Below, one piece after another: positions 1-64,000 of a DNA stretch of 64,000 nucleotides. A program made the position numbers and the translations under genes. This stretch comes from Archaeoglobus sp. JdFR-27 (GTDB taxonomy: Archaea; Halobacteriota; Archaeoglobi; Archaeoglobales; Archaeoglobaceae), in the NCBI GenBank assembly GCA_002011235.1, contig MTMO01000002.1:1-64000 (forward strand), read 5' to 3'. The stretch's first letter is position 1. Every line of letters begins with the position of its first letter. The notes under the pieces are model-generated. The model was given only the letters and a program-made list of their open reading frames with translations. It had not been told where the DNA came from and did no database searches.

Positions 1-135
1 GCAACATTATGGGCACTTCTTAGTTCTAGGGTTCTGATCATCCTTCTGAGTATGTCCTCAATAATTGCCCTTGATATACCTGTAAAAACCAAACATCTCA
101 TCAAGCTCACCTAGAACTTTTCCAGCATTAAGCAT
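1..135 (-). pseudogene. 5' part of an unidentified gene running off the window start; apparent +1 frameshift
   Basis: Minus strand from ATG at 135 reads MLNAGKVLGELDEMFGF; removing one base from the T5 run (plus A5, 84-88) continues as TGISRAIIEDILRRMIRTLELRSAHNV. Confidence 0.35.
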
Positions 136-303
136 TCTTCCTCATCTTCTTTTTCCCTCACTTTCCTCTTCTTTACCTTTCTTTGCTTCAACACACTGGC
201 TGAGGGTTATTAACTAGTTTCTCGTCTGATGAAATTGCCTTTACCTAATTTTAGTGCCTTAATGGATTTCATTACATGAGATTTTTGATCAAGAAGCTCA
301 GAT

Positions 304-771
304 TTATATCATGTCTGCCCAAACAACTTTCATCGCATTTCTTATGGGCTCCATAAGAGGAGCATGTACTCCTTCCTCCTCCGGTTCGATAACTTCTACT
401 CCCCTCTTTCCCTTCCTGATGATTGCTGCCTTGATTTTGATTGCATCTACCTCATACACAATTACCGCATCCTCCCTCCGAATTATCTTCCCTGTCTCGG
501 AGTCTAGCATCTTAACCCTGGAGGGGAGAACGAAAATGCAATCTTCTGGTATGTATTCTCTAACAACCTGGGGAAGCGCATTGTTGAAGGTCTGTTGCTT
601 TGTGAACTCGTCCGTGAAAAACAGAGCAATCATTGCTACGACTTTGTTCCCCTTAACCAGTATTGCATGTGCAGAGGGTTTCTTTCCCCCTTCAAACATC
701 TTCCTGTTTACCTCCACAACCTCCTCAAACACGTGCATGCATGGCACCTTCTGATATGGAAGGCAAAACAA
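304..771 (-). CDS. hypothetical protein
   Basis: 155-aa ORF with protein-like composition; preferred over the antisense ORF 311-754. Confidence 0.55.
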   Translation of the reverse strand: MFCLPYQKVPCMHVFEEVVEVNRKMFEGGKKPSAHAILVKGNKVVAMIALFFTDEFTKQQTFNNALPQVVREYIPEDCIFVLPSRVKMLDSETGKIIRREDAVIVYEVDAIKIKAAIIRKGKRGVEVIEPEEEGVHAPLMEPIRNAMKVVWADMI

Positions 772-1333
772 GAAACTGTACTGCTTCGGACAGAAAAATC
801 TTTCGCTAAATTGGTTTGTAACCCTCGAGATCCTTCTGTCATCAAACTTCTTTTGCCCTCAATCTCAGAACGCCGATAAATTTATCTTTCAGTTGCTTGC
901 AGGAGCCTTTGCGAATTCCAGTTATTTCCACCCTTAAAGCTGTCATCAATTTCAGGTTAATAGTTAGTCTCCTAAAAGATTTAAATCAAGAGGCTGAACT
1001 ACGATCATGCTTATCAGTGAGAGAGCCCTACAATTTTTGGGAGAAAATGGAATTAGGGAGGTTAAACTAAGCCTTTTCTTTAACTGCTCGATTAAAATTA
1101 AGATCGAATTACATAAGAATAAAAGCGTGAAGGTATAGAGATCAGTGGAATCAATGTTGTTGCCGATGAAGGCACGCTTCTTTATCTGGAAAGTTTGGTC
1201 ATGGATGTCTTACCAGATGGGACACTGTTTTTCAGGCCAGAATGATCCGTGGAAAAATACAGACATATATAAATAGAAACCAATAGATATGGAAAACCGA
1301 TAGATATATGCCATCAAAAGATGAGGATTTAAC

Positions 1334-2528
1334 GTGCAGCCATACAAAACATGCAAACTGTTTGGGGCATTGAGAGTTGTCTTAGGTATTCTGGATGCTA
1401 TTGCACTTCTGCACAGCCCAAGAGGATGCGCATACAACTTGAGATATCTTCTGAGTGTGAGAGGGGCTAAGGTTAACAGGATTCTTACTACAGAAATGGA
1501 TGAGAAAGATGTCATTTTTGGAGGGGAGTCAAGGCTAAGGAAAGCTATAGAAGCAGTTGACGAAAAATATTCGCCAAACTTAATTGCAGTTTTAACGTCT
1601 TGTGCGAGTAGCATAATCGGAGAGGATATTGAGCTTATATGCAGAGATATAGAACCAGAAACCAAAGCCAAGCTCCTTCCTATCCATTCGGGAGGCTTTG
1701 AGGGGGATCAAATCGATGGCTATAAAGAAGCTATGAGGAGAATAGTGGAAGATCTGGTTGAATCCTTTGATGAGGGTGAGAAAGAGGGGGGTGAACCTGC
1801 TTGCAGTTTATAGGTACGGCTGGGATCTTGAGGAGGTAAAGAGGCTTGTAGAATTGATTACAAAAACGAACTCAATTTTAACTGCCAAAACAAGTTTGGA
1901 GGAGATAAGAAAAACCTCAAAAGCTTCTCTAAATGTAGTGATGTGTGAAGCCAGTGGTTTCGATGCTGCAAGGTTGATGAAGAAGAAGTTTAGTGTCCCA
2001 TATATTCACCCTTTGCTGCCGATTGGTTTCAAAGCGACGAGGGAGTTTTTAGAAAGTATTTCAGAGTTTTTCGATAAAAGGATCCCTAGCGAATTCTTCA
2101 GAGAAGAGAGAAGTGCGTTGAAAAAAGTTAAGAGTCTAAAGGAGAAAACGACTGGCAGGAAAGCTTGCGTGGTCAGTGGAGCAAGCAGAATAGCCCCGCT
2201 AACTCAGCTCCTATGTGAACTTGGATTCGATGTCGTACTTGTTTCAATCGATAGGCCAGGAGAGACAACGCTGGAAGATCTAAACAGAGTAACGAAGGAA
2301 CTGGGCATAAATCCGAGGATTATCGTGGAACCTAATGCTGAAGAGGTTCTTATGGCTGTAGAAGAGGAGAAACCGGATCTGATTATTGGAGGTCTATACG
2401 AAACCGAAGTCTCGAAAATCTTTGGAATCCCACTTTTAGATGTGATGCACGGAGAAAAGAAAACCATGGGGTTTGAGGGGGCAGTAAATCTTGCTAAAAA
2501 TATAGGGGTGATTCTATTAGGAAGATAG
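1334..2528 (+). pseudogene. nitrogenase component 1-type (NifD/CfbD-like) protein, one gene split by a frameshift at a G6 run (1786-1791)
   Basis: Part 1 (1334-1813): CKLFGALRVVLGILDAIALLHSPRGCAYNLRYLL...VLTSCASSIIGEDIE, P-cluster-type Cys pattern. Part 2 (1758-2528): VNLLAVYRYGWDLEEVKRL...LLDVMHGEKKTMGFEGAVNLAKNIG. Deleting one G joins them. Confidence 0.8.
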
Positions 2529-3310
2529 CGATATATGGTAAAGGTGGCATTGGAAAGTCGACTATAGCTGCCAATGTCTCTGCTGCTTTGGCTGAAAAAG
2601 GTAAAAAAGTCATGTTGATCGGGTGTGATCCAAAAAGAGACGCAACTCTGACACTTGTAGGGAGGCGCTTAACACCCCTTCTTGAAATGATTCTTGAAGG
2701 AAACGTTAGTAAGGAAAGCATAATTCATAAGGGGTATAGAGGAGTTCTATGTATTGAAATTGGCGGTCCTGAACCCGGGATAGGGTGTGCGGGAAGAGGC
2801 TTAATTCTGGCCTTTAAAGAACTTGAGGAAATTGAAGTGTTCAATGGTTTGGATCTAGTTATCTACGATGTTCCAGGAGATATTGTCTGTGGAGGATTTG
2901 CAGTTCCAATGAGGGAGGGGAATGCTAGAGAGGTCTATATAGTCACTTCTGGAGAGTACCTTTCTTTATTTGCAGCAAATAATATATGTAGGGCGATAAG
3001 AAGAGTTGGCGCAAAACTTGGTGGTGTGATATGTAATTCAAGAAATGTGGAAAATGAAGAAGAGATTGTTAAAAGCTTTGCAGAAAGGATCGGTGGGGGT
3101 TTAATTGGTATAATTCCGAGGGATAAGATCGTTCAGCACTGCGAAAGCAAAAACAAGACCGTAGTTGAGTGCGCACCTGAAAGTAAACAGGCAAAAATAT
3201 ATAGAAATATCGCAGAAACTATTTTTAAGAACAGAAATTTAGTAAAACCAAATGTACTGGGTTTAGATGAGTTAAATGCCATCTGTTTCAGCCTCCTCTC
3301 AACTTTTTAG
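2516..3310 (+). CDS. NifH-like iron protein (P-loop ATPase, 4Fe-4S), probable ATT start
   Basis: RKIAIYGKGGIGKSTIAANVSAALAEKGKKVMLIGCDPKRDAT plus ligand motifs GPEPGIGCAGRG and DVPGDIVCGGFA. Only ATT (2516) is available as a start after the in-frame TAA at 2495; GGGGTGAT at 2505-2512. Confidence 0.85.
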   Translation: MRKIAIYGKGGIGKSTIAANVSAALAEKGKKVMLIGCDPKRDATLTLVGRRLTPLLEMILEGNVSKESIIHKGYRGVLCIEIGGPEPGIGCAGRGLILAFKELEEIEVFNGLDLVIYDVPGDIVCGGFAVPMREGNAREVYIVTSGEYLSLFAANNICRAIRRVGAKLGGVICNSRNVENEEEIVKSFAERIGGGLIGIIPRDKIVQHCESKNKTVVECAPESKQAKIYRNIAETIFKNRNLVKPNVLGLDELNAICFSLLSTF

Positions 3311-4106
3311 AACTAACAGAGGATTAAATCATCCGTGCTTTAATGAAAGCGTTTGTAATAAAGTGGGCAGAATCCATCTCCCCGTCGCAAAAAGGTGCAA
3401 TCTCAAATGTAATTACTGCTCAAACTCCACGAATCCAAGGAAAACTGAAAAAATTATCGGTTCTGATGAGGCTTTGGCAATTGTAGGAAAAATTCTCGAT
3501 AAAATGTATGAGAGCAAATTTGTTGTTGGAGTTTCAGGCCCGGGAGATGCTTTGTTTAATAGGGAGACTTTTGAGGTATTAAAGAGTGCAAAGGAAACGT
3601 TTGATGTACCGACTTGTTTGTGTACCAATGGTCTGCTTTTACCTCAGAAAATAGGTGAATTAAATAAAATTGGTTTGGAGTACATTACAATAACGATAAA
3701 TGCTGTTGACGTTAGTGTAGCAGAAAAAATATATTCACATGCATTTTACAATGGAAAGCTTGTTAAAGGCTCGGAATGTGCTAAAATTTTGATAAAGAAT
3801 CAGATGAAGGGGTTAAGGCTTGCATCTAAGAGGATGCCGGTTAAAATAAATTCTGTTTTAATCCCAGGAGTAAACGATGAACATCTAATCGAGGTGGCCG
3901 AAAGAATTGGGGAATATGCGTGTATTCAGAACATCATTCCTTTATTTCCGACTGGGAAATTTTCAAATTTTAGCTCTCCATCAAAAACTCTTGTTGAAAG
4001 CGTTAAGAAGAAGTGTGAAAAATACTTGAATCAGATGAGGCACTGTGCATTTTGCAGAGCTGATGCTGCGGGGATTGTAGGCGAGAGCAAAACCATCTTT
4101 TGCTGA
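3276..4106 (+). CDS. nifB: NifB-type radical SAM nitrogenase cofactor biosynthesis protein
   Basis: HPCFNESVCNKVGRIHLPVAKRCNLKCNYCSN N-terminal motif, radical SAM CxxxCxxC, and C-terminal CAFCRADAAGIVGE as in NifB. Confidence 0.85.
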   Translation: MPSVSASSQLFRTNRGLNHPCFNESVCNKVGRIHLPVAKRCNLKCNYCSNSTNPRKTEKIIGSDEALAIVGKILDKMYESKFVVGVSGPGDALFNRETFEVLKSAKETFDVPTCLCTNGLLLPQKIGELNKIGLEYITITINAVDVSVAEKIYSHAFYNGKLVKGSECAKILIKNQMKGLRLASKRMPVKINSVLIPGVNDEHLIEVAERIGEYACIQNIIPLFPTGKFSNFSSPSKTLVESVKKKCEKYLNQMRHCAFCRADAAGIVGESKTIFC

Positions 4107-4206
4107 GAGTCTCGGCTATATCTGCCTCAAACTTTTGGAGCTTTTCTTTGATTGTCTATTGGTGGTAAGATTGAACGATGGGTAATAATTGACTCTCTTT
4201 TGAAAT

Positions 4207-4495
4207 CGAATAGGATTTCGAAAGAGCAATCAGAACTCCTGAAGCATACGACAGCATCATTCTCACAGCCAGATTAGGTGGAAGGGGCGGAGATTATCTT
4301 GTAAAGATCGAAAGACAGAGAGTTAAGAATGCGGAAAGACAGCTCTCACAGCTATCCTTCTTTAGAGGAAAAATATTCGTTAGAGAACTCGATGGATTGA
4401 TTGAGAGAATGCCAAAGTGCGAACATGAATGGGTTTGGAAAAAGGTCTTTCGGTTGCCTGTTCAAAGTGCAGCGGACTAAAACATTCTTAATTTG
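4207..4495 (+). pseudogene. decayed/frameshifted ORF with C-terminal zinc-ribbon-like pattern
   Basis: Start-less reading DFERAIRTPEAYDSIILTARLGGRGGDYLVKIERQRVKNAERQLSQLSFFRGKIFVRELDGLIERMPKCEHEWVWKKVF continues in another frame as SVACSKCSGLKHS*. Confidence 0.4.
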
Positions 4496-4909
4496 TTTGT
4501 TATCCCTCATAATAATGTTTGGTGGGTAAGTTACTACCCTACCTCCATATGGGTGGGATACGAATATACCTCGACCATAACCCGGTTCATGCAGAGTTTA
4601 ATAAAACCTTTAACTCCAACCCAACCCTACCTCTTATATTACCATGAAACAAAATTCCTATAACAATCCATTGTACGATTTAGTTTTGTGGGGGGTGTGG
4701 ATAGGGTGTAGTCTTCACATAACCTTGATCAAACCTTTCTATCGAAAGATTTGAAGAAAATCTGCCTGGAATAAAGTTACAACAAGGAGTGTAAAGATCA
4801 ATAATAATTCTGAAAGATGTGTAGTAAAATTATTGTTCAGGTGAAAAAATATTAATAAAGTAGGATAAATTTTCTAAAAATTTTTAAACTCCACCATTGA
4901 TGGGATTCC

Positions 4910-5095
4910 ATGAGAAAAGACCTGATGGATATACTTGCATGTCCTGTTTGTAAAGGGGATCTTGAACTCCATATCGGTGAGGAAAAGGATGATGAGGTTA
5001 TTGTTGGAACCCTTGTTTGTAAAAAATGCGGAGAGGAATATCCAATAGAAGAAGGAATACCAAACATGCTTCCTCCAGATCTTCGAGAAAGCTGA
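4910..5095 (+). CDS. Trm112-family zinc protein
   Basis: MRKDLMDILACPVCKGDLEL...CKKCGEEYPIEEGIPNMLP is the typical Trm112 pattern. Confidence 0.85.
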   Translation: MRKDLMDILACPVCKGDLELHIGEEKDDEVIVGTLVCKKCGEEYPIEEGIPNMLPPDLRES

Positions 5096-5107
5096 ATCGG
5101 TGGTTTA

Positions 5108-6703
5108 ATGGTGAAATACATTTTTGTTACTGGCGGTGTGATGAGTGGTTTGGGAAAAGGTATTACTGCCGCCTCAATCGGCCGATTGCTTACCGACATA
5201 GGCTACAAAGTAATTCCGATTAAAGTCGATCCCTATCTTAACATAGATGCAGGAACAATGAATCCCTTCCAGCATGGAGAGGTCTACGTGCTCAAAGATG
5301 GTACCGAAGTTGACCTTGATCTTGGACACTATGAGAGATTTATAGGGGTAGAGGTAACAGGAGAACACAACGTAACGACAGGCAAAATTTACATGTCTGT
5401 TCTAGAAAAAGAGAGAAAAGGGGAGTACCTTGGGAGTACAGTACAAATCATCCCTCACATAACGGATGAGATCAAAAACTGGATAAGAAGGGTAGCGGAA
5501 AAAAGTCAAGCTGAGATTTGTCTTGTTGAGATTGGTGGCACCGTTGGTGACATAGAGAGCATGTCTTTTCTTGAGGCCATCAGACAGATGCACAATGAAG
5601 AAAAAGATGAGGATTTTGCCCTGGTTCACGTAACTCTAGTTCCATTAGATTCCGGTGGCGAGCAGAAAACAAAACCAACCCAGCATAGTGTTAAAGAACT
5701 TAGGAGCATAGGTTTGCAACCTGATGTCATCGTTGGGAGGTGTAAGGAAAAACTCCTCGTTTCAACGAAGAAAAAAATAGCCCTTTTCTGCGATGTGTCC
5801 GTGGAGGCGGTTGTAAGTGCTCATGACGCCCGGGAGATTTATGAAGTCCCACTGATGTTCAAGGAGGAGAAACTTGATGAATATTTGATCAGAAAGCTCA
5901 AGCTTAAAAAGAGGAAAGAGAGCACGACCTGGACTGACATGGTAAAAAGGCTCAAAAGTCTTGAAAGAGAGGTTACAATCGCCGTAGTAGGAAAATACAT
6001 CCACGTGAAGGATGCCTATATAAGCATAAGAGAAGCCTTGAAGCACGGTGGAATTGCCGCTGGTTGTAAAGTGAATATGATCCTGATCGATAGCGAAGAG
6101 CTCGAGAAATTCGGAGAGTTTCAGCTTGATGTTGATGGAATCTTAGTCCCAGGAGGCTTTGGCTCAAGAGGGAGTGAGGGGAAGATTCTTGCAATCAAAT
6201 ACGCCAGAGAAAACGATATTCCCTTCTTAGGTATTTGCTTTGGATTCCAACTTGCGGTTGTAGAATTCGCAAGAAACGTGCTTGGGTTGAAAAATGCAAA
6301 CAGCAGTGAACTTGCAGACACGGATTACCCCGTTATAGACTTGCTCCCAGAGCAGAAAGAGATAGATAAATTAGGAGGAACAATGAGACTTGGAGACATT
6401 GAGATTACAATTAAACCAAACACCATTGCATGGAAACTTTATGGAAAAGAAAAGATTTTAGAGAGGCATAGACATAGATATGAAGTAAATCCAGAGTTTA
6501 TTCCAGATTTTGAAAAAGCAGGAATAGTATTTTCAGGATATTCCGATTCTGGAAGAAGGATGGAAATCTTAGAACTTCATGATAAAAGATTTTTCCTTGG
6601 AACCCAGTTTCATCCAGAATTCAAATCCAAACCGTATGCCCCGTCTCCACCTTTCATAGGTTTTGTGAGTGCTGCGTTGGAGTATGCTGAAAATAGGAGC
6701 TGA
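5108..6703 (+). CDS. pyrG: CTP synthase
   Basis: [29 protein letters not shown]-terminal glutaminase GICFGFQ; 531 aa. Confidence 0.98.
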
Positions 6704-6740
6704 AAGATTAAAGAAGCGAACGATAAGAAGGTAAGATAGT

Positions 6741-7655
6741 ATGGTTAAACCGGAAAAATTTGTTAAAGAAGCTATTGAAGAGATCAGAGAAAAAGTTGGC
6801 AACGGCAAAGCAATTATAGCCCTTTCCGGAGGAGTTGACAGCAGTGTTTGCACAACACTTGCTTATAAAGCAATCAGGGAGAATTTAATCCCTGTTTTCG
6901 TCGATACTGGTTTAATGAGGCTTGGAGAGCCTGAAAGGATCAAAGAAATCTTCAGTGAGATGAATTTAGTCTTCGTTGGGGCTAAAGATGAGTTTCTCAA
7001 TGCTTTAAAAGGTGTTGAGGATCCAGAAGAAAAGAGGAAGATAATCGGCGAATTATTTGTAAGAATTTTCGAGAGGGTTGCTAGGGAAAAGAACGCTGAG
7101 TATCTTATTCAAGGGACGATTTATCCAGACATTATTGAGAGTCAAGGTGGCATAAAGAGCCATCACAACGTTGGTGGTTTTCCGATTAGCTATGAGTTTA
7201 AAGGAGTGATTGAACCGCTGAGAGAACTCTACAAGGATGAGGTAAGAGAGATTGCTCGCTACCTCGGACTTCCTGAGGAAATTTCTGAAAGAATGCCATT
7301 TCCTGGGCCGGGACTTGCGGTAAGAATCGTTGGAGAAGTTACTCCAGAAAAAGTTGAAGTCGTAAGAAGGGCTAATGCGATAGTTGAAGAAGAGCTAAAG
7401 GAATATAAGAAGTGGCAGTGTTTCGCTGCTCTTGTAGGCAAGTCGACGGGTGTTAAGGGGGACAACAGAGTATGGGGGTACATTATATCAGTAAGGGCTG
7501 TAGGATCAAGGGATGGAATGACCGCAGATCCTCTCGAAATTGATTACAAAGTTTTGAGAAAGATAGCCCTCAAGATTACAGGAGAAATTCCCCAGGTTGC
7601 TCGAGTGGTTTATGATATAACCCCCAAACCTCCCGCTACGATTGAATACGAATAA
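6741..7655 (+). CDS. guaAB: GMP synthase (glutamine-hydrolysing) subunit B
   Basis: [13 protein letters not shown]-loop; [14 protein letters not shown]-terminus. Confidence 0.97.
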
Positions 7656-7728
7656 CTTGGATAATTAGGGCTAAAATTATGCTATAAATTACACATATTT
7701 TAAATACAGCTTATTGTATCAAAACCTC

Positions 7729-8883
7729 ATGGAGGCAATTTTCAAAAAAGAAAAGGAAGTCTTTATCCCTTTCTTCAATAGATTGCCGGTGGTATTTGAA
7801 AAGGGAAAAGGATGCTGGCTTTTCGATTATAACGGTAAAAGATATCTTGATTTTGTTGCTGGTATTGCCTGTGTGTCGATAGGATATTCTCATCCCACAT
7901 TTGTTGAAAAGGTTACCGAACAGCTAAAAAAGCTAGTTCATGTCTCAAATCTTTACTACACAACTCCACAACTTGATCTTGCAGAAAAGTTGAGAGAGAT
8001 CACAGGTTTATCTAAATTCTTCTTCTGCAATTCTGGGACTGAGGCTGTTGAGGGAGCATTAAAGATAGCTAGGAAAGTTACTGGCAAGAAAAAGTTTATC
8101 GCTTTGGAAAATTCATTTCATGGAAGAACGATGGGTGCCCTCTCAGTAACATGGAAGGAGAAGTTCAGAAAACCGTTTGAGCCTTTGATATCGCCTGTCG
8201 AATTCTGTAAATTTAATGATATCAATGATCTTGAAAAAAAAGTTGATAAAGAAACCGCTGCGATAATCGTTGAACCCATACAGGGTGAATCCGGAGTTTA
8301 TGAAGTGAGTAATGGTTTTATAGAAGTTATTTTTGAAAAAAGAGAAGAACTCGGTTTTTTAGTCCTTTTTGATGAAGTTCAGACTGGTTTTGGTAGAACA
8401 GGAAAATGGTTCGCAAAGGATCATTTCGGAGTTCAGCCAGATATCATTACTATGGCTAAAGCGATGGCATCTGGGATACCTATTGGTGGGATAGGTGTTA
8501 AGGATGATATCGCTGAAAGAATTGAGCTCTCAGAGCATGGGTCCACTTTCGGTGGAAATCCGCTTGCCTGTAGTGCCTCCCTTGCAACTATTGAGATCTT
8601 AGAAAAGGAAAATCTTGTTGAAAATGCTGAAAAAGTTGGGTATTACTTGAAAAAAAGGCTTGAAGAACTAGGATTCAATCCACGAGGCAAAGGTTTAATG
8701 TTGGGTTTCGATTTGGAAGGAGAGTACAAAAACAAAGCAGTAGAAATCGTTAAAAAGAGCTTAGAAAAAGGTTTAATCTTGAATTACACATCTGAAAATA
8801 CGATAAGGCTAGTACCTCCACTAATTCTGAAAAAAGAGGAAGTTGATTACGCATTTGAAATCCTTAAGTCCATTTTTAGCTAA
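7729..8883 (+). CDS. class III PLP aminotransferase (acetylornithine/4-aminobutyrate aminotransferase family)
   Basis: NSGTEAVEGALKIARK, LLVLFDEVQTGFGRTGKWFA, HGSTFGGNPLACS; ATG 7729 preferred to TTG 7714. Confidence 0.9.
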   Translation: MEAIFKKEKEVFIPFFNRLPVVFEKGKGCWLFDYNGKRYLDFVAGIACVSIGYSHPTFVEKVTEQLKKLVHVSNLYYTTPQLDLAEKLREITGLSKFFFCNSGTEAVEGALKIARKVTGKKKFIALENSFHGRTMGALSVTWKEKFRKPFEPLISPVEFCKFNDINDLEKKVDKETAAIIVEPIQGESGVYEVSNGFIEVIFEKREELGFLVLFDEVQTGFGRTGKWFAKDHFGVQPDIITMAKAMASGIPIGGIGVKDDIAERIELSEHGSTFGGNPLACSASLATIEILEKENLVENAEKVGYYLKKRLEELGFNPRGKGLMLGFDLEGEYKNKAVEIVKKSLEKGLILNYTSENTIRLVPPLILKKEEVDYAFEILKSIFS

Positions 8884-8904
8884 ATTTTTATTTTTTAAAA
8901 TCGA

Positions 8905-9858
8905 ATGGAACTAATGGGTTTAAATTCGGATCTTAAGGATCTTTTCAGAGGAAGCATCCTCGGTGTTGCGATAGGTGATGCCTTAGGAATGCCTACTGAA
9001 GGAATGAAAATTGAAGAGATAACGGAGACTTACGGATACATTGAGGATTTCTTTCCATCGCCTCTTGGAGACCTAAATGCTGGAGAATGGACCGATGATA
9101 CTGAGCAGATGGTAATACTCGCGGAATCCATCGTTGACAGGATATATCTCGATCCAGAAGATTTCACTTCAAAACTAATTTCATGGGCTGAAAATGCCTT
9201 CAAGATTCGAACAGGCCCAACAACAAGACAGGCATTGAGAAATCTCCTTCGTGGTGCATCTTGGGATAGGGCTGGAGTCGATTCAGCCACATGTGGGGCT
9301 GCTATGAGAGTGGCTCCCATCGGTCTAGTTTATCACTTTAATATCGATCTCGTCGAGAGGTATGCTGCAATCTCAGCTTCGATAACTCATAAAAATCAGT
9401 CTGCGATAGCTGGAGCTGTTGCCGTAGCAACAGCAATTTCCTGCTTAGTTTCAGACTTCAGTGATGAAGAAATGCTATCAGAAGTTGTTTCAAGAACAAG
9501 GAAATACGATAAACTGATATCAGAGAAAATAGAATACTCTGAGGAGATAAAAAATGAGGGGCTAGAGTATGCCGTTGAAAAACTTGGTAACTCGATTATG
9601 ACTTGGGATGTTGTTCCAATGGCATTTTACTGCTTTTTCTCATCTGATAATTTCAGTGATGCTGTTAAAAAAGGGGCTAATGCTGGTGGAGATACAGATT
9701 CCATAGCTGCTATCGCTGGAGGAATTTCTGGTGCGAAGTTCGGCGAAAATTCAATCCCAGATAAGTGGAAAAATAAAGTTAAAGATTCCTCATACCTTAT
9801 CGAGCTTGCAGATCTTTTGTATGTAACTCACATGAAAATTGTGACACTTTCACCTTGA
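8905..9858 (+). CDS. ADP-ribosylglycohydrolase (DraG) family protein
   Basis: GVAIGDALGMPTEGM, WTDDTEQM, NAGGDTDSIAAIAGGISGA. Confidence 0.9.
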   Translation: MELMGLNSDLKDLFRGSILGVAIGDALGMPTEGMKIEEITETYGYIEDFFPSPLGDLNAGEWTDDTEQMVILAESIVDRIYLDPEDFTSKLISWAENAFKIRTGPTTRQALRNLLRGASWDRAGVDSATCGAAMRVAPIGLVYHFNIDLVERYAAISASITHKNQSAIAGAVAVATAISCLVSDFSDEEMLSEVVSRTRKYDKLISEKIEYSEEIKNEGLEYAVEKLGNSIMTWDVVPMAFYCFFSSDNFSDAVKKGANAGGDTDSIAAIAGGISGAKFGENSIPDKWKNKVKDSSYLIELADLLYVTHMKIVTLSP

Positions 9859-9911
9859 ATAATCAAACAATTCATTTATTTTAGACATTTATTTTAGATA
9901 TTTTAGAAATT

Positions 9912-10862
9912 CTAGGAATTATCTTTTTGAAATTTCATTTTAATGTATTCAAACGCAGAATTAGCCGCCACTGCACCATCTCCGCAAGCTGTTATAGCTT
10001 GCTTAAGAGGATTATCACAACAATCACCGGCAGCAAAAACCCCTGGAACGTTTGTTTCCTGTTTTTTATTTACCTTAATATAACCTCTCGAATCCCTCTC
10101 AACACCCAGATCGGATACGATATCCGTTGCAGGTGTGATTCCAATTGCAATAAAAACTGCACTCACATCCATAGAAAATTCCTTATTTTCAACTTTGTTA
10201 TAGAGCACTATCCTTTCCACAACTTCATTCCCTTCTATCTTCACAGGTACGGAATTCCAAATCACTGGAATTTTTCTACTGAAAAACTCACTTTGATATG
10301 CTTTATCGGCCCTGAGTTCATCTCTTCTGTGGATAAGCATTACATCACAACCGATCTCCTTAAGGTAGATTGCCTCCTCCACGGCAGTGTTCCCTCCACC
10401 AATCACAGCAACCTTTTTCCCTCTGAAGAAATTGCCGTCACATGTTGCACAGTAGCTAACTCCTTTACCTACAAATTCCTTTTCACCGGGGATTCCGATC
10501 TCTCTATGCCTTCCTCCTGTTGCTATAATCACCGCTTTAGCATCATACGTATTTAAATCGGTTTTTATGGTGAAGTGTTCTCCATTCTTTGTTATCTTTT
10601 CAACATTCTCGAATTTGTGGATAGCCCCAAATTTCGTAGCTTGTTCTTTCATTTTTTGAAGTAACTCAAATCCATTCCCTCCAAATCCTGGAAAATTCTC
10701 TATTACGGGGGTTAAAGTAAGCTGTGAAACGGGGTCTACAGTCTCAAAAAAAGCCACTTTTAATCCATACCGCACTCCATAAATTGCGGCTGTAGCGCCC
10801 GCTGGACCGGCTCCGACGATTATGAGATCAAATTGCTCTCTTTCATCTCCCATCGAATCCAC
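9912..10862 (-). CDS. trxB: thioredoxin-disulfide reductase
   Basis: DLIIVGAGPAGATAAIY, redox CATCDG, VIGGGNTAVEEA. Confidence 0.95.
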   Translation of the reverse strand: MDSMGDEREQFDLIIVGAGPAGATAAIYGVRYGLKVAFFETVDPVSQLTLTPVIENFPGFGGNGFELLQKMKEQATKFGAIHKFENVEKITKNGEHFTIKTDLNTYDAKAVIIATGGRHREIGIPGEKEFVGKGVSYCATCDGNFFRGKKVAVIGGGNTAVEEAIYLKEIGCDVMLIHRRDELRADKAYQSEFFSRKIPVIWNSVPVKIEGNEVVERIVLYNKVENKEFSMDVSAVFIAIGITPATDIVSDLGVERDSRGYIKVNKKQETNVPGVFAAGDCCDNPLKQAITACGDGAVAANSAFEYIKMKFQKDNS

Positions 10863-11637
10863 CTCTATTTCTCTGGGCTTCTATTTAACTTCTTATAGGG
10901 ATTTAAATTGTTTTCTCTCCAAATTTTTTGCTCACTTTAAAACCCCCTTATTTTTTCACTTTTACGGTCAATTTTTACACAATCGATCTTCTAATTATCT
11001 AATGAATATAATAGTTATACATAGTTTTTATCTATTTTATCAATTTGCTAAAAAATTATTACAATATTTTTTATAATAAATTTTAAGTTTAATTAAATTA
11101 TATTCTATTATATTCTTTGTTAAATTTATATCTGGTATAATATGTAAATACATCCATAATATTATTTCACGATTTATGTAATAAAAATTTTTCGGTGTCT
11201 CTAAATTTTAATGAGCTGGGATGTAACCTGTTCCATAATAGCTATGAATATGGGGTTCTTCATGCAAAAAGGGGGGATTAACTGCAAAAATACCTATGGT
11301 TGTTAAATTTTGTTCAATCTTATACTAATCTATCACATAAATGATGTAATAGTGGAAATTTTAACTCAAATCCAATCCAATTCAGTTTGATTAATTTTAA
11401 ACATTTTTATTTTATTTTATGAAATCATTAATTAAATAATAATATGAGTTGATAAACTCAATAGCATATTAAATGAAATTAAAAAATATTAAAAGATTAA
11501 ATTATCAAATAAATTTAAACATTTTTATTAAAAATTAAGTAATATCAATATTATAAAATAGAGTGAAAGTTAGTCTTTGACAAAGTTTGAAAGTGAGTGA
11601 AAAAGAAAAAAATATTAGAAATTATATATTAAAAATA

Positions 11638-12048
11638 TTATTTTGTAGCATCACTTTTTAAGGAGGCTTGGTATGAGTCTGAAAAGTACGATTTAACATC
11701 TTTTTTGAGTAGATATACGATAAAAAGCATCGATACTATAACCACAGCAATGGGTGCAGGTTTTCCGCTAACCGCCCCACCCACGGAACCAATAAACGCA
11801 AAAGCCAGAAGAATCATAGAGGTTGTTCTCGCCCATGGTTTTAAATCCCAGAGTCCTTTAGCGATGTAAATACCAATGCCGCCAGTCCCAATTCCGACGA
11901 GTGAGACCATTAAGGTGTATAACCTATCTAAATCTTCTATAGGTGCAAACAAAAACGTAAGGAAATACAGACCCATACCTATTATAGAGGCCCCAACAAA
12001 CGCAATCAAAGCAGCTAAAATCAAAACTCCTATTGGCTTATTCATCAA
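11638..12048 (-). CDS. hypothetical membrane protein (about four TM segments)
   Basis: 136-aa hydrophobic ORF. Confidence 0.65.
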   Translation of the reverse strand: MMNKPIGVLILAALIAFVGASIIGMGLYFLTFLFAPIEDLDRLYTLMVSLVGIGTGGIGIYIAKGLWDLKPWARTTSMILLAFAFIGSVGGAVSGKPAPIAVVIVSMLFIVYLLKKDVKSYFSDSYQASLKSDATK

Positions 12049-12171
12049 AAGATTTTCAGAGAATTTGTATTATTTAAACTTGCGGTTTTTGAGATGTCAA
12101 AATTTATTTTGGTATCTTTGTAAAATTCAAAATAATTAAATATTAAAAAAGTAAGAGAGTTGTGTGGTAAA

Positions 12172-12462
12172 ATGGGCAAGTACGTTATCCTATCTAGGTT
12201 AACGGATGAGGGTGCAATAACCCTGAAGGAACATCCAGATCGGGTTAAAGAAGTTAACGAAGAGCTTGAAAAAATGGGGGTTAAAGTGCTGGAACAATAT
12301 CTGGTTCTCGGAAACTACGACTTTGTGAATATAGTGGAAGCTGAAAGTGATGTTGTGGTTGCAAAAGCCATGACGGAGCTCGCATCAAGGGGTACAGTAA
12401 GAACGATTACGATGCCCGCCGTTCCAGTTGATGAATTCATTGAGCAATTAAAAAAAGGCTAA
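12172..12462 (+). CDS. GYD-domain-like protein
   Basis: MGKYVILSRLTDEGAITLKEHPDRVKEV...YLVLGNYDFVNIVEA. Confidence 0.85.
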   Translation: MGKYVILSRLTDEGAITLKEHPDRVKEVNEELEKMGVKVLEQYLVLGNYDFVNIVEAESDVVVAKAMTELASRGTVRTITMPAVPVDEFIEQLKKG

Positions 12463-12544
12463 ACTAACTAAGCTAAATAAGAACCTAACTAAAATTAATC
12501 AAAGAATGCAAATTTTTTAATACATTTCTGATTTTTTTTAAACA

Positions 12545-13531
12545 ATGCTTGAATCTGAAATTTGGGTAGAAAAGTATAGACCACGAACTCTCAATGAAAT
12601 CGTAGGACAGGACAATATTGTACAAAGACTGAAAGGTTACGTTACTCAAAAAAATATCCCACATCTTCTCTTTTCGGGTCCTCCAGGAACAGGAAAGACA
12701 GCTTCAGCCATCGCCCTTACAAGGGACCTTTTTGGAGAAAGATGGAGAGATAACTTCATTGAAATGAACGCAAGCGATGAGCGAGGAATAGATGTTGTAA
12801 GGCACAAGATAAAGGAGTTTGCCAGAACGGCTCCTATCGGAGGGGCCCCATTCAAGATAATATTTCTTGATGAAGCCGATGCTTTAACTCCTGACGCTCA
12901 GGCTGCTCTCAGAAGAACAATGGAGATGTATTCGAGGATATGTAGATTTATCTTAAGTTGTAATTACGTCAGTAGGATTATCGAACCAATCCAGAGCAGA
13001 TGTGCTGTTTTTAAGTTCAGACCGATTTCTGAGGAGGCCATGAAAGCTAAGCTCAAAGAAATTGCAGAAAAGGAGAACCTAAAGATTACAGAAGACGGGT
13101 TAAATGCTCTGATCTATGTTGCAGGAGGGGATTTTCGAAAAGCAATCAACGCTTTGCAGGGAGCGGCTGCCTTTGGAGAAAAAATTGATGCTGAAGCGAT
13201 ATTTCAGATAACTGCAACTGCGAGACCTGAAGAGTTAAGAGATGTTCTTGATCTAGCTTTAAATGGAAACTTCCTCGAGGCAAGGAGCACACTTGAAAAA
13301 CTACTTGTTGAATACGGAATGTCAGGAGAGGATGTGGTAAACCAGCTTTTCAGAGAAATAATTTCCTCCAATTTCGATGAAAAACTGAAGGTGATTCTCA
13401 TTGACAAACTTGGCGAAGTAGATTTTCGTCTTACAGAGGGCTCAAATGAACGAATTCAGTTAGATGCCTATCTCGCATATCTTTCTACACTTTTCAGCAA
13501 AAAAAAGAAGGCTGAAAGGAGCGAGGATTAA
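12545..13531 (+). CDS. rfcS: replication factor C small subunit
   Basis: WVEKYRPRTLNEIVGQ, SGPPGTGKT, FLDEADALTPDAQAALRRTME. Confidence 0.97.
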   Translation: MLESEIWVEKYRPRTLNEIVGQDNIVQRLKGYVTQKNIPHLLFSGPPGTGKTASAIALTRDLFGERWRDNFIEMNASDERGIDVVRHKIKEFARTAPIGGAPFKIIFLDEADALTPDAQAALRRTMEMYSRICRFILSCNYVSRIIEPIQSRCAVFKFRPISEEAMKAKLKEIAEKENLKITEDGLNALIYVAGGDFRKAINALQGAAAFGEKIDAEAIFQITATARPEELRDVLDLALNGNFLEARSTLEKLLVEYGMSGEDVVNQLFREIISSNFDEKLKVILIDKLGEVDFRLTEGSNERIQLDAYLAYLSTLFSKKKKAERSED

Positions 13532-13576
13532 AAAGGTAAAAATTCTATACAGTTGAGATAATTATGCAAAACCAAG

Positions 13577-14321
13577 TTGAGCGGGATTGACATGGACTCT
13601 AATCAGTTTGAGACAATTATTTTTAAAAAGGAAAAAGGGCTTGCAAGGATTATCTTCAATCAGCCTAAATATCACAATTCGATCAGTCTAAAAATGACGG
13701 ATGAGTTTGCAGAGGCGTTGAAACTATGTGAGGATAGATCTGTAAGAGTTATAATGATTTCTGGAAACGGTCCAAGCTTTTGTGCGGGTGCGAATGTAAA
13801 AGAATTTCTAGATAATCTTGAAAATTTAAGAAACAAAGATTTCTTTGAAAGACATGGCTCAGTTATCAACTTCGACGTGATAAAAAAGATGAGGGATCTA
13901 CCTAAACCTGTTATTACCTTGCCCAGAGGATTTACATTTGGTGCCGGTTTTAGTATCGTTCTGGCTTCCGATTACGCGATAGCCTCCGAGGACACAATCT
14001 TTTTTGGAGGGTTTATTCGCCTTGGACTCAGCCCCGATATTGGAATATCGTATTTCCTCCCAAGACATGTAGGTATAAAGAGGGCTTTTTGAGCTGATGT
14101 CCTTCGGAGAGACTTTTGGTGCCAGAAGGGCATATGAGCTTGGGATAGTAAATGAGGTCGTAAAGCCGGAAGAGCTTGAGGGGAGGGGTAAAAAGGTTGC
14201 TGAAAGGTATCTAAAAGCACCAAAAGAGGCTGTGGCAAGAATAAAGCAACTAATAAACATTGCATTCGAAAATACTTTGGAAAAGCATCTTGAAATTGAA
14301 ATGGGTCATACTCATCAGTGA
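13577..14321 (+). pseudogene. enoyl-CoA hydratase/isomerase family gene, frameshifted at a T5 run (14086-14090)
   Basis: Part 1 ends ...FLPRHVGIKRAF*; part 2 begins MSFGETFGARRAYELGIVNEVV; deleting one T restores ...RAFELMSFGETFGARRAYELG. Confidence 0.85.
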
Positions 14322-14378
14322 GCATTGTCTCAAATAACTGATACTTACCTTATTTACACCAAGTTCTAAACATAAGCA

Positions 14379-14424
14379 TAAGCCGCCGGCGGGATTTGAA
14401 CCCGCGACCTGGTGATTACGAGTC
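14379..14424 (+). repeat. attL (46-bp copy of the tRNA-Thr 3' half)
   Basis: TAAGCCGCCGGCGGGATTTGAACCCGCGACCTGGTGATTACGAGTC identical to 26731-26776; diverges on both sides. Confidence 0.95.
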
Positions 14425-14543
14425 GTATTTGGATTTTTAAGCTCTAGCAGTGCTTTTTCAACAAGTTTGGAAACATTTATCTTGTTTTTCTTAGCAAACT
14501 CAAGCAAATCAGCATCAATATATATGCAACTCCTCTTTTTCAT
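14379..14543 (-). CDS. Int(N): N-terminal fragment of the split integrase, RHH/CopG-like
   Basis: MKKRSCIYIDADLLEFAKKNKINVSKLVEKALLELKNPNTTRNHQVAGSNPAGGL; enters att in the same frame as the integrase ORF at the other end. Confidence 0.85.
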
Positions 14544-14941
14544 TTTTATCTCTCCGAATAAATTTATATAAAGCCATTTAAAGCAGCTAAACTACCTCAA
14601 CCCCCCACCTGCCGCTCACCGCTCAGGAAAGAATTAAATCCAACTTACTTAACAGTTATGATTTGTCAAGAATCGTCAAGATTCAAACCAATCGACTATG
14701 CTCAAACTGGCCCAAAACCGCACAACCGCCTAAAATCTCTTTTCCTCAGGTCGTACAATCCGCTTATGAGACAGCTGATACTCTTGCCGCTTTGCTGTTA
14801 TCTCTGCGAGCATTATCTCGAGGCTGTAGACGAGGCCTACTGCAAACTCTTAGACACCACAACAACCCCAATAGCTGTTTGTAGCAAATTCGCTCTGACG
14901 AAGAAGTTTGACAAAGAAGTTCTCCATAGTAAAAATTAGCT

Positions 14942-15238
14942 TTAATCAATCCATTCGATCCTAATCCGCCGCCTGAGCATCTTTCTCTTGGATCCAACCC
15001 TCTTGGATCCAAAGCATCTTCGAGACTCGAACCACAGCCATGACTCAGGATCCTCAACAACTAGTGAAGTGAGCCAAATCTTTCTCCCGCATTCAGGACA
15101 GCAAACGGTCGCCATTTCTTCGATTTCTTCTTTTGAATAGTGCATGAGAGTCAGATTGATGCTCGGCCGGAACCAGTCTTCGTAAACAGTCCTACAGCGA
15201 GGACATTTCACCTTGACTTTCTGAGGGGGCATGGTCAT
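14942..15238 (-). CDS. zinc-ribbon hypothetical protein
   Basis: CPRCRTVY...CCPECGRKIW. Confidence 0.7.
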   Translation of the reverse strand: MTMPPQKVKVKCPRCRTVYEDWFRPSINLTLMHYSKEEIEEMATVCCPECGRKIWLTSLVVEDPESWLWFESRRCFGSKRVGSKRKMLRRRIRIEWID

Positions 15239-15317
15239 GTTTTCAACCTCAATTCATTCTCAAATAATCTCGGCTTGAATCCAAATAAATCTTGGGGAAA
15301 GAAAACAAGAGAAAAAA

Positions 15318-15476
15318 TTAAAAACTTCTCAATTTTTTAACAACTTCCTGAAAGAGCTTTTCTTTAATCCTGCTAAGCTCCTCGACATCGACCTCTATGG
15401 CTGCAAACTTCGTTCTTGCTGTTTCAAGGGCCTGAAATCCTTCCGAGGCTATTTCAAGCAGTCTAAACTTGTTCAT
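15318..15476 (-). CDS. small helical hypothetical protein (52 aa)
   Basis: MNKFRLLEIASEGFQALETARTKFAAIEVDVEELSRIKEKLFQEVVKKLRSF*, read directly; overlaps the start of the upstream CDS. Confidence 0.5.
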   Translation of the reverse strand: MNKFRLLEIASEGFQALETARTKFAAIEVDVEELSRIKEKLFQEVVKKLRSF

Positions 15477-15907
15477 ATCATCCTCCCTCGAGTTGGAAAG
15501 TAAGCTCTAACGAGATCCACAACCTCTAGGACGCCAAGTGAGTTATCTTCTACTTGGTTGAACCATTCGGCAAATTCAATGAAGACTTGACAAAATTCCT
15601 CCTTAGACAACCTTCGCTCGTATAGAATTTCTGAGCCCCATGCTCCGGTTTCAAGATTATCAGCAAACGCCTCATGCAGCATGTATCTTGGATAACTACT
15701 GAACACCCAGGTCTCCCCAGAGAACTTCTTTCGACTGCCATAGTATTTCTTAACGCAAGCTCCGAATATCAGAAAATACCCATTTACTCTCATATACGTC
15801 GAGTACTCCAAGCCCTCGGAGAAAACCGTTTTGTTGTAGAACTGCGGTTTGCCGTCTCCACGAAAGCCCTTCAGTTCTTTCCTAAATATTTCTTCAACTC
15901 CTCCCAT
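15473..15907 (-). CDS. hypothetical protein
   Basis: 144-aa ORF divergent from the AbrB-like gene. Confidence 0.65.
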   Translation of the reverse strand: MGGVEEIFRKELKGFRGDGKPQFYNKTVFSEGLEYSTYMRVNGYFLIFGACVKKYYGSRKKFSGETWVFSSYPRYMLHEAFADNLETGAWGSEILYERRLSKEEFCQVFIEFAEWFNQVEDNSLGVLEVVDLVRAYFPTRGRMI

Positions 15908-15914
15908 CCTCTCA

Positions 15915-15971
15915 CTTCTTTACTTTCTTTACTTTCTTTACGAACAACAAAGTATTTAAAGTTTTCTTTAC
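15915..15971. promoter_or_regulatory. candidate operator: three tandem 9-bp repeats (YTTCTTTAC) plus a fourth copy
   Basis: CTTCTTTAC TTTCTTTAC TTTCTTTAC at 15915-15941, TTTCTTTAC at 15963-15971, between divergent genes. Confidence 0.55.
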
Positions 15972-15984
15972 AAACTTTACAAAC

Positions 15985-16140
15985 ATGGAAAGTAAAGAAA
16001 CTATATTAGACATAGCAAAACTGAGCAAGAAATCGCAGATTACCATTCCCAAAATCGTAAGATTCAAGCTAGATCTGGATCCAGGAGATAGAATCGTCTT
16101 CATTGAGAAAGACGGGGAGGTCTTCATAAGAAAAGCCTAA
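15985..16140 (+). CDS. AbrB/SpoVT-like DNA-binding protein (51 aa)
   Basis: MESKETILDIAKLSKKSQITIPKIVRFKLDLDPGDRIVFIEKDGEVFIRKA*. Confidence 0.85.
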   Translation: MESKETILDIAKLSKKSQITIPKIVRFKLDLDPGDRIVFIEKDGEVFIRKA

Positions 16141-16150
16141 GGTGAAAAAA

Positions 16151-16744
16151 ATGGAGGATCAACCTCTAATTCCTCGATTTGTATTATTACTGTTGCTGTT
16201 ACCATTGACCGGGATAATACTAAATTTAATTTTCCTAGTGCCAGATGTCCTTTCAGGTTTGGTATCAAATGTAGTTATAACCGAAATAGGAATTAAAATA
16301 ATGGGAATAATAATTAATGTGGTTTTAATTGTCGTCATATTAATTCAGGCAAGAATTTCTGAACAACAAACCTTATTAATAAGCAGACAAGCCGAATTAG
16401 CTGAAATCGATAAAAAACCGTTTGTAGATATTCAAATTGAAGAGTACCCTAGTAAGAAGCCCTATTGCAGTATACATAACCTATCAAAATATCCAGTTCG
16501 CATTTTGGACATTCACGTTAATGGTGAGTCGATACAACCAACTCTTGATCCTGAGTTTCTTTTAAAAGATAAGCCAATGCGACTAACCACTAAAGTAATT
16601 CCAGTAGACAAAGCAGTTAAAATTGATTTAAACAACTTTCCTAAAAAAATTGAGATTAAAGTTGCCAATCTTCTTTATCGAGATATTTGTTTGGTGTACA
16701 AATATGATGTTAGTAGAGAACAATATGAAGTTGAATCTTGTTAA
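16151..16744 (+). CDS. hypothetical protein with two N-terminal TM segments
   Basis: MEDQPLIPRFVLLLLLLPLTGIILNLIFLV...; extracytoplasmic or cytoplasmic C-terminal domain. Confidence 0.6.
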   Translation: MEDQPLIPRFVLLLLLLPLTGIILNLIFLVPDVLSGLVSNVVITEIGIKIMGIIINVVLIVVILIQARISEQQTLLISRQAELAEIDKKPFVDIQIEEYPSKKPYCSIHNLSKYPVRILDIHVNGESIQPTLDPEFLLKDKPMRLTTKVIPVDKAVKIDLNNFPKKIEIKVANLLYRDICLVYKYDVSREQYEVESC

Positions 16745-16973
16745 AAGCAAATAGATACAACAAAAAGCATTTTAGAGTAGATCGAAAGCGATCGGGTAAA
16801 TGAAATGCCATTCAACCTCTATTCTCCAAAATCGAATTTTATAACCGAGTTTATTTTATTCTCTGACCGGTTCTACTGCGAAAGAAGTATTAGAATATAC
16901 CTAGGCCCTGGATCCAGGCTCAGAGGAAAAAATAGCGAGGTTAAATAAATTTATTCAGGAATGCAGCTATTTT

Positions 16974-19370
16974 CTAACCCCCTAGCTTAGCAGCAAGGAT
17001 CTTGTTCGTGAGAACTCTATCAACCTCTCTAGCGATCTCTCTAGCACTGGCAGTCGTTTTTGCGTTGATTGTTATATTATTCTGGACATTTGTCTGAGAT
17101 GGAGCAGTGAGCGAGGTCTCTTTGAGAGCTTCCTTCAACCCGCTCGCTATCACTTTCGCATCTGCTTTTAGGTCTACTTTAATCCCTGCTCGCTTGAGGG
17201 CCCCTAAAGCTGGTGAACCAGGATAGAGATATTGCTTCAGTAGCTCCGGAGCTTGCTCAGATATTTTCTTTAACGCCCTCAGATAAGAAGCCTCAGTAGT
17301 CCTCTCTTTAATTGCTGATGGTTCATATTTTCCTGTGACCGCTGCATATCCACCTAGAATCGTCCTAGCGTATTCTTTCTCCCAGTCTCCCCACTGCCAG
17401 AACAACTTCTCTACCTCGGTGAGGTGTATCCTAGTCGCCTCTGTCGCTTTCTTCATGGCTTCTGCCGTCTTATCAGCGTAGCTGTCCACCGTGTTACTCA
17501 CTATATTAATCGTCGTTGAGAAGTCTCCAAGATGCATCTTCATTCGCTGGATCTCTTCCTCGTAAACCCGAGCGTTTTGAGTTACTAACTCCAAGCTCTG
17601 GCCAAAGCTATTAAGGTGAGTTACAGCCAAGTTAATCTCGTTTCTGAATACGCTCGAGTCTGCTGTGACTTCCTCCAGTGCAACCGATACATCTTCGAGG
17701 TCTTCGATGATTAAATCCCCAACTTTATCGAACTCTGCTCTCGTTTCGTCGAATTTTATGCCTAACCATTCTAAAGCTCTTCCAATCGTTTCTCTGAGAA
17801 AATTAGCGAACGGACCTATGATCTTCGTGATTGCGTTTATCACCGCTTTAGTTTTGTCTCTGATGCCGAACCAGTTATTCGTCCATGCAAAGTATAAGGC
17901 GACTCCTGCTGCTGCGACTCCTGCAATGGCGAGGGTAACTGGATTAAGAGCTAGGGGAAGGGCCGCTAATATCCCTCCACTTCCACCAACTCCAGCCAGA
18001 GCTGTGACGGCAGTGGAGAGACCGCCCAAGGATCCAATCAGCTGTAAAACTCCTCCTCCAACCATCAGTAACGGCCCAGCCACCGCAGCGAATGCTGTTG
18101 CCAATGCCGCGAACCTTGCAATGTTTTCCTTGACTGGACCAGGGAGATTGTTGAACCACTTCACCAAGTCCAGAATCATCTTTCCGACTGGCTTCAATGC
18201 AGGGATTAGCTCTTTGGTAAATGTAACCGCCAGCTCCTTCAAATTCGGTAATTGTTTTCTGATTACTGGAATCAGTTCCTTGAGTATCGGGACAAGCGTT
18301 TGACCGACCTCTATGCCTATGTCCATGAACATATTCTTCAAAGTTTGGAGTTTGGACGATAGGGTCTCCGTTCTTGCTGCAAATTCTTGATTTAAACTTA
18401 TGTTTTCCTTGTAGGCTTTTGTTGCAGTTTCAACGTTTTTCGTCAAGGCAGGATAAGCCTGTGCGAGAGATAAAACAGCTTTCGAACCAACAGTTCCAAA
18501 GACCTTATTTGCTCTGTTCAGAAATTCAAGCTTGTTTGGATATTCTTTGCTTAGGGTGTCTAGGTATTCCATAAGGGTTCCATAGAAATCCTCTGCAAAT
18601 TTTTCCTTAAGTTTATCCACCGTTATACCCATATCTTCTGCCATTTTGTCGAGATTTGCTGTCATTTGGTTGAATGCCGACTGCAAACGAGTTCCAGCTC
18701 GTTCTGGGGCCATACCCATTGAAATTAGGGTTGCAGTCATTGCCGCTATCTGTTTCTCAGTCGCACCAAGCTGAGCTCCAGCTGCACCGATCTGATACAT
18801 GGCCCTGATAATTTCTGCTTCAGAGGCTGCCGTTGTGTTGCCCAAAGCATTGATGGCGGATCCGAGTCTGTCTATCTGCGCTATCGGGATATTATATATG
18901 TTCGCGAGCTTTGCCATTGCCGAAGCTGCCTCTTCAACAGGCACATCGAAAGCTGTGGCCATCTTTGCAGCGGTCTCTGTGAACTTGAGGATGTTCTCCA
19001 CACCTTGAATACCTAACTGGCCAGCTACAGCGGCTATATTTGCAAGCTCTTCATGGCTGAGAGGTATTGTCGCTGCTAGTTTCCTTAACCCCTTCTCAAG
19101 CTCCTTCAGTTCCTCTTTGCTCATTCCTGTCGTTTTGCGGACATTCGCCATCGCATCCTCGAATTTCATTGTTTCTCTGACAGCCAAAGCGAATCCTGCT
19201 CCAACTGCCGCTGCTCCGGCAGTCATCATCATTCCAGCTTTTTGCATATGTTTACCAATACTGGACAAAGATGAACCAAATTCCTTAGTGAGACCCTTAG
19301 CTTTCGCTATTGCCGTCTCAAGTCCTCTTACATCCCCCTTGATCTTTATTACGATATCTTCAATGTTCAC
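16974..19370 (-). CDS. phage tail tape-measure protein (TP901 family)
   Basis: 798 aa: N-terminal TP901-type region (FEDAMANVRKTTGMSKEEL...LANIAAVAGQLGIQG...MGMAPERAGTRLQSAF), central hydrophobic/Ala-Gly-rich segments. Confidence 0.92.
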   Translation of the reverse strand: MNIEDIVIKIKGDVRGLETAIAKAKGLTKEFGSSLSSIGKHMQKAGMMMTAGAAAVGAGFALAVRETMKFEDAMANVRKTTGMSKEELKELEKGLRKLAATIPLSHEELANIAAVAGQLGIQGVENILKFTETAAKMATAFDVPVEEAASAMAKLANIYNIPIAQIDRLGSAINALGNTTAASEAEIIRAMYQIGAAGAQLGATEKQIAAMTATLISMGMAPERAGTRLQSAFNQMTANLDKMAEDMGITVDKLKEKFAEDFYGTLMEYLDTLSKEYPNKLEFLNRANKVFGTVGSKAVLSLAQAYPALTKNVETATKAYKENISLNQEFAARTETLSSKLQTLKNMFMDIGIEVGQTLVPILKELIPVIRKQLPNLKELAVTFTKELIPALKPVGKMILDLVKWFNNLPGPVKENIARFAALATAFAAVAGPLLMVGGGVLQLIGSLGGLSTAVTALAGVGGSGGILAALPLALNPVTLAIAGVAAAGVALYFAWTNNWFGIRDKTKAVINAITKIIGPFANFLRETIGRALEWLGIKFDETRAEFDKVGDLIIEDLEDVSVALEEVTADSSVFRNEINLAVTHLNSFGQSLELVTQNARVYEEEIQRMKMHLGDFSTTINIVSNTVDSYADKTAEAMKKATEATRIHLTEVEKLFWQWGDWEKEYARTILGGYAAVTGKYEPSAIKERTTEASYLRALKKISEQAPELLKQYLYPGSPALGALKRAGIKVDLKADAKVIASGLKEALKETSLTAPSQTNVQNNITINAKTTASAREIAREVDRVLTNKILAAKLGG

Positions 19371-19390
19371 TTCTCACCACCCTCCAAAAA

Positions 19391-19783
19391 TTAAATTGGA
19401 GTTATTGAGACCAACTTTTTCAAGAATCTCTTCTCCTCCTTCTCGATCTCCGCTTCCAGCTTGCGAAAGTCTTTCAAAGACTTTATTGCCACTTTGTGGA
19501 TCTTTTTTGACAGATTTTCGCCGAATTTGAAAACCTCAATGAGCTGTTTAATCTCTGTTGGTGAGATTGCTGAGGCATTTTCCAGTTCCTTCAACCGGAT
19601 TAAGACTCTAGCATCTTTCTGAGTAGCTTTTTCGACTACCTCAATTATTTTCCTGCTGAACTCTTGGAACAGATTGGATACTTCAAGGACAGCATTCAAC
19701 GAGGCTATTTCGATTTCTTCTTCCTTGCCGCCAACTTTGATTTTGAACGTGAATTCACTCATTTCTACCTCCTCACAAGTCAT
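19391..19783 (-). CDS. small protein directly upstream of the TMP gene; positional candidate for a tail assembly protein
   Basis: MSEFTFKIKVGGKEEEIEIAS...; likely start at MSEF; position next to TMP. Confidence 0.55.
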   Translation of the reverse strand: MTCEEVEMSEFTFKIKVGGKEEEIEIASLNAVLEVSNLFQEFSRKIIEVVEKATQKDARVLIRLKELENASAISPTEIKQLIEVFKFGENLSKKIHKVAIKSLKDFRKLEAEIEKEEKRFLKKLVSITPI

Positions 19784-19794
19784 TTAAAAAATAA

Positions 19795-19812
19795 GGTGGG
19801 GAAATCCCCACC
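19795..19812 (-). terminator. candidate hairpin terminator
   Basis: GGTGGGG-AAAT-CCCCACC perfect inverted repeat; on the minus strand followed by TTATTTTTT. Confidence 0.55.
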
Positions 19813-19903
19813 CATCTAGCCCGAAGAGTGTGGAGCTCCACTCCGCTTCTACTTCCTTGGTGGTTGAAAACACGACCGAAAAAAGAGTTGAGGATCATAA
19901 CCA

Positions 19904-20279
19904 TCACAGCATGTAATCTACAAGCTGGCCCTTGTTCTTCATGAGAATATTGTAGACCTCTGCGAACTGAACGATTTCGCCCAGATGTGTTCAGGTGAGC
20001 GAGGTTTGAGTTTATTCTACCATCTCTTACGACCTGCCTCTTTATTTCCTCTATAGCTTTGAGAATCCTTACATAGCTATCTACATTGCGTTTTGATAGG
20101 CTGGTGAGATCGTGGAGTCTGGAATAAAATCTCGCTCTCTCTTCCCTGAGCTGTTGCCTAACTTCATCGGCTAAAGCAGCCTTAAGCTGCCCTTCAACGC
20201 TCGTAATCTCTTTGAAAATCTTGTCCCTTGCATCATTCAAATACCTGTGAACGAAACCGTAATCAGGCCGAAAAGCCAT
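19904..20279 (-). CDS. hypothetical virion/element protein with apparent +1 frameshift near 19984-19990
   Basis: ORF 19773-20279 is protein-like to ...RINSNLAHLNT, then the +1 frame reads LGEIVQFAEVYNILMKNKGQLVDYML* (stop 19904). Confidence 0.55.
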
Positions 20280-20283
20280 CCTA

Positions 20284-20538
20284 TCACCTCTTTATCCCGA
20301 GAAGTCGGTCTATTTCGTCTCTCTTTGCTTGTTCAGCTCTAACTTCTTCTTCGAAACTGGTGTAGTCTATCAGGGCTTCATGCTCTGAGAGTTTCTCGAC
20401 CGCTTCGAGATTCTCTTTCTTCTCTTCATACGCCAGAAGTTTCTCTCTTCTTCCAGGGTACTCCTCGCCAAAGAGTTCCTCGTAAACTCGGGCCTTGATC
20501 AACTCTATATCCCCTTCACTAAGCTCTATTCCACTCAT
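20284..20538 (-). CDS. hypothetical acidic helical protein
   Basis: 84-aa charged ORF overlapping the RHH gene stop. Confidence 0.6.
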   Translation of the reverse strand: MSGIELSEGDIELIKARVYEELFGEEYPGRREKLLAYEEKKENLEAVEKLSEHEALIDYTSFEEEVRAEQAKRDEIDRLLGIKR

Positions 20539-20699
20539 TTTTTCACTCCTTCCTCGTTTTTTCTCAAATACTCCTCTATGGCGGCGTCGATCTCAGCCTT
20601 CAGACTGCCGTGAAGTTTTCCGTGCTTCTCCACAGCAATTTTTCTCAACTGGTCCAGTAAGGACCGATCTATCCGAACAAACCCAGTTTTTGTGGACAT
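20535..20699 (-). CDS. small RHH-like protein (54 aa)
   Basis: MSTKTGFVRIDRSLLDQLRKIAVEKHGKLHGSLKAEIDAAIEEYLRKNEEGVKK*. Confidence 0.65.
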   Translation of the reverse strand: MSTKTGFVRIDRSLLDQLRKIAVEKHGKLHGSLKAEIDAAIEEYLRKNEEGVKK

Positions 20700-20932
20700 G
20701 TTAGTTTGTGCGAAAATAGACTTTTTAAATCAGATCGTCAACAGAATTATAAAATCATGAGATATTTTATAGTTGAAGAGTTAGAGGGAGCAGCAGAAGT
20801 AGCCTGGTCTCCGATTGGATTTAAAAAAATGTGAGGGGGAGAAGCCTACGAGACCAAGCTCAAAGCAAGCGAAGACGAGGCATTTTCACGGTATTGGTTC
20901 ACTGCAACAGACTTCTTAAGGATAGGTCAATC

Positions 20933-21793
20933 TCAGTAGCCGATGAGGTTCATCGTCTTCTGATCACTTTCTCTCGAAGGGAGATAAAACAGCAAATTAT
21001 CGTATTTTTTGGATGTAAACAGTTCAAAATTTTTAATTCTAGATAGAGTTACCTCAGCATGCAACAGATAATACCCTGGTGGCAGATTAGAGGTATTAAT
21101 GAACAAATAGTATATTCCGTCCTTCTTCCTACCTGACATATATGTGGAAGAGTTTTTCGATTCCTCTAGTATTATGAAATCAATCTGTTGGAAATAATTT
21201 TTATCAGTTTCATTTATTTTGCTTAAAGTTATCCAACATTTGCCTGATGGTTGGCCTGTATCTTTTATCATGAGAGACAATACATCAGTTTCAGTACGTG
21301 GGGAATGAATAACCTCAATTGAATAAGAACCACACAGTAAAAAGTAAGACAAATGCCATAGAAAAATTACAAAAAATGAAATGACAAGGAAATAGAATAT
21401 AACAAAGACGTACCCTAAAAAAATTTTTAATTTAGCGGTAGTTTCAATCTTGCTATTTATACGTTTAATTAAGTTTTTCAAAAATTTTAAATCATATCCT
21501 CCAAAATAAAAGCCGATAAGGATAGAAGTGATTGCAATTAAAGATACCATTACATTTATCGCCTCGGATGATAGCTTCCAGTTTCTAAAATAAAACGTAA
21601 AAATAAATGTAAGAGAAATATATGTTAACATAATTATTGGGATTAAAAACATTAAAAAACCTAAAACTCCACTAAGTTCTTCCAATTGCTTTTTTCGTTT
21701 TTTATCCCACGTCCAAATTGAGTAACCTCTTGTCAGCAAAAACAATAACAGTACTACGCCCTCAAATATCAAAATAAACACGACAGTATGCAT
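20933..21793 (-). CDS. hypothetical membrane protein
   Basis: 286 aa with several N-terminal TM segments and a soluble C-terminal domain. Confidence 0.65.
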   Translation of the reverse strand: MHTVVFILIFEGVVLLLFLLTRGYSIWTWDKKRKKQLEELSGVLGFLMFLIPIIMLTYISLTFIFTFYFRNWKLSSEAINVMVSLIAITSILIGFYFGGYDLKFLKNLIKRINSKIETTAKLKIFLGYVFVIFYFLVISFFVIFLWHLSYFLLCGSYSIEVIHSPRTETDVLSLMIKDTGQPSGKCWITLSKINETDKNYFQQIDFIILEESKNSSTYMSGRKKDGIYYLFINTSNLPPGYYLLHAEVTLSRIKNFELFTSKKYDNLLFYLPSRESDQKTMNLIGY

Positions 21794-22023
21794 TACAAGA
21801 TATACATCGAGGCTAAGATGTTTTGATTGGAGTACTCCACCAATTTCAATAAAGCTGCCGACACACCTGCAAGTAAGGTAACCGCAAAAACCAACTCCTC
21901 CAAATAACTCTCTTCTCTATTTTTTCTCCGTCTTCTAAACACCAAAATAATCTAGCTATTTTTCTATTTAAAAATTAGGTATAGATATTGATTGTCGTTA
22001 TCTACTGGATTAAAAACAGGGCC

Positions 22024-22320
22024 CTATACCATATAATACATGAAATAGATGCTGCCATCTCCTGGATCCTCAGTTACGATATTGCCCTCCTCATCCCGGC
22101 TCACTTTGCGTACCTGAAAGTTGAATATCCTGACCTCGTAGAATCGCTCAAGTTCGTCGAAATCCTTGCAACCATAGCTTTGAGCAACAATTTGTCTCAT
22201 TTCTTCTTCACTCTTGGCTTGGTTCTCGTACTTGAACAGATTCGAACAAAATATGTGTATTTCGGGCTTCTCTGTAGTTCGAATTTGCTTCTCCAACCGT
22301 TCAACTTTGTTTTTTAACAA
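22024..22320 (-). CDS. hypothetical protein
   Basis: 98-aa ORF in a tightly packed minus-strand gene run. Confidence 0.55.
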   Translation of the reverse strand: MLKNKVERLEKQIRTTEKPEIHIFCSNLFKYENQAKSEEEMRQIVAQSYGCKDFDELERFYEVRIFNFQVRKVSRDEEGNIVTEDPGDGSIYFMYYMV

Positions 22321-22327
22321 AACTAAA

Positions 22328-22747
22328 TCACCTCCTCATTTTTTCAACAAGCTTCTCCAGCTTCGAAATTCGCTCCTCAAGCTCTGAGAATTCGATTGTC
22401 TTGAGCTGCAGATTTAGCAGTCGAGAAAGTGAGTTTACTGTAGTAGGCTGGATCCTCTTCGAAAGCAATTCCTGGACTATTCGCTCGATGAAGGACTGCA
22501 GATCGTCAATCTTGCGAAGCTTAATTTGCCTAAATTCTTCTAACTCGACTGGTGTGATGTGTTTCTTGTGATTGAAGATATTTGTTCGATTCAATCCAAG
22601 ATTGGGGAATTTCCTGATTATTTCGCCAGAAGTTTTGCCCTCTAGGAGCATCCGGTCGATTTGTTCCCTATACGGGCTCCTGCAGATCTTACATTGCCCG
22701 TTTCCGTTGGATCCAGAGCTTGAGCTGTTAAGTCTGTTTTGCGCCAT
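22328..22747 (-). CDS. zinc/HTH-type DNA-binding protein of mobile-element type
   Basis: CKICRSPYREQIDRMLLEGKTSGEIIRKFPNLGLNRTNIFNHKKHI. Confidence 0.65.
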   Translation of the reverse strand: MAQNRLNSSSSGSNGNGQCKICRSPYREQIDRMLLEGKTSGEIIRKFPNLGLNRTNIFNHKKHITPVELEEFRQIKLRKIDDLQSFIERIVQELLSKRIQPTTVNSLSRLLNLQLKTIEFSELEERISKLEKLVEKMRR

Positions 22748-22780
22748 GTTAAGGTTGTTAAGCCAATTGACTTTAAAAAC

Positions 22781-23137
22781 TCAATCGACCTCTAGAGTCT
22801 TGATGACTGCTTCGCGGCAACTCCTATGCCTGTTCAGAGCAGATGCGCAAATTCGTATGAATTCGACCTCGTCAACATGCCATTTAAGTGCTCTAGGATC
22901 CGCCTGCAACGCTAGTTGTCTCAGTTCTTTCTCAAGGTGTTTTACATCTTCGAGGTATTCACTGAATTTCGATTTAATTTCGCTCCTACAATCCTCACAA
23001 ATGGTATTGTAGATACTTTCTTGAAATTCAATAAATTTGGGATGGAATGCCAAAAGTCCCTTAGTGCTTAAGTCGATCGTTGGTTTTATAGCTCTTTCAA
23101 GCCTCTTTATCCGCTTCTTCATATCTCTCGACCTCAC
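22781..23137 (-). CDS. hypothetical protein
   Basis: 118-aa charged ORF overlapping the upstream gene. Confidence 0.55.
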   Translation of the reverse strand: MRSRDMKKRIKRLERAIKPTIDLSTKGLLAFHPKFIEFQESIYNTICEDCRSEIKSKFSEYLEDVKHLEKELRQLALQADPRALKWHVDEVEFIRICASALNRHRSCREAVIKTLEVD

Positions 23138-23468
23138 TACTGGGTTTCTCTTCTAATTCCCTCAAGAATTCTTTTACCATCTTTCTGAAGTCAAACTGAC
23201 TTATCCGTATTTGTTTAAAGAGCATACCCGCTTCGGAGAGACATATGCTTAATCTCGATATAACTAATGCGGATGTAAGGTAAGCTTCTCCCTCTTTTTT
23301 GATGTCTATCTTCCTAAGTTTATCCTCGATCGCTCTCAGAATCGTCAACAGTGTACGGATGTCGTGCTGTATGTATTTCGGCGTCTTAAGTTCTATTGGC
23401 TCATTTATCTCTATCTCTATCTCAAGCGGTTTGTCAAGTTCAAGCTTTATTTCTGCCGCTTTTCTCAA
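23097..23468 (-). CDS. hypothetical protein
   Basis: 123-aa ORF in the same gene run. Confidence 0.55.
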   Translation of the reverse strand: MRKAAEIKLELDKPLEIEIEINEPIELKTPKYIQHDIRTLLTILRAIEDKLRKIDIKKEGEAYLTSALVISRLSICLSEAGMLFKQIRISQFDFRKMVKEFLRELEEKPSSEVERYEEADKEA

Positions 23469-23545
23469 TTCATCACCTCCTTAATGGTTTTTAGCGAAAT
23501 GAGGAATGTGATCATGAGGATCCAAGAGATTGAGTCATTTTAAAC

Positions 23546-24049
23546 TCAAATTTTAATCTGCTCTCTCATCTCGGGAAATGCTTTGAAAAAGAGATCCCGG
23601 GCCCTCCTGAGGCTTATGTTGTTCTTCTGAGCAAAAACATCTAGGTTCGTATTAACAACTCCTTCGACCGTATTTCCAGTTTTCTCAGTTTCGTGTTTAA
23701 AAGTCCAAAAATCGTTCAGCTTTGAAAGAACTGGATGCTCTTTTATGAGTGTGATAAGATGGCTGTCTTCTTCGGCTTGCTGGATCTCCTGCTCCTCTTT
23801 TTTCTCTTTTATTAATTCGTCCAATTGTACCTCAATCTCATCAAGCTTAGAAACTCGTTCTTTAATCTCCTCAATCTGTTGTTTTAGTTCCATGATTTTA
23901 AGGAGGTCTTGAGAAACGTTACTGTTGTTTCCATAGAGGTAGTTCTCAAGAAGCTGATTGACTAACCTGCTGAGGTTAATATTTCTCCTCTTTGCTTCTT
24001 CCAGGAGATCTATCCTTAAGTATAACGATCTTGACATGCACCCTTGCAT
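23546..24049 (-). CDS. RHH-like N-terminus plus coiled-coil regulator
   Basis: MSRSLYLRIDLLEEAKRRNINLSRLVNQLLENYL followed by a heptad-rich segment; resembles the Int(N) RHH. Confidence 0.65.
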   Translation of the reverse strand: MQGCMSRSLYLRIDLLEEAKRRNINLSRLVNQLLENYLYGNNSNVSQDLLKIMELKQQIEEIKERVSKLDEIEVQLDELIKEKKEEQEIQQAEEDSHLITLIKEHPVLSKLNDFWTFKHETEKTGNTVEGVVNTNLDVFAQKNNISLRRARDLFFKAFPEMREQIKI

Positions 24050-24066
24050 AAGCTCACCTTAAAACT

Positions 24067-24198
24067 CTGTTAGTTCTAACAGAAAGTCCTGTTAGAATTG
24101 CTTGTCTTTCTTTTCTAAAAATAAATAACAGGAATAACCTAGTACTATAACAGAAGTTTCTAACAACAGTTCTGTTAGAGGGCTCTAATATATTAGAG
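24067..24198. promoter_or_regulatory. cluster of inverted repeats (CTGTTAG/CTAACAG family and a 16-bp palindrome)
   Basis: CTGTTAG-TT-CTAACAG (24067-24082), CTGTTAG (24089-24095), TCTAACA...TGTTAGA (24159-24179), CTCTAATATATTAGAG (24183-24198). Confidence 0.6.
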
Positions 24199-24205
24199 AA
24201 CATAA

Positions 24206-24448
24206 TCATACTCTCTCATCCTCTTTTTTATTTTTGTTATTCAATAATTGAATTAATGTTGAGATCTTGATTGAAATTTCCATTGAGATAGCGTGCATCG
24301 CTTTTTTATCTTCTCGCCCAAGTTGTCTGTTTAAGGAACTCACAAGCATTGTTATTTCGTCCACGACATCAATCACTCTCATTTTACGCTCCAGTTCAAG
24401 CTTCTCCAAGGAATACCTCTTAACGCTGAAAGAGCTCATGGTCTTCAC
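24206..24448 (-). CDS. hypothetical protein
   Basis: 80-aa helical ORF. Confidence 0.55.
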   Translation of the reverse strand: MKTMSSFSVKRYSLEKLELERKMRVIDVVDEITMLVSSLNRQLGREDKKAMHAISMEISIKISTLIQLLNNKNKKEDERV

Positions 24449-24450
24449 GG

Positions 24451-24615
24451 CTAATCTTCTACTGGCTTGATCAGGAGATTTCCATCGTTAGTTATGCTAA
24501 TGGAGACCTCGTCATTCCTCGCCTTATCTCTGCACCACCAAGCTGGTAGAGGAATCACTCTGCTTTCCTTAATCCGCCAGATCTTTTGTCTCCGAACTTT
24601 TACGACCTCATCCAT
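24451..24615 (-). CDS. small AbrB-like protein (54 aa)
   Basis: MDEVVKVRRQKIWRIKESRVIPLPAWWCRDKARNDEVSISITNDGNLLIKPVED*. Confidence 0.6.
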   Translation of the reverse strand: MDEVVKVRRQKIWRIKESRVIPLPAWWCRDKARNDEVSISITNDGNLLIKPVED

Positions 24616-25313
24616 CTTTATCTCACCTCTCTAAGCAAATTCTAAAGTCCAAATCCAAACCTCATCTTAGACTTTTTAAATAGACATGAATAATCTATTG
24701 GTCTAAGTAAAAGTGAAGTGTTTGTTATCAAACCCATACAAATTAATCTAAAATTCGAACTACACACGGTTCAGTTTATTTCGATAGTTTAATTTAAGCT
24801 CCATTTTCTTCGACAAAAATCGAATTAATATTCGTAATAGTCTTGAGGATAGACTCTAAAAGAGCGATTACAGTAATGTAATTAAGGGTTTTAATTCCTC
24901 CATTTAAGCAAAAAACCGCTGAACAGCGAGCCTCAAACCATCTATAAGTCAATTCATAAAGTCTTGGATACGATTTTCACTCCGCATCCGCAGAATAGAA
25001 ATCAATTTTTAACCGTTAAACGTCGAAAACAAATCAAGGCAAAATGATCCAAATTTCTGGTACTGAAATGAGTACGGAAAATTTTCTTCTTCGGAAATTG
25101 ACGAACTACTTAGTTTTAAAACATTCGTGGACTAGCAGGCTTAACTGTTTATGAATTTTCGGTCGCCGATAGCAAAAAAAATTAGACTTTAAATACCACC
25201 AAATTCACGACTTGTAGATTGGTGTAAGGTGTTTGAGGTTAATTCTAAGTTAACTAAAATGTTGATCTGAATCGAGAAAAAAAGATTTTATAGATCTGCT
25301 GAGATGTAAAATT

Positions 25314-25907
25314 ATGATTATTAGTCCCTCAAAAAGAGTAATGGTTTTTATTGATGGAGGTTATTTGAAAAAGATTTTAAAAGAGGAGTTTGGTGATAGA
25401 ATTGTTGATGATCCTCTAATTTTCTTTCAAGCATTAAATTATTTAATATCTAGAATCCAAGATGGTTTTTCGCCTTATGCTCATCCTGAAATTGTTAGAA
25501 CATATTATTATGACGCAATAGTATTACCTAGCGATGAAAAATACAATGAGCAAGAAAAATATTTTAAAATCATCCAGCAGAAATTGACTTCTTTTGAAGT
25601 AAAACTTGGTAGACTAATTAGAGGAAAAGAAACAAAACAGAAGGGTGTTGATGTACTTTTATCAATAGATCTGACAGTTAAAGCTTTTTTAAATCATTAT
25701 GATCTCGCTGTAATCGTTGCTGGTGATGATGATTTCTTAGATGCCATTAAAGTTGTGAAAGATTTAACTGGAAAGAAGATAGAAGGAGTATATTCCAAAA
25801 AGAATACATCAGAGAGGTTGATAGAAAGTTTTGACTATCGATACCCTGTTCTTCCGTACCCACTCTACGACAAGTTCAAGATTGTAGAACTTGATCAGAG
25901 AAGCTAA
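25314..25907 (+). CDS. NYN/PIN-like domain protein (LabA/DUF88-like)
   Basis: VMVFIDGGYLKKIL...KGVDVLLSIDLTVKAF...LAVIVAGDDDFLDAIK. Confidence 0.85.
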   Translation: MIISPSKRVMVFIDGGYLKKILKEEFGDRIVDDPLIFFQALNYLISRIQDGFSPYAHPEIVRTYYYDAIVLPSDEKYNEQEKYFKIIQQKLTSFEVKLGRLIRGKETKQKGVDVLLSIDLTVKAFLNHYDLAVIVAGDDDFLDAIKVVKDLTGKKIEGVYSKKNTSERLIESFDYRYPVLPYPLYDKFKIVELDQRS

Positions 25908-26776
25908 AATCTCTCCAGTACTTGTCGTAGATCTTCTTAAGCTCCTCTTCATCTTGGAAATCGTAATAAACCAAATCCACATCTCCACTCAATGCATGAC
26001 CAAGTAAGATCTTTTTTACTGCTGTAGGCATCCCCAACCTATCGCTTTGCTGAGAAAAGAATTTCCTGAGGAATTTTATCTTGAAGTCTGGCTGGAGATA
26101 TCGGAGAGTTCTCCTGATCGTCGTGTCGGAGAAGAGCCTCAGTTTAGACAAGCTGGAAATATTCTCTAGGTATTCTAAAAGCTGAGCCTTCGCTTCTTCT
26201 GTAAAGAATGTTACCCGATCTTCGAAATCCTTCGCTACTTCTGCCTTAATGTAGATAATCCTCTCATCTACATTGATGTCATCTAAAGTTAGCCTGTATA
26301 ACTCTTCGGCTCTGAGGCCTGATGTAGCTCCCAATAAGATGCAGGACTTCAGCCTGAGTTTGTTTACCCCAGTCAGGACCGCATCGATTTTCTCCAACAA
26401 CGAACTGATCCTCTGTCGCTTGATTACCAGTTTCCGCCGCTTAGGTCTCTTTGGCAGCTTTAAACGGCTAGCGAATGGAGCCCTGATCTCTCGCATGAGC
26501 ATTCTTATCGCTAAAACAGTCTTATGAAGTTCTGAGTAGCTGTATTTCGATTTAATTTCGTTTATATAAATAATTATGTCGTCAAGATTACAAGAGTAAG
26601 ACATTTCCCTTGAGAATCGGTTCAATCTCCGTTCAACGCTGCGGATGTATCTCTCCGTATCTCCTGCAAGCTTTAGATCTCTGATAACATTCTTGATGTC
26701 TTCTTTTGACCAGGAAACAGAATTAGAAAGTAAGCCGCCGGCGGGATTTGAACCCGCGACCTGGTGATTACGAGTC
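25876..26776 (-). CDS. Int(C): C-terminal part of the split tyrosine recombinase
   Basis: ATSGLRAEELYRLTLDDINV...SDRLGMPTAVKKILLGHALSGDVDLVYYDF; reads through the tRNA/att as TRNHQVAGSNPAGGL. Confidence 0.9.
26731..26776 (+). repeat. attR (46 bp), within tRNA-Thr
   Basis: Identical to 14379-14424. Confidence 0.95.
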
Positions 26777-26806
26777 ACCCGCTCTGGCCAGCTGAGCTAC
26801 GGCGGC
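26733..26806 (-). tRNA. tRNA-Thr(CGT)
   Basis: GCCGCCG acceptor, anticodon stem/loop GGTGA-CTCGTAA-TCACC, T arm GCGGG-TTCAAAT-CCCGC, CGGCGGC, discriminator T. Confidence 0.92.
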
Positions 26807-26993
26807 TTTTGATCTAGCTGAGTTTAGTGAAATGCAAGGTTAATTAAATTTTTTCTTATTAAAAGTTGAATTATACTCCGATACTCTAATTATGCTCTAA
26901 TCGAATACCGGGAGGCAATTTATAGATTTATTCGCAGAAATCATCGGAAAAAATATGTTAAGAGATGTAACTTTATCTGAAAGTATATAGAGC

Positions 26994-28184
26994 TTAATTG
27001 GACTTCAACGCGGATTTCAACTCCTCAAGAGTTGTTTTTTGGATACTAAAACCTTCTAATTTCAACATCTCCCTTACCGCAGTAAGAACCTTGATTCCAG
27101 CTCCCGTGAGAACACACAGGAATTTCTTGCCAGAATATCCATTTTCTGATAGCTTTTTTATTGCAGCAATCGTCGTCGCAGAAGCTGGTTGAACGAATAT
27201 ACCACTTTTCGAGAGCATTCTTTGAGCTTTAAGGATCTCGTGATCCGAAACCGCCATCACCATTCCATGTTTTTTGAGCTTCCTCAGTACCTCATTTCCG
27301 CTTGGAGGTGATGGGTCTGCTATTGCTCCTGCTATCGTTTTAGGTTCTTCAACTTCCTCAATGTAATCAACACCTTTTTCGTAGGCTTTGGCAATTGGTG
27401 AACACCCTTCAGCCTGAACAGCAATAAATTTAGGAATTTTTGATAGTACTCCTGAGGATTTTAATTCAAGAAAAGCTTTCAATATTCCCCTCAAAAGTCC
27501 TCCGGAACCTGTGGGCACAACCACGTAATCGATGTTTTCACCTTTTGACATCCACTCGGCGATTTCAAAACCAATAGTCTTGTAACCTTCAACCCTAAAC
27601 GGGTCATCTGAATTTATGAAGTAGATGCCAGTCTCTTTCCCTATCTCCAAGCTCCTTCTGTAGATTTCCCCAAACTTAGCTTCCACTTCGATGAGATTCG
27701 AGCTATAAACCACGATTGGATATATCTTTTCTTCAGGTATATCTGATCTCACAAGAATCGTGGTTTTCAGACCTGCTCTTGCTCCGTAGGCAGATATGGA
27801 GGCAGCCATGTTTCCTGTTGAAACAGTTCCTATTCTTTGGTAACCAAGCTTAATTGCTCTTATAACGCCGATTAATGTTCCTCTGTCCTTAAATGACCAA
27901 GTAGGATTTTGGGTTTCATCTTTTAGGTATATTACATTACCCAGCTCATCAGACAACTTGTCTGAGCGGATAACTGGTGTGTTTCCTTCACCCAAGCTGA
28001 GTTCACCGATCAATTGTTGACTGACAAAGGGGTAGAAATCTGAGAACCTCTCCCAGACGATTTCGGAGTCTTTGATCTTACCCTTCACATGTTCCACTTC
28101 CAAGGGCTCATTACAATCTTTGCACCTTTGATAGGCACCATCCATAGAGTAATCTTTTCCGCAAGAAGTGCAAATCAGTTTCAT
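26994..28184 (-). CDS. thrC: threonine synthase
   Basis: N-terminal Zn ribbon CTSCGKDYSMDGAYQRCKDC; PLP motif TWSFKDRG. Confidence 0.93.
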   Translation of the reverse strand: MKLICTSCGKDYSMDGAYQRCKDCNEPLEVEHVKGKIKDSEIVWERFSDFYPFVSQQLIGELSLGEGNTPVIRSDKLSDELGNVIYLKDETQNPTWSFKDRGTLIGVIRAIKLGYQRIGTVSTGNMAASISAYGARAGLKTTILVRSDIPEEKIYPIVVYSSNLIEVEAKFGEIYRRSLEIGKETGIYFINSDDPFRVEGYKTIGFEIAEWMSKGENIDYVVVPTGSGGLLRGILKAFLELKSSGVLSKIPKFIAVQAEGCSPIAKAYEKGVDYIEEVEEPKTIAGAIADPSPPSGNEVLRKLKKHGMVMAVSDHEILKAQRMLSKSGIFVQPASATTIAAIKKLSENGYSGKKFLCVLTGAGIKVLTAVREMLKLEGFSIQKTTLEELKSALKSN

Positions 28185-28247
28185 ACGTTTATGTTTCTCT
28201 TCTCTTGATAAGTAGTTTACCTATATAGCTGTCACTTTAAACTCATG

Positions 28248-28856
28248 TTAATCCGATTTTTCCGTTATAATAGATAAAATAAACTTGGCCAACTCTTCAA
28301 TTTGATTGGGATAGAAAAACTTAGGCATATTGGGGTTTATAGGACCGATGGGACTGATAGGACTGCCACTTTTTGTAAGAACAACGGCTAAAATATCTCC
28401 TTTTTTGTGCTCATTGCTCGTCTCTTTATCCTCTTTATCCAGTAAATCAATAAGCTTTTTAAGCTCTTTCTCATTCCTAGCGACTGCTATACCCTTGCAA
28501 AACTCCTTTTTAAACCCCTCTGTAATGATAATATCATATTCTGAAAAAAATCTGGTTAGATCTTCGAGGGAGAGTTCTTTTTTAGAGAATTTATTTGAGG
28601 GAGGGTTACTTTGTAGATTTAAATCTTCGAGATGGATTTGGTAAGCCATCTTAACTGGGGAAAGCACGATTACATCAGCTCCAGCTCTATAAATCCTCCA
28701 AGAATCCTTTCCTTCTCTGTCCATTTCGAAATTTTTGTTGGTATGTTTGATAACACCTACTCTGTAACCTCTCTCAGAGAAGTATTTTACGAGCTCTGAG
28801 ATTATAGCCGTCTTTCCTGATTTTGAAAAGCCGATAAAACTGATTGTTTTTTTCAT
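28248..28856 (-). CDS. mobB: molybdopterin-guanine dinucleotide biosynthesis protein MobB
   Basis: ISFIGFSKSGKTAIISELVKYFSERGYRVGVIKHTNKNFEMDREGKDSWRIYRAGADVIVLSP. Confidence 0.9.
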   Translation of the reverse strand: MKKTISFIGFSKSGKTAIISELVKYFSERGYRVGVIKHTNKNFEMDREGKDSWRIYRAGADVIVLSPVKMAYQIHLEDLNLQSNPPSNKFSKKELSLEDLTRFFSEYDIIITEGFKKEFCKGIAVARNEKELKKLIDLLDKEDKETSNEHKKGDILAVVLTKSGSPISPIGPINPNMPKFFYPNQIEELAKFILSIITEKSD

Positions 28857-28904
28857 TTCCCATTTAAAATGTTTTTAAAACCCATTCTCTTAAAGTTCAT
28901 CCGA

Positions 28905-30812
28905 TCACACAAATCTTATGGTTTCAAGGTTCATTGGAGCTTTTGTTTCGATTCTATATGTCTTATAGATTGTCGAGGCAAGTTCTATGCATTTCGATTC
29001 ATCTCCATGCACGGTTATTACCTTTTCCGGCCTTGAACTTAGAGATTTGACGTAGTTAACGAGCTGTCTCCTATCAGAATGCCCCGAGAATCCGTCAACG
29101 GTCTCTATCTGCATCTTTACCTCTACAACCTCTCTCTTTCCGTTTGTAGGGAGAGGAACTTCCGTCCATCCCTTCTGGATTCTCCTTCCAAGTGTCCCTT
29201 CTGCCTGATAGCCTACGAATATCAAAGTGTTCCTATTGTCTCCAGCCAAATGCCTGAAATACTCCATAACAGGGCCACCGTTTAGCATTCCTGATGTGGC
29301 AAGGATAATTGAGGGTGATTCTTCCTCGATTACATCGATTCTTTTCGAAGATGAATCAACGGCTATGAAACTTTCTGAAATGAATGGATTCACACCATGA
29401 TGGAAGATCATATCTCTCAAGCTTGAATTCAGGTATTCAGGATATGCTGTATGGATGGCGGTGGCTTCATAGATCATACCATCTAAATAAACAGTCGCCT
29501 CCTCCATCTTTTTGTTCCTTAAAGCCTCCTCAAGAACCATCATCACTTCCTGACTTCTACCAACGGCAAAAGTTGGGATTAAAACCTTTCCATTCCTTTT
29601 TATTGTCTCGTTTATAATGCTAATGAGCTTTTCCTCTGCCTCTTTCCTCGTTGGTTGAAAGTCTTGTCCTCCACCGTAGGTTGCTTCTATTATCAAAGCC
29701 TCAAGTCTCGGGAAATTTGTTTCTGCCCTATCGAAAAGTCTTGTTCTCTCAAATTTGAAGTCTCCTGAGAATGCGATGTTGTAAAGCCCCTCTCCTATGT
29801 GAAAATGGGCTATTGATGAACCAAGTATATGTCCGGCATTATAAAAAGTGAGCCTAACATCCGGGCTTATATCCGTAACAACTCCATAATCGATAGTTAT
29901 CGAATGTTTCAGAGCTTCCCGTATGAAACTTGACTCGTAAACCGTTGGATTTCCCTCTCTTGCCCCCACCTCAATGAAATCAAGCTGCAGAAGAACCATA
30001 AGGTCTCTGGTTGGAGGGGTCAGATATATCGGCCCCTTGTAACCGTATTTGTAAAGAATTGGAATCAGTCCGCAGTGATCTAGATGTGCATGCGTTATCA
30101 CAACAGCATCCAGCGAATCGAGTGGCTGAACTTCAGGCACATAGAGGTAAGGAGACTGGTGGATGTTACTAACATTCACACCACAGTCAACCAAGACTTT
30201 ACTCTCCGGTGTCTGAAGGAGATAACAACTTCTCCCAACCTCTCTTGAACCTCCCAAAAATGTTACTCTTACCCATTTGTCCTCATATATTGCCCCTCTA
30301 TGAATTCTTTCACCGATTTTTTTGAGAATTTCCTTTCTTTCATCTTTGGCTGCGAGAATATACTGTCTTATACTGTCTACAGTCTTTGATTTTATTGGAG
30401 GTGTCCTCATTACTTTGGGGCTCCAGCCAACTGCCTTCATTATTTCCCTGAGCATCGCACCCTGTTTACCTATAACCACTCCCGGCTTCTCTGCCTCGAT
30501 AATTACCTCTCCATTTTCATGATCGAAGAAGAAGGATGAAACCTGAGCATCCTCTGGAACAATCTGCTTGATTATTTCTTTGGCCTCTTCTGGTGGTTTT
30601 AGGTTCTTTGGATCGGGCCTTATGATTATTCTCTTCCTCAGATCCTTTGCGAGCTTCTTTATTATGTCTCCGCTTTCAGCGAGCTCTTGGGGATTATCAA
30701 CATATATAACTAAGACCGGCCCCTCAAACTCCACATTTTTAACTCTGACCCCCACAGGTAATGCAGATACAACTCTTTCCCTTAACTCCGAAAGGTATTC
30801 ACCGCTTGCCAT
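28905..30812 (-). CDS. KH/beta-CASP ribonuclease aCPSF1
   Basis: N-terminal KH region, HAHLDHCG metallo-beta-lactamase motif, beta-CASP region, 635 aa. Confidence 0.95.
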   Translation of the reverse strand: MASGEYLSELRERVVSALPVGVRVKNVEFEGPVLVIYVDNPQELAESGDIIKKLAKDLRKRIIIRPDPKNLKPPEEAKEIIKQIVPEDAQVSSFFFDHENGEVIIEAEKPGVVIGKQGAMLREIMKAVGWSPKVMRTPPIKSKTVDSIRQYILAAKDERKEILKKIGERIHRGAIYEDKWVRVTFLGGSREVGRSCYLLQTPESKVLVDCGVNVSNIHQSPYLYVPEVQPLDSLDAVVITHAHLDHCGLIPILYKYGYKGPIYLTPPTRDLMVLLQLDFIEVGAREGNPTVYESSFIREALKHSITIDYGVVTDISPDVRLTFYNAGHILGSSIAHFHIGEGLYNIAFSGDFKFERTRLFDRAETNFPRLEALIIEATYGGGQDFQPTRKEAEEKLISIINETIKRNGKVLIPTFAVGRSQEVMMVLEEALRNKKMEEATVYLDGMIYEATAIHTAYPEYLNSSLRDMIFHHGVNPFISESFIAVDSSSKRIDVIEEESPSIILATSGMLNGGPVMEYFRHLAGDNRNTLIFVGYQAEGTLGRRIQKGWTEVPLPTNGKREVVEVKMQIETVDGFSGHSDRRQLVNYVKSLSSRPEKVITVHGDESKCIELASTIYKTYRIETKAPMNLETIRFV

Positions 30813-30993
30813 CTTATCAAACCGTTACCGTTGATTTCTATGATTGTTCCTACGTTTGGATCTTCAAATCTTCCATATCCGGTTTTAACCCTTTAATTGC
30901 TTTCAATTCCAATCGTAATTTCCCATTTGTTTCTTTTCGATTTTTGTGAAATTTAAATTAAAATAACAGTATACAGCCCATAATTGCTTCTAA

Positions 30994-31632
30994 CTACTTT
31001 CTCGCAAACCTCTCTATGATTTTGTCTATTTCTTCTGGTTCGAGCTGCACGTATTCGTCAGGAGTTATTTTAACAATATCTATCCCATCTCCCGAAGCCG
31101 AATCCCTCCTCATCGCATTGTAAATCGCTCTTGTAACCAATTCAAGTGCTTCGTCGGTGGTTATGCCCTCATGGTATCTATCCTCCAGAACCCCATATGC
31201 TGTAAGTGAACCAGAACCTGTTGCTACGATATCCTTCTCCTCTATTGCACCTCCGATGGGATCAATAGAGAACACTGCTGGCCCTTTATCATCAACACCG
31301 CCGATTAGGAGTTGAACAAAATACGGAAAGTATCTTGTCTGGTTGAGTACATTTGAAACTAACGTTGCTACAGCCTTAACGGTAGGTCTCCTTTCTTTTC
31401 TTATCTCATAAAGATTAGTTTCAACCTTAATCAGCCTGTAAAGGAATTGGGCATCTCCTACACTTCCGGCTGTTGTAAGCGCTATCCTATCAGCTATCTG
31501 ATAAATCTTTTTAGCCCTTTTACTGGCAATAAAATTACCCATAGTGGCCCTTTTTTCCGTTCCCATCACTATTCCATCTTTGCAAATCATTCCAACCGTT
31601 GTGGTTCCTTTATATATCTTATCCTGTATCAT
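30994..31632 (-). CDS. psmB: proteasome subunit beta
   Basis: [37 protein letters not shown] with catalytic Thr. Confidence 0.96.
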
Positions 31633-31667
31633 ACTATCTCACTTCTTTAGGTTTTTAAAGAAGAGCC

Positions 31668-31706
31668 ATCATATGGCCTTTGTATAGCCTTTGTATGGCA
31701 TATGAT
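31668..31706. promoter_or_regulatory. inverted repeat ATCATATG...CATATGAT enclosing two GCCTTTGTAT repeats
   Basis: Perfect 8-bp arms 31668-31675/31699-31706; direct repeats 31676-31685 and 31687-31696, in a divergent intergenic region. Confidence 0.5.
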
Positions 31707-31834
31707 AATAATGCAGAGCTACTTTTAAAACTTTCGCTGTTTTACATGAGATCTTCCGAGCAGAAACCTCGATTGATCCTTTTACTTTTTATGTAGCCGA
31801 AAGAGTTATAATTTATTCAGGTTTATTCAAAAAC

Positions 31835-32065
31835 ATGGTAATTGGCGTAACGATGGTTAACGTCCTCCCTGGGAGAGAAAAAGAGGTCTACAACGCCATA
31901 AAGGCGATGAAGGTTGTAAGGGAAGTTTACCACGTCTTTGGGGAATTTGACTTTGTTGTGATAATTGAAGCAGAAAGTCTCTCGGTACTAAACAACACGG
32001 TAGATGAGATCAGAGCAATAGAAGGGGTAACAAAGACCCAGACGGTTGTAGGAGCTGAAATTTAG
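31835..32065 (+). CDS. Lrp/AsnC ligand-binding (RAM) domain protein
   Basis: [47 protein letters not shown]. Confidence 0.88.
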
Positions 32066-32087
32066 GAAAATTCTCAACACAGCAAAA

Positions 32088-33959
32088 ATGAACGCAGAAG
32101 AATTTGCCAAAAAACAAAAGGAAATTAGCATAGCTGAATTCTTCGAAAAGAACAAACATATTCTCGGCTACTCAAACCCAGCAAAAAGCCTCATAACCTG
32201 TGTGAAGGAGGCCGTAGATAACAGCTTGGATGCATGTGAAGATGCTGGAATTCTTCCAGACATCTTTGTCAAGATTACTAGAGCCGAAAGGGGAAATTTC
32301 AAGATAATTATAGAGGATAACGGACCAGGAATTGTAAGGGAGCAAATTCCAAAGGTTTTCGGAAAGCTTCTGTACGGGTCGAGATTCCATTCAATTCGCC
32401 AGAGCAGAGGGCAACAGGGTATTGGGGTTTCAGGAGCCGTGCTTTATGCCCAGCTTACAACTGGCAAGCCAGCGATTATAACCTCTAAAACAGATCCAAG
32501 AGATAAAGCAATAAAAGTAGAGCTGTTCATCGATACAAGAAGAAACGAGCCTGAAATTGTTTCAGAAGAAAGGATTGAATGGTTCAGGCCTAGAGGGACA
32601 AGAATCGAGCTTGAGATTGCCGGAGCTTATGTTAAGGAACGGAAGCAAAGCGTTCTTGAATACATCACAGAAACGGCTGTGGTAAATCCTCATGCAAAGA
32701 TAACGTTTGTCGATCCCGATGGTGAGATATTCGAGTTCAATCGAATAATCGAGGAGATTCCTGAGATACCAAAAGAAATCCCTCCCCACCCCCATGGCAT
32801 TGAGCTCGGAAAACTCATGTGGATGCTAAAAACAACTAATGCGAATACACTTCTAAACTTTCTGAGAACTGAATTTGTGAGGGTTGGAGATAAAAAGGCT
32901 GGGGAGGTTTTAGAAAAATCGGGATTGGATTCAAATTCAAGGCCATCGAACCTTTCAAGGGATGAAGTTACAAGGTTGCTTGAGGCTTTCAATCAAACTG
33001 ATTTTCTCCCACCTCCTACAGACTGCCTCTCTCCTATTGGAGAAAAATTCATAATGAAGAGTCTTATCAACAGATTCAGCGTTGAATGGGCTTTTGCAGT
33101 AACAAGGAAACCGAAAGTATTCTCTGGAAATCCTTTTCTCGTTGAGGTTGGGATTGGCTATGGTGGTGAACTGAAAGCTGATGAAAGGGTTAGGCTTCTC
33201 AGATTTGCAAATAAGATACCTCTTCTCTATTCTCAGGGTGGATGCGCCCTGACGAAGGCCGTCGAGAGCATAAACTGGAAGAACTACGGTTTAACCCAGT
33301 CCAGAAATGAAGTCCCGATAGGCCCTGCAGTCATTCTAATTCACGTAGCTTCAACGAACATTCCTTACACTTCAGAGTCAAAGGAGGCTGTAACCGCGAT
33401 TCCGGAAATCTTCGAAGAGATACGACTTGGTCTCCAAGAGGTTGGAAGGAGACTTAAAGAACACATTGGAAGACAGGAGAGATACAAGAAGAAAAAGGGT
33501 AAGGAAGAGCTCCTTAACAAACTGCTTCCTTTGCTTGCAAAGAAGGTTTCTGAGGTGCTAGAGAAAGAAGAGATAGATGTTGGAAGGGTCGTTTCTAGAA
33601 TTATGGGGAACGTGCATGTTGAGAGAAGTGTTACTGAAAAAGATGGACTAATTGAAGTGGAATTGAGGGTTTTCAACTTCACAAAATCAAGAAAAGAATT
33701 CAGAATCTATGAAATATGCTCAGGAGAGGTTGTATCTTCAGATAATAAAGGTGCAAAAATTTCCCAAACTGGAAATCACACGAGCATTTTATGGAGTTTA
33801 AAGCTTCCACCAAATGGAGAGAAATCACTCAGATATTCGTTGAAAGGGAAGATAATTAACAAGAAACCGTATGTCGAAGGAATTGAGAGGGAGATTCTGA
33901 ATGGAGCTGAAGTTATGGATTTTGGCATTGGAATGGATTTGGGAGGTGATTCTAGCTGA
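32088..33959 (+). CDS. top6B: DNA topoisomerase VI subunit B
   Basis: GHKL motifs [35 protein letters not shown]. Confidence 0.97.
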
Positions 33960-35038
33960 AAGAGATCGAAGAAAAGTGCCTTAAAACTCTTCTAAAGATC
34001 CCAGAAAGCATATATGATCAGATAAAGGATGGAAGAATTCCAGAGATAGAAATAGCAACCAGAACGAAGCAAAACATCGAATTCGATGAACGGAGCGAGG
34101 TGTGGGTTTATGGCGATAGAAAGAGCGTTAGAAGTGCAAAATCTGTAAAAGGAGCATACCAACTCCTGCGAATGGCCTACGTTATAGGTTTTCTAAAAGA
34201 TCAGCTCCATAACAATAAATCTTCAACACTCAGAGAGCTTTATTATATATCTGAGAACTGGGGGATCGCCAAATTCAGCGAACAGCCTGAAAGTGACAGG
34301 CTTATCGAGGATCTGGAAATTATAACCTACTTCCAGAGAGAACACTTCCACATCAGGCCGGAAGAAGACGGAGCCACTGTTGTCGGACCGATAAGGATAA
34401 GAGAAGAAACTAGAAGGGGATTCAGGGAGATACACTGCCAGGAGGATGTTGGTGAGGGAGGGTATCAGATTCCAGTTAATGTGGACAGAATAGAATTTTT
34501 GGATCACGATGCGAAGTTCGTTATTGCGATTGAAACTGGTGGTATGCGTGACAGGCTGATTGAGAACGGGTTCGATGAGAAATTCAACGCTATAATCGTG
34601 CATCTCAAAGGTCAGCCTGCCAGAAGCACGAGAAGATTGCTTAGGAGACTGAATACCGAGCTAGACCTTCCAGTTGTTGTTTTTACGGATGGCGATCCTT
34701 GGAGCTACAGAATATATGCAAGCGTTGCCTACGGATCGATCAAGTCTGCCCACCTCTCCGAATACCTTGCAACTCCAGCTGCAAAATTCGTGGGAATAAG
34801 GCCAAGCGACATAGTGAAATACGATTTGCCATCTGACAAGCTGACGGATGAGGATATAAAGGCGTTGAACTCCATTCTCTCCGATCCAAGGTTTGACTCC
34901 GAATTCTGGAAAAATGAAGTGAACCTGCAGCTCGAATTGAGGAAAAAGTCTGAACAGCAGGCTTTGGCCAAATACGGCCTGGACTACGTGACCGATGTGT
35001 ATCTGCCAGAAAGACTTTCAGAGCTAGGAGTTATCTAA
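33956..35038 (+). CDS. top6A: DNA topoisomerase VI subunit A, probable CTG start
   Basis: Conserved N-term [53 protein letters not shown] lies upstream of GTG 34100; TAG at 33953, GGAGGTGAT at 33942-33950. Confidence 0.93.
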
Positions 35039-35057
35039 GATCTAAGGAGTTATTTAA

Positions 35058-35288
35058 ATGGAGGAGAGAATTTTCATCACCGATGCTTGTGTAGGATGTG
35101 CCTTCTGTATGCTCGTCTGCCCCTACGATGCAATTGAGGTTTTTGGAAGGGGTAAGGTGGATTACGAAACATGCAATGTGTGCATGAAATGCATTATGTA
35201 TTGCCCTAATTCAGCTATAGAAGTTGTGACGAAAAGAAGTGAGAAGTCAAATGGCTCGAGAGCTAAAATTTCAGGATCTTTTGTGTAA
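35058..35288 (+). CDS. 4Fe-4S ferredoxin
   Basis: CVGCAFCMLVCPYDAIEVF...CNVCMKCIMYCPNSAIEV. Confidence 0.93.
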   Translation: MEERIFITDACVGCAFCMLVCPYDAIEVFGRGKVDYETCNVCMKCIMYCPNSAIEVVTKRSEKSNGSRAKISGSFV

Positions 35289-35321
35289 AATATTCTTGAT
35301 AAACTTGATAAAATACAAAAT

Positions 35322-36536
35322 ATGAAAGTAGCGATAATTGGCTCTGGACTGGGCGGACTTCTTACAGCTGCAATTCTCTCTGAAAAAGGATATAAGGTTG
35401 ACATATTCGAGAAATTAAGGTTTTACGGGGGAAGATTCACGAATCTTGAATACAAGGGATTTCAAATAAGTACCGGGGCTTTACACATGATTCCCCATGG
35501 GAAAAGGGGGCCTCTTGGAATTCTGCTGAGGAAGGTTGGCTCGAAAGTTGAGATAATAGATTCAGAGCCAGAAGGGGAGGCTCTATACGGAAATGAAAAA
35601 ACTAATGAAAGGATCACAGTTAGAAGCTCCGTGTTTCCTTTAGGGTCGAAGCTGAAATTCTTCAAGTGGCTCTTAAAGTTTAAAGTTTTGAGAGCAAACC
35701 CCTATATGGACAGATATGAGAAAGAACTCGATAATTTTAGTGCAAAGTTTCTAAAAAGCTTTTTAGGGTGGTCTTTAAGCATTCAGCCCGCAGAAATAAA
35801 GTACTCAAAGCTTCTTGCAATCTACAGGAATGTTGTAAAATATGGTGGCCCTGGAATTCCTATTGGAGGTTGTAAGGCAGTTGTAGACTCGTTGGCCGAG
35901 ATAATAAAGAGCAATGATGGAGAAATCCATCTCAGAAACCCTGTTTTGAGGTTATATAGCGAGAATAAAAAGGTGACAGGACTTGAAAACAAAAATGGAA
36001 AAATTGAATATGATCTGTACATCTCAAACATCGGCCATCAAGCAACCGGAAAACTTCTGGGAGAAGAGTATGCTGAAGAAGTGGAAAGCAGAGGTATAAA
36101 GTACTCAATTTCCCTGGAAAAACCCTTTGTTGGGCATACCGGCGTTCTCTTCACTTTGAATTGTAAAAGGATTTCGGGAATGAATGAAGTGACGAATGCC
36201 GATCCAAATCTAGCTCCTTCTGGCAAACACTTGCTGATGGCTCATCAACCCATGATAACATCTAATGTCGAGGAAGAGATAAGAATTGGTCTTGAAGATC
36301 TCAAAATTCTTTTGAAGGGTTTTGAGTATGAAATACTCGCCATCCAGAGCTATTTTGATGGTTGGCCGGTAAATAGAGTCAGAAGTGGCCTTGATATGGG
36401 TTATAGAACCCCATATTCAAACCTTTTCGTTGTCGGAGATGCTGCAAAGGGTGATGATATCGAGGTAGATGGAATTGCTTTAGGAATTGCTGAATTGCTA
36501 AAAAGAGAGTTTGGGGAAAAGATTGACATAGGGTAA
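35322..36536 (+). CDS. FAD-dependent phytoene dehydrogenase-like/amine oxidoreductase
   Basis: VAIIGSGLGGLLTAAILSEKGYKVDIFEK; C-terminal NLFVVGDAAKGDDIEVDGI. Confidence 0.88.
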   Translation: MKVAIIGSGLGGLLTAAILSEKGYKVDIFEKLRFYGGRFTNLEYKGFQISTGALHMIPHGKRGPLGILLRKVGSKVEIIDSEPEGEALYGNEKTNERITVRSSVFPLGSKLKFFKWLLKFKVLRANPYMDRYEKELDNFSAKFLKSFLGWSLSIQPAEIKYSKLLAIYRNVVKYGGPGIPIGGCKAVVDSLAEIIKSNDGEIHLRNPVLRLYSENKKVTGLENKNGKIEYDLYISNIGHQATGKLLGEEYAEEVESRGIKYSISLEKPFVGHTGVLFTLNCKRISGMNEVTNADPNLAPSGKHLLMAHQPMITSNVEEEIRIGLEDLKILLKGFEYEILAIQSYFDGWPVNRVRSGLDMGYRTPYSNLFVVGDAAKGDDIEVDGIALGIAELLKREFGEKIDIG

Positions 36537-36577
36537 GCTGATTAAATTTGAGGAATTTGTAGTTTTAAGGTAGTAAT

Positions 36578-37276
36578 ATGGCTCATATAATCGAACTAAA
36601 AAATCTATGGAAGAAATTCGATAGGAGGGTTGCCATTAGAGATGTGAATCTCGAAATTGAGGAAGGTGAGAAAGTAGCTATTGTGGGACCAAACGGGGCG
36701 GGAAAAACAACTCTCCTAAAGCTTATTGCCGGACAGCTCAAACCCTCAAAAGGGGAAGTTAGAGTATTTGGGTTTAAACCATGGAAAAGAGTTGAAGCAA
36801 GGAAAAAGATAGGTTTTGTATCCCACTTTAGCTACCTTTACAGGGATTTAACTGCCATTGAGAATCTCAACTTCTACGCAAAGTTGTATGGGATTGGTAA
36901 AGCCGGTAAAGCCGGTAAAACCGAGAAAGCTGAAGTCCAAAGAATTTTAGAGATCGTTGGTCTCTACGATCACAGAAACAAAAGGGTTTCCTCCTTTTCA
37001 AAGGGAATGGAGCAAAGGCTTGCGATAGCGAGAATGCTACTTGCGAATCCAGAGATCCTTCTGCTTGATGAGCTAACATCAGGCTTAGATCTTGAAGGAA
37101 AAAATTCGATTCTGAGTTATATTCACGAGAATTTCTCAGATAAAACAATAGTGATGGCTGGTCACGATTTCGAGGAGCTTGAGAAGATCTGTGAAAAGGG
37201 AATTTTGCTGGAAAAAGAAATCAAAGCAGTTGATGATCTTTCTGGGGTAAAGAAACTCTATGGGGTGATCGATTGA
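36578..37276 (+). CDS. ccmA: ABC transporter ATP-binding protein, CcmA-like
   Basis: Walker A GPNGAGKTT; downstream CcmB-like gene. Confidence 0.85.
   Translation: MAHIIELKNLWKKFDRRVAIRDVNLEIEEGEKVAIVGPNGAGKTTLLKLIAGQLKPSKGEVRVFGFKPWKRVEARKKIGFVSHFSYLYRDLTAIENLNFYAKLYGIGKAGKAGKTEKAEVQRILEIVGLYDHRNKRVSSFSKGMEQRLAIARMLLANPEILLLDELTSGLDLEGKNSILSYIHENFSDKTIVMAGHDFEELEKICEKGILLEKEIKAVDDLSGVKKLYGVID
36896..36922 (+). repeat. in-frame 9-bp tandem repeat (GGTAAAGCC x3, last degenerate)
   Basis: GGTAAAGCCGGTAAAGCCGGTAAAACC encoding GKAGKAGKT. Confidence 0.9.
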
Positions 37277-37941
37277 GTTCCAGCGTACTTACCTCCTCAA
37301 TCCAAATCGCGATTAAGGATCTGAAAGTTGAACTCAGAAGCAAGAATACGCTTAACTTCATGATTCTCTTCGCCTTTCTAACTACCGCGATTTTCAGCAT
37401 ATCCATTCCTGCGAGCTTCGTGCCAAGAATTGCTCCGGCACTCTTGTGGCTCGTATTCCTATTCGTGGGGATAAACGGCTATGCCAGGGCCTTTTTGAGA
37501 GAAATTGATGAGAAAACACTCGATGGGTTGAAAATGGGTGCTGAGGCGGAGGCTATACTCTTCGGAAAAATCCTTTACAACCTCTCGATAATGCTCATAA
37601 TCGAGCTCATCCTGCTTCCGATCTTTGTTGCCTTATTCGATCTCAAGATTCATGATCCCTCGCTATTTCTTGTTTCGATTACCTTAGGCAACGTGGGATT
37701 CGTAATTATAACTTCATCTCTATCTGTTCTTGTGATCAGATCAAAGGCGAGAGAGCTTCTACTTCCAGTTATCCTTTTTCCATTGCTCTTCCCAATTGTT
37801 ACATCAACCATTTCAGCCATCTCAGCTTCGATTGTGGCTGGAGCTTACGATGTTAAAGGATCCTTATTGCTAATTCTGATATATTCAGCCGTAATGCTCA
37901 TCGTATCCACTCTCACAATAGGTGATGCGATAACTGAATGA
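37273..37941 (+). CDS. ccmB: heme exporter CcmB-like permease
   Basis: Six-TM pattern; AIKDLKVELRSKNTLNFMILFAFL; ATGA-type overlap with ccmA. Confidence 0.85.
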   Translation: MSSSVLTSSIQIAIKDLKVELRSKNTLNFMILFAFLTTAIFSISIPASFVPRIAPALLWLVFLFVGINGYARAFLREIDEKTLDGLKMGAEAEAILFGKILYNLSIMLIIELILLPIFVALFDLKIHDPSLFLVSITLGNVGFVIITSSLSVLVIRSKARELLLPVILFPLLFPIVTSTISAISASIVAGAYDVKGSLLLILIYSAVMLIVSTLTIGDAITE

Positions 37942-38040
37942 GCGCTCTTAGTTGACTTGGTTGACCAAGGCAATTTGATCGAAACAAGCCTTGAAAATAA
38001 AAATAAGCTCAATTAAAAATAAATAATCAAAACCAAAAAA

Positions 38041-39198
38041 TTAGGGCCTTGAAACTATAGAGACTGCTGCAACGGAATACGGCCCTCCTAAGTTGTGTGC
38101 AAACCCAACTTCAGCGTCTTTAACCTGCAACCCTTCAGCTTTTCCTAAAACTTGCCTCGTAAGCTCACAGACCATCCTTACACCAGAAGCGGCTATTGGA
38201 TGTCCAAAAGATTTCAACCCGCCATCGGGATTTATCGGGAAGTCACCATCTATCGCTGTCACACCATCCCTGATAAGCTTGGCTCCCTCTCCTGGTCTGC
38301 AGAGCTGCATATCTTGGTAATTAATCAACTCCGTTATCGTGAAGCAGTCATGGACTATTCCAAAATCTATCTCCTTCAGCGGATTCTCTATTCCTGCCTG
38401 TTTGTAAGCCATTTTCGCTGCCTTAACGGTGGCAGGAAAGCTCAGGAAAGTTTCTGATGGTCTTGCCCACGGATGGATTGTCTCAACTGCCATGCCGATC
38501 GACTTTATTACAGCATATTCATCTCCGACGAGCTTTTTCGCTATTTCGGGCCTTGTCAGCACAACAGCAGCTGCCCCATCAGAGACAGCGCTGCAATCAT
38601 ACAGGCCGAGAGGATAGGCGATCATTGGAGCGTTCAAGGCTTTCTCAACGGTTATTTCACTTCTGAAATGGGCTTTTGGATGTTTTGCTCCATTATAATG
38701 ATTTTTAACAGCTACGAGAGCAAGATCTTCTCTGTTCCAGCCCCACTCTTTGAACGCTCTGTTGGCTGCCAAGGCAAACATCCCTGGAGCAGATACAGCA
38801 GGCATGTAGGGTGGGAAGATACCCTCTATGTAAGGAATCCCTCTGCTCCCGTTATCCATTAACTTCTCCACTCCAGCAGCCATCACAATGTCATATGCCC
38901 CGCTTGCAACTGCAAATGCAGCATTTCTGATGTTATCCATACCCGTAGCGCAGTAATTCTCAACCCTTGAAATCGGCTTACCGAAAAACTTCAATGGATC
39001 GCTGAAATTGTTACCGCTTATTCCAGAGAATGGGTAGAAGGTTCCGCACCAGACTGCCTCTATATCCTTAAGCTCTATTCCTGCATCGTTGACGGCTTCA
39101 TAAACAGCATCAACGAGCAAATCCTCCTGATCCTTCTCCCAGTGATGTCCAAATTTCGTAACTCCAGTACCAATAATCGCAACTTCCATAAAAATCAC
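38041..39198 (-). CDS. thiolase/acetyl-CoA acetyltransferase family
   Basis: ENYCATGMDNIRNAAFAVASGAYDIVMAAGVEKL; GHPIAASGVRM. Confidence 0.92.
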   Translation of the reverse strand: MIFMEVAIIGTGVTKFGHHWEKDQEDLLVDAVYEAVNDAGIELKDIEAVWCGTFYPFSGISGNNFSDPLKFFGKPISRVENYCATGMDNIRNAAFAVASGAYDIVMAAGVEKLMDNGSRGIPYIEGIFPPYMPAVSAPGMFALAANRAFKEWGWNREDLALVAVKNHYNGAKHPKAHFRSEITVEKALNAPMIAYPLGLYDCSAVSDGAAAVVLTRPEIAKKLVGDEYAVIKSIGMAVETIHPWARPSETFLSFPATVKAAKMAYKQAGIENPLKEIDFGIVHDCFTITELINYQDMQLCRPGEGAKLIRDGVTAIDGDFPINPDGGLKSFGHPIAASGVRMVCELTRQVLGKAEGLQVKDAEVGFAHNLGGPYSVAAVSIVSRP

Positions 39199-39199
39199 C

Positions 39200-40606
39200 T
39201 CATCTAGGTTTCCTCACCTTCCAGTAGTAATACCTGAACCCGTTCTTCTCATTCAGGAATCTGAACGTCCTCTCAACCTCCATGTCCACATCGATCTCTT
39301 CTTTTCCACGATAGATGTCCGTGACTTCCATGAAAACCCTTCCACCTCCTTCAAAGTCAACAACGGCAACAACATGCGGGTGAACGCCGTCGGCATTGTA
39401 ATTTCCGGGGGAGAGCAGATTATCAATCGTGTAAGTATAAATTCTGCCTTTTTCAGAGAGCCTTACCTCCTCATAGTTATCTTTGGCCCCGCATTCAATA
39501 CAGCATCTGCCTATCGGATAGCTAATAATCCCGCAGTTCTTGCATTTCATACCATAGAATCTCAGGATGCTTTTCTTGTCCCTCCAGTACTTAACCGGAG
39601 ATGGGCTGTCAGGATAACTTCTCTCTCCGATTTTCTCTCGGAAGTAAAGATATTCTCCATAGTCGATTTTCTTCTTGCTTTTGACCATTTTCTCGAGATT
39701 GGATTTCAGAGGAGACTTTACGTCAATCAGAAATGCATCACTTCCCTCTCCATAGCTACCGAGGATTATCTTACCTTCCTTGGCAAGATGATGGGCCAGA
39801 AGGAGGAAAGGATGGGCTGTTCCGAGGATTCCAACCTTGTCAAAGAAGAACTCCTCAGGCTTTACACCAACGGATTTAAGCAATCCGACATAGCTCTTCG
39901 GGTCGGGGGCGGAGATAACGAGTCTGTCAATATCAGCAGGCATCAAACCCATCTTTGCGAAGAGAGGCATAACAGCAGCCTGAAGATTTGCAGCATAGCC
40001 AAATCTTGCATCCACCCTCATATCAAAGTCCTTCATTGAATCGTCGTAGGCTTTCATCCACGCTCCTGGCTGGGGTTTGGAATACGATGAATATCCCAGA
40101 ATTTCAACTTCTCCCTCGTCTCCCTCACCATCGCTTCCATCGCTTCCCTTTTCGACAGTAAGGGCAACAGCTCCATCCCCAAAGAGTTGTTCGTAAAGTG
40201 TGGATGGTTTCACAGGAATTTTTTCTGAAGCAATTACAAGGATTTTCTTGTATTTTCCAGAATCGACCATTTCAGAAGCCATAATCAGGGCGTTGGTTGA
40301 GGCTCTAAAGGTATCGGTAACATCTGCCGTAAAGATATCTGGTTTCAAATCGAGGGCGGTTGCTACGAGAGATGCTGCCTGCTTTACCTTAAAAGGAGAA
40401 GAGGTTGATGCAAAAATTAATGCGTCAATGGAGTCAGCATCGACAATTCCACTAGCCGCCTCGACAGCCATCGTTATTGTATCTTCATCCCAGCATGCAA
40501 CACTCCTTTCCCCGCCTAAAGATTGAAATCCCGTGGCTTTTGTTATCTCTCCCCTCTCCAACCTCCACACAGGAATATAAACGTTACATGAAGTAATTGC
40601 CGCCAT
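39200..40606 (-). CDS. HMG-CoA synthase-like protein fused to DUF35 Zn-ribbon/OB domain; catalytic Cys and His apparently lost
   Basis: Thiolase-fold region DVTDTFRASTNALIMASEM; C-terminal CKNCGIISYPIGRCCIECGAKDNYEEVRLSEKGRIYTYT. Confidence 0.82.
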   Translation of the reverse strand: MAAITSCNVYIPVWRLERGEITKATGFQSLGGERSVACWDEDTITMAVEAASGIVDADSIDALIFASTSSPFKVKQAASLVATALDLKPDIFTADVTDTFRASTNALIMASEMVDSGKYKKILVIASEKIPVKPSTLYEQLFGDGAVALTVEKGSDGSDGEGDEGEVEILGYSSYSKPQPGAWMKAYDDSMKDFDMRVDARFGYAANLQAAVMPLFAKMGLMPADIDRLVISAPDPKSYVGLLKSVGVKPEEFFFDKVGILGTAHPFLLLAHHLAKEGKIILGSYGEGSDAFLIDVKSPLKSNLEKMVKSKKKIDYGEYLYFREKIGERSYPDSPSPVKYWRDKKSILRFYGMKCKNCGIISYPIGRCCIECGAKDNYEEVRLSEKGRIYTYTIDNLLSPGNYNADGVHPHVVAVVDFEGGGRVFMEVTDIYRGKEEIDVDMEVERTFRFLNEKNGFRYYYWKVRKPR

Positions 40607-40660
40607 ATGCTTACCTCCTTTTGGGTTTAACTTTTATGGCTACCATCAAACCTACCAACT

Positions 40661-42613
40661 TCACCTACCACTCCATTCAGGCCTCCTCTTCGAAACGAAA
40701 GCCCTCATACCCTCAGCAAAGTCCTTGGTCGGGATTAAAAGCTCGATTTCTCTGGCGGCGATATCCATTGAAGTCTTTATTGAATCCCTCACAGCATTTA
40801 TCGATCTTTTTATCGCCCTCGCTGACAAAGGAGCCAGTAGAGATATCTTGTCAACGAACTCAATCGCAACCTCCTCAAGCATCTCATGTGGGACGATTAA
40901 ATCCACAACTCCAAGTTCCTTTGCCTCCTCAGCATCCATTATCTCTCCTGTCAGCAGATATCTCGCGATCTTCCTACCAAATAACATGTATCCGAAAGAG
41001 GAGGCTATCGGTGGCATTGCTCCTATCAAACCCTCAGGAACAGAAAACGTTGCCTTCTCGCTTGCTATAACAACATCAAAGAAGAGATTCAGTTCCATTC
41101 CCCCTCCAAAGGCATTACCGTTAACCAGTGAGATCAGGGGTTTTTCGTAGTATGCCAATGTATTAACGAGAGGTAGGGCAATTTTCTCAAAGAAATCCGT
41201 TCCATCCTTGAGATCCTTCCACGAGCCCATCACAGCGATGTCATCGCCAGCACAGAAGGCTCTTCCTTCAGCCGCCAATATCGCAACCCTGACATCTTCG
41301 TCATCCTCTGCCCTCTTGAACGCTTGGTTCAACCCAACCCACATCTCTTCATTCAAAGCATTCAACTTCTCTGGCCTCCGCATCGTAATAAGGGCGTAGT
41401 CATGACGTTTTTCGTATCTAACTGGCCCAAAATCAATCCTTTCAAAGTTGTACTTGTAGAATCCTTCTCCACTCTTCTTCCCAAGCTTACCCTCTTTCTG
41501 CATTTCCTCAAGAAGTGGATCTGGTACATATTCTTCCAGTTTAGTCTTGCTCTTTCTTGATTTCAGAATATCAACAACCTTGCCTATACCATAGCTGTCC
41601 GCAAACCTCAAAATCCCTTTCGGATACGCCATTCCCTTCACCGTTGCCTTATCGATGTCTTCTTTCGTTGCTATTCCATTCCTTAAGAGCCATGCAGCCT
41701 CGTTAATTCCTGGAGCAAGAATCTGAAGCGGATTTACATTGTATGCATACTTTTTAGGAATCTTGGCTCTATCGTAGAAGCTCTTGTAGGTATAGAATCC
41801 TTTCCCAGTTTTCATCCCTAAGGCGTTTTCTTCAACCATCTTCTCGAGAATCGGAGGCATTTCAACATTGAATCCCCTCTTATTAACCTCCTTCAATACA
41901 TTGTATACTGTATCAACGCCCGTGAAATCCACAACCTCGAAAATGCCCATTGGCAAACCGGCTCTGTACCTGATAGCAGAATCTATCTCTTCCGGTTTAA
42001 AGTTCTCAAGCAGCCTTATAGCCTCGACAAAAACCCTTATATTGATCCTGTTGATCAGAAAGCCCGGAACGTCTTTTTCAACCATGACGTAATCCATTCC
42101 TATAGATTCTGCGAACTTCTTCGTTGCGTTTACGGTTTCATCAGAGGTTTTCTCTCCTTTTATTATCTCAACCAGCCTTATGAGTGTTGGAGGATTAAAG
42201 AAATGGAGGCCTACAACCTTATCCTCTCTCTTCGTTGCCTTCGCTATATCGGTTATCGGAATCGTTGAGGTATTAGTTGAAAGAATGCATTCTTCTTTGC
42301 ATTTCTCATCAAGGGTTTTGAAAACTTCATGCTTAACCTCAGTTTTTTCGATTACCGCTTCAATTACAAAATCAGCCTTTGATGCTACCTCTTCAAGGTT
42401 CTGACTCGTTTCTATTCTCTGCAACACTTCATCAGCACTCTTTATCTTTTTCTTTTCCTCAAGCTTCTTCAAACTCCAAGTTATCCTTGCAACAGCATTT
42501 GCCAGAATGTTTTCATTTATGTCGACAATGGTAACGTTATAGCCGGCAAGAGCACATACTTCAGCTATGCCATGTCCCATTGTCCCAGCACCAACAACCA
42601 GAACATTTTTCAT
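40661..42613 (-). CDS. bifunctional 3-hydroxyacyl-CoA dehydrogenase/enoyl-CoA hydratase
   Basis: N-term VLVVGAGTMGHGIAEVCALAGYNVT; C-term crotonase ILAAEGRAFCAGDDIAVMGS. Confidence 0.95.
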   Translation of the reverse strand: MKNVLVVGAGTMGHGIAEVCALAGYNVTIVDINENILANAVARITWSLKKLEEKKKIKSADEVLQRIETSQNLEEVASKADFVIEAVIEKTEVKHEVFKTLDEKCKEECILSTNTSTIPITDIAKATKREDKVVGLHFFNPPTLIRLVEIIKGEKTSDETVNATKKFAESIGMDYVMVEKDVPGFLINRINIRVFVEAIRLLENFKPEEIDSAIRYRAGLPMGIFEVVDFTGVDTVYNVLKEVNKRGFNVEMPPILEKMVEENALGMKTGKGFYTYKSFYDRAKIPKKYAYNVNPLQILAPGINEAAWLLRNGIATKEDIDKATVKGMAYPKGILRFADSYGIGKVVDILKSRKSKTKLEEYVPDPLLEEMQKEGKLGKKSGEGFYKYNFERIDFGPVRYEKRHDYALITMRRPEKLNALNEEMWVGLNQAFKRAEDDEDVRVAILAAEGRAFCAGDDIAVMGSWKDLKDGTDFFEKIALPLVNTLAYYEKPLISLVNGNAFGGGMELNLFFDVVIASEKATFSVPEGLIGAMPPIASSFGYMLFGRKIARYLLTGEIMDAEEAKELGVVDLIVPHEMLEEVAIEFVDKISLLAPLSARAIKRSINAVRDSIKTSMDIAAREIELLIPTKDFAEGMRAFVSKRRPEWSGR

Positions 42614-42736
42614 GAAAAGAATATCTGATCATTAGTATTTAATTCTTCCTATTTTGCAACCAAAAAAGGTTTTTCTTTACATTAAACCAGAAAATAAAAA
42701 AATTATACTTACTGAGAACAGGAAATTAATCAAAAG

Positions 42737-43981
42737 TCATTTGGGACTGATTCGGCCCCACTTTTCAAGCGCCTTTCTTAACTCGGTTTTTTCTTCGGCA
42801 AAATCCTCAAGCGGTATTCCTTGTAAAGATGCTTCTATGGCCTGTCTTAACGCCTTAGCTCCAGCTAAACTTCCATCAGGGTGACCGTGAACGCCTCCTC
42901 CGGCCTGGATTATTACATCCGTTCCGAAAAACTCGATGATCGACGGCATCAAACCGGGATGCAGCCCCCCCGACGAGACAGGGAAAACTCTTTTGAAGTG
43001 GTACCAATCATCCCTGCATATTCCTGCAAGCCTGAGAACTTCTTCTCTGCTACCAGCCATCTTTCCCACCCCAGTCCCAACGTGCATGTTGTCAACTCCA
43101 GCCATTCTCGTGAGTTTGGTGATAACTTCTAAGGAAATCCCATGTTCTGGGTTCCTCGTGAAAGCTCCATGCATCGCTCTATGGGCATGGATCGCAAGTC
43201 CGTAATCCTCGCAAGTTTCCCTCAAAGTCTGAAATGCAGCAAATCCAGCTGTTAGGATATCGATCATTACATATTCATTCCCGAAATCCGCCACGAGCTT
43301 AGCTCTTTTCTCCATTTCTTTTGTTTCAGAAGTTATGTTTGCAAGATACGTTTTCCTCTCTCCTGTTTCTTTCTCAGCTTTTTCTCTTGCTTTCATCACG
43401 TTTTCAAGCCTTTTTTCGAACCTTACGAAGGGCTGACTCGACAGGTTTTCGTCATCTTTAAGAATGTCTATTCCTCCAAGCCAAGAATTCAGCCCTACTT
43501 TTGCGTACTCTTCTGCATCGAACCCAACTTTCGGCTTAGGGACTGTGCATGTGAGTGGTCTTTCAAATATCTTCAGCTTTTTCTTTATACTTTCGATTCC
43601 AAACTGTGGACCTTTAAAATGCTTTGCATAATCTTCAGGAATCTCAAAATCATCGAACCGCAAGCCTTCTATGGCTCTCATTCCAAAAATGTTTCCCGCT
43701 ACTGAGCTGAGGAATTGTGGGATGTTTCCCTCCTCAAAAAGATCTGTTTTGTAGGCAACACTTATCCTGTTTCCATCTACTCTAAAAACTCTGGCCATGA
43801 GATCCCTTATTCTATCAGGAAGTTCTGTGAGAGTTGTCCATGTCCCAACTGAGCTCTCAGATGCAACCCTTCCAGCAGCCTCCTCGATCGGGAGATCTGA
43901 TTTTACTGTGAAATGACATATAATCTCTTCCGAAGGCTCATATTCCAGATCAACGAAGCTCGTATACCATTCAAATCCCAT
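42737..43981 (-). CDS. rbcL: ribulose-bisphosphate carboxylase large chain, archaeal form III
   Basis: GGIDILKDDENLSSQPF; GGLHPGLMPSIIEFFGTDVIIQAGGGVHGHPDG. Confidence 0.95.
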   Translation of the reverse strand: MGFEWYTSFVDLEYEPSEEIICHFTVKSDLPIEEAAGRVASESSVGTWTTLTELPDRIRDLMARVFRVDGNRISVAYKTDLFEEGNIPQFLSSVAGNIFGMRAIEGLRFDDFEIPEDYAKHFKGPQFGIESIKKKLKIFERPLTCTVPKPKVGFDAEEYAKVGLNSWLGGIDILKDDENLSSQPFVRFEKRLENVMKAREKAEKETGERKTYLANITSETKEMEKRAKLVADFGNEYVMIDILTAGFAAFQTLRETCEDYGLAIHAHRAMHGAFTRNPEHGISLEVITKLTRMAGVDNMHVGTGVGKMAGSREEVLRLAGICRDDWYHFKRVFPVSSGGLHPGLMPSIIEFFGTDVIIQAGGGVHGHPDGSLAGAKALRQAIEASLQGIPLEDFAEEKTELRKALEKWGRISPK

Positions 43982-44058
43982 GTTTTGTATTGGTTAGTCA
44001 ATTAAATAATCTTTTGCTTATTTAGCGAATTCAATAATTCATACCATATCATCCTATA

Positions 44059-44916
44059 TCATCCTTTTTCTGCCAGGTATACACCCAAAATTGTTAGAAC
44101 TCCACCAAGAATTTTAATAACTGTGATCTCTTCGTTCAGAATGAAGAAAGCCATTATCGCCGTGAAAAAAGGGATCAGGTAAATGTAGATCGCCACCTTT
44201 GATGCATCTTCCATCTCCAGAGCCTTGTACCATATAAGATAGGCGACGAAGGAGCAGAGAATTGATAGGAACAGTATTGAGGCCCAGCTTAGCATCATCA
44301 CAGGTATCTGAATTCCTTCGAAGGCTAAAAAGGGAACCAAAGTTATTATGCCTGTTAAAAAAGCCCATGCAGTCAAAGCATCAGCATCATGCCTCGATAA
44401 GAGACTTTTTCCCACAATTGTGTAAATCGCCCAGAGAAATCCATCAAATATCATTAGCAAATCACCGGCAAAGGTTGAGCCGCTGAAAAAGTTGAGTTTT
44501 CCGTTCGATAGCACAAGAGATATACCGACCATTCCAACGAGTATGCCCAATGCTCTTATTGGAGTGATCTTTTCACTAAGAAGGAAAATTGAAAACAAAG
44601 CTATGAAAAGAACCGAGCTGTTAATGAGGATGGATGCATTGATGGCCGTTGTAAGTTTCAATGCCATGAATTGTACAGCATAAAGTAATGAGACGCCTGT
44701 AAGTCCAAGGATTAGTAGTAAAATAAAATCTTTCCTTTCAAAACTAAAGAGTTCGTTCCTTTTTCTCAGGTAAACGTATCCAAAAAGCAAAGGCGAGGCA
44801 ATCGAAAATCTCCAAAAAGCTAGGTTGAATGGGCCCAGCTCGATGAGACCCCATTTTATGAATATGAATGAAGAGGCCCAGATGACCGCTACCAAGAGTA
44901 GGCCAATCTTTCTCAT
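44059..44916 (-). CDS. EamA/DMT-family transporter
   Basis: Ten-TM pattern with duplicated EamA repeats. Confidence 0.88.
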   Translation of the reverse strand: MRKIGLLLVAVIWASSFIFIKWGLIELGPFNLAFWRFSIASPLLFGYVYLRKRNELFSFERKDFILLLILGLTGVSLLYAVQFMALKLTTAINASILINSSVLFIALFSIFLLSEKITPIRALGILVGMVGISLVLSNGKLNFFSGSTFAGDLLMIFDGFLWAIYTIVGKSLLSRHDADALTAWAFLTGIITLVPFLAFEGIQIPVMMLSWASILFLSILCSFVAYLIWYKALEMEDASKVAIYIYLIPFFTAIMAFFILNEEITVIKILGGVLTILGVYLAEKG

Positions 44917-44965
44917 TCAAATCTAAGTTAGATTAAAAAGTGAGGTTCTAACTGAGTTCCAATCT

Positions 44966-45616
44966 CTAAGCTTCAGCCTCGGCTTTCTCTGGTTCTACTT
45001 CTTCTTCAACGACTCCTTTTTCAATCCCTTTTGGCTCCTTTAGCAGTTCTATCTTTCTTATTTCAACCCTTCTTAGTGGATAGACCTTCTTAGCATTCTT
45101 ATAGATCTCTGATGGAATCTTTCCAAGGATGCATTCCTGGATGAATTGAACAAAGCTAATGTCGCCGGATTTAAGAATTATTTCCCTCATTATGGCTCTT
45201 ATCGCACTCCTCTGTGAGGTCTTACACCTTCTTATTGTAAATGCCACGGGCTTAACTCTCAATTCATATCCATCGCTCGTTGTTATATCAACGACATCCT
45301 CTACCTTTGTCGTCCTCCTTCGTGTTAGACTGTTAATGTAGTCCCTTCCAAGCTCATATCTGAAGAAGCTCGTATAAGCGTTACTTCCTGCGACTTTGTA
45401 AACCTTGAAGTAAAGCTTCTTGTAAGGGTTCTGGTTTGAGTAGTCATTTGTAAGCTCAGCCAAGGTAACTTCAACAACTCTGTTCAAGACCTTCTCCGGC
45501 TCATCTGCGGGAGTCTGACCTATTTCACCCATCCCAAAGTATTCTGGGGCTATGAGCGTGTACCACTTTTTCAGTGTCCATTTATCCTTTACTCGTGCAT
45601 GTCTTTTCCTCGCCGT
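44966..45616 (-). CDS. rps3ae: 30S ribosomal protein S3Ae, probable ACG start
   Basis: (M)ARKRHARVKDKWTLKKWYTLIAPEYFGMGEIGQTPADEPEKVLNRVVEVTL; conserved N-term extends upstream of ATG 45532; GGAGGG at 45628-45623. Confidence 0.93.
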   Translation of the reverse strand, partial: TARKRHARVKDKWTLKKWYTLIAPEYFGMGEIGQTPADEPEKVLNRVVEVTLAELTNDYSNQNPYKKLYFKVYKVAGSNAYTSFFRYELGRDYINSLTRRRTTKVEDVVDITTSDGYELRVKPVAFTIRRCKTSQRSAIRAIMREIILKSGDISFVQFIQECILGKIPSEIYKNAKKVYPLRRVEIRKIELLKEPKGIEKGVVEEEVEPEKAEAEA

Positions 45617-45688
45617 TTTAATCCCTCCTAGCTTTTCATCAAAGAGTCAATTAATAAATTTTTTGTCCTTTGAGTTCAAGGTACTTGC

Positions 45689-46456
45689 ATGACCAACATA
45701 ATCGAAGAACAGATTAAAAAGATTTCCCGGATGCTTGCTGACGCAAAGCATGCCGTTGTTTTTACAGGCTCGGGGATATCGGCTGAAAGTGGGATACCAA
45801 CCTTCCGAGGAACAGATGGTTTATGGTTGAGATACAATCCAGAAGAAGTTGCATCGATTTACGGGTTTAAGCGAAACCCAGCAAAATTCTGGGAATTTGC
45901 TAAGGAACTCATAGTCAAAACGAAAGCCTCACCGAATCCCGCACACTATGCCATTGCGGAACTCGAAAAGGAGGGTGTTGTTAAGGCTGTGATAACCCAG
46001 AACATTGACATGCTCCACCAGAACGCAGGCAGTAAGAAGGTTCTCGAACTACATGGATCGATGAGCTACGTCGATTGCTTAGATTGTGGAGCAGAATATG
46101 AGTGGGAATACATCGAAAGGGTTCTCGAAGAAAAGCAGCCTCTTTGCGAAAAATGTAAGAGTGATCTTTTAAAACCGAGAGTTGTTTTCTTTGGCGAACC
46201 TCTACCACCAGATGTGCTCTCGGAGGCGATGGAAGAAGCAAAAAGATGTGATCTGTTTATTGTTGTAGGCTCTTCTCTCGTAGTTTATCCAGCTGCAAGT
46301 CTACCCGATATGGCGAAAAGGAGTGGTGCAAAGCTTGCGATGGTTAATCTCGAACCGACAGAGAAAGATCACACCTTCGATGCCATCGTTTATGGAAGAG
46401 CAGGAGAGATCATGCCTAGAATAGTTGAGGAGTTCAAAAGATTGAGATATGGATAG
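45689..46456 (+). CDS. Sir2-family NAD-dependent protein deacetylase
   Basis: FTGSGISAESGIPTFRG, TQNIDMLHQNAG, ELHGS, zinc Cys pairs. Confidence 0.95.
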   Translation: MTNIIEEQIKKISRMLADAKHAVVFTGSGISAESGIPTFRGTDGLWLRYNPEEVASIYGFKRNPAKFWEFAKELIVKTKASPNPAHYAIAELEKEGVVKAVITQNIDMLHQNAGSKKVLELHGSMSYVDCLDCGAEYEWEYIERVLEEKQPLCEKCKSDLLKPRVVFFGEPLPPDVLSEAMEEAKRCDLFIVVGSSLVVYPAASLPDMAKRSGAKLAMVNLEPTEKDHTFDAIVYGRAGEIMPRIVEEFKRLRYG

Positions 46457-46623
46457 GCTAAATCTTCTATGGCTATATATATTTCTTCCACATCAGCTAC
46501 CCATAATATCAGTTACTCATATTTTTCTTTAACTTTCTGATAACCTAATACACCAAATCTAGGCCTTAAGACAGAAACTACAAGTGGGAAAAATGAGAAT
46601 ATTTAAAACACTAAAACAAGACA

Positions 46624-47403
46624 CTAAAACTTCACAACCTTGCACAAATTCAAATAGTTCTCTGGATGAATTTTCTTGAGTTTGCCGCTACAAATCGGGC
46701 ACTCTTTATTGGGTCTCACTTCGATGTTAAAAATTTCCATTGTTTGGAGATCAATCCTGAGCAATCCCGAGAGGGTTTCACCTATTCCAGTTATAATCTT
46801 TAAAGCTTCAACCGCCTGAATGCACCCCATGACTCCGGGTGTTGCCCCTATTATTCCTGGCGTTTTTGACGGAGGAGCTACAGGATAAAGGCATCGATAG
46901 CAGGGGGTTGATTTTATGGTCATAGCTTCTCCTTCAAACTCAAATACAGCAGCATGAACTAAGGGTATATCTACAATCCTACATGCATCATTAAGAATAA
47001 ACCTTGTTCTGAAGTTATCTGGGCATGAAACAACTACATCGTGTCCCTTGATTATTTTCATCACGTTCTCAGGCTCAATTTCATCTTTTATCGCTTCTAC
47101 GTTTACATCGGGATTTAGTTTTTCGGCAAAATCTTTGGCTGATTCGGCCTTGTTCCAGCCTATCTTTCCTGAATGGATGACTTGCCTCTGGAGATTGCTT
47201 TTTTCAACGGTATCAAAGTCAACAATGGTTAGATTTCCAACCCCAGCTGCCGCAAGGTACATTATAACTGGACTGCCCAAACCTCCAGCTCCAACCACGA
47301 GAACCTTTGACTTTAAAAGCTTCTCCTGGCTTTCCAGTCCAAAATATGGAATCATTATCTGCCTGCTATATCTTTCGGTGTCAATCTTCAGTGAAGATCT
47401 CAT
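46624..47403 (-). CDS. ThiF/MoeB/HesA-family adenylyltransferase
   Basis: RYSRQIMIPYFGLESQEKLLKSKVLVVGAGGLGSPVIMYLAAAGVGNLTIVDFD; ATG 47403 preferred. Confidence 0.92.
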   Translation of the reverse strand: MRSSLKIDTERYSRQIMIPYFGLESQEKLLKSKVLVVGAGGLGSPVIMYLAAAGVGNLTIVDFDTVEKSNLQRQVIHSGKIGWNKAESAKDFAEKLNPDVNVEAIKDEIEPENVMKIIKGHDVVVSCPDNFRTRFILNDACRIVDIPLVHAAVFEFEGEAMTIKSTPCYRCLYPVAPPSKTPGIIGATPGVMGCIQAVEALKIITGIGETLSGLLRIDLQTMEIFNIEVRPNKECPICSGKLKKIHPENYLNLCKVVKF

Positions 47404-48478
47404 AGCTTTTCTCACCCAAACCAAGCTTTTCAGCATATTCAATCTGGACTTCTGGCGAGGTCCACTCCCAGAATTTTTTCTCACCAGTTAAAGCATCCCT
47501 ATTTGCTTCAAGCTTTTTCAGAACATCAAGACATGCTGCATCCACCGACACCATATCTCTCGAGGCAAATATCCCTACATCTGGAGCAACGGGGTTATCG
47601 CTGTACGGATGACAATCGCAGTGAGGGGTTATATCTATCATGAAGTTGATGAATGCGAAATTCTCCTTCCCAACGACCTCGAATACTCCCTTTGCACATT
47701 CGACTATTCTCTCACAGATGTCTGCTCCACTGAGCCAGGGACCAATAGTTACCGCATCATATTCGCATACCTCATTGCAGCCTGTACATTTAAGACATTT
47801 CGAGCGATTGATTTTAAAATTCTCTATCGCATTCACAGGACAGACCTCAACACATAAACCACATTCTGTACAGTTTTCGTTTATTTCCGGAGGGTTGGGA
47901 CAATGAAGGTCAAATTTAGAGGGTTTAGCAACGCATCCAACACCTATATTCTTTATGCCTCCTCCGATTCCCCCCTGCATGTGGAGCTTAAAGTGGGTTG
48001 CACAGATGATTTTGTCGACATGCTCGAAGGTCTTCGCAACATGAATTTCCTTCAGATTTTTCCCGTTAATTGGCACCTTCACAAAATCGAAGCCTAGCAA
48101 GCCATCGGCGATGATTATCGGAGCGCCTACCGTTTGAGAAGTGTAACCGTTCTCTTCAGCTATCTCGATTCTCCCCAATGCTGTTGCTCTATCTCTGGTA
48201 AGCCCGAGTCCTGTTGTTTCGGTTATGAATGGTCTTCCTCCTCTTTTCTCGATTTCTTTCACAATCGTTCTGAGGTAAACTGATCTGAGGGTTTTAGTTG
48301 TGCCTCTGTCCCCAAAATGGGTCTTAACGGCTACAATATCGTTCTTCTCAATAAAATCAAAAAGACCGCTTTTTTCAATAAGAAACCTCAATTTGTTTAC
48401 CAAGCTAAGATTTGGCTGAAACCACTCGGAAGGGTCCATTACTCTGGCCCTCGAGTCCGTAAAATAAACCTCGCCCAT
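47381..48478 (-). CDS. DUF362-type protein with two 4Fe-4S clusters
   Basis: CTECGLCVEVCPVNAIENFKINRSKCLKCTGCNEVCEYDAV; start at MGEVYF preferred. Confidence 0.88.
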   Translation of the reverse strand: MGEVYFTDSRARVMDPSEWFQPNLSLVNKLRFLIEKSGLFDFIEKNDIVAVKTHFGDRGTTKTLRSVYLRTIVKEIEKRGGRPFITETTGLGLTRDRATALGRIEIAEENGYTSQTVGAPIIIADGLLGFDFVKVPINGKNLKEIHVAKTFEHVDKIICATHFKLHMQGGIGGGIKNIGVGCVAKPSKFDLHCPNPPEINENCTECGLCVEVCPVNAIENFKINRSKCLKCTGCNEVCEYDAVTIGPWLSGADICERIVECAKGVFEVVGKENFAFINFMIDITPHCDCHPYSDNPVAPDVGIFASRDMVSVDAACLDVLKKLEANRDALTGEKKFWEWTSPEVQIEYAEKLGLGEKSYEIFTED

Positions 48479-48592
48479 GTTGCTTGCTTTTTGAAATAAA
48501 CTATTTAATGTTTTGGCCATGTTACTGACTGTAGATAAAGCGGGAGTAACAGAACCATTAGAAATTTAAACCAATCCTTCGGGGGATTAAGA

Positions 48593-49354
48593 ATGGAGAT
48601 AAATTTGAAAATTCCGATGCTCTTTTTCATACTCCTTTATATACTAGTACTTATTTGCTCCGGGTCAGCTTTAGCAGAACCGATGGTGGAAAAATCCCAT
48701 ATTGTTATCATTCCTGAAAAGGAGACCTATGTAATCGAGGTTCTTTCTTTCTTAGGAGATAATGCAACGGAATTGAAACTTGAGATGCCTGAAGGCGCTA
48801 AACTTATCAATATTTCTGGAAGTCTCAATTACTCCTCACTAAAAATTGACGGAAATTTAGTTTTATTTGAGAATCCGAAAGTAATAAATGGAAGTCATAT
48901 AGCTCTTGAGTACCACCTCCAGAATAAGATTTTCAGAAAGAAAATCACACTGAATACCACCAAACTGCTGGTTTTTCTCCCAACAATGATAGATGTTGTA
49001 GAAAGATCTGAAAATCTTGTCTTTAGAGGAACTGCAACTCTTGGTAGGAGTAACTACTCTATTCTTGAGGCTGAGAATCTCCTCCCTGGAGAAGAAATAT
49101 ATCTTAAATTTGAGGAGAAAAAATTAACTACCCCCCCAAGTGGTACTACTTCCAGTGATTCCAATAAGGGTAGTCCTAAATTCAATACAATTTTCTTAAT
49201 TGGCCTCGTGCTCATTATTGGAGGGGCGATTCTCTTCATTTTTACAAAACATACTAAGACTTGGGATGTTAAGGACGAAGATAAAGAAGAAAGCAAAGAA
49301 AAGAAAAAAGAAAACGATAAGACGAGAGAAAAGAGGGGAGGCTGGGAAATCTGA
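48593..49354 (+). CDS. hypothetical secreted/membrane-anchored protein
   Basis: Signal-like N-terminus, single C-terminal TM, highly charged Lys/Glu tail. Confidence 0.65.
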   Translation: MEINLKIPMLFFILLYILVLICSGSALAEPMVEKSHIVIIPEKETYVIEVLSFLGDNATELKLEMPEGAKLINISGSLNYSSLKIDGNLVLFENPKVINGSHIALEYHLQNKIFRKKITLNTTKLLVFLPTMIDVVERSENLVFRGTATLGRSNYSILEAENLLPGEEIYLKFEEKKLTTPPSGTTSSDSNKGSPKFNTIFLIGLVLIIGGAILFIFTKHTKTWDVKDEDKEESKEKKKENDKTREKRGGWEI

Positions 49355-49469
49355 TAAAGTGTTTAAGCAAATGTTTAAGCAATCTCTGCAGTATCCTCAG
49401 TCACCATACAAAAAGACCGTTAATTCTTTATATTCAGTCCAAGTAAACTACTCAAAGCAACTATTACGG

Positions 49470-49579
49470 GCCGGGGTGGCAGAGAGGCACTGCGCGAGCC
49501 TGGAGTTGTAAAAACTTAAAGCTCGCCAGATAGCTCGTGTCCCTTCTGGGACGCGTGGGTTCAAGTCCCACCCCCGGCG
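49470..49579 (+). tRNA. tRNA-Ser(GGA) with predicted BHB intron (about 26 nt after position 37)
   Basis: GCCGGGG/CCCCGGC acceptor; D stem GCAG/CTGC; anticodon stem CGAGC/GCTCG; long variable arm GTCCC-TTCT-GGGAC; T arm GTGGG-TTCAAGT-CCCAC; discriminator G; CUGG/CCAG central BHB helix. Confidence 0.8.
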
Positions 49580-49625
49580 TACTAAAAAAGCTGTTTGAAA
49601 CTGTTTTGAGTTATCTGTACTCTAC

Positions 49626-51725
49626 ATGAATTGTTTGAGAATTTTTGACTGGAAGGACAACAAAAAATTGAAAAACTTTTACAATCAAACTTTTGATGTC
49701 ATGGGGGGCTTTAAAAGGTCTATCTGCCAGCTTTGTAAGTGTGATTGTGGAATCCTCGTAGAAATCGAAAATGGAAGAGTCATAGGTATAAAAGGGGATC
49801 CTGAGAATCCCAATAACAGAGGGAGAATATGTATAAGGGGAAAAAATTCTGAGAAGGTTCTGTATCATCCTGAAAGGCTTAAGAAACCCCTTTTGAACGT
49901 TGGCGAAAGAGGAAATCCGAAATGGAAAGAAATAGCCTGGGATGAGGCTTTAAAAATAATAGCTGAAAAACTAACAGAACTCAAAAAGGAAGGTATTGAG
50001 GAGTCCCTTGTATTTCTTTACGGTCCTGCTGCCAGAATAGTTGATGTAAGCATCGTAAGAAGATTTGCCAATGTTTTTGGTACACCAAATGTAACCGGGA
50101 GCTGGTCTTACTGCGTTGGGCCGAAGGTTCTTGCCTCCCAACTAGTATTCGGTTTCCCCTATCCGATAGGAGACTTTGCAAGATCTAAACTTATAGTCTT
50201 GTGGGGTACGAATCCTCTTGTCTCAAGAATCCACAGATATCATGGGATCGTAGAAGATATAATCCGTGCAAAAAATAACGGTGCAAAAATAGTCGTTGTC
50301 GATCCGAGAAAATCTGAGACAGCAAGGATCGCAGACTATCATCTCAAAATTAGGCCTGGAAAGGATATCTACCTAGCACTTGGATTGATCAACTATCTAA
50401 TCGAAAATAACCTGTATGATAGGGAATTCGTTAAAAAACACGTGTCTGGATTCGAAAAACTTACAAAATCAGTAAAGAAGTACTCCATGGATTACACCGA
50501 AGCCAAAACAGACATTCCAGCTAAACTCATCGAAGAGATTGGAGATCTGCTTGGCAGCATTAAACCTGCGAGCATTGACAGGAGGGAAGGTGTATTACAT
50601 AACGTTAACGGTTTCCAAACTACCAGAGCCCTTGCTACACTTGCAGCAATAACAGGAAATGTTGATGTTGAGGGGGGACTTATTTTCAACCCTTCAATTG
50701 AAATAAATGATATTACACTCAAAGAACTTCTCCCAACTCCTGAAAAGATCCCGTTCTGGAAGGAAAGATTTCCCCTCGCTAGAGATTGCAGTGCCTATCT
50801 AAGCGATGTGATTCTCTCTGCAAATCCATATCCAATAAAAGTGCTGATAGTGTTCAAATCGAATCCTGTCCTGACTTTGCCCGACACAAAGAAGTTTGTC
50901 AGGGCGATGAAGAAACTGGAGCTGGTTATGGTTCACGACATATTTCTCACTGCAACTTGCAGGTATGCGGATATAGTTCTACCCGCTTCCACGTTTTTTA
51001 AAAAAGCAGAGATCGATGCCGTTCCTCTGAAAAAATACAGATGGGTCAGAGTAAAGAGAAAGATAGTTGAACCTGTTGGAGGGGCTAAATCTGAAGTTGA
51101 GTTCATAATATCTCTCGCAAGAAAGATGAGGTATCATGATTATTTCCCTTACTCTTCCGAGGATGAAATTCTCAAAGAGCTTTTGAAGGGAACAGAAGTT
51201 GAAAATTATTCACTCGAAGAGCTCGAAAGAGGTGTTTTACTTGAGAATCCTGTTGGAGAAATGAGAAAGAGTAGATTCCTAACACCTTCAGGAAAGATAG
51301 AGTTGTTTTCCGAGATACTAAAGCAAATGGAGATGTATGAACTTATTCCCATAAGTTCGGTGGAAGAGACTCCAGAGTATCCATATGTGCTGATAACGGG
51401 GGCAAGAACCCCATCTTACTACCATTCTCAGTTCAGGAATATCGAGCCGCTTAGAAGGATGAATCCAGAACCATTGGCAGAGATTGGAGAAGGGATTAGC
51501 GAAAAGGAGAGAATATTTGATGGTGAGTTTGTAAACATAAAAACAAAATTTGGAGAACTTGAAATTAAAGCTTCGGTGGTACCGGAGATGCATCCATATA
51601 CTGTCTCAATCCCGCATGGGTGGGAAAATTGTAACGCGAACCTCTTAACGGGTAATGTCTTTGAGCCTTTAACTGGGGCACCCATGTATCGGGCCATTCC
51701 ATGCAGGGTTGAGCGAGTTAGATGA
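49626..51725 (+). CDS. molybdopterin oxidoreductase (DMSO reductase family) with N-terminal Fe-S motif
   Basis: CQLCKCDCGILVEIENGRVIGIKGDPENPNNRGRICIRG; VVDPRKSETARIADYHLKIRPGKDIYLALG; true start may be MGGFKRS. Confidence 0.9.
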   Translation: MNCLRIFDWKDNKKLKNFYNQTFDVMGGFKRSICQLCKCDCGILVEIENGRVIGIKGDPENPNNRGRICIRGKNSEKVLYHPERLKKPLLNVGERGNPKWKEIAWDEALKIIAEKLTELKKEGIEESLVFLYGPAARIVDVSIVRRFANVFGTPNVTGSWSYCVGPKVLASQLVFGFPYPIGDFARSKLIVLWGTNPLVSRIHRYHGIVEDIIRAKNNGAKIVVVDPRKSETARIADYHLKIRPGKDIYLALGLINYLIENNLYDREFVKKHVSGFEKLTKSVKKYSMDYTEAKTDIPAKLIEEIGDLLGSIKPASIDRREGVLHNVNGFQTTRALATLAAITGNVDVEGGLIFNPSIEINDITLKELLPTPEKIPFWKERFPLARDCSAYLSDVILSANPYPIKVLIVFKSNPVLTLPDTKKFVRAMKKLELVMVHDIFLTATCRYADIVLPASTFFKKAEIDAVPLKKYRWVRVKRKIVEPVGGAKSEVEFIISLARKMRYHDYFPYSSEDEILKELLKGTEVENYSLEELERGVLLENPVGEMRKSRFLTPSGKIELFSEILKQMEMYELIPISSVEETPEYPYVLITGARTPSYYHSQFRNIEPLRRMNPEPLAEIGEGISEKERIFDGEFVNIKTKFGELEIKASVVPEMHPYTVSIPHGWENCNANLLTGNVFEPLTGAPMYRAIPCRVERVR

Positions 51726-52051
51726 AAGTAAAATGGCGTAATTATTGTAAATAAGATCTTTACCAAACTAACTTTTAGCCAACCTCTGTAACCTTCTTTT
51801 CTCTAAAAACCAAGAGCAACAACCAAATCTAACCAAAAAGACATCCAGGGCAGCGAACTTGTAAACAGATTTCATAGTATAGTGGTGTAATCTAGTATAA
51901 ATCTTCTCAAACTCATTGATTTAATTAGATTGAAGGCATTAATTTGAAATCCTTCCAACAATTCATCTACAAAAAATTAGAAATGGGAAACTTTTCAGAA
52001 AAGTTAGAAATATTAGAAAAATCTTAAATAATTTTGGTTAGTTACATCGCT

Positions 52052-52291
52052 ATGGTAAAAACATGCCGAATAGCAAGAGTTGAAGCCATATTAAGCGTTG
52101 ACAACAAAGGTCAGATTTTACTGCCAAAGGAATTGAGGGAGAGAGCAAATATTAAAGCTGGAGACAAGCTAGTTTTGGTAACTGGTTGTGATGAGAGAGA
52201 TGAGATATGTTGTTTCATCCTTGTCAAAGCTGAAATTCTGAATGAGAGTGTTAAAGAGGCGATTGGCCCAATGCTGAGAGGAATTTTGTGA
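52052..52291 (+). CDS. AbrB-family DNA-binding protein
   Basis: [35 protein letters not shown]. Confidence 0.85.
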
Positions 52292-53328
52292 TGGAAAAGC
52301 TATCAACTTTAAACAAATACCTCACTCTGTGGATTTTTCTTGCCATGGTTATGGGGGTTAGTATAGGATATACCTATCCTGATGCTGCTGAAATTATTGG
52401 ATCATTGAGTATTGGTACCACTTCAATTCCAATCGCCATAGGCCTGATATGGATGATGTTTCCTCCTTTAGCAAAAGTCAGATTTGAGGATTTAGGAAAG
52501 ATTACCAAGGCTAAAGGATCAAAAACGATGTTTACTCTTTCAGCAGTCCAAAACTGGATTATAGGGCCACTTTTAATGTTCATTCTCGCTTGGATCTTCC
52601 TTGCTGACTTTCCTGCATACAGGAATGGAATAATAATGGTTGGCCTGGCGAGATGCATAGCTATGGTTATAGTTTGGAATGATCTGGCAGATGGTGATAG
52701 GGAATGGGCAGCGATATTAGTTGCATTAAATTCAATATTTCAAATAGCCTTTTACTCTTTACTCGCCTACGTTTACATAACCCTTGCAACAACGTGGATT
52801 TCTGGAAGCGGGACAGTTGTTGATGTGTCGATCTTTGAAATTGCAAAATCGGTTTTGATCTATTTAGGTATACCGTTCTTTGGCGGAATTGTAACGAGAT
52901 TCTATTTTTTAAAGAAGAAAGGTAAGGAGTGGTATGAAGGAAAGTTTATTCCAAAGCTGAGCCCCACTTCATTAATCGCATTGCTTTTTACAATAGTCGT
53001 GATGTTCTCGCTGAAGGGGGAATACATAGTTTCGATACCGTTTGATGTTGCAAGGATAGCAATACCTCTTATTTTCTACTTTCTAATCATGTTCTTCGTC
53101 TCTTTTGCAATGGGTTACTTTGTAAAGCTTGATTATGGCAAAACCACGAGCTTGGCTTTTACTGCAGCAAGCAACAACTTTGAATTGGCGATAGCGGTTG
53201 CGATCGCAACTTTTGGGTTAGCCTCCAGCGAGGCTTTCGCTGCAGTTATTGGGCCATTGATAGAAGTTCCCGTTTTGATAAGCTTGGTTAACGTAGCTTT
53301 GAAATTTAGGAAACCGTTCGGTTTATAA
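52291..53328 (+). CDS. ACR3-like arsenite efflux family (bile acid:sodium symporter superfamily)
   Basis: [56 protein letters not shown] at 52291 preferred. Confidence 0.88.
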
Positions 53329-53504
53329 TTATGAGAAGTTTAAGATTTCAGTTATAAAAACAAAGAGCAAGTTCACAACACAAGCTTCTGATTAAATGAG
53401 TTATATACTAATTTAATAAACTATTTATATAACTGAAAAAGTAAATAAGGAGTCTCACCACTACACATAATAAGTAATAAAACAGTAAAAGCTATTTTAA
53501 GTGA

Positions 53505-55475
53505 TTGGTGGTTTTGATGAGAAGGGTTAAAACGGTATGTACCAGAGATTGCTATGATACCTGTTTTCTGGTAGCAGTGATAGATAGCAAGGGAAAAATC
53601 AAATCATTGAAAGGAGAATCTGAAAACCCTATCACCCAAGGATTCCTCTGTCCTAGGGGTGTCAAGGATAATGAACAAATTTACCGTAATAGAGTTCTAT
53701 TTCCTCATTTTAGGTTTGCGAATAAACCAAGTAGAAAATTTAAGAAAGTAACTTGGGATGAGGCTTTGGATTTAGTAGCCGATAAACTTCAAGAAGTATT
53801 AACCAACTATGGATCCGAAGCTGTCTTGCATTTAGAATACGCAGGAAACATGGGGTTGCTAACCTGGTATTTCCCACAAAGAATTTGGAATGCAATTGGA
53901 GCTACAAAAACGGACTACAGCATATGCAGCAAATCTGGGCATGAATCAATTGCATTGCATTATGGTCTAAGTTACGGGATCCTGCCTGAAGACATTCTTA
54001 AGATGAGATTAATTGTGTTTTGGGGTTTTAATGCGGCAATAAGTTCGCAACATTTGTGGGCTCTGACTTTAAAAGCTAAGGAAAATGGTGCTGTTGTTGG
54101 TGTAGTAGACCCAAGAAAAACTGAATCCACTCGAAAAGCAGACATTTGGTTAAATCCCAGACCTGGAAGTGATGTTGTACTAGCATTTGGTGTTATTAGA
54201 TGCATCATAGAGCATGGGTATGCAGATCTGGATTTCATTGATAAATGGACCTTCGGTTATGAATTGCTTAAAAAGGAAATTTTCAAGTGGAGCCCTAAAA
54301 AAGTGGAAGAAGTCACAGGAGTTAAATGGAGCTTAATTGAGGATTTAGGTAGTGCATATGGTGAGCTGAAGCCAAACACAACTATGATCGGGCTCGGATT
54401 TCAAAAAAGCATCTTCGGAGCTGAGTCGGTTAGAGCCGTAGCTTTAATACCTGCTTTGATAGGACTGCATAGAGGATTCTACTATGGTAATAGCAAGGGA
54501 TGGATGGTAGATATACAATATTTAACGGGGAAAAAGCTCTTAAGCAGGAAGCCAAAGGTGGTTAGCCAAGTAGCCTTAGGCAGGTATTTGGAGAGAGGTG
54601 ATTTTAAGTTCATTTATATATACAACATGAATCCTGTTTTAACTCTCCCAGATCAAACGGCCTTTAGAAACGGATTGCTGAGAAAGGATATATTCACGGT
54701 TCTCCATGAATCACACTGGACGGAAACAGCAGATTATGCCGATGTAGTTTTACCCGCCCCAACCTACTTGGAGAAGGACGATATAGTTCTATCCTACAGT
54801 CACCCCTACGTTAGAATCTCGAAAAAAGTAATCAGTCCTTTAGGTGAAAGCAAAGACGAAATCTGGGTGATGAAGAAATTAGCCGAAAAACTGAATTTAA
54901 AAGAAGAATGGATTTTTGAGGATCCTTGGAAAGCTTTAGAGAGAGCTTTTAAAAATACATTAACAAATGGATCGTTTAAAGATCTGGCCGAAGGAGCAAC
55001 GTTAAAGTTAAAATATAGACCATTAAATGAATATCAAACACCAACGAAAAAAATAGAATTCTATTCCAAAAAGGCAGAAGAACTCGGATTGAGTCCACTA
55101 CCGAAGCAATATTTACTGAAATTAAAAGAGGATGAATTCATTCTACTCAATAGTTCAACACTTAAGTATACCCATACACAATTTCAGGAAGTTTACGGAC
55201 CGATTCCACCGATAGTATACATAAACCCGGATGACGCCAAGTTTTTTGGAGTTGAAAATAACGAAGTTATTGAATTATACAATGAACTTGGTAGAACTAG
55301 GATAAGAGCCAAGGTCTCTGCTGACGTTCCAAAAAGAGTTTTATGGTCACCAAAGCAATTTGTTGGATTGTGTGGGAGACCACAAAACATCTTAGTTCCT
55401 TGCCTAACCCAGGAGATTGGTGGTGGTCCAATATTCAACTCTACTATTGTTAGAATTAAGAAATTGAATATCTGA
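53505..55475 (+). CDS. molybdopterin oxidoreductase (DMSO reductase family)
   Basis: CTRDCYDTCFLVAVIDSKGKIKSLKGESENPITQGFLCPRG; VVDPRKTESTRKADIWLNPRPGSD. Confidence 0.9.
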   Translation: MVVLMRRVKTVCTRDCYDTCFLVAVIDSKGKIKSLKGESENPITQGFLCPRGVKDNEQIYRNRVLFPHFRFANKPSRKFKKVTWDEALDLVADKLQEVLTNYGSEAVLHLEYAGNMGLLTWYFPQRIWNAIGATKTDYSICSKSGHESIALHYGLSYGILPEDILKMRLIVFWGFNAAISSQHLWALTLKAKENGAVVGVVDPRKTESTRKADIWLNPRPGSDVVLAFGVIRCIIEHGYADLDFIDKWTFGYELLKKEIFKWSPKKVEEVTGVKWSLIEDLGSAYGELKPNTTMIGLGFQKSIFGAESVRAVALIPALIGLHRGFYYGNSKGWMVDIQYLTGKKLLSRKPKVVSQVALGRYLERGDFKFIYIYNMNPVLTLPDQTAFRNGLLRKDIFTVLHESHWTETADYADVVLPAPTYLEKDDIVLSYSHPYVRISKKVISPLGESKDEIWVMKKLAEKLNLKEEWIFEDPWKALERAFKNTLTNGSFKDLAEGATLKLKYRPLNEYQTPTKKIEFYSKKAEELGLSPLPKQYLLKLKEDEFILLNSSTLKYTHTQFQEVYGPIPPIVYINPDDAKFFGVENNEVIELYNELGRTRIRAKVSADVPKRVLWSPKQFVGLCGRPQNILVPCLTQEIGGGPIFNSTIVRIKKLNI

Positions 55476-55652
55476 AAATATCTGAAAATAGGATTCCAAA
55501 ATTAAAGGTTCAAAAAAGTTCGCCTAAGGCCATCCAGCTATCTAAAAAAGATATCTAAAAAAGAATAACTGGATAGGCACTTTTTTGCTATTTGATCGCT
55601 ATTTACATAAATAACTAAAGAGGAAAAAGAGGAGAAGACCTATTTGATCTGA

Positions 55653-55814
55653 TTAAGTAGAAGGTGTTGAGCAAGTTGTATGAATGAATTTAGTTCCGCA
55701 CTTCACACAAGTGAGTTCGTATCTTTTGACATTTTTTGTGTTAGATAAATTAGTGGAACTGGAGAATCCTTCAGTATCGCCACAATTTGGACATTTTAAA
55801 GGTACACCACACAT
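55653..55814 (-). CDS. small two-CxxC zinc-ribbon protein (53 aa)
   Basis: MCGVPLKCPNCGDTEGFSSSTNLSNTKNVKRYELTCVKCGTKFIHTTCSTPST*, read directly. Confidence 0.6.
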   Translation of the reverse strand: MCGVPLKCPNCGDTEGFSSSTNLSNTKNVKRYELTCVKCGTKFIHTTCSTPST

Positions 55815-56015
55815 AATTTTTTCACTCCTTTTTTAATATGTTTTTTAATCTGAGAATTTAGTTAATGTCTTATATTTTATGATTTGAATCTTGCTCTAAT
55901 GTTCTTCTAAGTCTTCATATTCCAAATTTATTAAAAATCGAAGAAATTTTATTATGATAAAAACTATAAAAAGAAACTAAGAAAATTTTATATCCTTAGT
56001 TAACAAAATATCACC

Positions 56016-56732
56016 ATGGAAGAGGAATCTTCTTCAAAAGATAAGTTTGCTAGATTTGATATGAAGTTTCTCAAGCAAATAGGTATGTTTAAGAGGCCTA
56101 GAAAGTACAAAAATCAGATTTCAGACGAAGAGCTATTGAGGGATCTTGAGAGGTATAAAGGATATGCTTTAAAGCTAGGCTGCGACGATGCAAAAATAGT
56201 CCCAGCATCCATGGTTAAGGTGGATGAGAGGGTTAGGTTGAAATGTAGAATTTCTGTATGTCACCATTACAACAACTGCATAAACTGCCCACCTTATACC
56301 CCTACGGTAGAAGAAATGTCAAGAACAATCTCTCAATACAGATATGCCCTTGTAATAAAAAGGGAAGTTGAACCTAAAGATGATTTCATAGACCCTAAGA
56401 AGGAAGAGGATATAGCCAGGCATTACAGAAAGAACATGGAGATAGTCGGTCTTCTGGAAGCCCAAGCGTTTAGCGATGGTTATTACTTTGCCATGGGTTT
56501 TGCTGGAGGCTCCTGTCAGCATGCTCTTTGTATGATGCAGCCATGCAGTGTTTTAGAAGGAAAGAGGTGTAGGTTCGTATTAAAAGCTCGTCCAGCGATG
56601 GAGGCTGTAGGGATAGATGTCATAGATCTTGCAACGAAATTGGGATGGGAGGTTTATCCGGTTAGAGCCAGACCGATACCTCCCGAAGAGTTTCCATGTG
56701 CGGTAACGTTTGGAATCGTATTCGTGCACTAA
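56016..56732 (+). CDS. DUF2284-like Cys-rich metal-binding protein
   Basis: CRISVCHHYNNCINCPPYTPTVEEM...GGSCQHALCMMQPCSVLEGKRCRFVLKARPAMEAVGID. Confidence 0.85.
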   Translation: MEEESSSKDKFARFDMKFLKQIGMFKRPRKYKNQISDEELLRDLERYKGYALKLGCDDAKIVPASMVKVDERVRLKCRISVCHHYNNCINCPPYTPTVEEMSRTISQYRYALVIKREVEPKDDFIDPKKEEDIARHYRKNMEIVGLLEAQAFSDGYYFAMGFAGGSCQHALCMMQPCSVLEGKRCRFVLKARPAMEAVGIDVIDLATKLGWEVYPVRARPIPPEEFPCAVTFGIVFVH

Positions 56733-56815
56733 GGACTTTTATCGTTAAAATCTAAGTTAGGAGATTTATAATCTGGGAGACTGTACATTTTTTCTTAAGT
56801 GCAAGATAAAAATTT

Positions 56816-57109
56816 TTAATGTTTAAGGTATTGGTTTTCCTCTCTTTTTTCAAACCATTTGCATCTCTTAACAATTGCGTACTTACTTACGCACCAATAA
56901 AACGGCCAGTGAATGATCTTGCAGTAGCCAACAAGATCTGCCGGTGGAAATACAGTCCCAGGAATTATCGGTTTTAGCCATTTACAATCCTTGCATACAT
57001 GCGGGAATTGTTTGATGAACTCCACTTGCTCCAATGTAAGTATAGGTGGTTTTGGACCTGCGTTACTTGGAGTGCTGAATTCTACATTTTTTTTAGTCAT
57101 AACGATCAC
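56816..57109 (-). CDS. Cys-rich small protein (possible Fe-S or Zn), last gene of the amidase/lipoyl/CoA-transferase cluster
   Basis: CKDCKWLKPIIPGTVFPPADLVGYCKIIHWPFYWCVSKYAIVKRCKWFE. Confidence 0.65.
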   Translation of the reverse strand: MIVMTKKNVEFSTPSNAGPKPPILTLEQVEFIKQFPHVCKDCKWLKPIIPGTVFPPADLVGYCKIIHWPFYWCVSKYAIVKRCKWFEKREENQYLKH

Positions 57110-57579
57110 TCTTCCAATTTTGGTCCGTAAATTTGTTTACCTGGATACTTGTCTTTCATCCAGATCTCTATGCTCTTTGTTCTATCTATCCATGCGAACC
57201 TCCTTGCTTCTGCGAATCCTGCTTTTTTAGGTTGATTCGGTTTAGCACGCATGAAATTACCTCTCAGATTCTCATGCGTAGTTCGGGCCTCTCCTGTATA
57301 CGTCTCAGGATCCCTCATAAGACAGTAGAATGGTCTCGTTTTCCCAGGAGTGCCAACCCTAATAGCAATATACCCCTCGCTAGGATTGTCAGCATACAAA
57401 GGTAGAACATCCGGCACCTCATCAACCTCTTTGGGACCATCAACTAGTTCGCCATTTATGAAATTGAAATATGCCACCTTATCACAACCAGCACACTTTA
57501 CGTTTCCTTTCCAGTTCCAGAAATAATAGGGATCGAGGTAGTTTACCCATCCACAGTCGTGTTCCCAGTAATAAACCAT
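57106..57579 (-). CDS. unknown Trp/Tyr-rich protein with a Cys pair
   Basis: YYWEHDCGWVNYLDPYYFWNWKGNVKCAGCDKVAYFNF; 4-bp overlap with the next gene. Confidence 0.65.
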   Translation of the reverse strand: MVYYWEHDCGWVNYLDPYYFWNWKGNVKCAGCDKVAYFNFINGELVDGPKEVDEVPDVLPLYADNPSEGYIAIRVGTPGKTRPFYCLMRDPETYTGEARTTHENLRGNFMRAKPNQPKKAGFAEARRFAWIDRTKSIEIWMKDKYPGKQIYGPKLEE

Positions 57580-57593
57580 TTTTCAACACCCCC

Positions 57594-59024
57594 TCATATA
57601 ACTCCTTTTTCCCACAACTCCTTTAACCTGCTTAAAGGATAGCCAAGGAGTTCGTGATACACTCTAATGTTATCACTACCGATAGGTCTCCATATCCACT
57701 TAGTCCTTGGTGGCGTCTCGCTTAATTTTACCGTAGCCCCGTGGGTTAGTACCTCTCCAAAAATCGGATCCTCAACCCACTTCAAAGTTCCCCGATCCCA
57801 GAAATGTTGACATTCGTAAATATCCTTATCAGTCATAACTGGTACGGCAACTAAACCAGCGTTGTTTAGTATCTCTACAACTTGGTTTCTCGTTTTATCA
57901 GATGCCCATTCTTCAAGAGTCCTGTATATCTCAATCTGTGCCTCAGCCTTCACCCTATCCTTAAATGTTTTGTATTTCTCCCATAAATCTGCTCTGCCTA
58001 TAATATGGCATAATTCTTTAAAATCCTCATCTTGGAAAGCTGAGACCATTACATACCTACTTTCGACGCTTACCTGCGGATTAGGATGTTCGGGATCGTC
58101 GGTCTTACCGGCCATAATAATTCCATGAACACAGAGCAGCGTATCCCAGTTTCCCCATCTCTGTCTCACAACACCAAATCTTCCATAAAGTGGCATAGCA
58201 TAGCCCGTTGCTCTGGTTGAACAACTAATCTGTGATAAATCGATATATGTCCCCTCACCAGTCTTCTTTCTGTAATGAGCTGCAGCAAGCAGCCCAATTG
58301 TACACGTGAGCCCCGAATACCAATCGATAACCCAATTTGTTTGCTTTGCTGGATGTCCTCCGAAGTCTTCATGCCACCCTGTTAGAGCTGCAAGACCACC
58401 ACAAGCTTGTCCCAAGATATCGTAGCTTCCTCCATAGCGTCTCGGGCCATAATTTCCGAAACCACCGAGCCAACAGTAAATAAGCCTAGGATTTACCTCT
58501 TTCAATTGAGGATACCCTATTCCCCATCTGTAAAATGTCCCGGGCCTGTAACATTCTGCTAGACTATCTGAAATCCTAACAAGATCATAATAAAGTTCTC
58601 TTGCTTCGGGATCGTGATAGTCAAGGGTGATAAAGTATTTATTGCTATTTGCATGTAAATAACCCAAACCAGTTCCCGTCATTGGTCTATGATCACTTTC
58701 CGGCCAGAGGTACGCCTCGTTGAATGGCGATGTATGTCGCATGGGATCACCTAACCTTGGAAGTTCAACTTTTATAACCTCAGCACCATATTCTGCAAGC
58801 GTTGCTCCAACGTGTGGACTCAAAATGTACATGGTAGAGGAAATATGTCTCCACCCCTTTAGTGCTTCAGACTTCTCAAAAATTTTGTTAGGATCGAAAA
58901 CCTTTCTGCAGTATTCTTCAAATGGAATTTTTTCTAGATCCTCTCCAGTTTCAGGATCTTTTTCAAATGGTGGATTGAAACTCCAATTTTTCATTGGCTC
59001 AAGACTCCAAATTTTTTTCTCCAT
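57594..59024 (-). CDS. family III CoA-transferase (CaiB/BaiF)
   Basis: [44 protein letters not shown]. Confidence 0.9.
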
Positions 59025-60551
59025 CTAATCACCTCTATCACGATACCAAGTTGTAACCCCTTCCATTGCCAATTTCTTCAATTCAGATGGTCCTAAGCCG
59101 AGATACTTTGTGAAAATCTCACCATTGTCAAGACCAAGTGGTCTGCCAAGCCATTTTATCCTGGCAGGAGTTCTGTGTTGGTGGACTAAAGGTGAATTTG
59201 CAATCAAAACCCTACCATAATGTTCATCGTAAACTTCAGTAACATGCCTTCTGTAAACGAAGTGCTCGTATTCAGCTATCTCATCGATCATTAAAACAGG
59301 AGCAGCAGCAACCTCTCTTGAGACCATCTTTTTTTCCGCTTCAGCTCTTGTATTCTTTACAAGCCACTGTGCTGTTATCGTATATGTCTTTATCAAACCC
59401 TCGAGAGCATTTCTTGCAGCCATCTCCTTTAGAAATGGATCTTCAGCGATAAGACGTGCTCCCTCAGGATCCTCCTCTGCTAAAACCTGTAGAATCCTGT
59501 ACCATAATCGATCAGTTTGTCCACCAATCATCATATATCCGTCTTTACATGGATTCCAAGCATATTGGTTCAAACAGGGATCCCAACCTCCGGTTCTTGC
59601 TTTTATACTTCCATCATATCCGTACCATCCGATATTAAAATCGTTAACTTCCATGTAAGCCTCACTGGATGTTGCTTCAATAAATTGTCCTTTGTTACTG
59701 ACATTTTCCCTGTAATAAAGAGCGGCAAGTATCGCTACTGTTGCATGAACTCCTGCAACTATGTCTGCCGTCCATTCTCCGGCCCTTGTTGGATTGCCAC
59801 CATATTCTCTCGGGAGTAAATCAGCTGGGAAGCCCGTTGAATGTACAAATTCACTACAGCAAAGGCCAATGGGGTCAAGCATCCATTGTCCATGTTTTGA
59901 AGTTCTGTCTTTCATGGACCCCCACTGGCCTAGTTGTCCGAACCAACAGTAAATTATCCTCGGATTTATTTTGCTTAGTTGTCTGTATCCGATCCCCCAT
60001 TCGTCAAAGATTTCAGGTGGGTAGTTTTCGAGTACAATATCGGCTTGGTTTGCGAGCTTTTTGAAGAGTTCACGACCTTTTGGATGTTCTAAATTAAGAG
60101 TTATTGAATATTTGTTTCTTTGTTCATGAATAAAAGTTGGACTGACTTTTTCGCCTGTATAGATATCTTCAAAAGCGTACTCCTCTCTACCAAATGGATA
60201 TAGGTGCCTTTGAGGGTCTCCATCCAGGGGTTCAACCTTAACAACTGTTGCTCCAAGTTCGCTGAGATAAGACCCACATATAGCTCCTGAGAGGCTCCAT
60301 ATCGTACAATCAATAACAAACAGACCATCTAGAGCCCAAGGTTTACCAATAGCTTTTTCCCAACTTATGTTTTCTTCTATAAATTCGCCGTATTTTCCAT
60401 CTGGATCTCTTGGATCTTTGACCCATGGAGCATAAATTTCTTCTTTGCTTCTCGGCTTAGTAATGGGCCATGGCCGTGGAATCAGAGTGTCGTCGATATT
60501 ATTAATTTCTAAATCCAGATATTTGTCCTTTTTTTGCTCATTCATACACAC
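59025..60551 (-). CDS. family III CoA-transferase (CaiB/BaiF), second paralogue
   Basis: GSYLSELGATVVKVEPLDGDPQRHLYPF; LEHPKGRELFKKLANQADIVLENYPPEIFDEWGIGY. Confidence 0.9.
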   Translation of the reverse strand: MCMNEQKKDKYLDLEINNIDDTLIPRPWPITKPRSKEEIYAPWVKDPRDPDGKYGEFIEENISWEKAIGKPWALDGLFVIDCTIWSLSGAICGSYLSELGATVVKVEPLDGDPQRHLYPFGREEYAFEDIYTGEKVSPTFIHEQRNKYSITLNLEHPKGRELFKKLANQADIVLENYPPEIFDEWGIGYRQLSKINPRIIYCWFGQLGQWGSMKDRTSKHGQWMLDPIGLCCSEFVHSTGFPADLLPREYGGNPTRAGEWTADIVAGVHATVAILAALYYRENVSNKGQFIEATSSEAYMEVNDFNIGWYGYDGSIKARTGGWDPCLNQYAWNPCKDGYMMIGGQTDRLWYRILQVLAEEDPEGARLIAEDPFLKEMAARNALEGLIKTYTITAQWLVKNTRAEAEKKMVSREVAAAPVLMIDEIAEYEHFVYRRHVTEVYDEHYGRVLIANSPLVHQHRTPARIKWLGRPLGLDNGEIFTKYLGLGPSELKKLAMEGVTTWYRDRGD

Positions 60552-60559
60552 ATCCTCCT

Positions 60560-60784
60560 TTATTCGATTAAAATAAAAGCCTCCCCTGTTGGTACCATAG
60601 AACCTTCATCGAAAAGGATTTTTACTCTACCAGAACAGGGTGCATACATCTCAAATGTTGCTTTTTTAGTTTCTACTATCGCTAAAAGCTCTCCATCTTC
60701 AACTTTCTCACCATCTTTTTTAAAAATCTTTACAACTTTTCCTTCTTTGTACCCAAACGCTGGCATAATAAGCTTACAAGGCAT
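60560..60784 (-). CDS. stand-alone lipoyl-domain protein
   Basis: MPAFGYKEGKVVKIFKKDGEKVEDGELLAIVETKKATFEMYAPCSGRVKIL; ETKKA lipoylation-type motif. Confidence 0.88.
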   Translation of the reverse strand: MPCKLIMPAFGYKEGKVVKIFKKDGEKVEDGELLAIVETKKATFEMYAPCSGRVKILFDEGSMVPTGEAFILIE

Positions 60785-60793
60785 GGTAACCTC

Positions 60794-61072
60794 CTATACA
60801 TTTATCGCTTTGAGTATAGCATTAACAAAATCTTCCTCATTTACTCCATAAAGTATTATGTTTTCTTTTTTAAAAAAATCTTTTATTTTTTCACTGATAT
60901 CGTGTTCAGTTGCAGTTACACCTACTAACCGGTCTCTCAAAAGATATAAGCTATCTTCAGGATACATAAAAAAATCACCAGTAATTGTGATTGTATCTAT
61001 CTTATTATGTCTCGTTTTTACACAAATTCGTATCATCTTTCCTCCTTCCCTCTTAAAAGTGCTAAACTGCAT
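60794..61072 (-). CDS. lplB: lipoate-protein ligase accessory/C-terminal subunit (LplB-like)
   Basis: KIDTITITGDFFMYPEDSLYLLRDRLVGV...ILYGVNEEDFVNAILKAI; directly abuts lplA. Confidence 0.78.
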   Translation of the reverse strand: MQFSTFKREGGKMIRICVKTRHNKIDTITITGDFFMYPEDSLYLLRDRLVGVTATEHDISEKIKDFFKKENIILYGVNEEDFVNAILKAINV

Positions 61073-61935
61073 TAGCCAACCCCCATTAATGACAGAAGAT
61101 CTTCTACCTCAGTTTTTAGTCTATTACATTCTAAACATGGCTCGAAATTCCATTTGTAATTTAAATATTTTTCTTTATATAGTTTTTTTGCATATTCTAT
61201 CTCCTCCTCAGAAAGTTTGCCTGTCTCAGAATTAGTACTAAATGTCTCCTCAAAACAGTCTTTTAAAACCCTTTTTACTTCATTGATAGAGATTTCCCCA
61301 TTAAAATCTACAATATTAGAGACTCTTTTTCGAATACTTCTTATGCCTCGTCCTTCTAACTTCTCAGATGGCACATTCAGAACTTTTTCCATTACATCCA
61401 AGTTTGTGTTAACCAAGATACTTCCATGTACAAAAAAGCAATTTGGTAAAACAGTTCCAGCCATACCAGATATTTTTCTTCCGTTAACTTCGATGTCATT
61501 GAGTGGAGAAAATTTCGCTTTTACACTCAATGCATTTAGACCTCTTGAAACGGTCTCCCCCACAATCTCGAACAGTTGAAAGATGTTTTCTATGTCGATA
61601 AAATCTTTTTTGATGGATACGGCGTAGTTAAGATTTCCTAGATCATGATATACTGCACCTCCTCCAGTAAACCTTCTAAATACCCTTGTATTGAACTTTT
61701 GACAATTTTTAATATCGACCTCTAGGATCGGACACTGAAATCTCCCGATAATAACAGCATTCGCATTTCTCCAGAATCTTATTGTATTGGGGGAGGTGCG
61801 ATCAACACTTCTTGCGATTGCCTCTTCTACTGCAAGATTGAAATAGGGTTTATCAACCCATTCTTCGTCTATTACTCTTAATTCCATCATACAGATCTGA
61901 TAAATTTTTAATAGGCGTTTTTCCCTTAGTTGCAT
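61072..61935 (-). CDS. lplA: lipoate-protein ligase A catalytic subunit
   Basis: NTIRFWRNANAVIIGRFQCPILEVDIKNC; RRFTGGGAVYHDLGNLNYA; GRKISGMAGTV; likely start at MMELRVIDEEW. Confidence 0.92.
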   Translation of the reverse strand: MQLREKRLLKIYQICMMELRVIDEEWVDKPYFNLAVEEAIARSVDRTSPNTIRFWRNANAVIIGRFQCPILEVDIKNCQKFNTRVFRRFTGGGAVYHDLGNLNYAVSIKKDFIDIENIFQLFEIVGETVSRGLNALSVKAKFSPLNDIEVNGRKISGMAGTVLPNCFFVHGSILVNTNLDVMEKVLNVPSEKLEGRGIRSIRKRVSNIVDFNGEISINEVKRVLKDCFEETFSTNSETGKLSEEEIEYAKKLYKEKYLNYKWNFEPCLECNRLKTEVEDLLSLMGVG

Positions 61936-62054
61936 TGATATTTAGAATTTTTTATGATTAATTATTAAAAATTAATACGGTTATTATTCTTAATTTTGTT
62001 TCTACTAACAATAATAAATTTAATTAAATTTTTAAATAAAAAAAATTGATGTAA

Positions 62055-62576
62055 TTAAAAGAGGCCTGGCATGTATTGGGGGAGGAACAATATAAATCCG
62101 TAGATTCCAGTGAGTACACCTTCACCTATGAGTACCCAAGCGGTAAATCTTGTTATGTTCATCCCTAAACCTAACAGAAGGAAGAACAGGAACCACAGGA
62201 AAGCCCAGAGCCACCAGATAACCGCTAAAACTGGACCGTACATAACACTAGTACCCTCTATTAATGTAAGGATACCACTTGGGACAGCAGTAATCGCAAC
62301 CATCAAACAGTACCAGCCTAACGCTCGTTGATCTTCTTGGTCTCTTTTTATATTTGTGGCAACCCATAGATATGTGAATGAGAATAACAGTCCTTGTGCC
62401 CCTGCTATAATAATCTTGTCAACATAAGCTGTGTAAAATGAATTAAGGAAAGTCACGATTCCTGTAAAGTAGTTCATAATCATAGCATCCTTAGCGACAA
62501 GTTTATCAAGAAGCCAAAGTCCATTGATTACAAGAACAAACCCAACATAAACTAATGACATTCCTAAAAGCGACAT
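62055..62576 (-). CDS. AmiS/UreI-family transporter
   Basis: Six-TM 173-aa protein with AmiS/UreI-like pattern; adjacent to amidase-like gene. Confidence 0.75.
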   Translation of the reverse strand: MSLLGMSLVYVGFVLVINGLWLLDKLVAKDAMIMNYFTGIVTFLNSFYTAYVDKIIIAGAQGLLFSFTYLWVATNIKRDQEDQRALGWYCLMVAITAVPSGILTLIEGTSVMYGPVLAVIWWLWAFLWFLFFLLLGLGMNITRFTAWVLIGEGVLTGIYGFILFLPQYMPGLF

Positions 62577-62623
62577 ATCGAACCCTCCTTTTTAATAAAA
62601 TTATAAAAAAATAAATGATTAAA

Positions 62624-63616
62624 CTAGTCACCTGGGGGTTCGGGGGTAGTCCTTGTTACACTCTCAGACATTTGTTTGGCTTTTTTCACATCTGTTGCCC
62701 AAATCTTGTAGAATTCATAGGGACATTCTGCAAACCCTTCCTCAGAGTCTCCAGCTGCTGCTGTTGCTGTATATCCTCTATGAAGGAGTTTGTACAGATG
62801 ATTTTGAGACATCCAATTTCTCCTGGCGTTTCTAATTGCAGAAACTGAGAGTTCTGAGTACTGAACCTCGTCCGGAGATGATTCACATTCTGCAAGTACA
62901 CGACCATCAAAGTCAATTATTGCTGAATGTCCAAAGTAATAGTAGGTTCCATCCCATCCAGCCATGTTTGCAACTGCGACATAAGAATTGTTGCACCAAG
63001 CCATAACTCTTGCTATTTCGATTTGCTGTACTTTTGGCGGATACATGTATCCCTGGCATCTGACAATTAGTTCAGCGCCTTTCATTGCACAGTCTCGCCA
63101 TATTTCCGGATAGTTACCATCGTCACAGATGATTAGGCTTACTTTCAAACCTTTTGGACCTTCGGAAACATACGTTTCTTTCCCAGGATACCAGGGTTCT
63201 ATAGGTACCCAAGGCATGATTTTTCGATATTTTTGGACTATCTCTCCTTTGTCATTCATCAATATCAAAGTGTTGTAGGGGTTTCTTTTTGGATGGTCTT
63301 CATGTAGTTCACCAGTTAATGAGAACACTCCCCACACTCCAAATTTTCTACAACCCTCCGCGAAGATTTCTGTTTCATCTCCAGGAACCGTAGTTGAAAG
63401 CTCTTTCCACTTAACTGGGTTGAAGCCCTGAGTGCTATACTCTGGGAAAATTATCAGGTCAAGGCCAGGAAGTCCTCTCTTACATCCTTCCATAAAGCTG
63501 ACAATTCTTTCACAGTTTTCTAGAACTTCTTCTTTTGTGCTTAAAACCGGGACTTTGTAGTTCACTACGGCTACACCAACTGTATCTTTCGAGGAGGCTA
63601 TATCTCCATGTGGCAT
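62624..63616 (-). CDS. aliphatic amidase/nitrilase superfamily hydrolase
   Basis: Glu-Lys-Cys motifs [36 protein letters not shown]. Confidence 0.92.
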
Positions 63617-63812
63617 TTATATCACCAACAATACGTATTTTTAATTGTATTTACAATTTGTTACTATTAATTATTAAAGATTAATACGATTATTAATTTA
63701 TTGAGTTTTTATTATAATTATTATTGAGAATGTTACCTATCCAATATTAATATTTATGTATTTAATATAAGAAAGAAAAATTATTTATACTTTTAAATCA
63801 ATTAAAGGAAAT

Positions 63813-64000
63813 GTGATTGAGAGGGTCTCAATTTCAATTGATGAAGAAACAAGAAAAAAATTAGAAGTTTTGAAAGAAGGTAACAAAAACGTTAGTGACA
63901 TCTGCAGGAAATTGATAGATATTGGTTTTGAACTACAGAGACTTAACGTCGATCTTGAGACAATAAAAATCTGGCTAGGTTTTCTTGCGGATGGCTGTGT
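63813..64000 (+). CDS. RHH/CopG-like protein, truncated by window end
   Basis: VIERVSISIDEETRKKLEVLKEGNKNVSDICRKLIDIGFELQRLNVDLETIKIWLG... (GTG start). Confidence 0.65.
   Translation, partial: MIERVSISIDEETRKKLEVLKEGNKNVSDICRKLIDIGFELQRLNVDLETIKIWLGFLADGC

Follow-up and report, generated by a model that had tools for sequence, protein, structure and literature searches.

According to our in silico analysis, a nitrogenase component-1-like protein (D) of Archaeoglobus sp. JdFR-27 belongs to an archaeal, apparently undescribed family that is a second K-less family beside CfbD. The gene lies in a plus-strand run of three at 1334-4106, followed by an Fe protein gene (H) and nifB, neighbours overlapping one another. 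The stretch analyzed here (the window, 64,000 nucleotides) opens contig 13 of a draft genome (G000) that comprises 67 contigs and 2.36 Mb and is 99.7% complete. We consider it probable, from the gene content and the ligand residues described below, that the product of the cassette is an ATP-driven, two-component reductase belonging to the nitrogenase superfamily, in which a single gene would provide the catalytic component, a homo-oligomer bearing a NifB-made cluster.

The cassette and its recurrence in a second genome

All three genes named in the original prediction are present at this place, with profile matches far above chance. The component-1-like gene matches PF00148 over its full length, but it is split over two ORFs and does not occupy one frame as had been claimed. 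Its N-terminal part (1334..1813, +; PF00148 positions 1-142, E 3.3e-43) agrees with the family frame until about 1785, and its C-terminal part (1758..2528, +; PF00148 positions 144-394, E 7.4e-51) follows that frame from about 1791. The sequence and its comparison with an intact D from the MAG Archaeoglobales archaeon isolate B5_G16 (G020) place the break in a G6 tract (1786..1791, +): removal of one G merges the two ORFs into a D of 397 aa, and the joined frames resume where the intact protein continues.

H (2516..3310, +) is a CfbC/NifH-type Fe protein (PF00142, E 1e-90). As predicted, it has both 4Fe-4S motifs (GIGCAGRG and DVPGDIVCGG), with the P-loop (GKGGIGKS) and the ligand cysteines kept. 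Its best curated model is F430_CfbC (378 bits, below the cut-off of 402), and in a tree its sister group is formed by the CfbC-type genes from two Archaeoglobi with mcr (98/96), yet the window genome has no CfbD. On this evidence, D seems to have retained or recruited an Fe protein of the CfbC type. Neither the window (2495-2530) nor B5_G16 (L033 4636-4700) has an in-frame ATG, GTG or TTG ahead of the P-loop of H. A start at TTG 2588 was rejected, as this codon falls downstream of the P-loop, and the sole in-frame candidate upstream of it is ATT at 2516-2518. The homologous start position, which overlaps the end of D, is ATT in the window (2516) and ATC in B5_G16 (4680). It is preceded 7 nt upstream in both genomes by an SD-like sequence (GGGG or GGAGG), which in the window is GGGGTGAT at 2505-2512. 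This looks like a conserved non-AUG start. We set aside a D-H fusion produced by frameshifting because the SD-like sequence is found at this distance in both genomes.

NifB (3276..4106, +; 276 aa), a radical-SAM cluster synthase, was likewise correctly recognized, matching TIGR01290 (E 2.9e-68) and the solved NifB structures 7jmb/7bi7 (E 2.4e-68). It carries the HPCFNE, CNLKCNYC and CAFCRADAAG motifs, has no NifX domain and is sister to the NifB of B5_G16 (100/99). Whole-genome searches bore out the absence of NifK, NifE and NifN: D is the sole PF00148 gene of the window genome, which has one true NifH-type gene, one NifB and no separate CfbD. Nor does it hold an intact nifDK elsewhere, a finding that the original prediction had named as counting against it. 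Genome searches for mcrA and mcrC were negative in both the window genome and B5_G16.

Among 59 genomes of the Archaeoglobi class, NifB is found in 14, each of which also has nif-type PF00148 genes, a cfbD-type gene or a D family gene; NifB alone occurs in none of the 59. MCR activation is the presumed task of NifB in archaea with mcr (PMC12176620), and its co-occurrence with D there is therefore uninformative. In the window genome and B5_G16, D is the sole candidate that we found for using the NifB product. One genome of the same order as the window genome (G055; L018, L069) has CfbD-type and CfbC-type genes and no NifB, and in this differs from the mcr-bearing genomes of genus g13.

The window cassette precedes pyrG and guaA. 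At the pyrG locus, four congeners and G021 were compared with the window, and all five align to it only from about 4803 on. GC content gives no clear transfer signal. About 5 kb past the cassette (8905-9858, +), the window encodes an ADP-ribosylglycohydrolase family protein (PF03747, 2.7e-75). This family includes DraG, a regulator of NifH. The window protein is probably unrelated to the cassette, because the congener G011 has a copy 86% identical in a genome without D.

The window genome and B5_G16 belong to one family and to separate genera. They are the only two of the 59 class genomes with close D homologs, and a scan with a profile of the D alignment gave one named match among genome contigs, B5_G16, and none among viral contigs. 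B5_G16 (QMZC01000041.1, L033) encodes an intact D of 395 aa, 64% identical to the window D, as its one component-1 gene, without K, E or N. The D-H pair is the same, H overlapping D, and NifB is adjacent and convergent; the genomic setting of the cassette is unlike that in the window. In B5_G16, D follows cbiB at a distance of 67 nt, and a cluster of the cbi/cobalt-transport type lies downstream (L033 2544-3437 and 10747-18896); the genes near the cassette include cbiX, cbiD, cbiG, several for tetrapyrrole methylases and one for a probable cobalt transporter. A role of D as a replacement for CbiJ was rejected: CbiJ was not found in any of 14 Archaeoglobi genomes tested, with or without D, and D is therefore no specific stand-in for it. 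The D-H-NifB arrangement is known from these two genomes.

Ligand residues, relatives and placement of D

The three P-cluster-type cysteines claimed for D were confirmed (codons 1352-1354, 1427-1429 and 1601-1603, +). The original prediction overlooked what is the most informative feature of the protein, its cofactor ligands, a Cys (1944-1946, +) and a His (2448-2450, +); the CfbC-like character of H, the frameshift in D and the wider D family were also invisible to it. In all 29 family members, the equivalents of NifD Cys62, Cys88, Cys154 and Cys275 and the cofactor His (in the NifE register; NifD His442 equivalent) are invariant, and so are Glu202 and Arg282 (G020 numbering). In ten CfbD sequences, just the equivalents of Cys88 and Cys154 are retained. 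At the site of the catalytic His195, 28 family members carry Tyr and one carries Leu. Because of this Tyr, N2 reduction is unlikely, and the substrate of D is probably not N2. Among solved structures, full-length D matches NifE best (9i0g, E 1.5e-44), and in this alignment Cys201 of D stands opposite a Cys and His369 opposite a His. An AlphaFold monomer of D, built on a three-row alignment, was weak (pLDDT 61.5); with this model, Foldseek retrieved nitrogenase subunits at E about 1e-20, at a TM of only about 0.45.

When 397 genomes of the phylum were searched, 27 members were added to the two D proteins described above, and sampling of the family is confined to this one archaeal phylum. The members are single genes of ~400 aa without K. 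Against a two-sequence D profile they score 245-344 bits, compared with at most 217 for other component-1-like proteins and about 45-56 for CfbD. Single-gene archaeal homologs with only the C88/C154 equivalents have been assigned to methanogenesis marker 13, i.e. CfbD (PMC3464626), and recent papers call CfbD the sole K-less member of the nitrogenase superfamily. We found no published description of the K-less D family in the open-access literature; an earlier one in the subscription literature is possible.

In 19 family loci examined, no NifH or K-type gene neighbours D; CfbD lies about 3 kb off in 3 of them and NifB about 5.5 kb off in 1. Around 20 family loci we observed only lineage-level synteny and no shared partner gene. 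As the D genes of the relatives have neither a conserved partner nor a NifH neighbour, the D-H pairing rests on two genomes. An mcrA match was found in 11/11 family-bearing relatives of these two genomes tested, partial or divergent in 2. Exactly one NifH-type gene is present in 14 of the 18 family-bearing genomes tested; in 11 of these 14 it falls within a clade whose four tested members exceed the CfbC cut-off, and in two f4 genomes (G077 and G059) and in G395 it is not clearly CfbC. Some holders of the family (e.g. G331, G165 and G059) also have D/K-type pairs with their own NifH, so other proteins of this kind can occur beside single-gene D.

Three further observations were made in the phylum. 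The most divergent family member belongs to G395 (L062, L117), whose mcrA is divergent (565 bits, under the cut-off) and whose single NifH-type gene scores higher as NifH than as CfbC. The f7 genomes (L124-L130) have several paired D/K-type sets of uncharacterised kind beside NifH-type genes, and L127, a D-side protein of these sets, lacks the Cys62 and Cys275 equivalents. G369 (L133) has a complete B-H-D-K cluster, the D of which has its best match in the solved structure of methylthio-alkane reductase (9fmg, 5.5e-60).

In a FastTree tree rooted on CfbD, the family formed a paraphyletic grade that branched at the base, ahead of the D/K split. This topology was dropped because a better model makes the family monophyletic: under IQ-TREE LG+C20 with CfbD included, it forms one clade (100/98), weakly attached to the D/E side (82/82). 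With the long CfbD branch left out, a 72-sequence tree separated D/E (96/92), K/N (97/92) and the D family (100/99), with the Mar-like D (L133) inside the D/E clade and the Mar-like K inside the K/N clade. Since these three lineages are well supported, the D family is neither a known NifD-type nor a NifK-type protein with a recent partner loss. A place inside CfbD, also named beforehand as counting against the original prediction, was not recovered: the best trees put D outside CfbD, and a clade uniting the window pair with CfbD was not formally rejected by the AU test (p 0.23). None of the three alternatives was rejected by AU tests (p 0.31 before the D/K split and p 0.31 with K).

It is close to an even call whether the family is a D-type subunit that lost K secondarily and is no older than the D/K split. 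The weak attachment to the D/E side in the tree with CfbD fits such a loss, as do the D-type cofactor ligands, which K lacks. Without the CfbD branch, however, the D/E and K/N clades both exclude the family with good support, so that any loss of K would fall on the D/E stem; the AU tests leave the options unseparated. Secondary loss concerns the origin of the family and is compatible with the homomeric mechanism that we propose. We put forward only tentatively, and with some doubt, that the family could be a surviving pre-duplication component 1, a homo-oligomer with a P-type and a NifB-made [8Fe-9S-C] cluster.

Proposed function and competing explanations

In the proposed reductase, NifB would make an [8Fe-9S-C] (L-type) cluster that is supplied directly to D without a NifEN step. 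A D2 (or D4) assembly would hold a P-type cluster at its symmetric interface through three Cys per subunit, six per pair, and each D would bind one NifB-made cluster through Cys201/His369. The CfbC-like H would dock on D, hydrolyse ATP and pass electrons. In most mcr-bearing relatives, D would borrow the CfbC-type Fe protein and the resident NifB. We infer the oligomeric state and the cluster types of D from ligand conservation and gene content only, and electron delivery by H and reductase activity are likewise predicted. The original prediction had offered two possibilities, a cofactor-bearing reductase other than nitrogenase and a variant F430-type enzyme. The former is plausible for a K-less D linked to NifB. 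The latter was not supported, since the CfbD model TIGR03282 gave 83 bits for the N part of D against a cut-off of 268 and no match to the C part, and since the genome lacks mcrA, mcrC and a separate cfbD.

The NifE likeness of D could also mean that it serves as a one-gene, homomeric counterpart of NifE, a scaffold or maturase on which the NifB cluster is held and processed before being handed to another protein, and is not itself the final catalyst. Among curated models the N part of D is best matched by NifE (TIGR01283 gives 103 and 99 bits for the N and C parts, cut-off 505), the best solved match is again NifE, and D, like NifE, has a residue other than His at the His195 position. We nevertheless think this role unlikely, as we found no known recipient, be it NifDK, McrC or another, in the two cassette genomes and D retains all three P-cluster Cys together with the cofactor His. 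That D-H is a tetrapyrrole reductase working like CfbCD, with the NifB link incidental or for something else, strikes us as very improbable. The invariant Cys and His cofactor ligands are missing from CfbD and its relatives, NifB stands beside D in the only two mcr-less D genomes, and most standalone loci have no tetrapyrrole neighbours, which weighs against the hints given by the CfbC-like H, the cbiB and cbi/cobalt-transport surroundings in B5_G16 and the 3/19 standalone relatives near cfbD. The absence of CbiJ from the tested Archaeoglobi regardless of D also speaks against it.

Because the window copy of D is frameshifted, the mechanism of the proposed NifB-cluster reductase is argued for the family and for the intact B5_G16 copy. 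The window copy may be broken or mis-assembled. We regard it as quite possible, though not the likelier case, that the window locus is a decaying remnant with a genuine frameshift and no D protein made: the G6 tract interrupts the frame, and the NifB branch is longer in the window than in B5_G16 (0.65 vs 0.27). A one-base homopolymer change is, however, a common assembly error in a 67-contig draft, D is otherwise intact, and its branch in the window is not longer than that of the B5_G16 protein. Between the two cassettes, pN is 0.16-0.29 against a pS of 0.79-0.92 (saturated) for D, H and NifB. With pN well below pS, the three proteins have therefore been under constraint, and for D this is evident on both sides of the frameshift.

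The D family may reveal a nitrogenase form predating the core gene duplication. If the pre-duplication reading is true, cluster acquisition preceded heteromerisation, and the rule that only CfbD is K-less ends. A K-less family with all P-cluster and cofactor ligands, accompanied in two genomes by an Fe protein and a NifB of its own, is a testable stand-in for the homomeric ancestor that earlier papers had to infer, which opens to experiment whether the clusters or the heteromer came first. D-H-NifB also offers a three-gene system for the study of NifB-cluster chemistry.

Comparison with known nitrogenase-like systems

The cassette resembles CfbCD in its archaeal origin, its one-gene component 1 without K and its CfbC-type Fe protein. 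CfbD, however, lacks the equivalents of Cys62, Cys275 and the cofactor His, all of which are invariant in the D family. CfbCD also goes with mcr and cfb genes and needs no NifB, whereas the window genome has no mcrA or separate cfbD and has NifB adjacent. With NifDK, VnfDK and AnfDK, D shares an Fe protein, the P-cluster Cys, the Cys275/His442-type ligands and NifB; in contrast to them, its genome lacks K, E and N, the His195 position is Tyr in 28/29 members, and the family falls outside the D/E and K/N clades. NifE is the closest solved chain to D (9i0g) and has its cofactor Cys and His in the same register, but the D genome has neither NifN nor a NifDK client, and D would be homomeric by gene content.

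MarDK holds a P-cluster and an [Fe8S9C] cluster, the latter via Cys270/His429 of MarD (PMC12552129). The group IV systems MarBHDK (methylthio-alkane reductase) and IsrBHDK (isethionate reductase) compare with the cassette as nitrogenase-like reductases whose H and D genes go with a radical-SAM B gene; they differ in that their K subunit is required and that the Mar-like D (L133) lies in the D/E clade, with the D family outside it. The McrC/Mmp7 MCR activation complex is another archaeal destination of NifB-type [8Fe-9S-C] clusters (PMC12176620). Unlike D, it is not of the Nif family, and both cassette genomes lack mcrA and mcrC.
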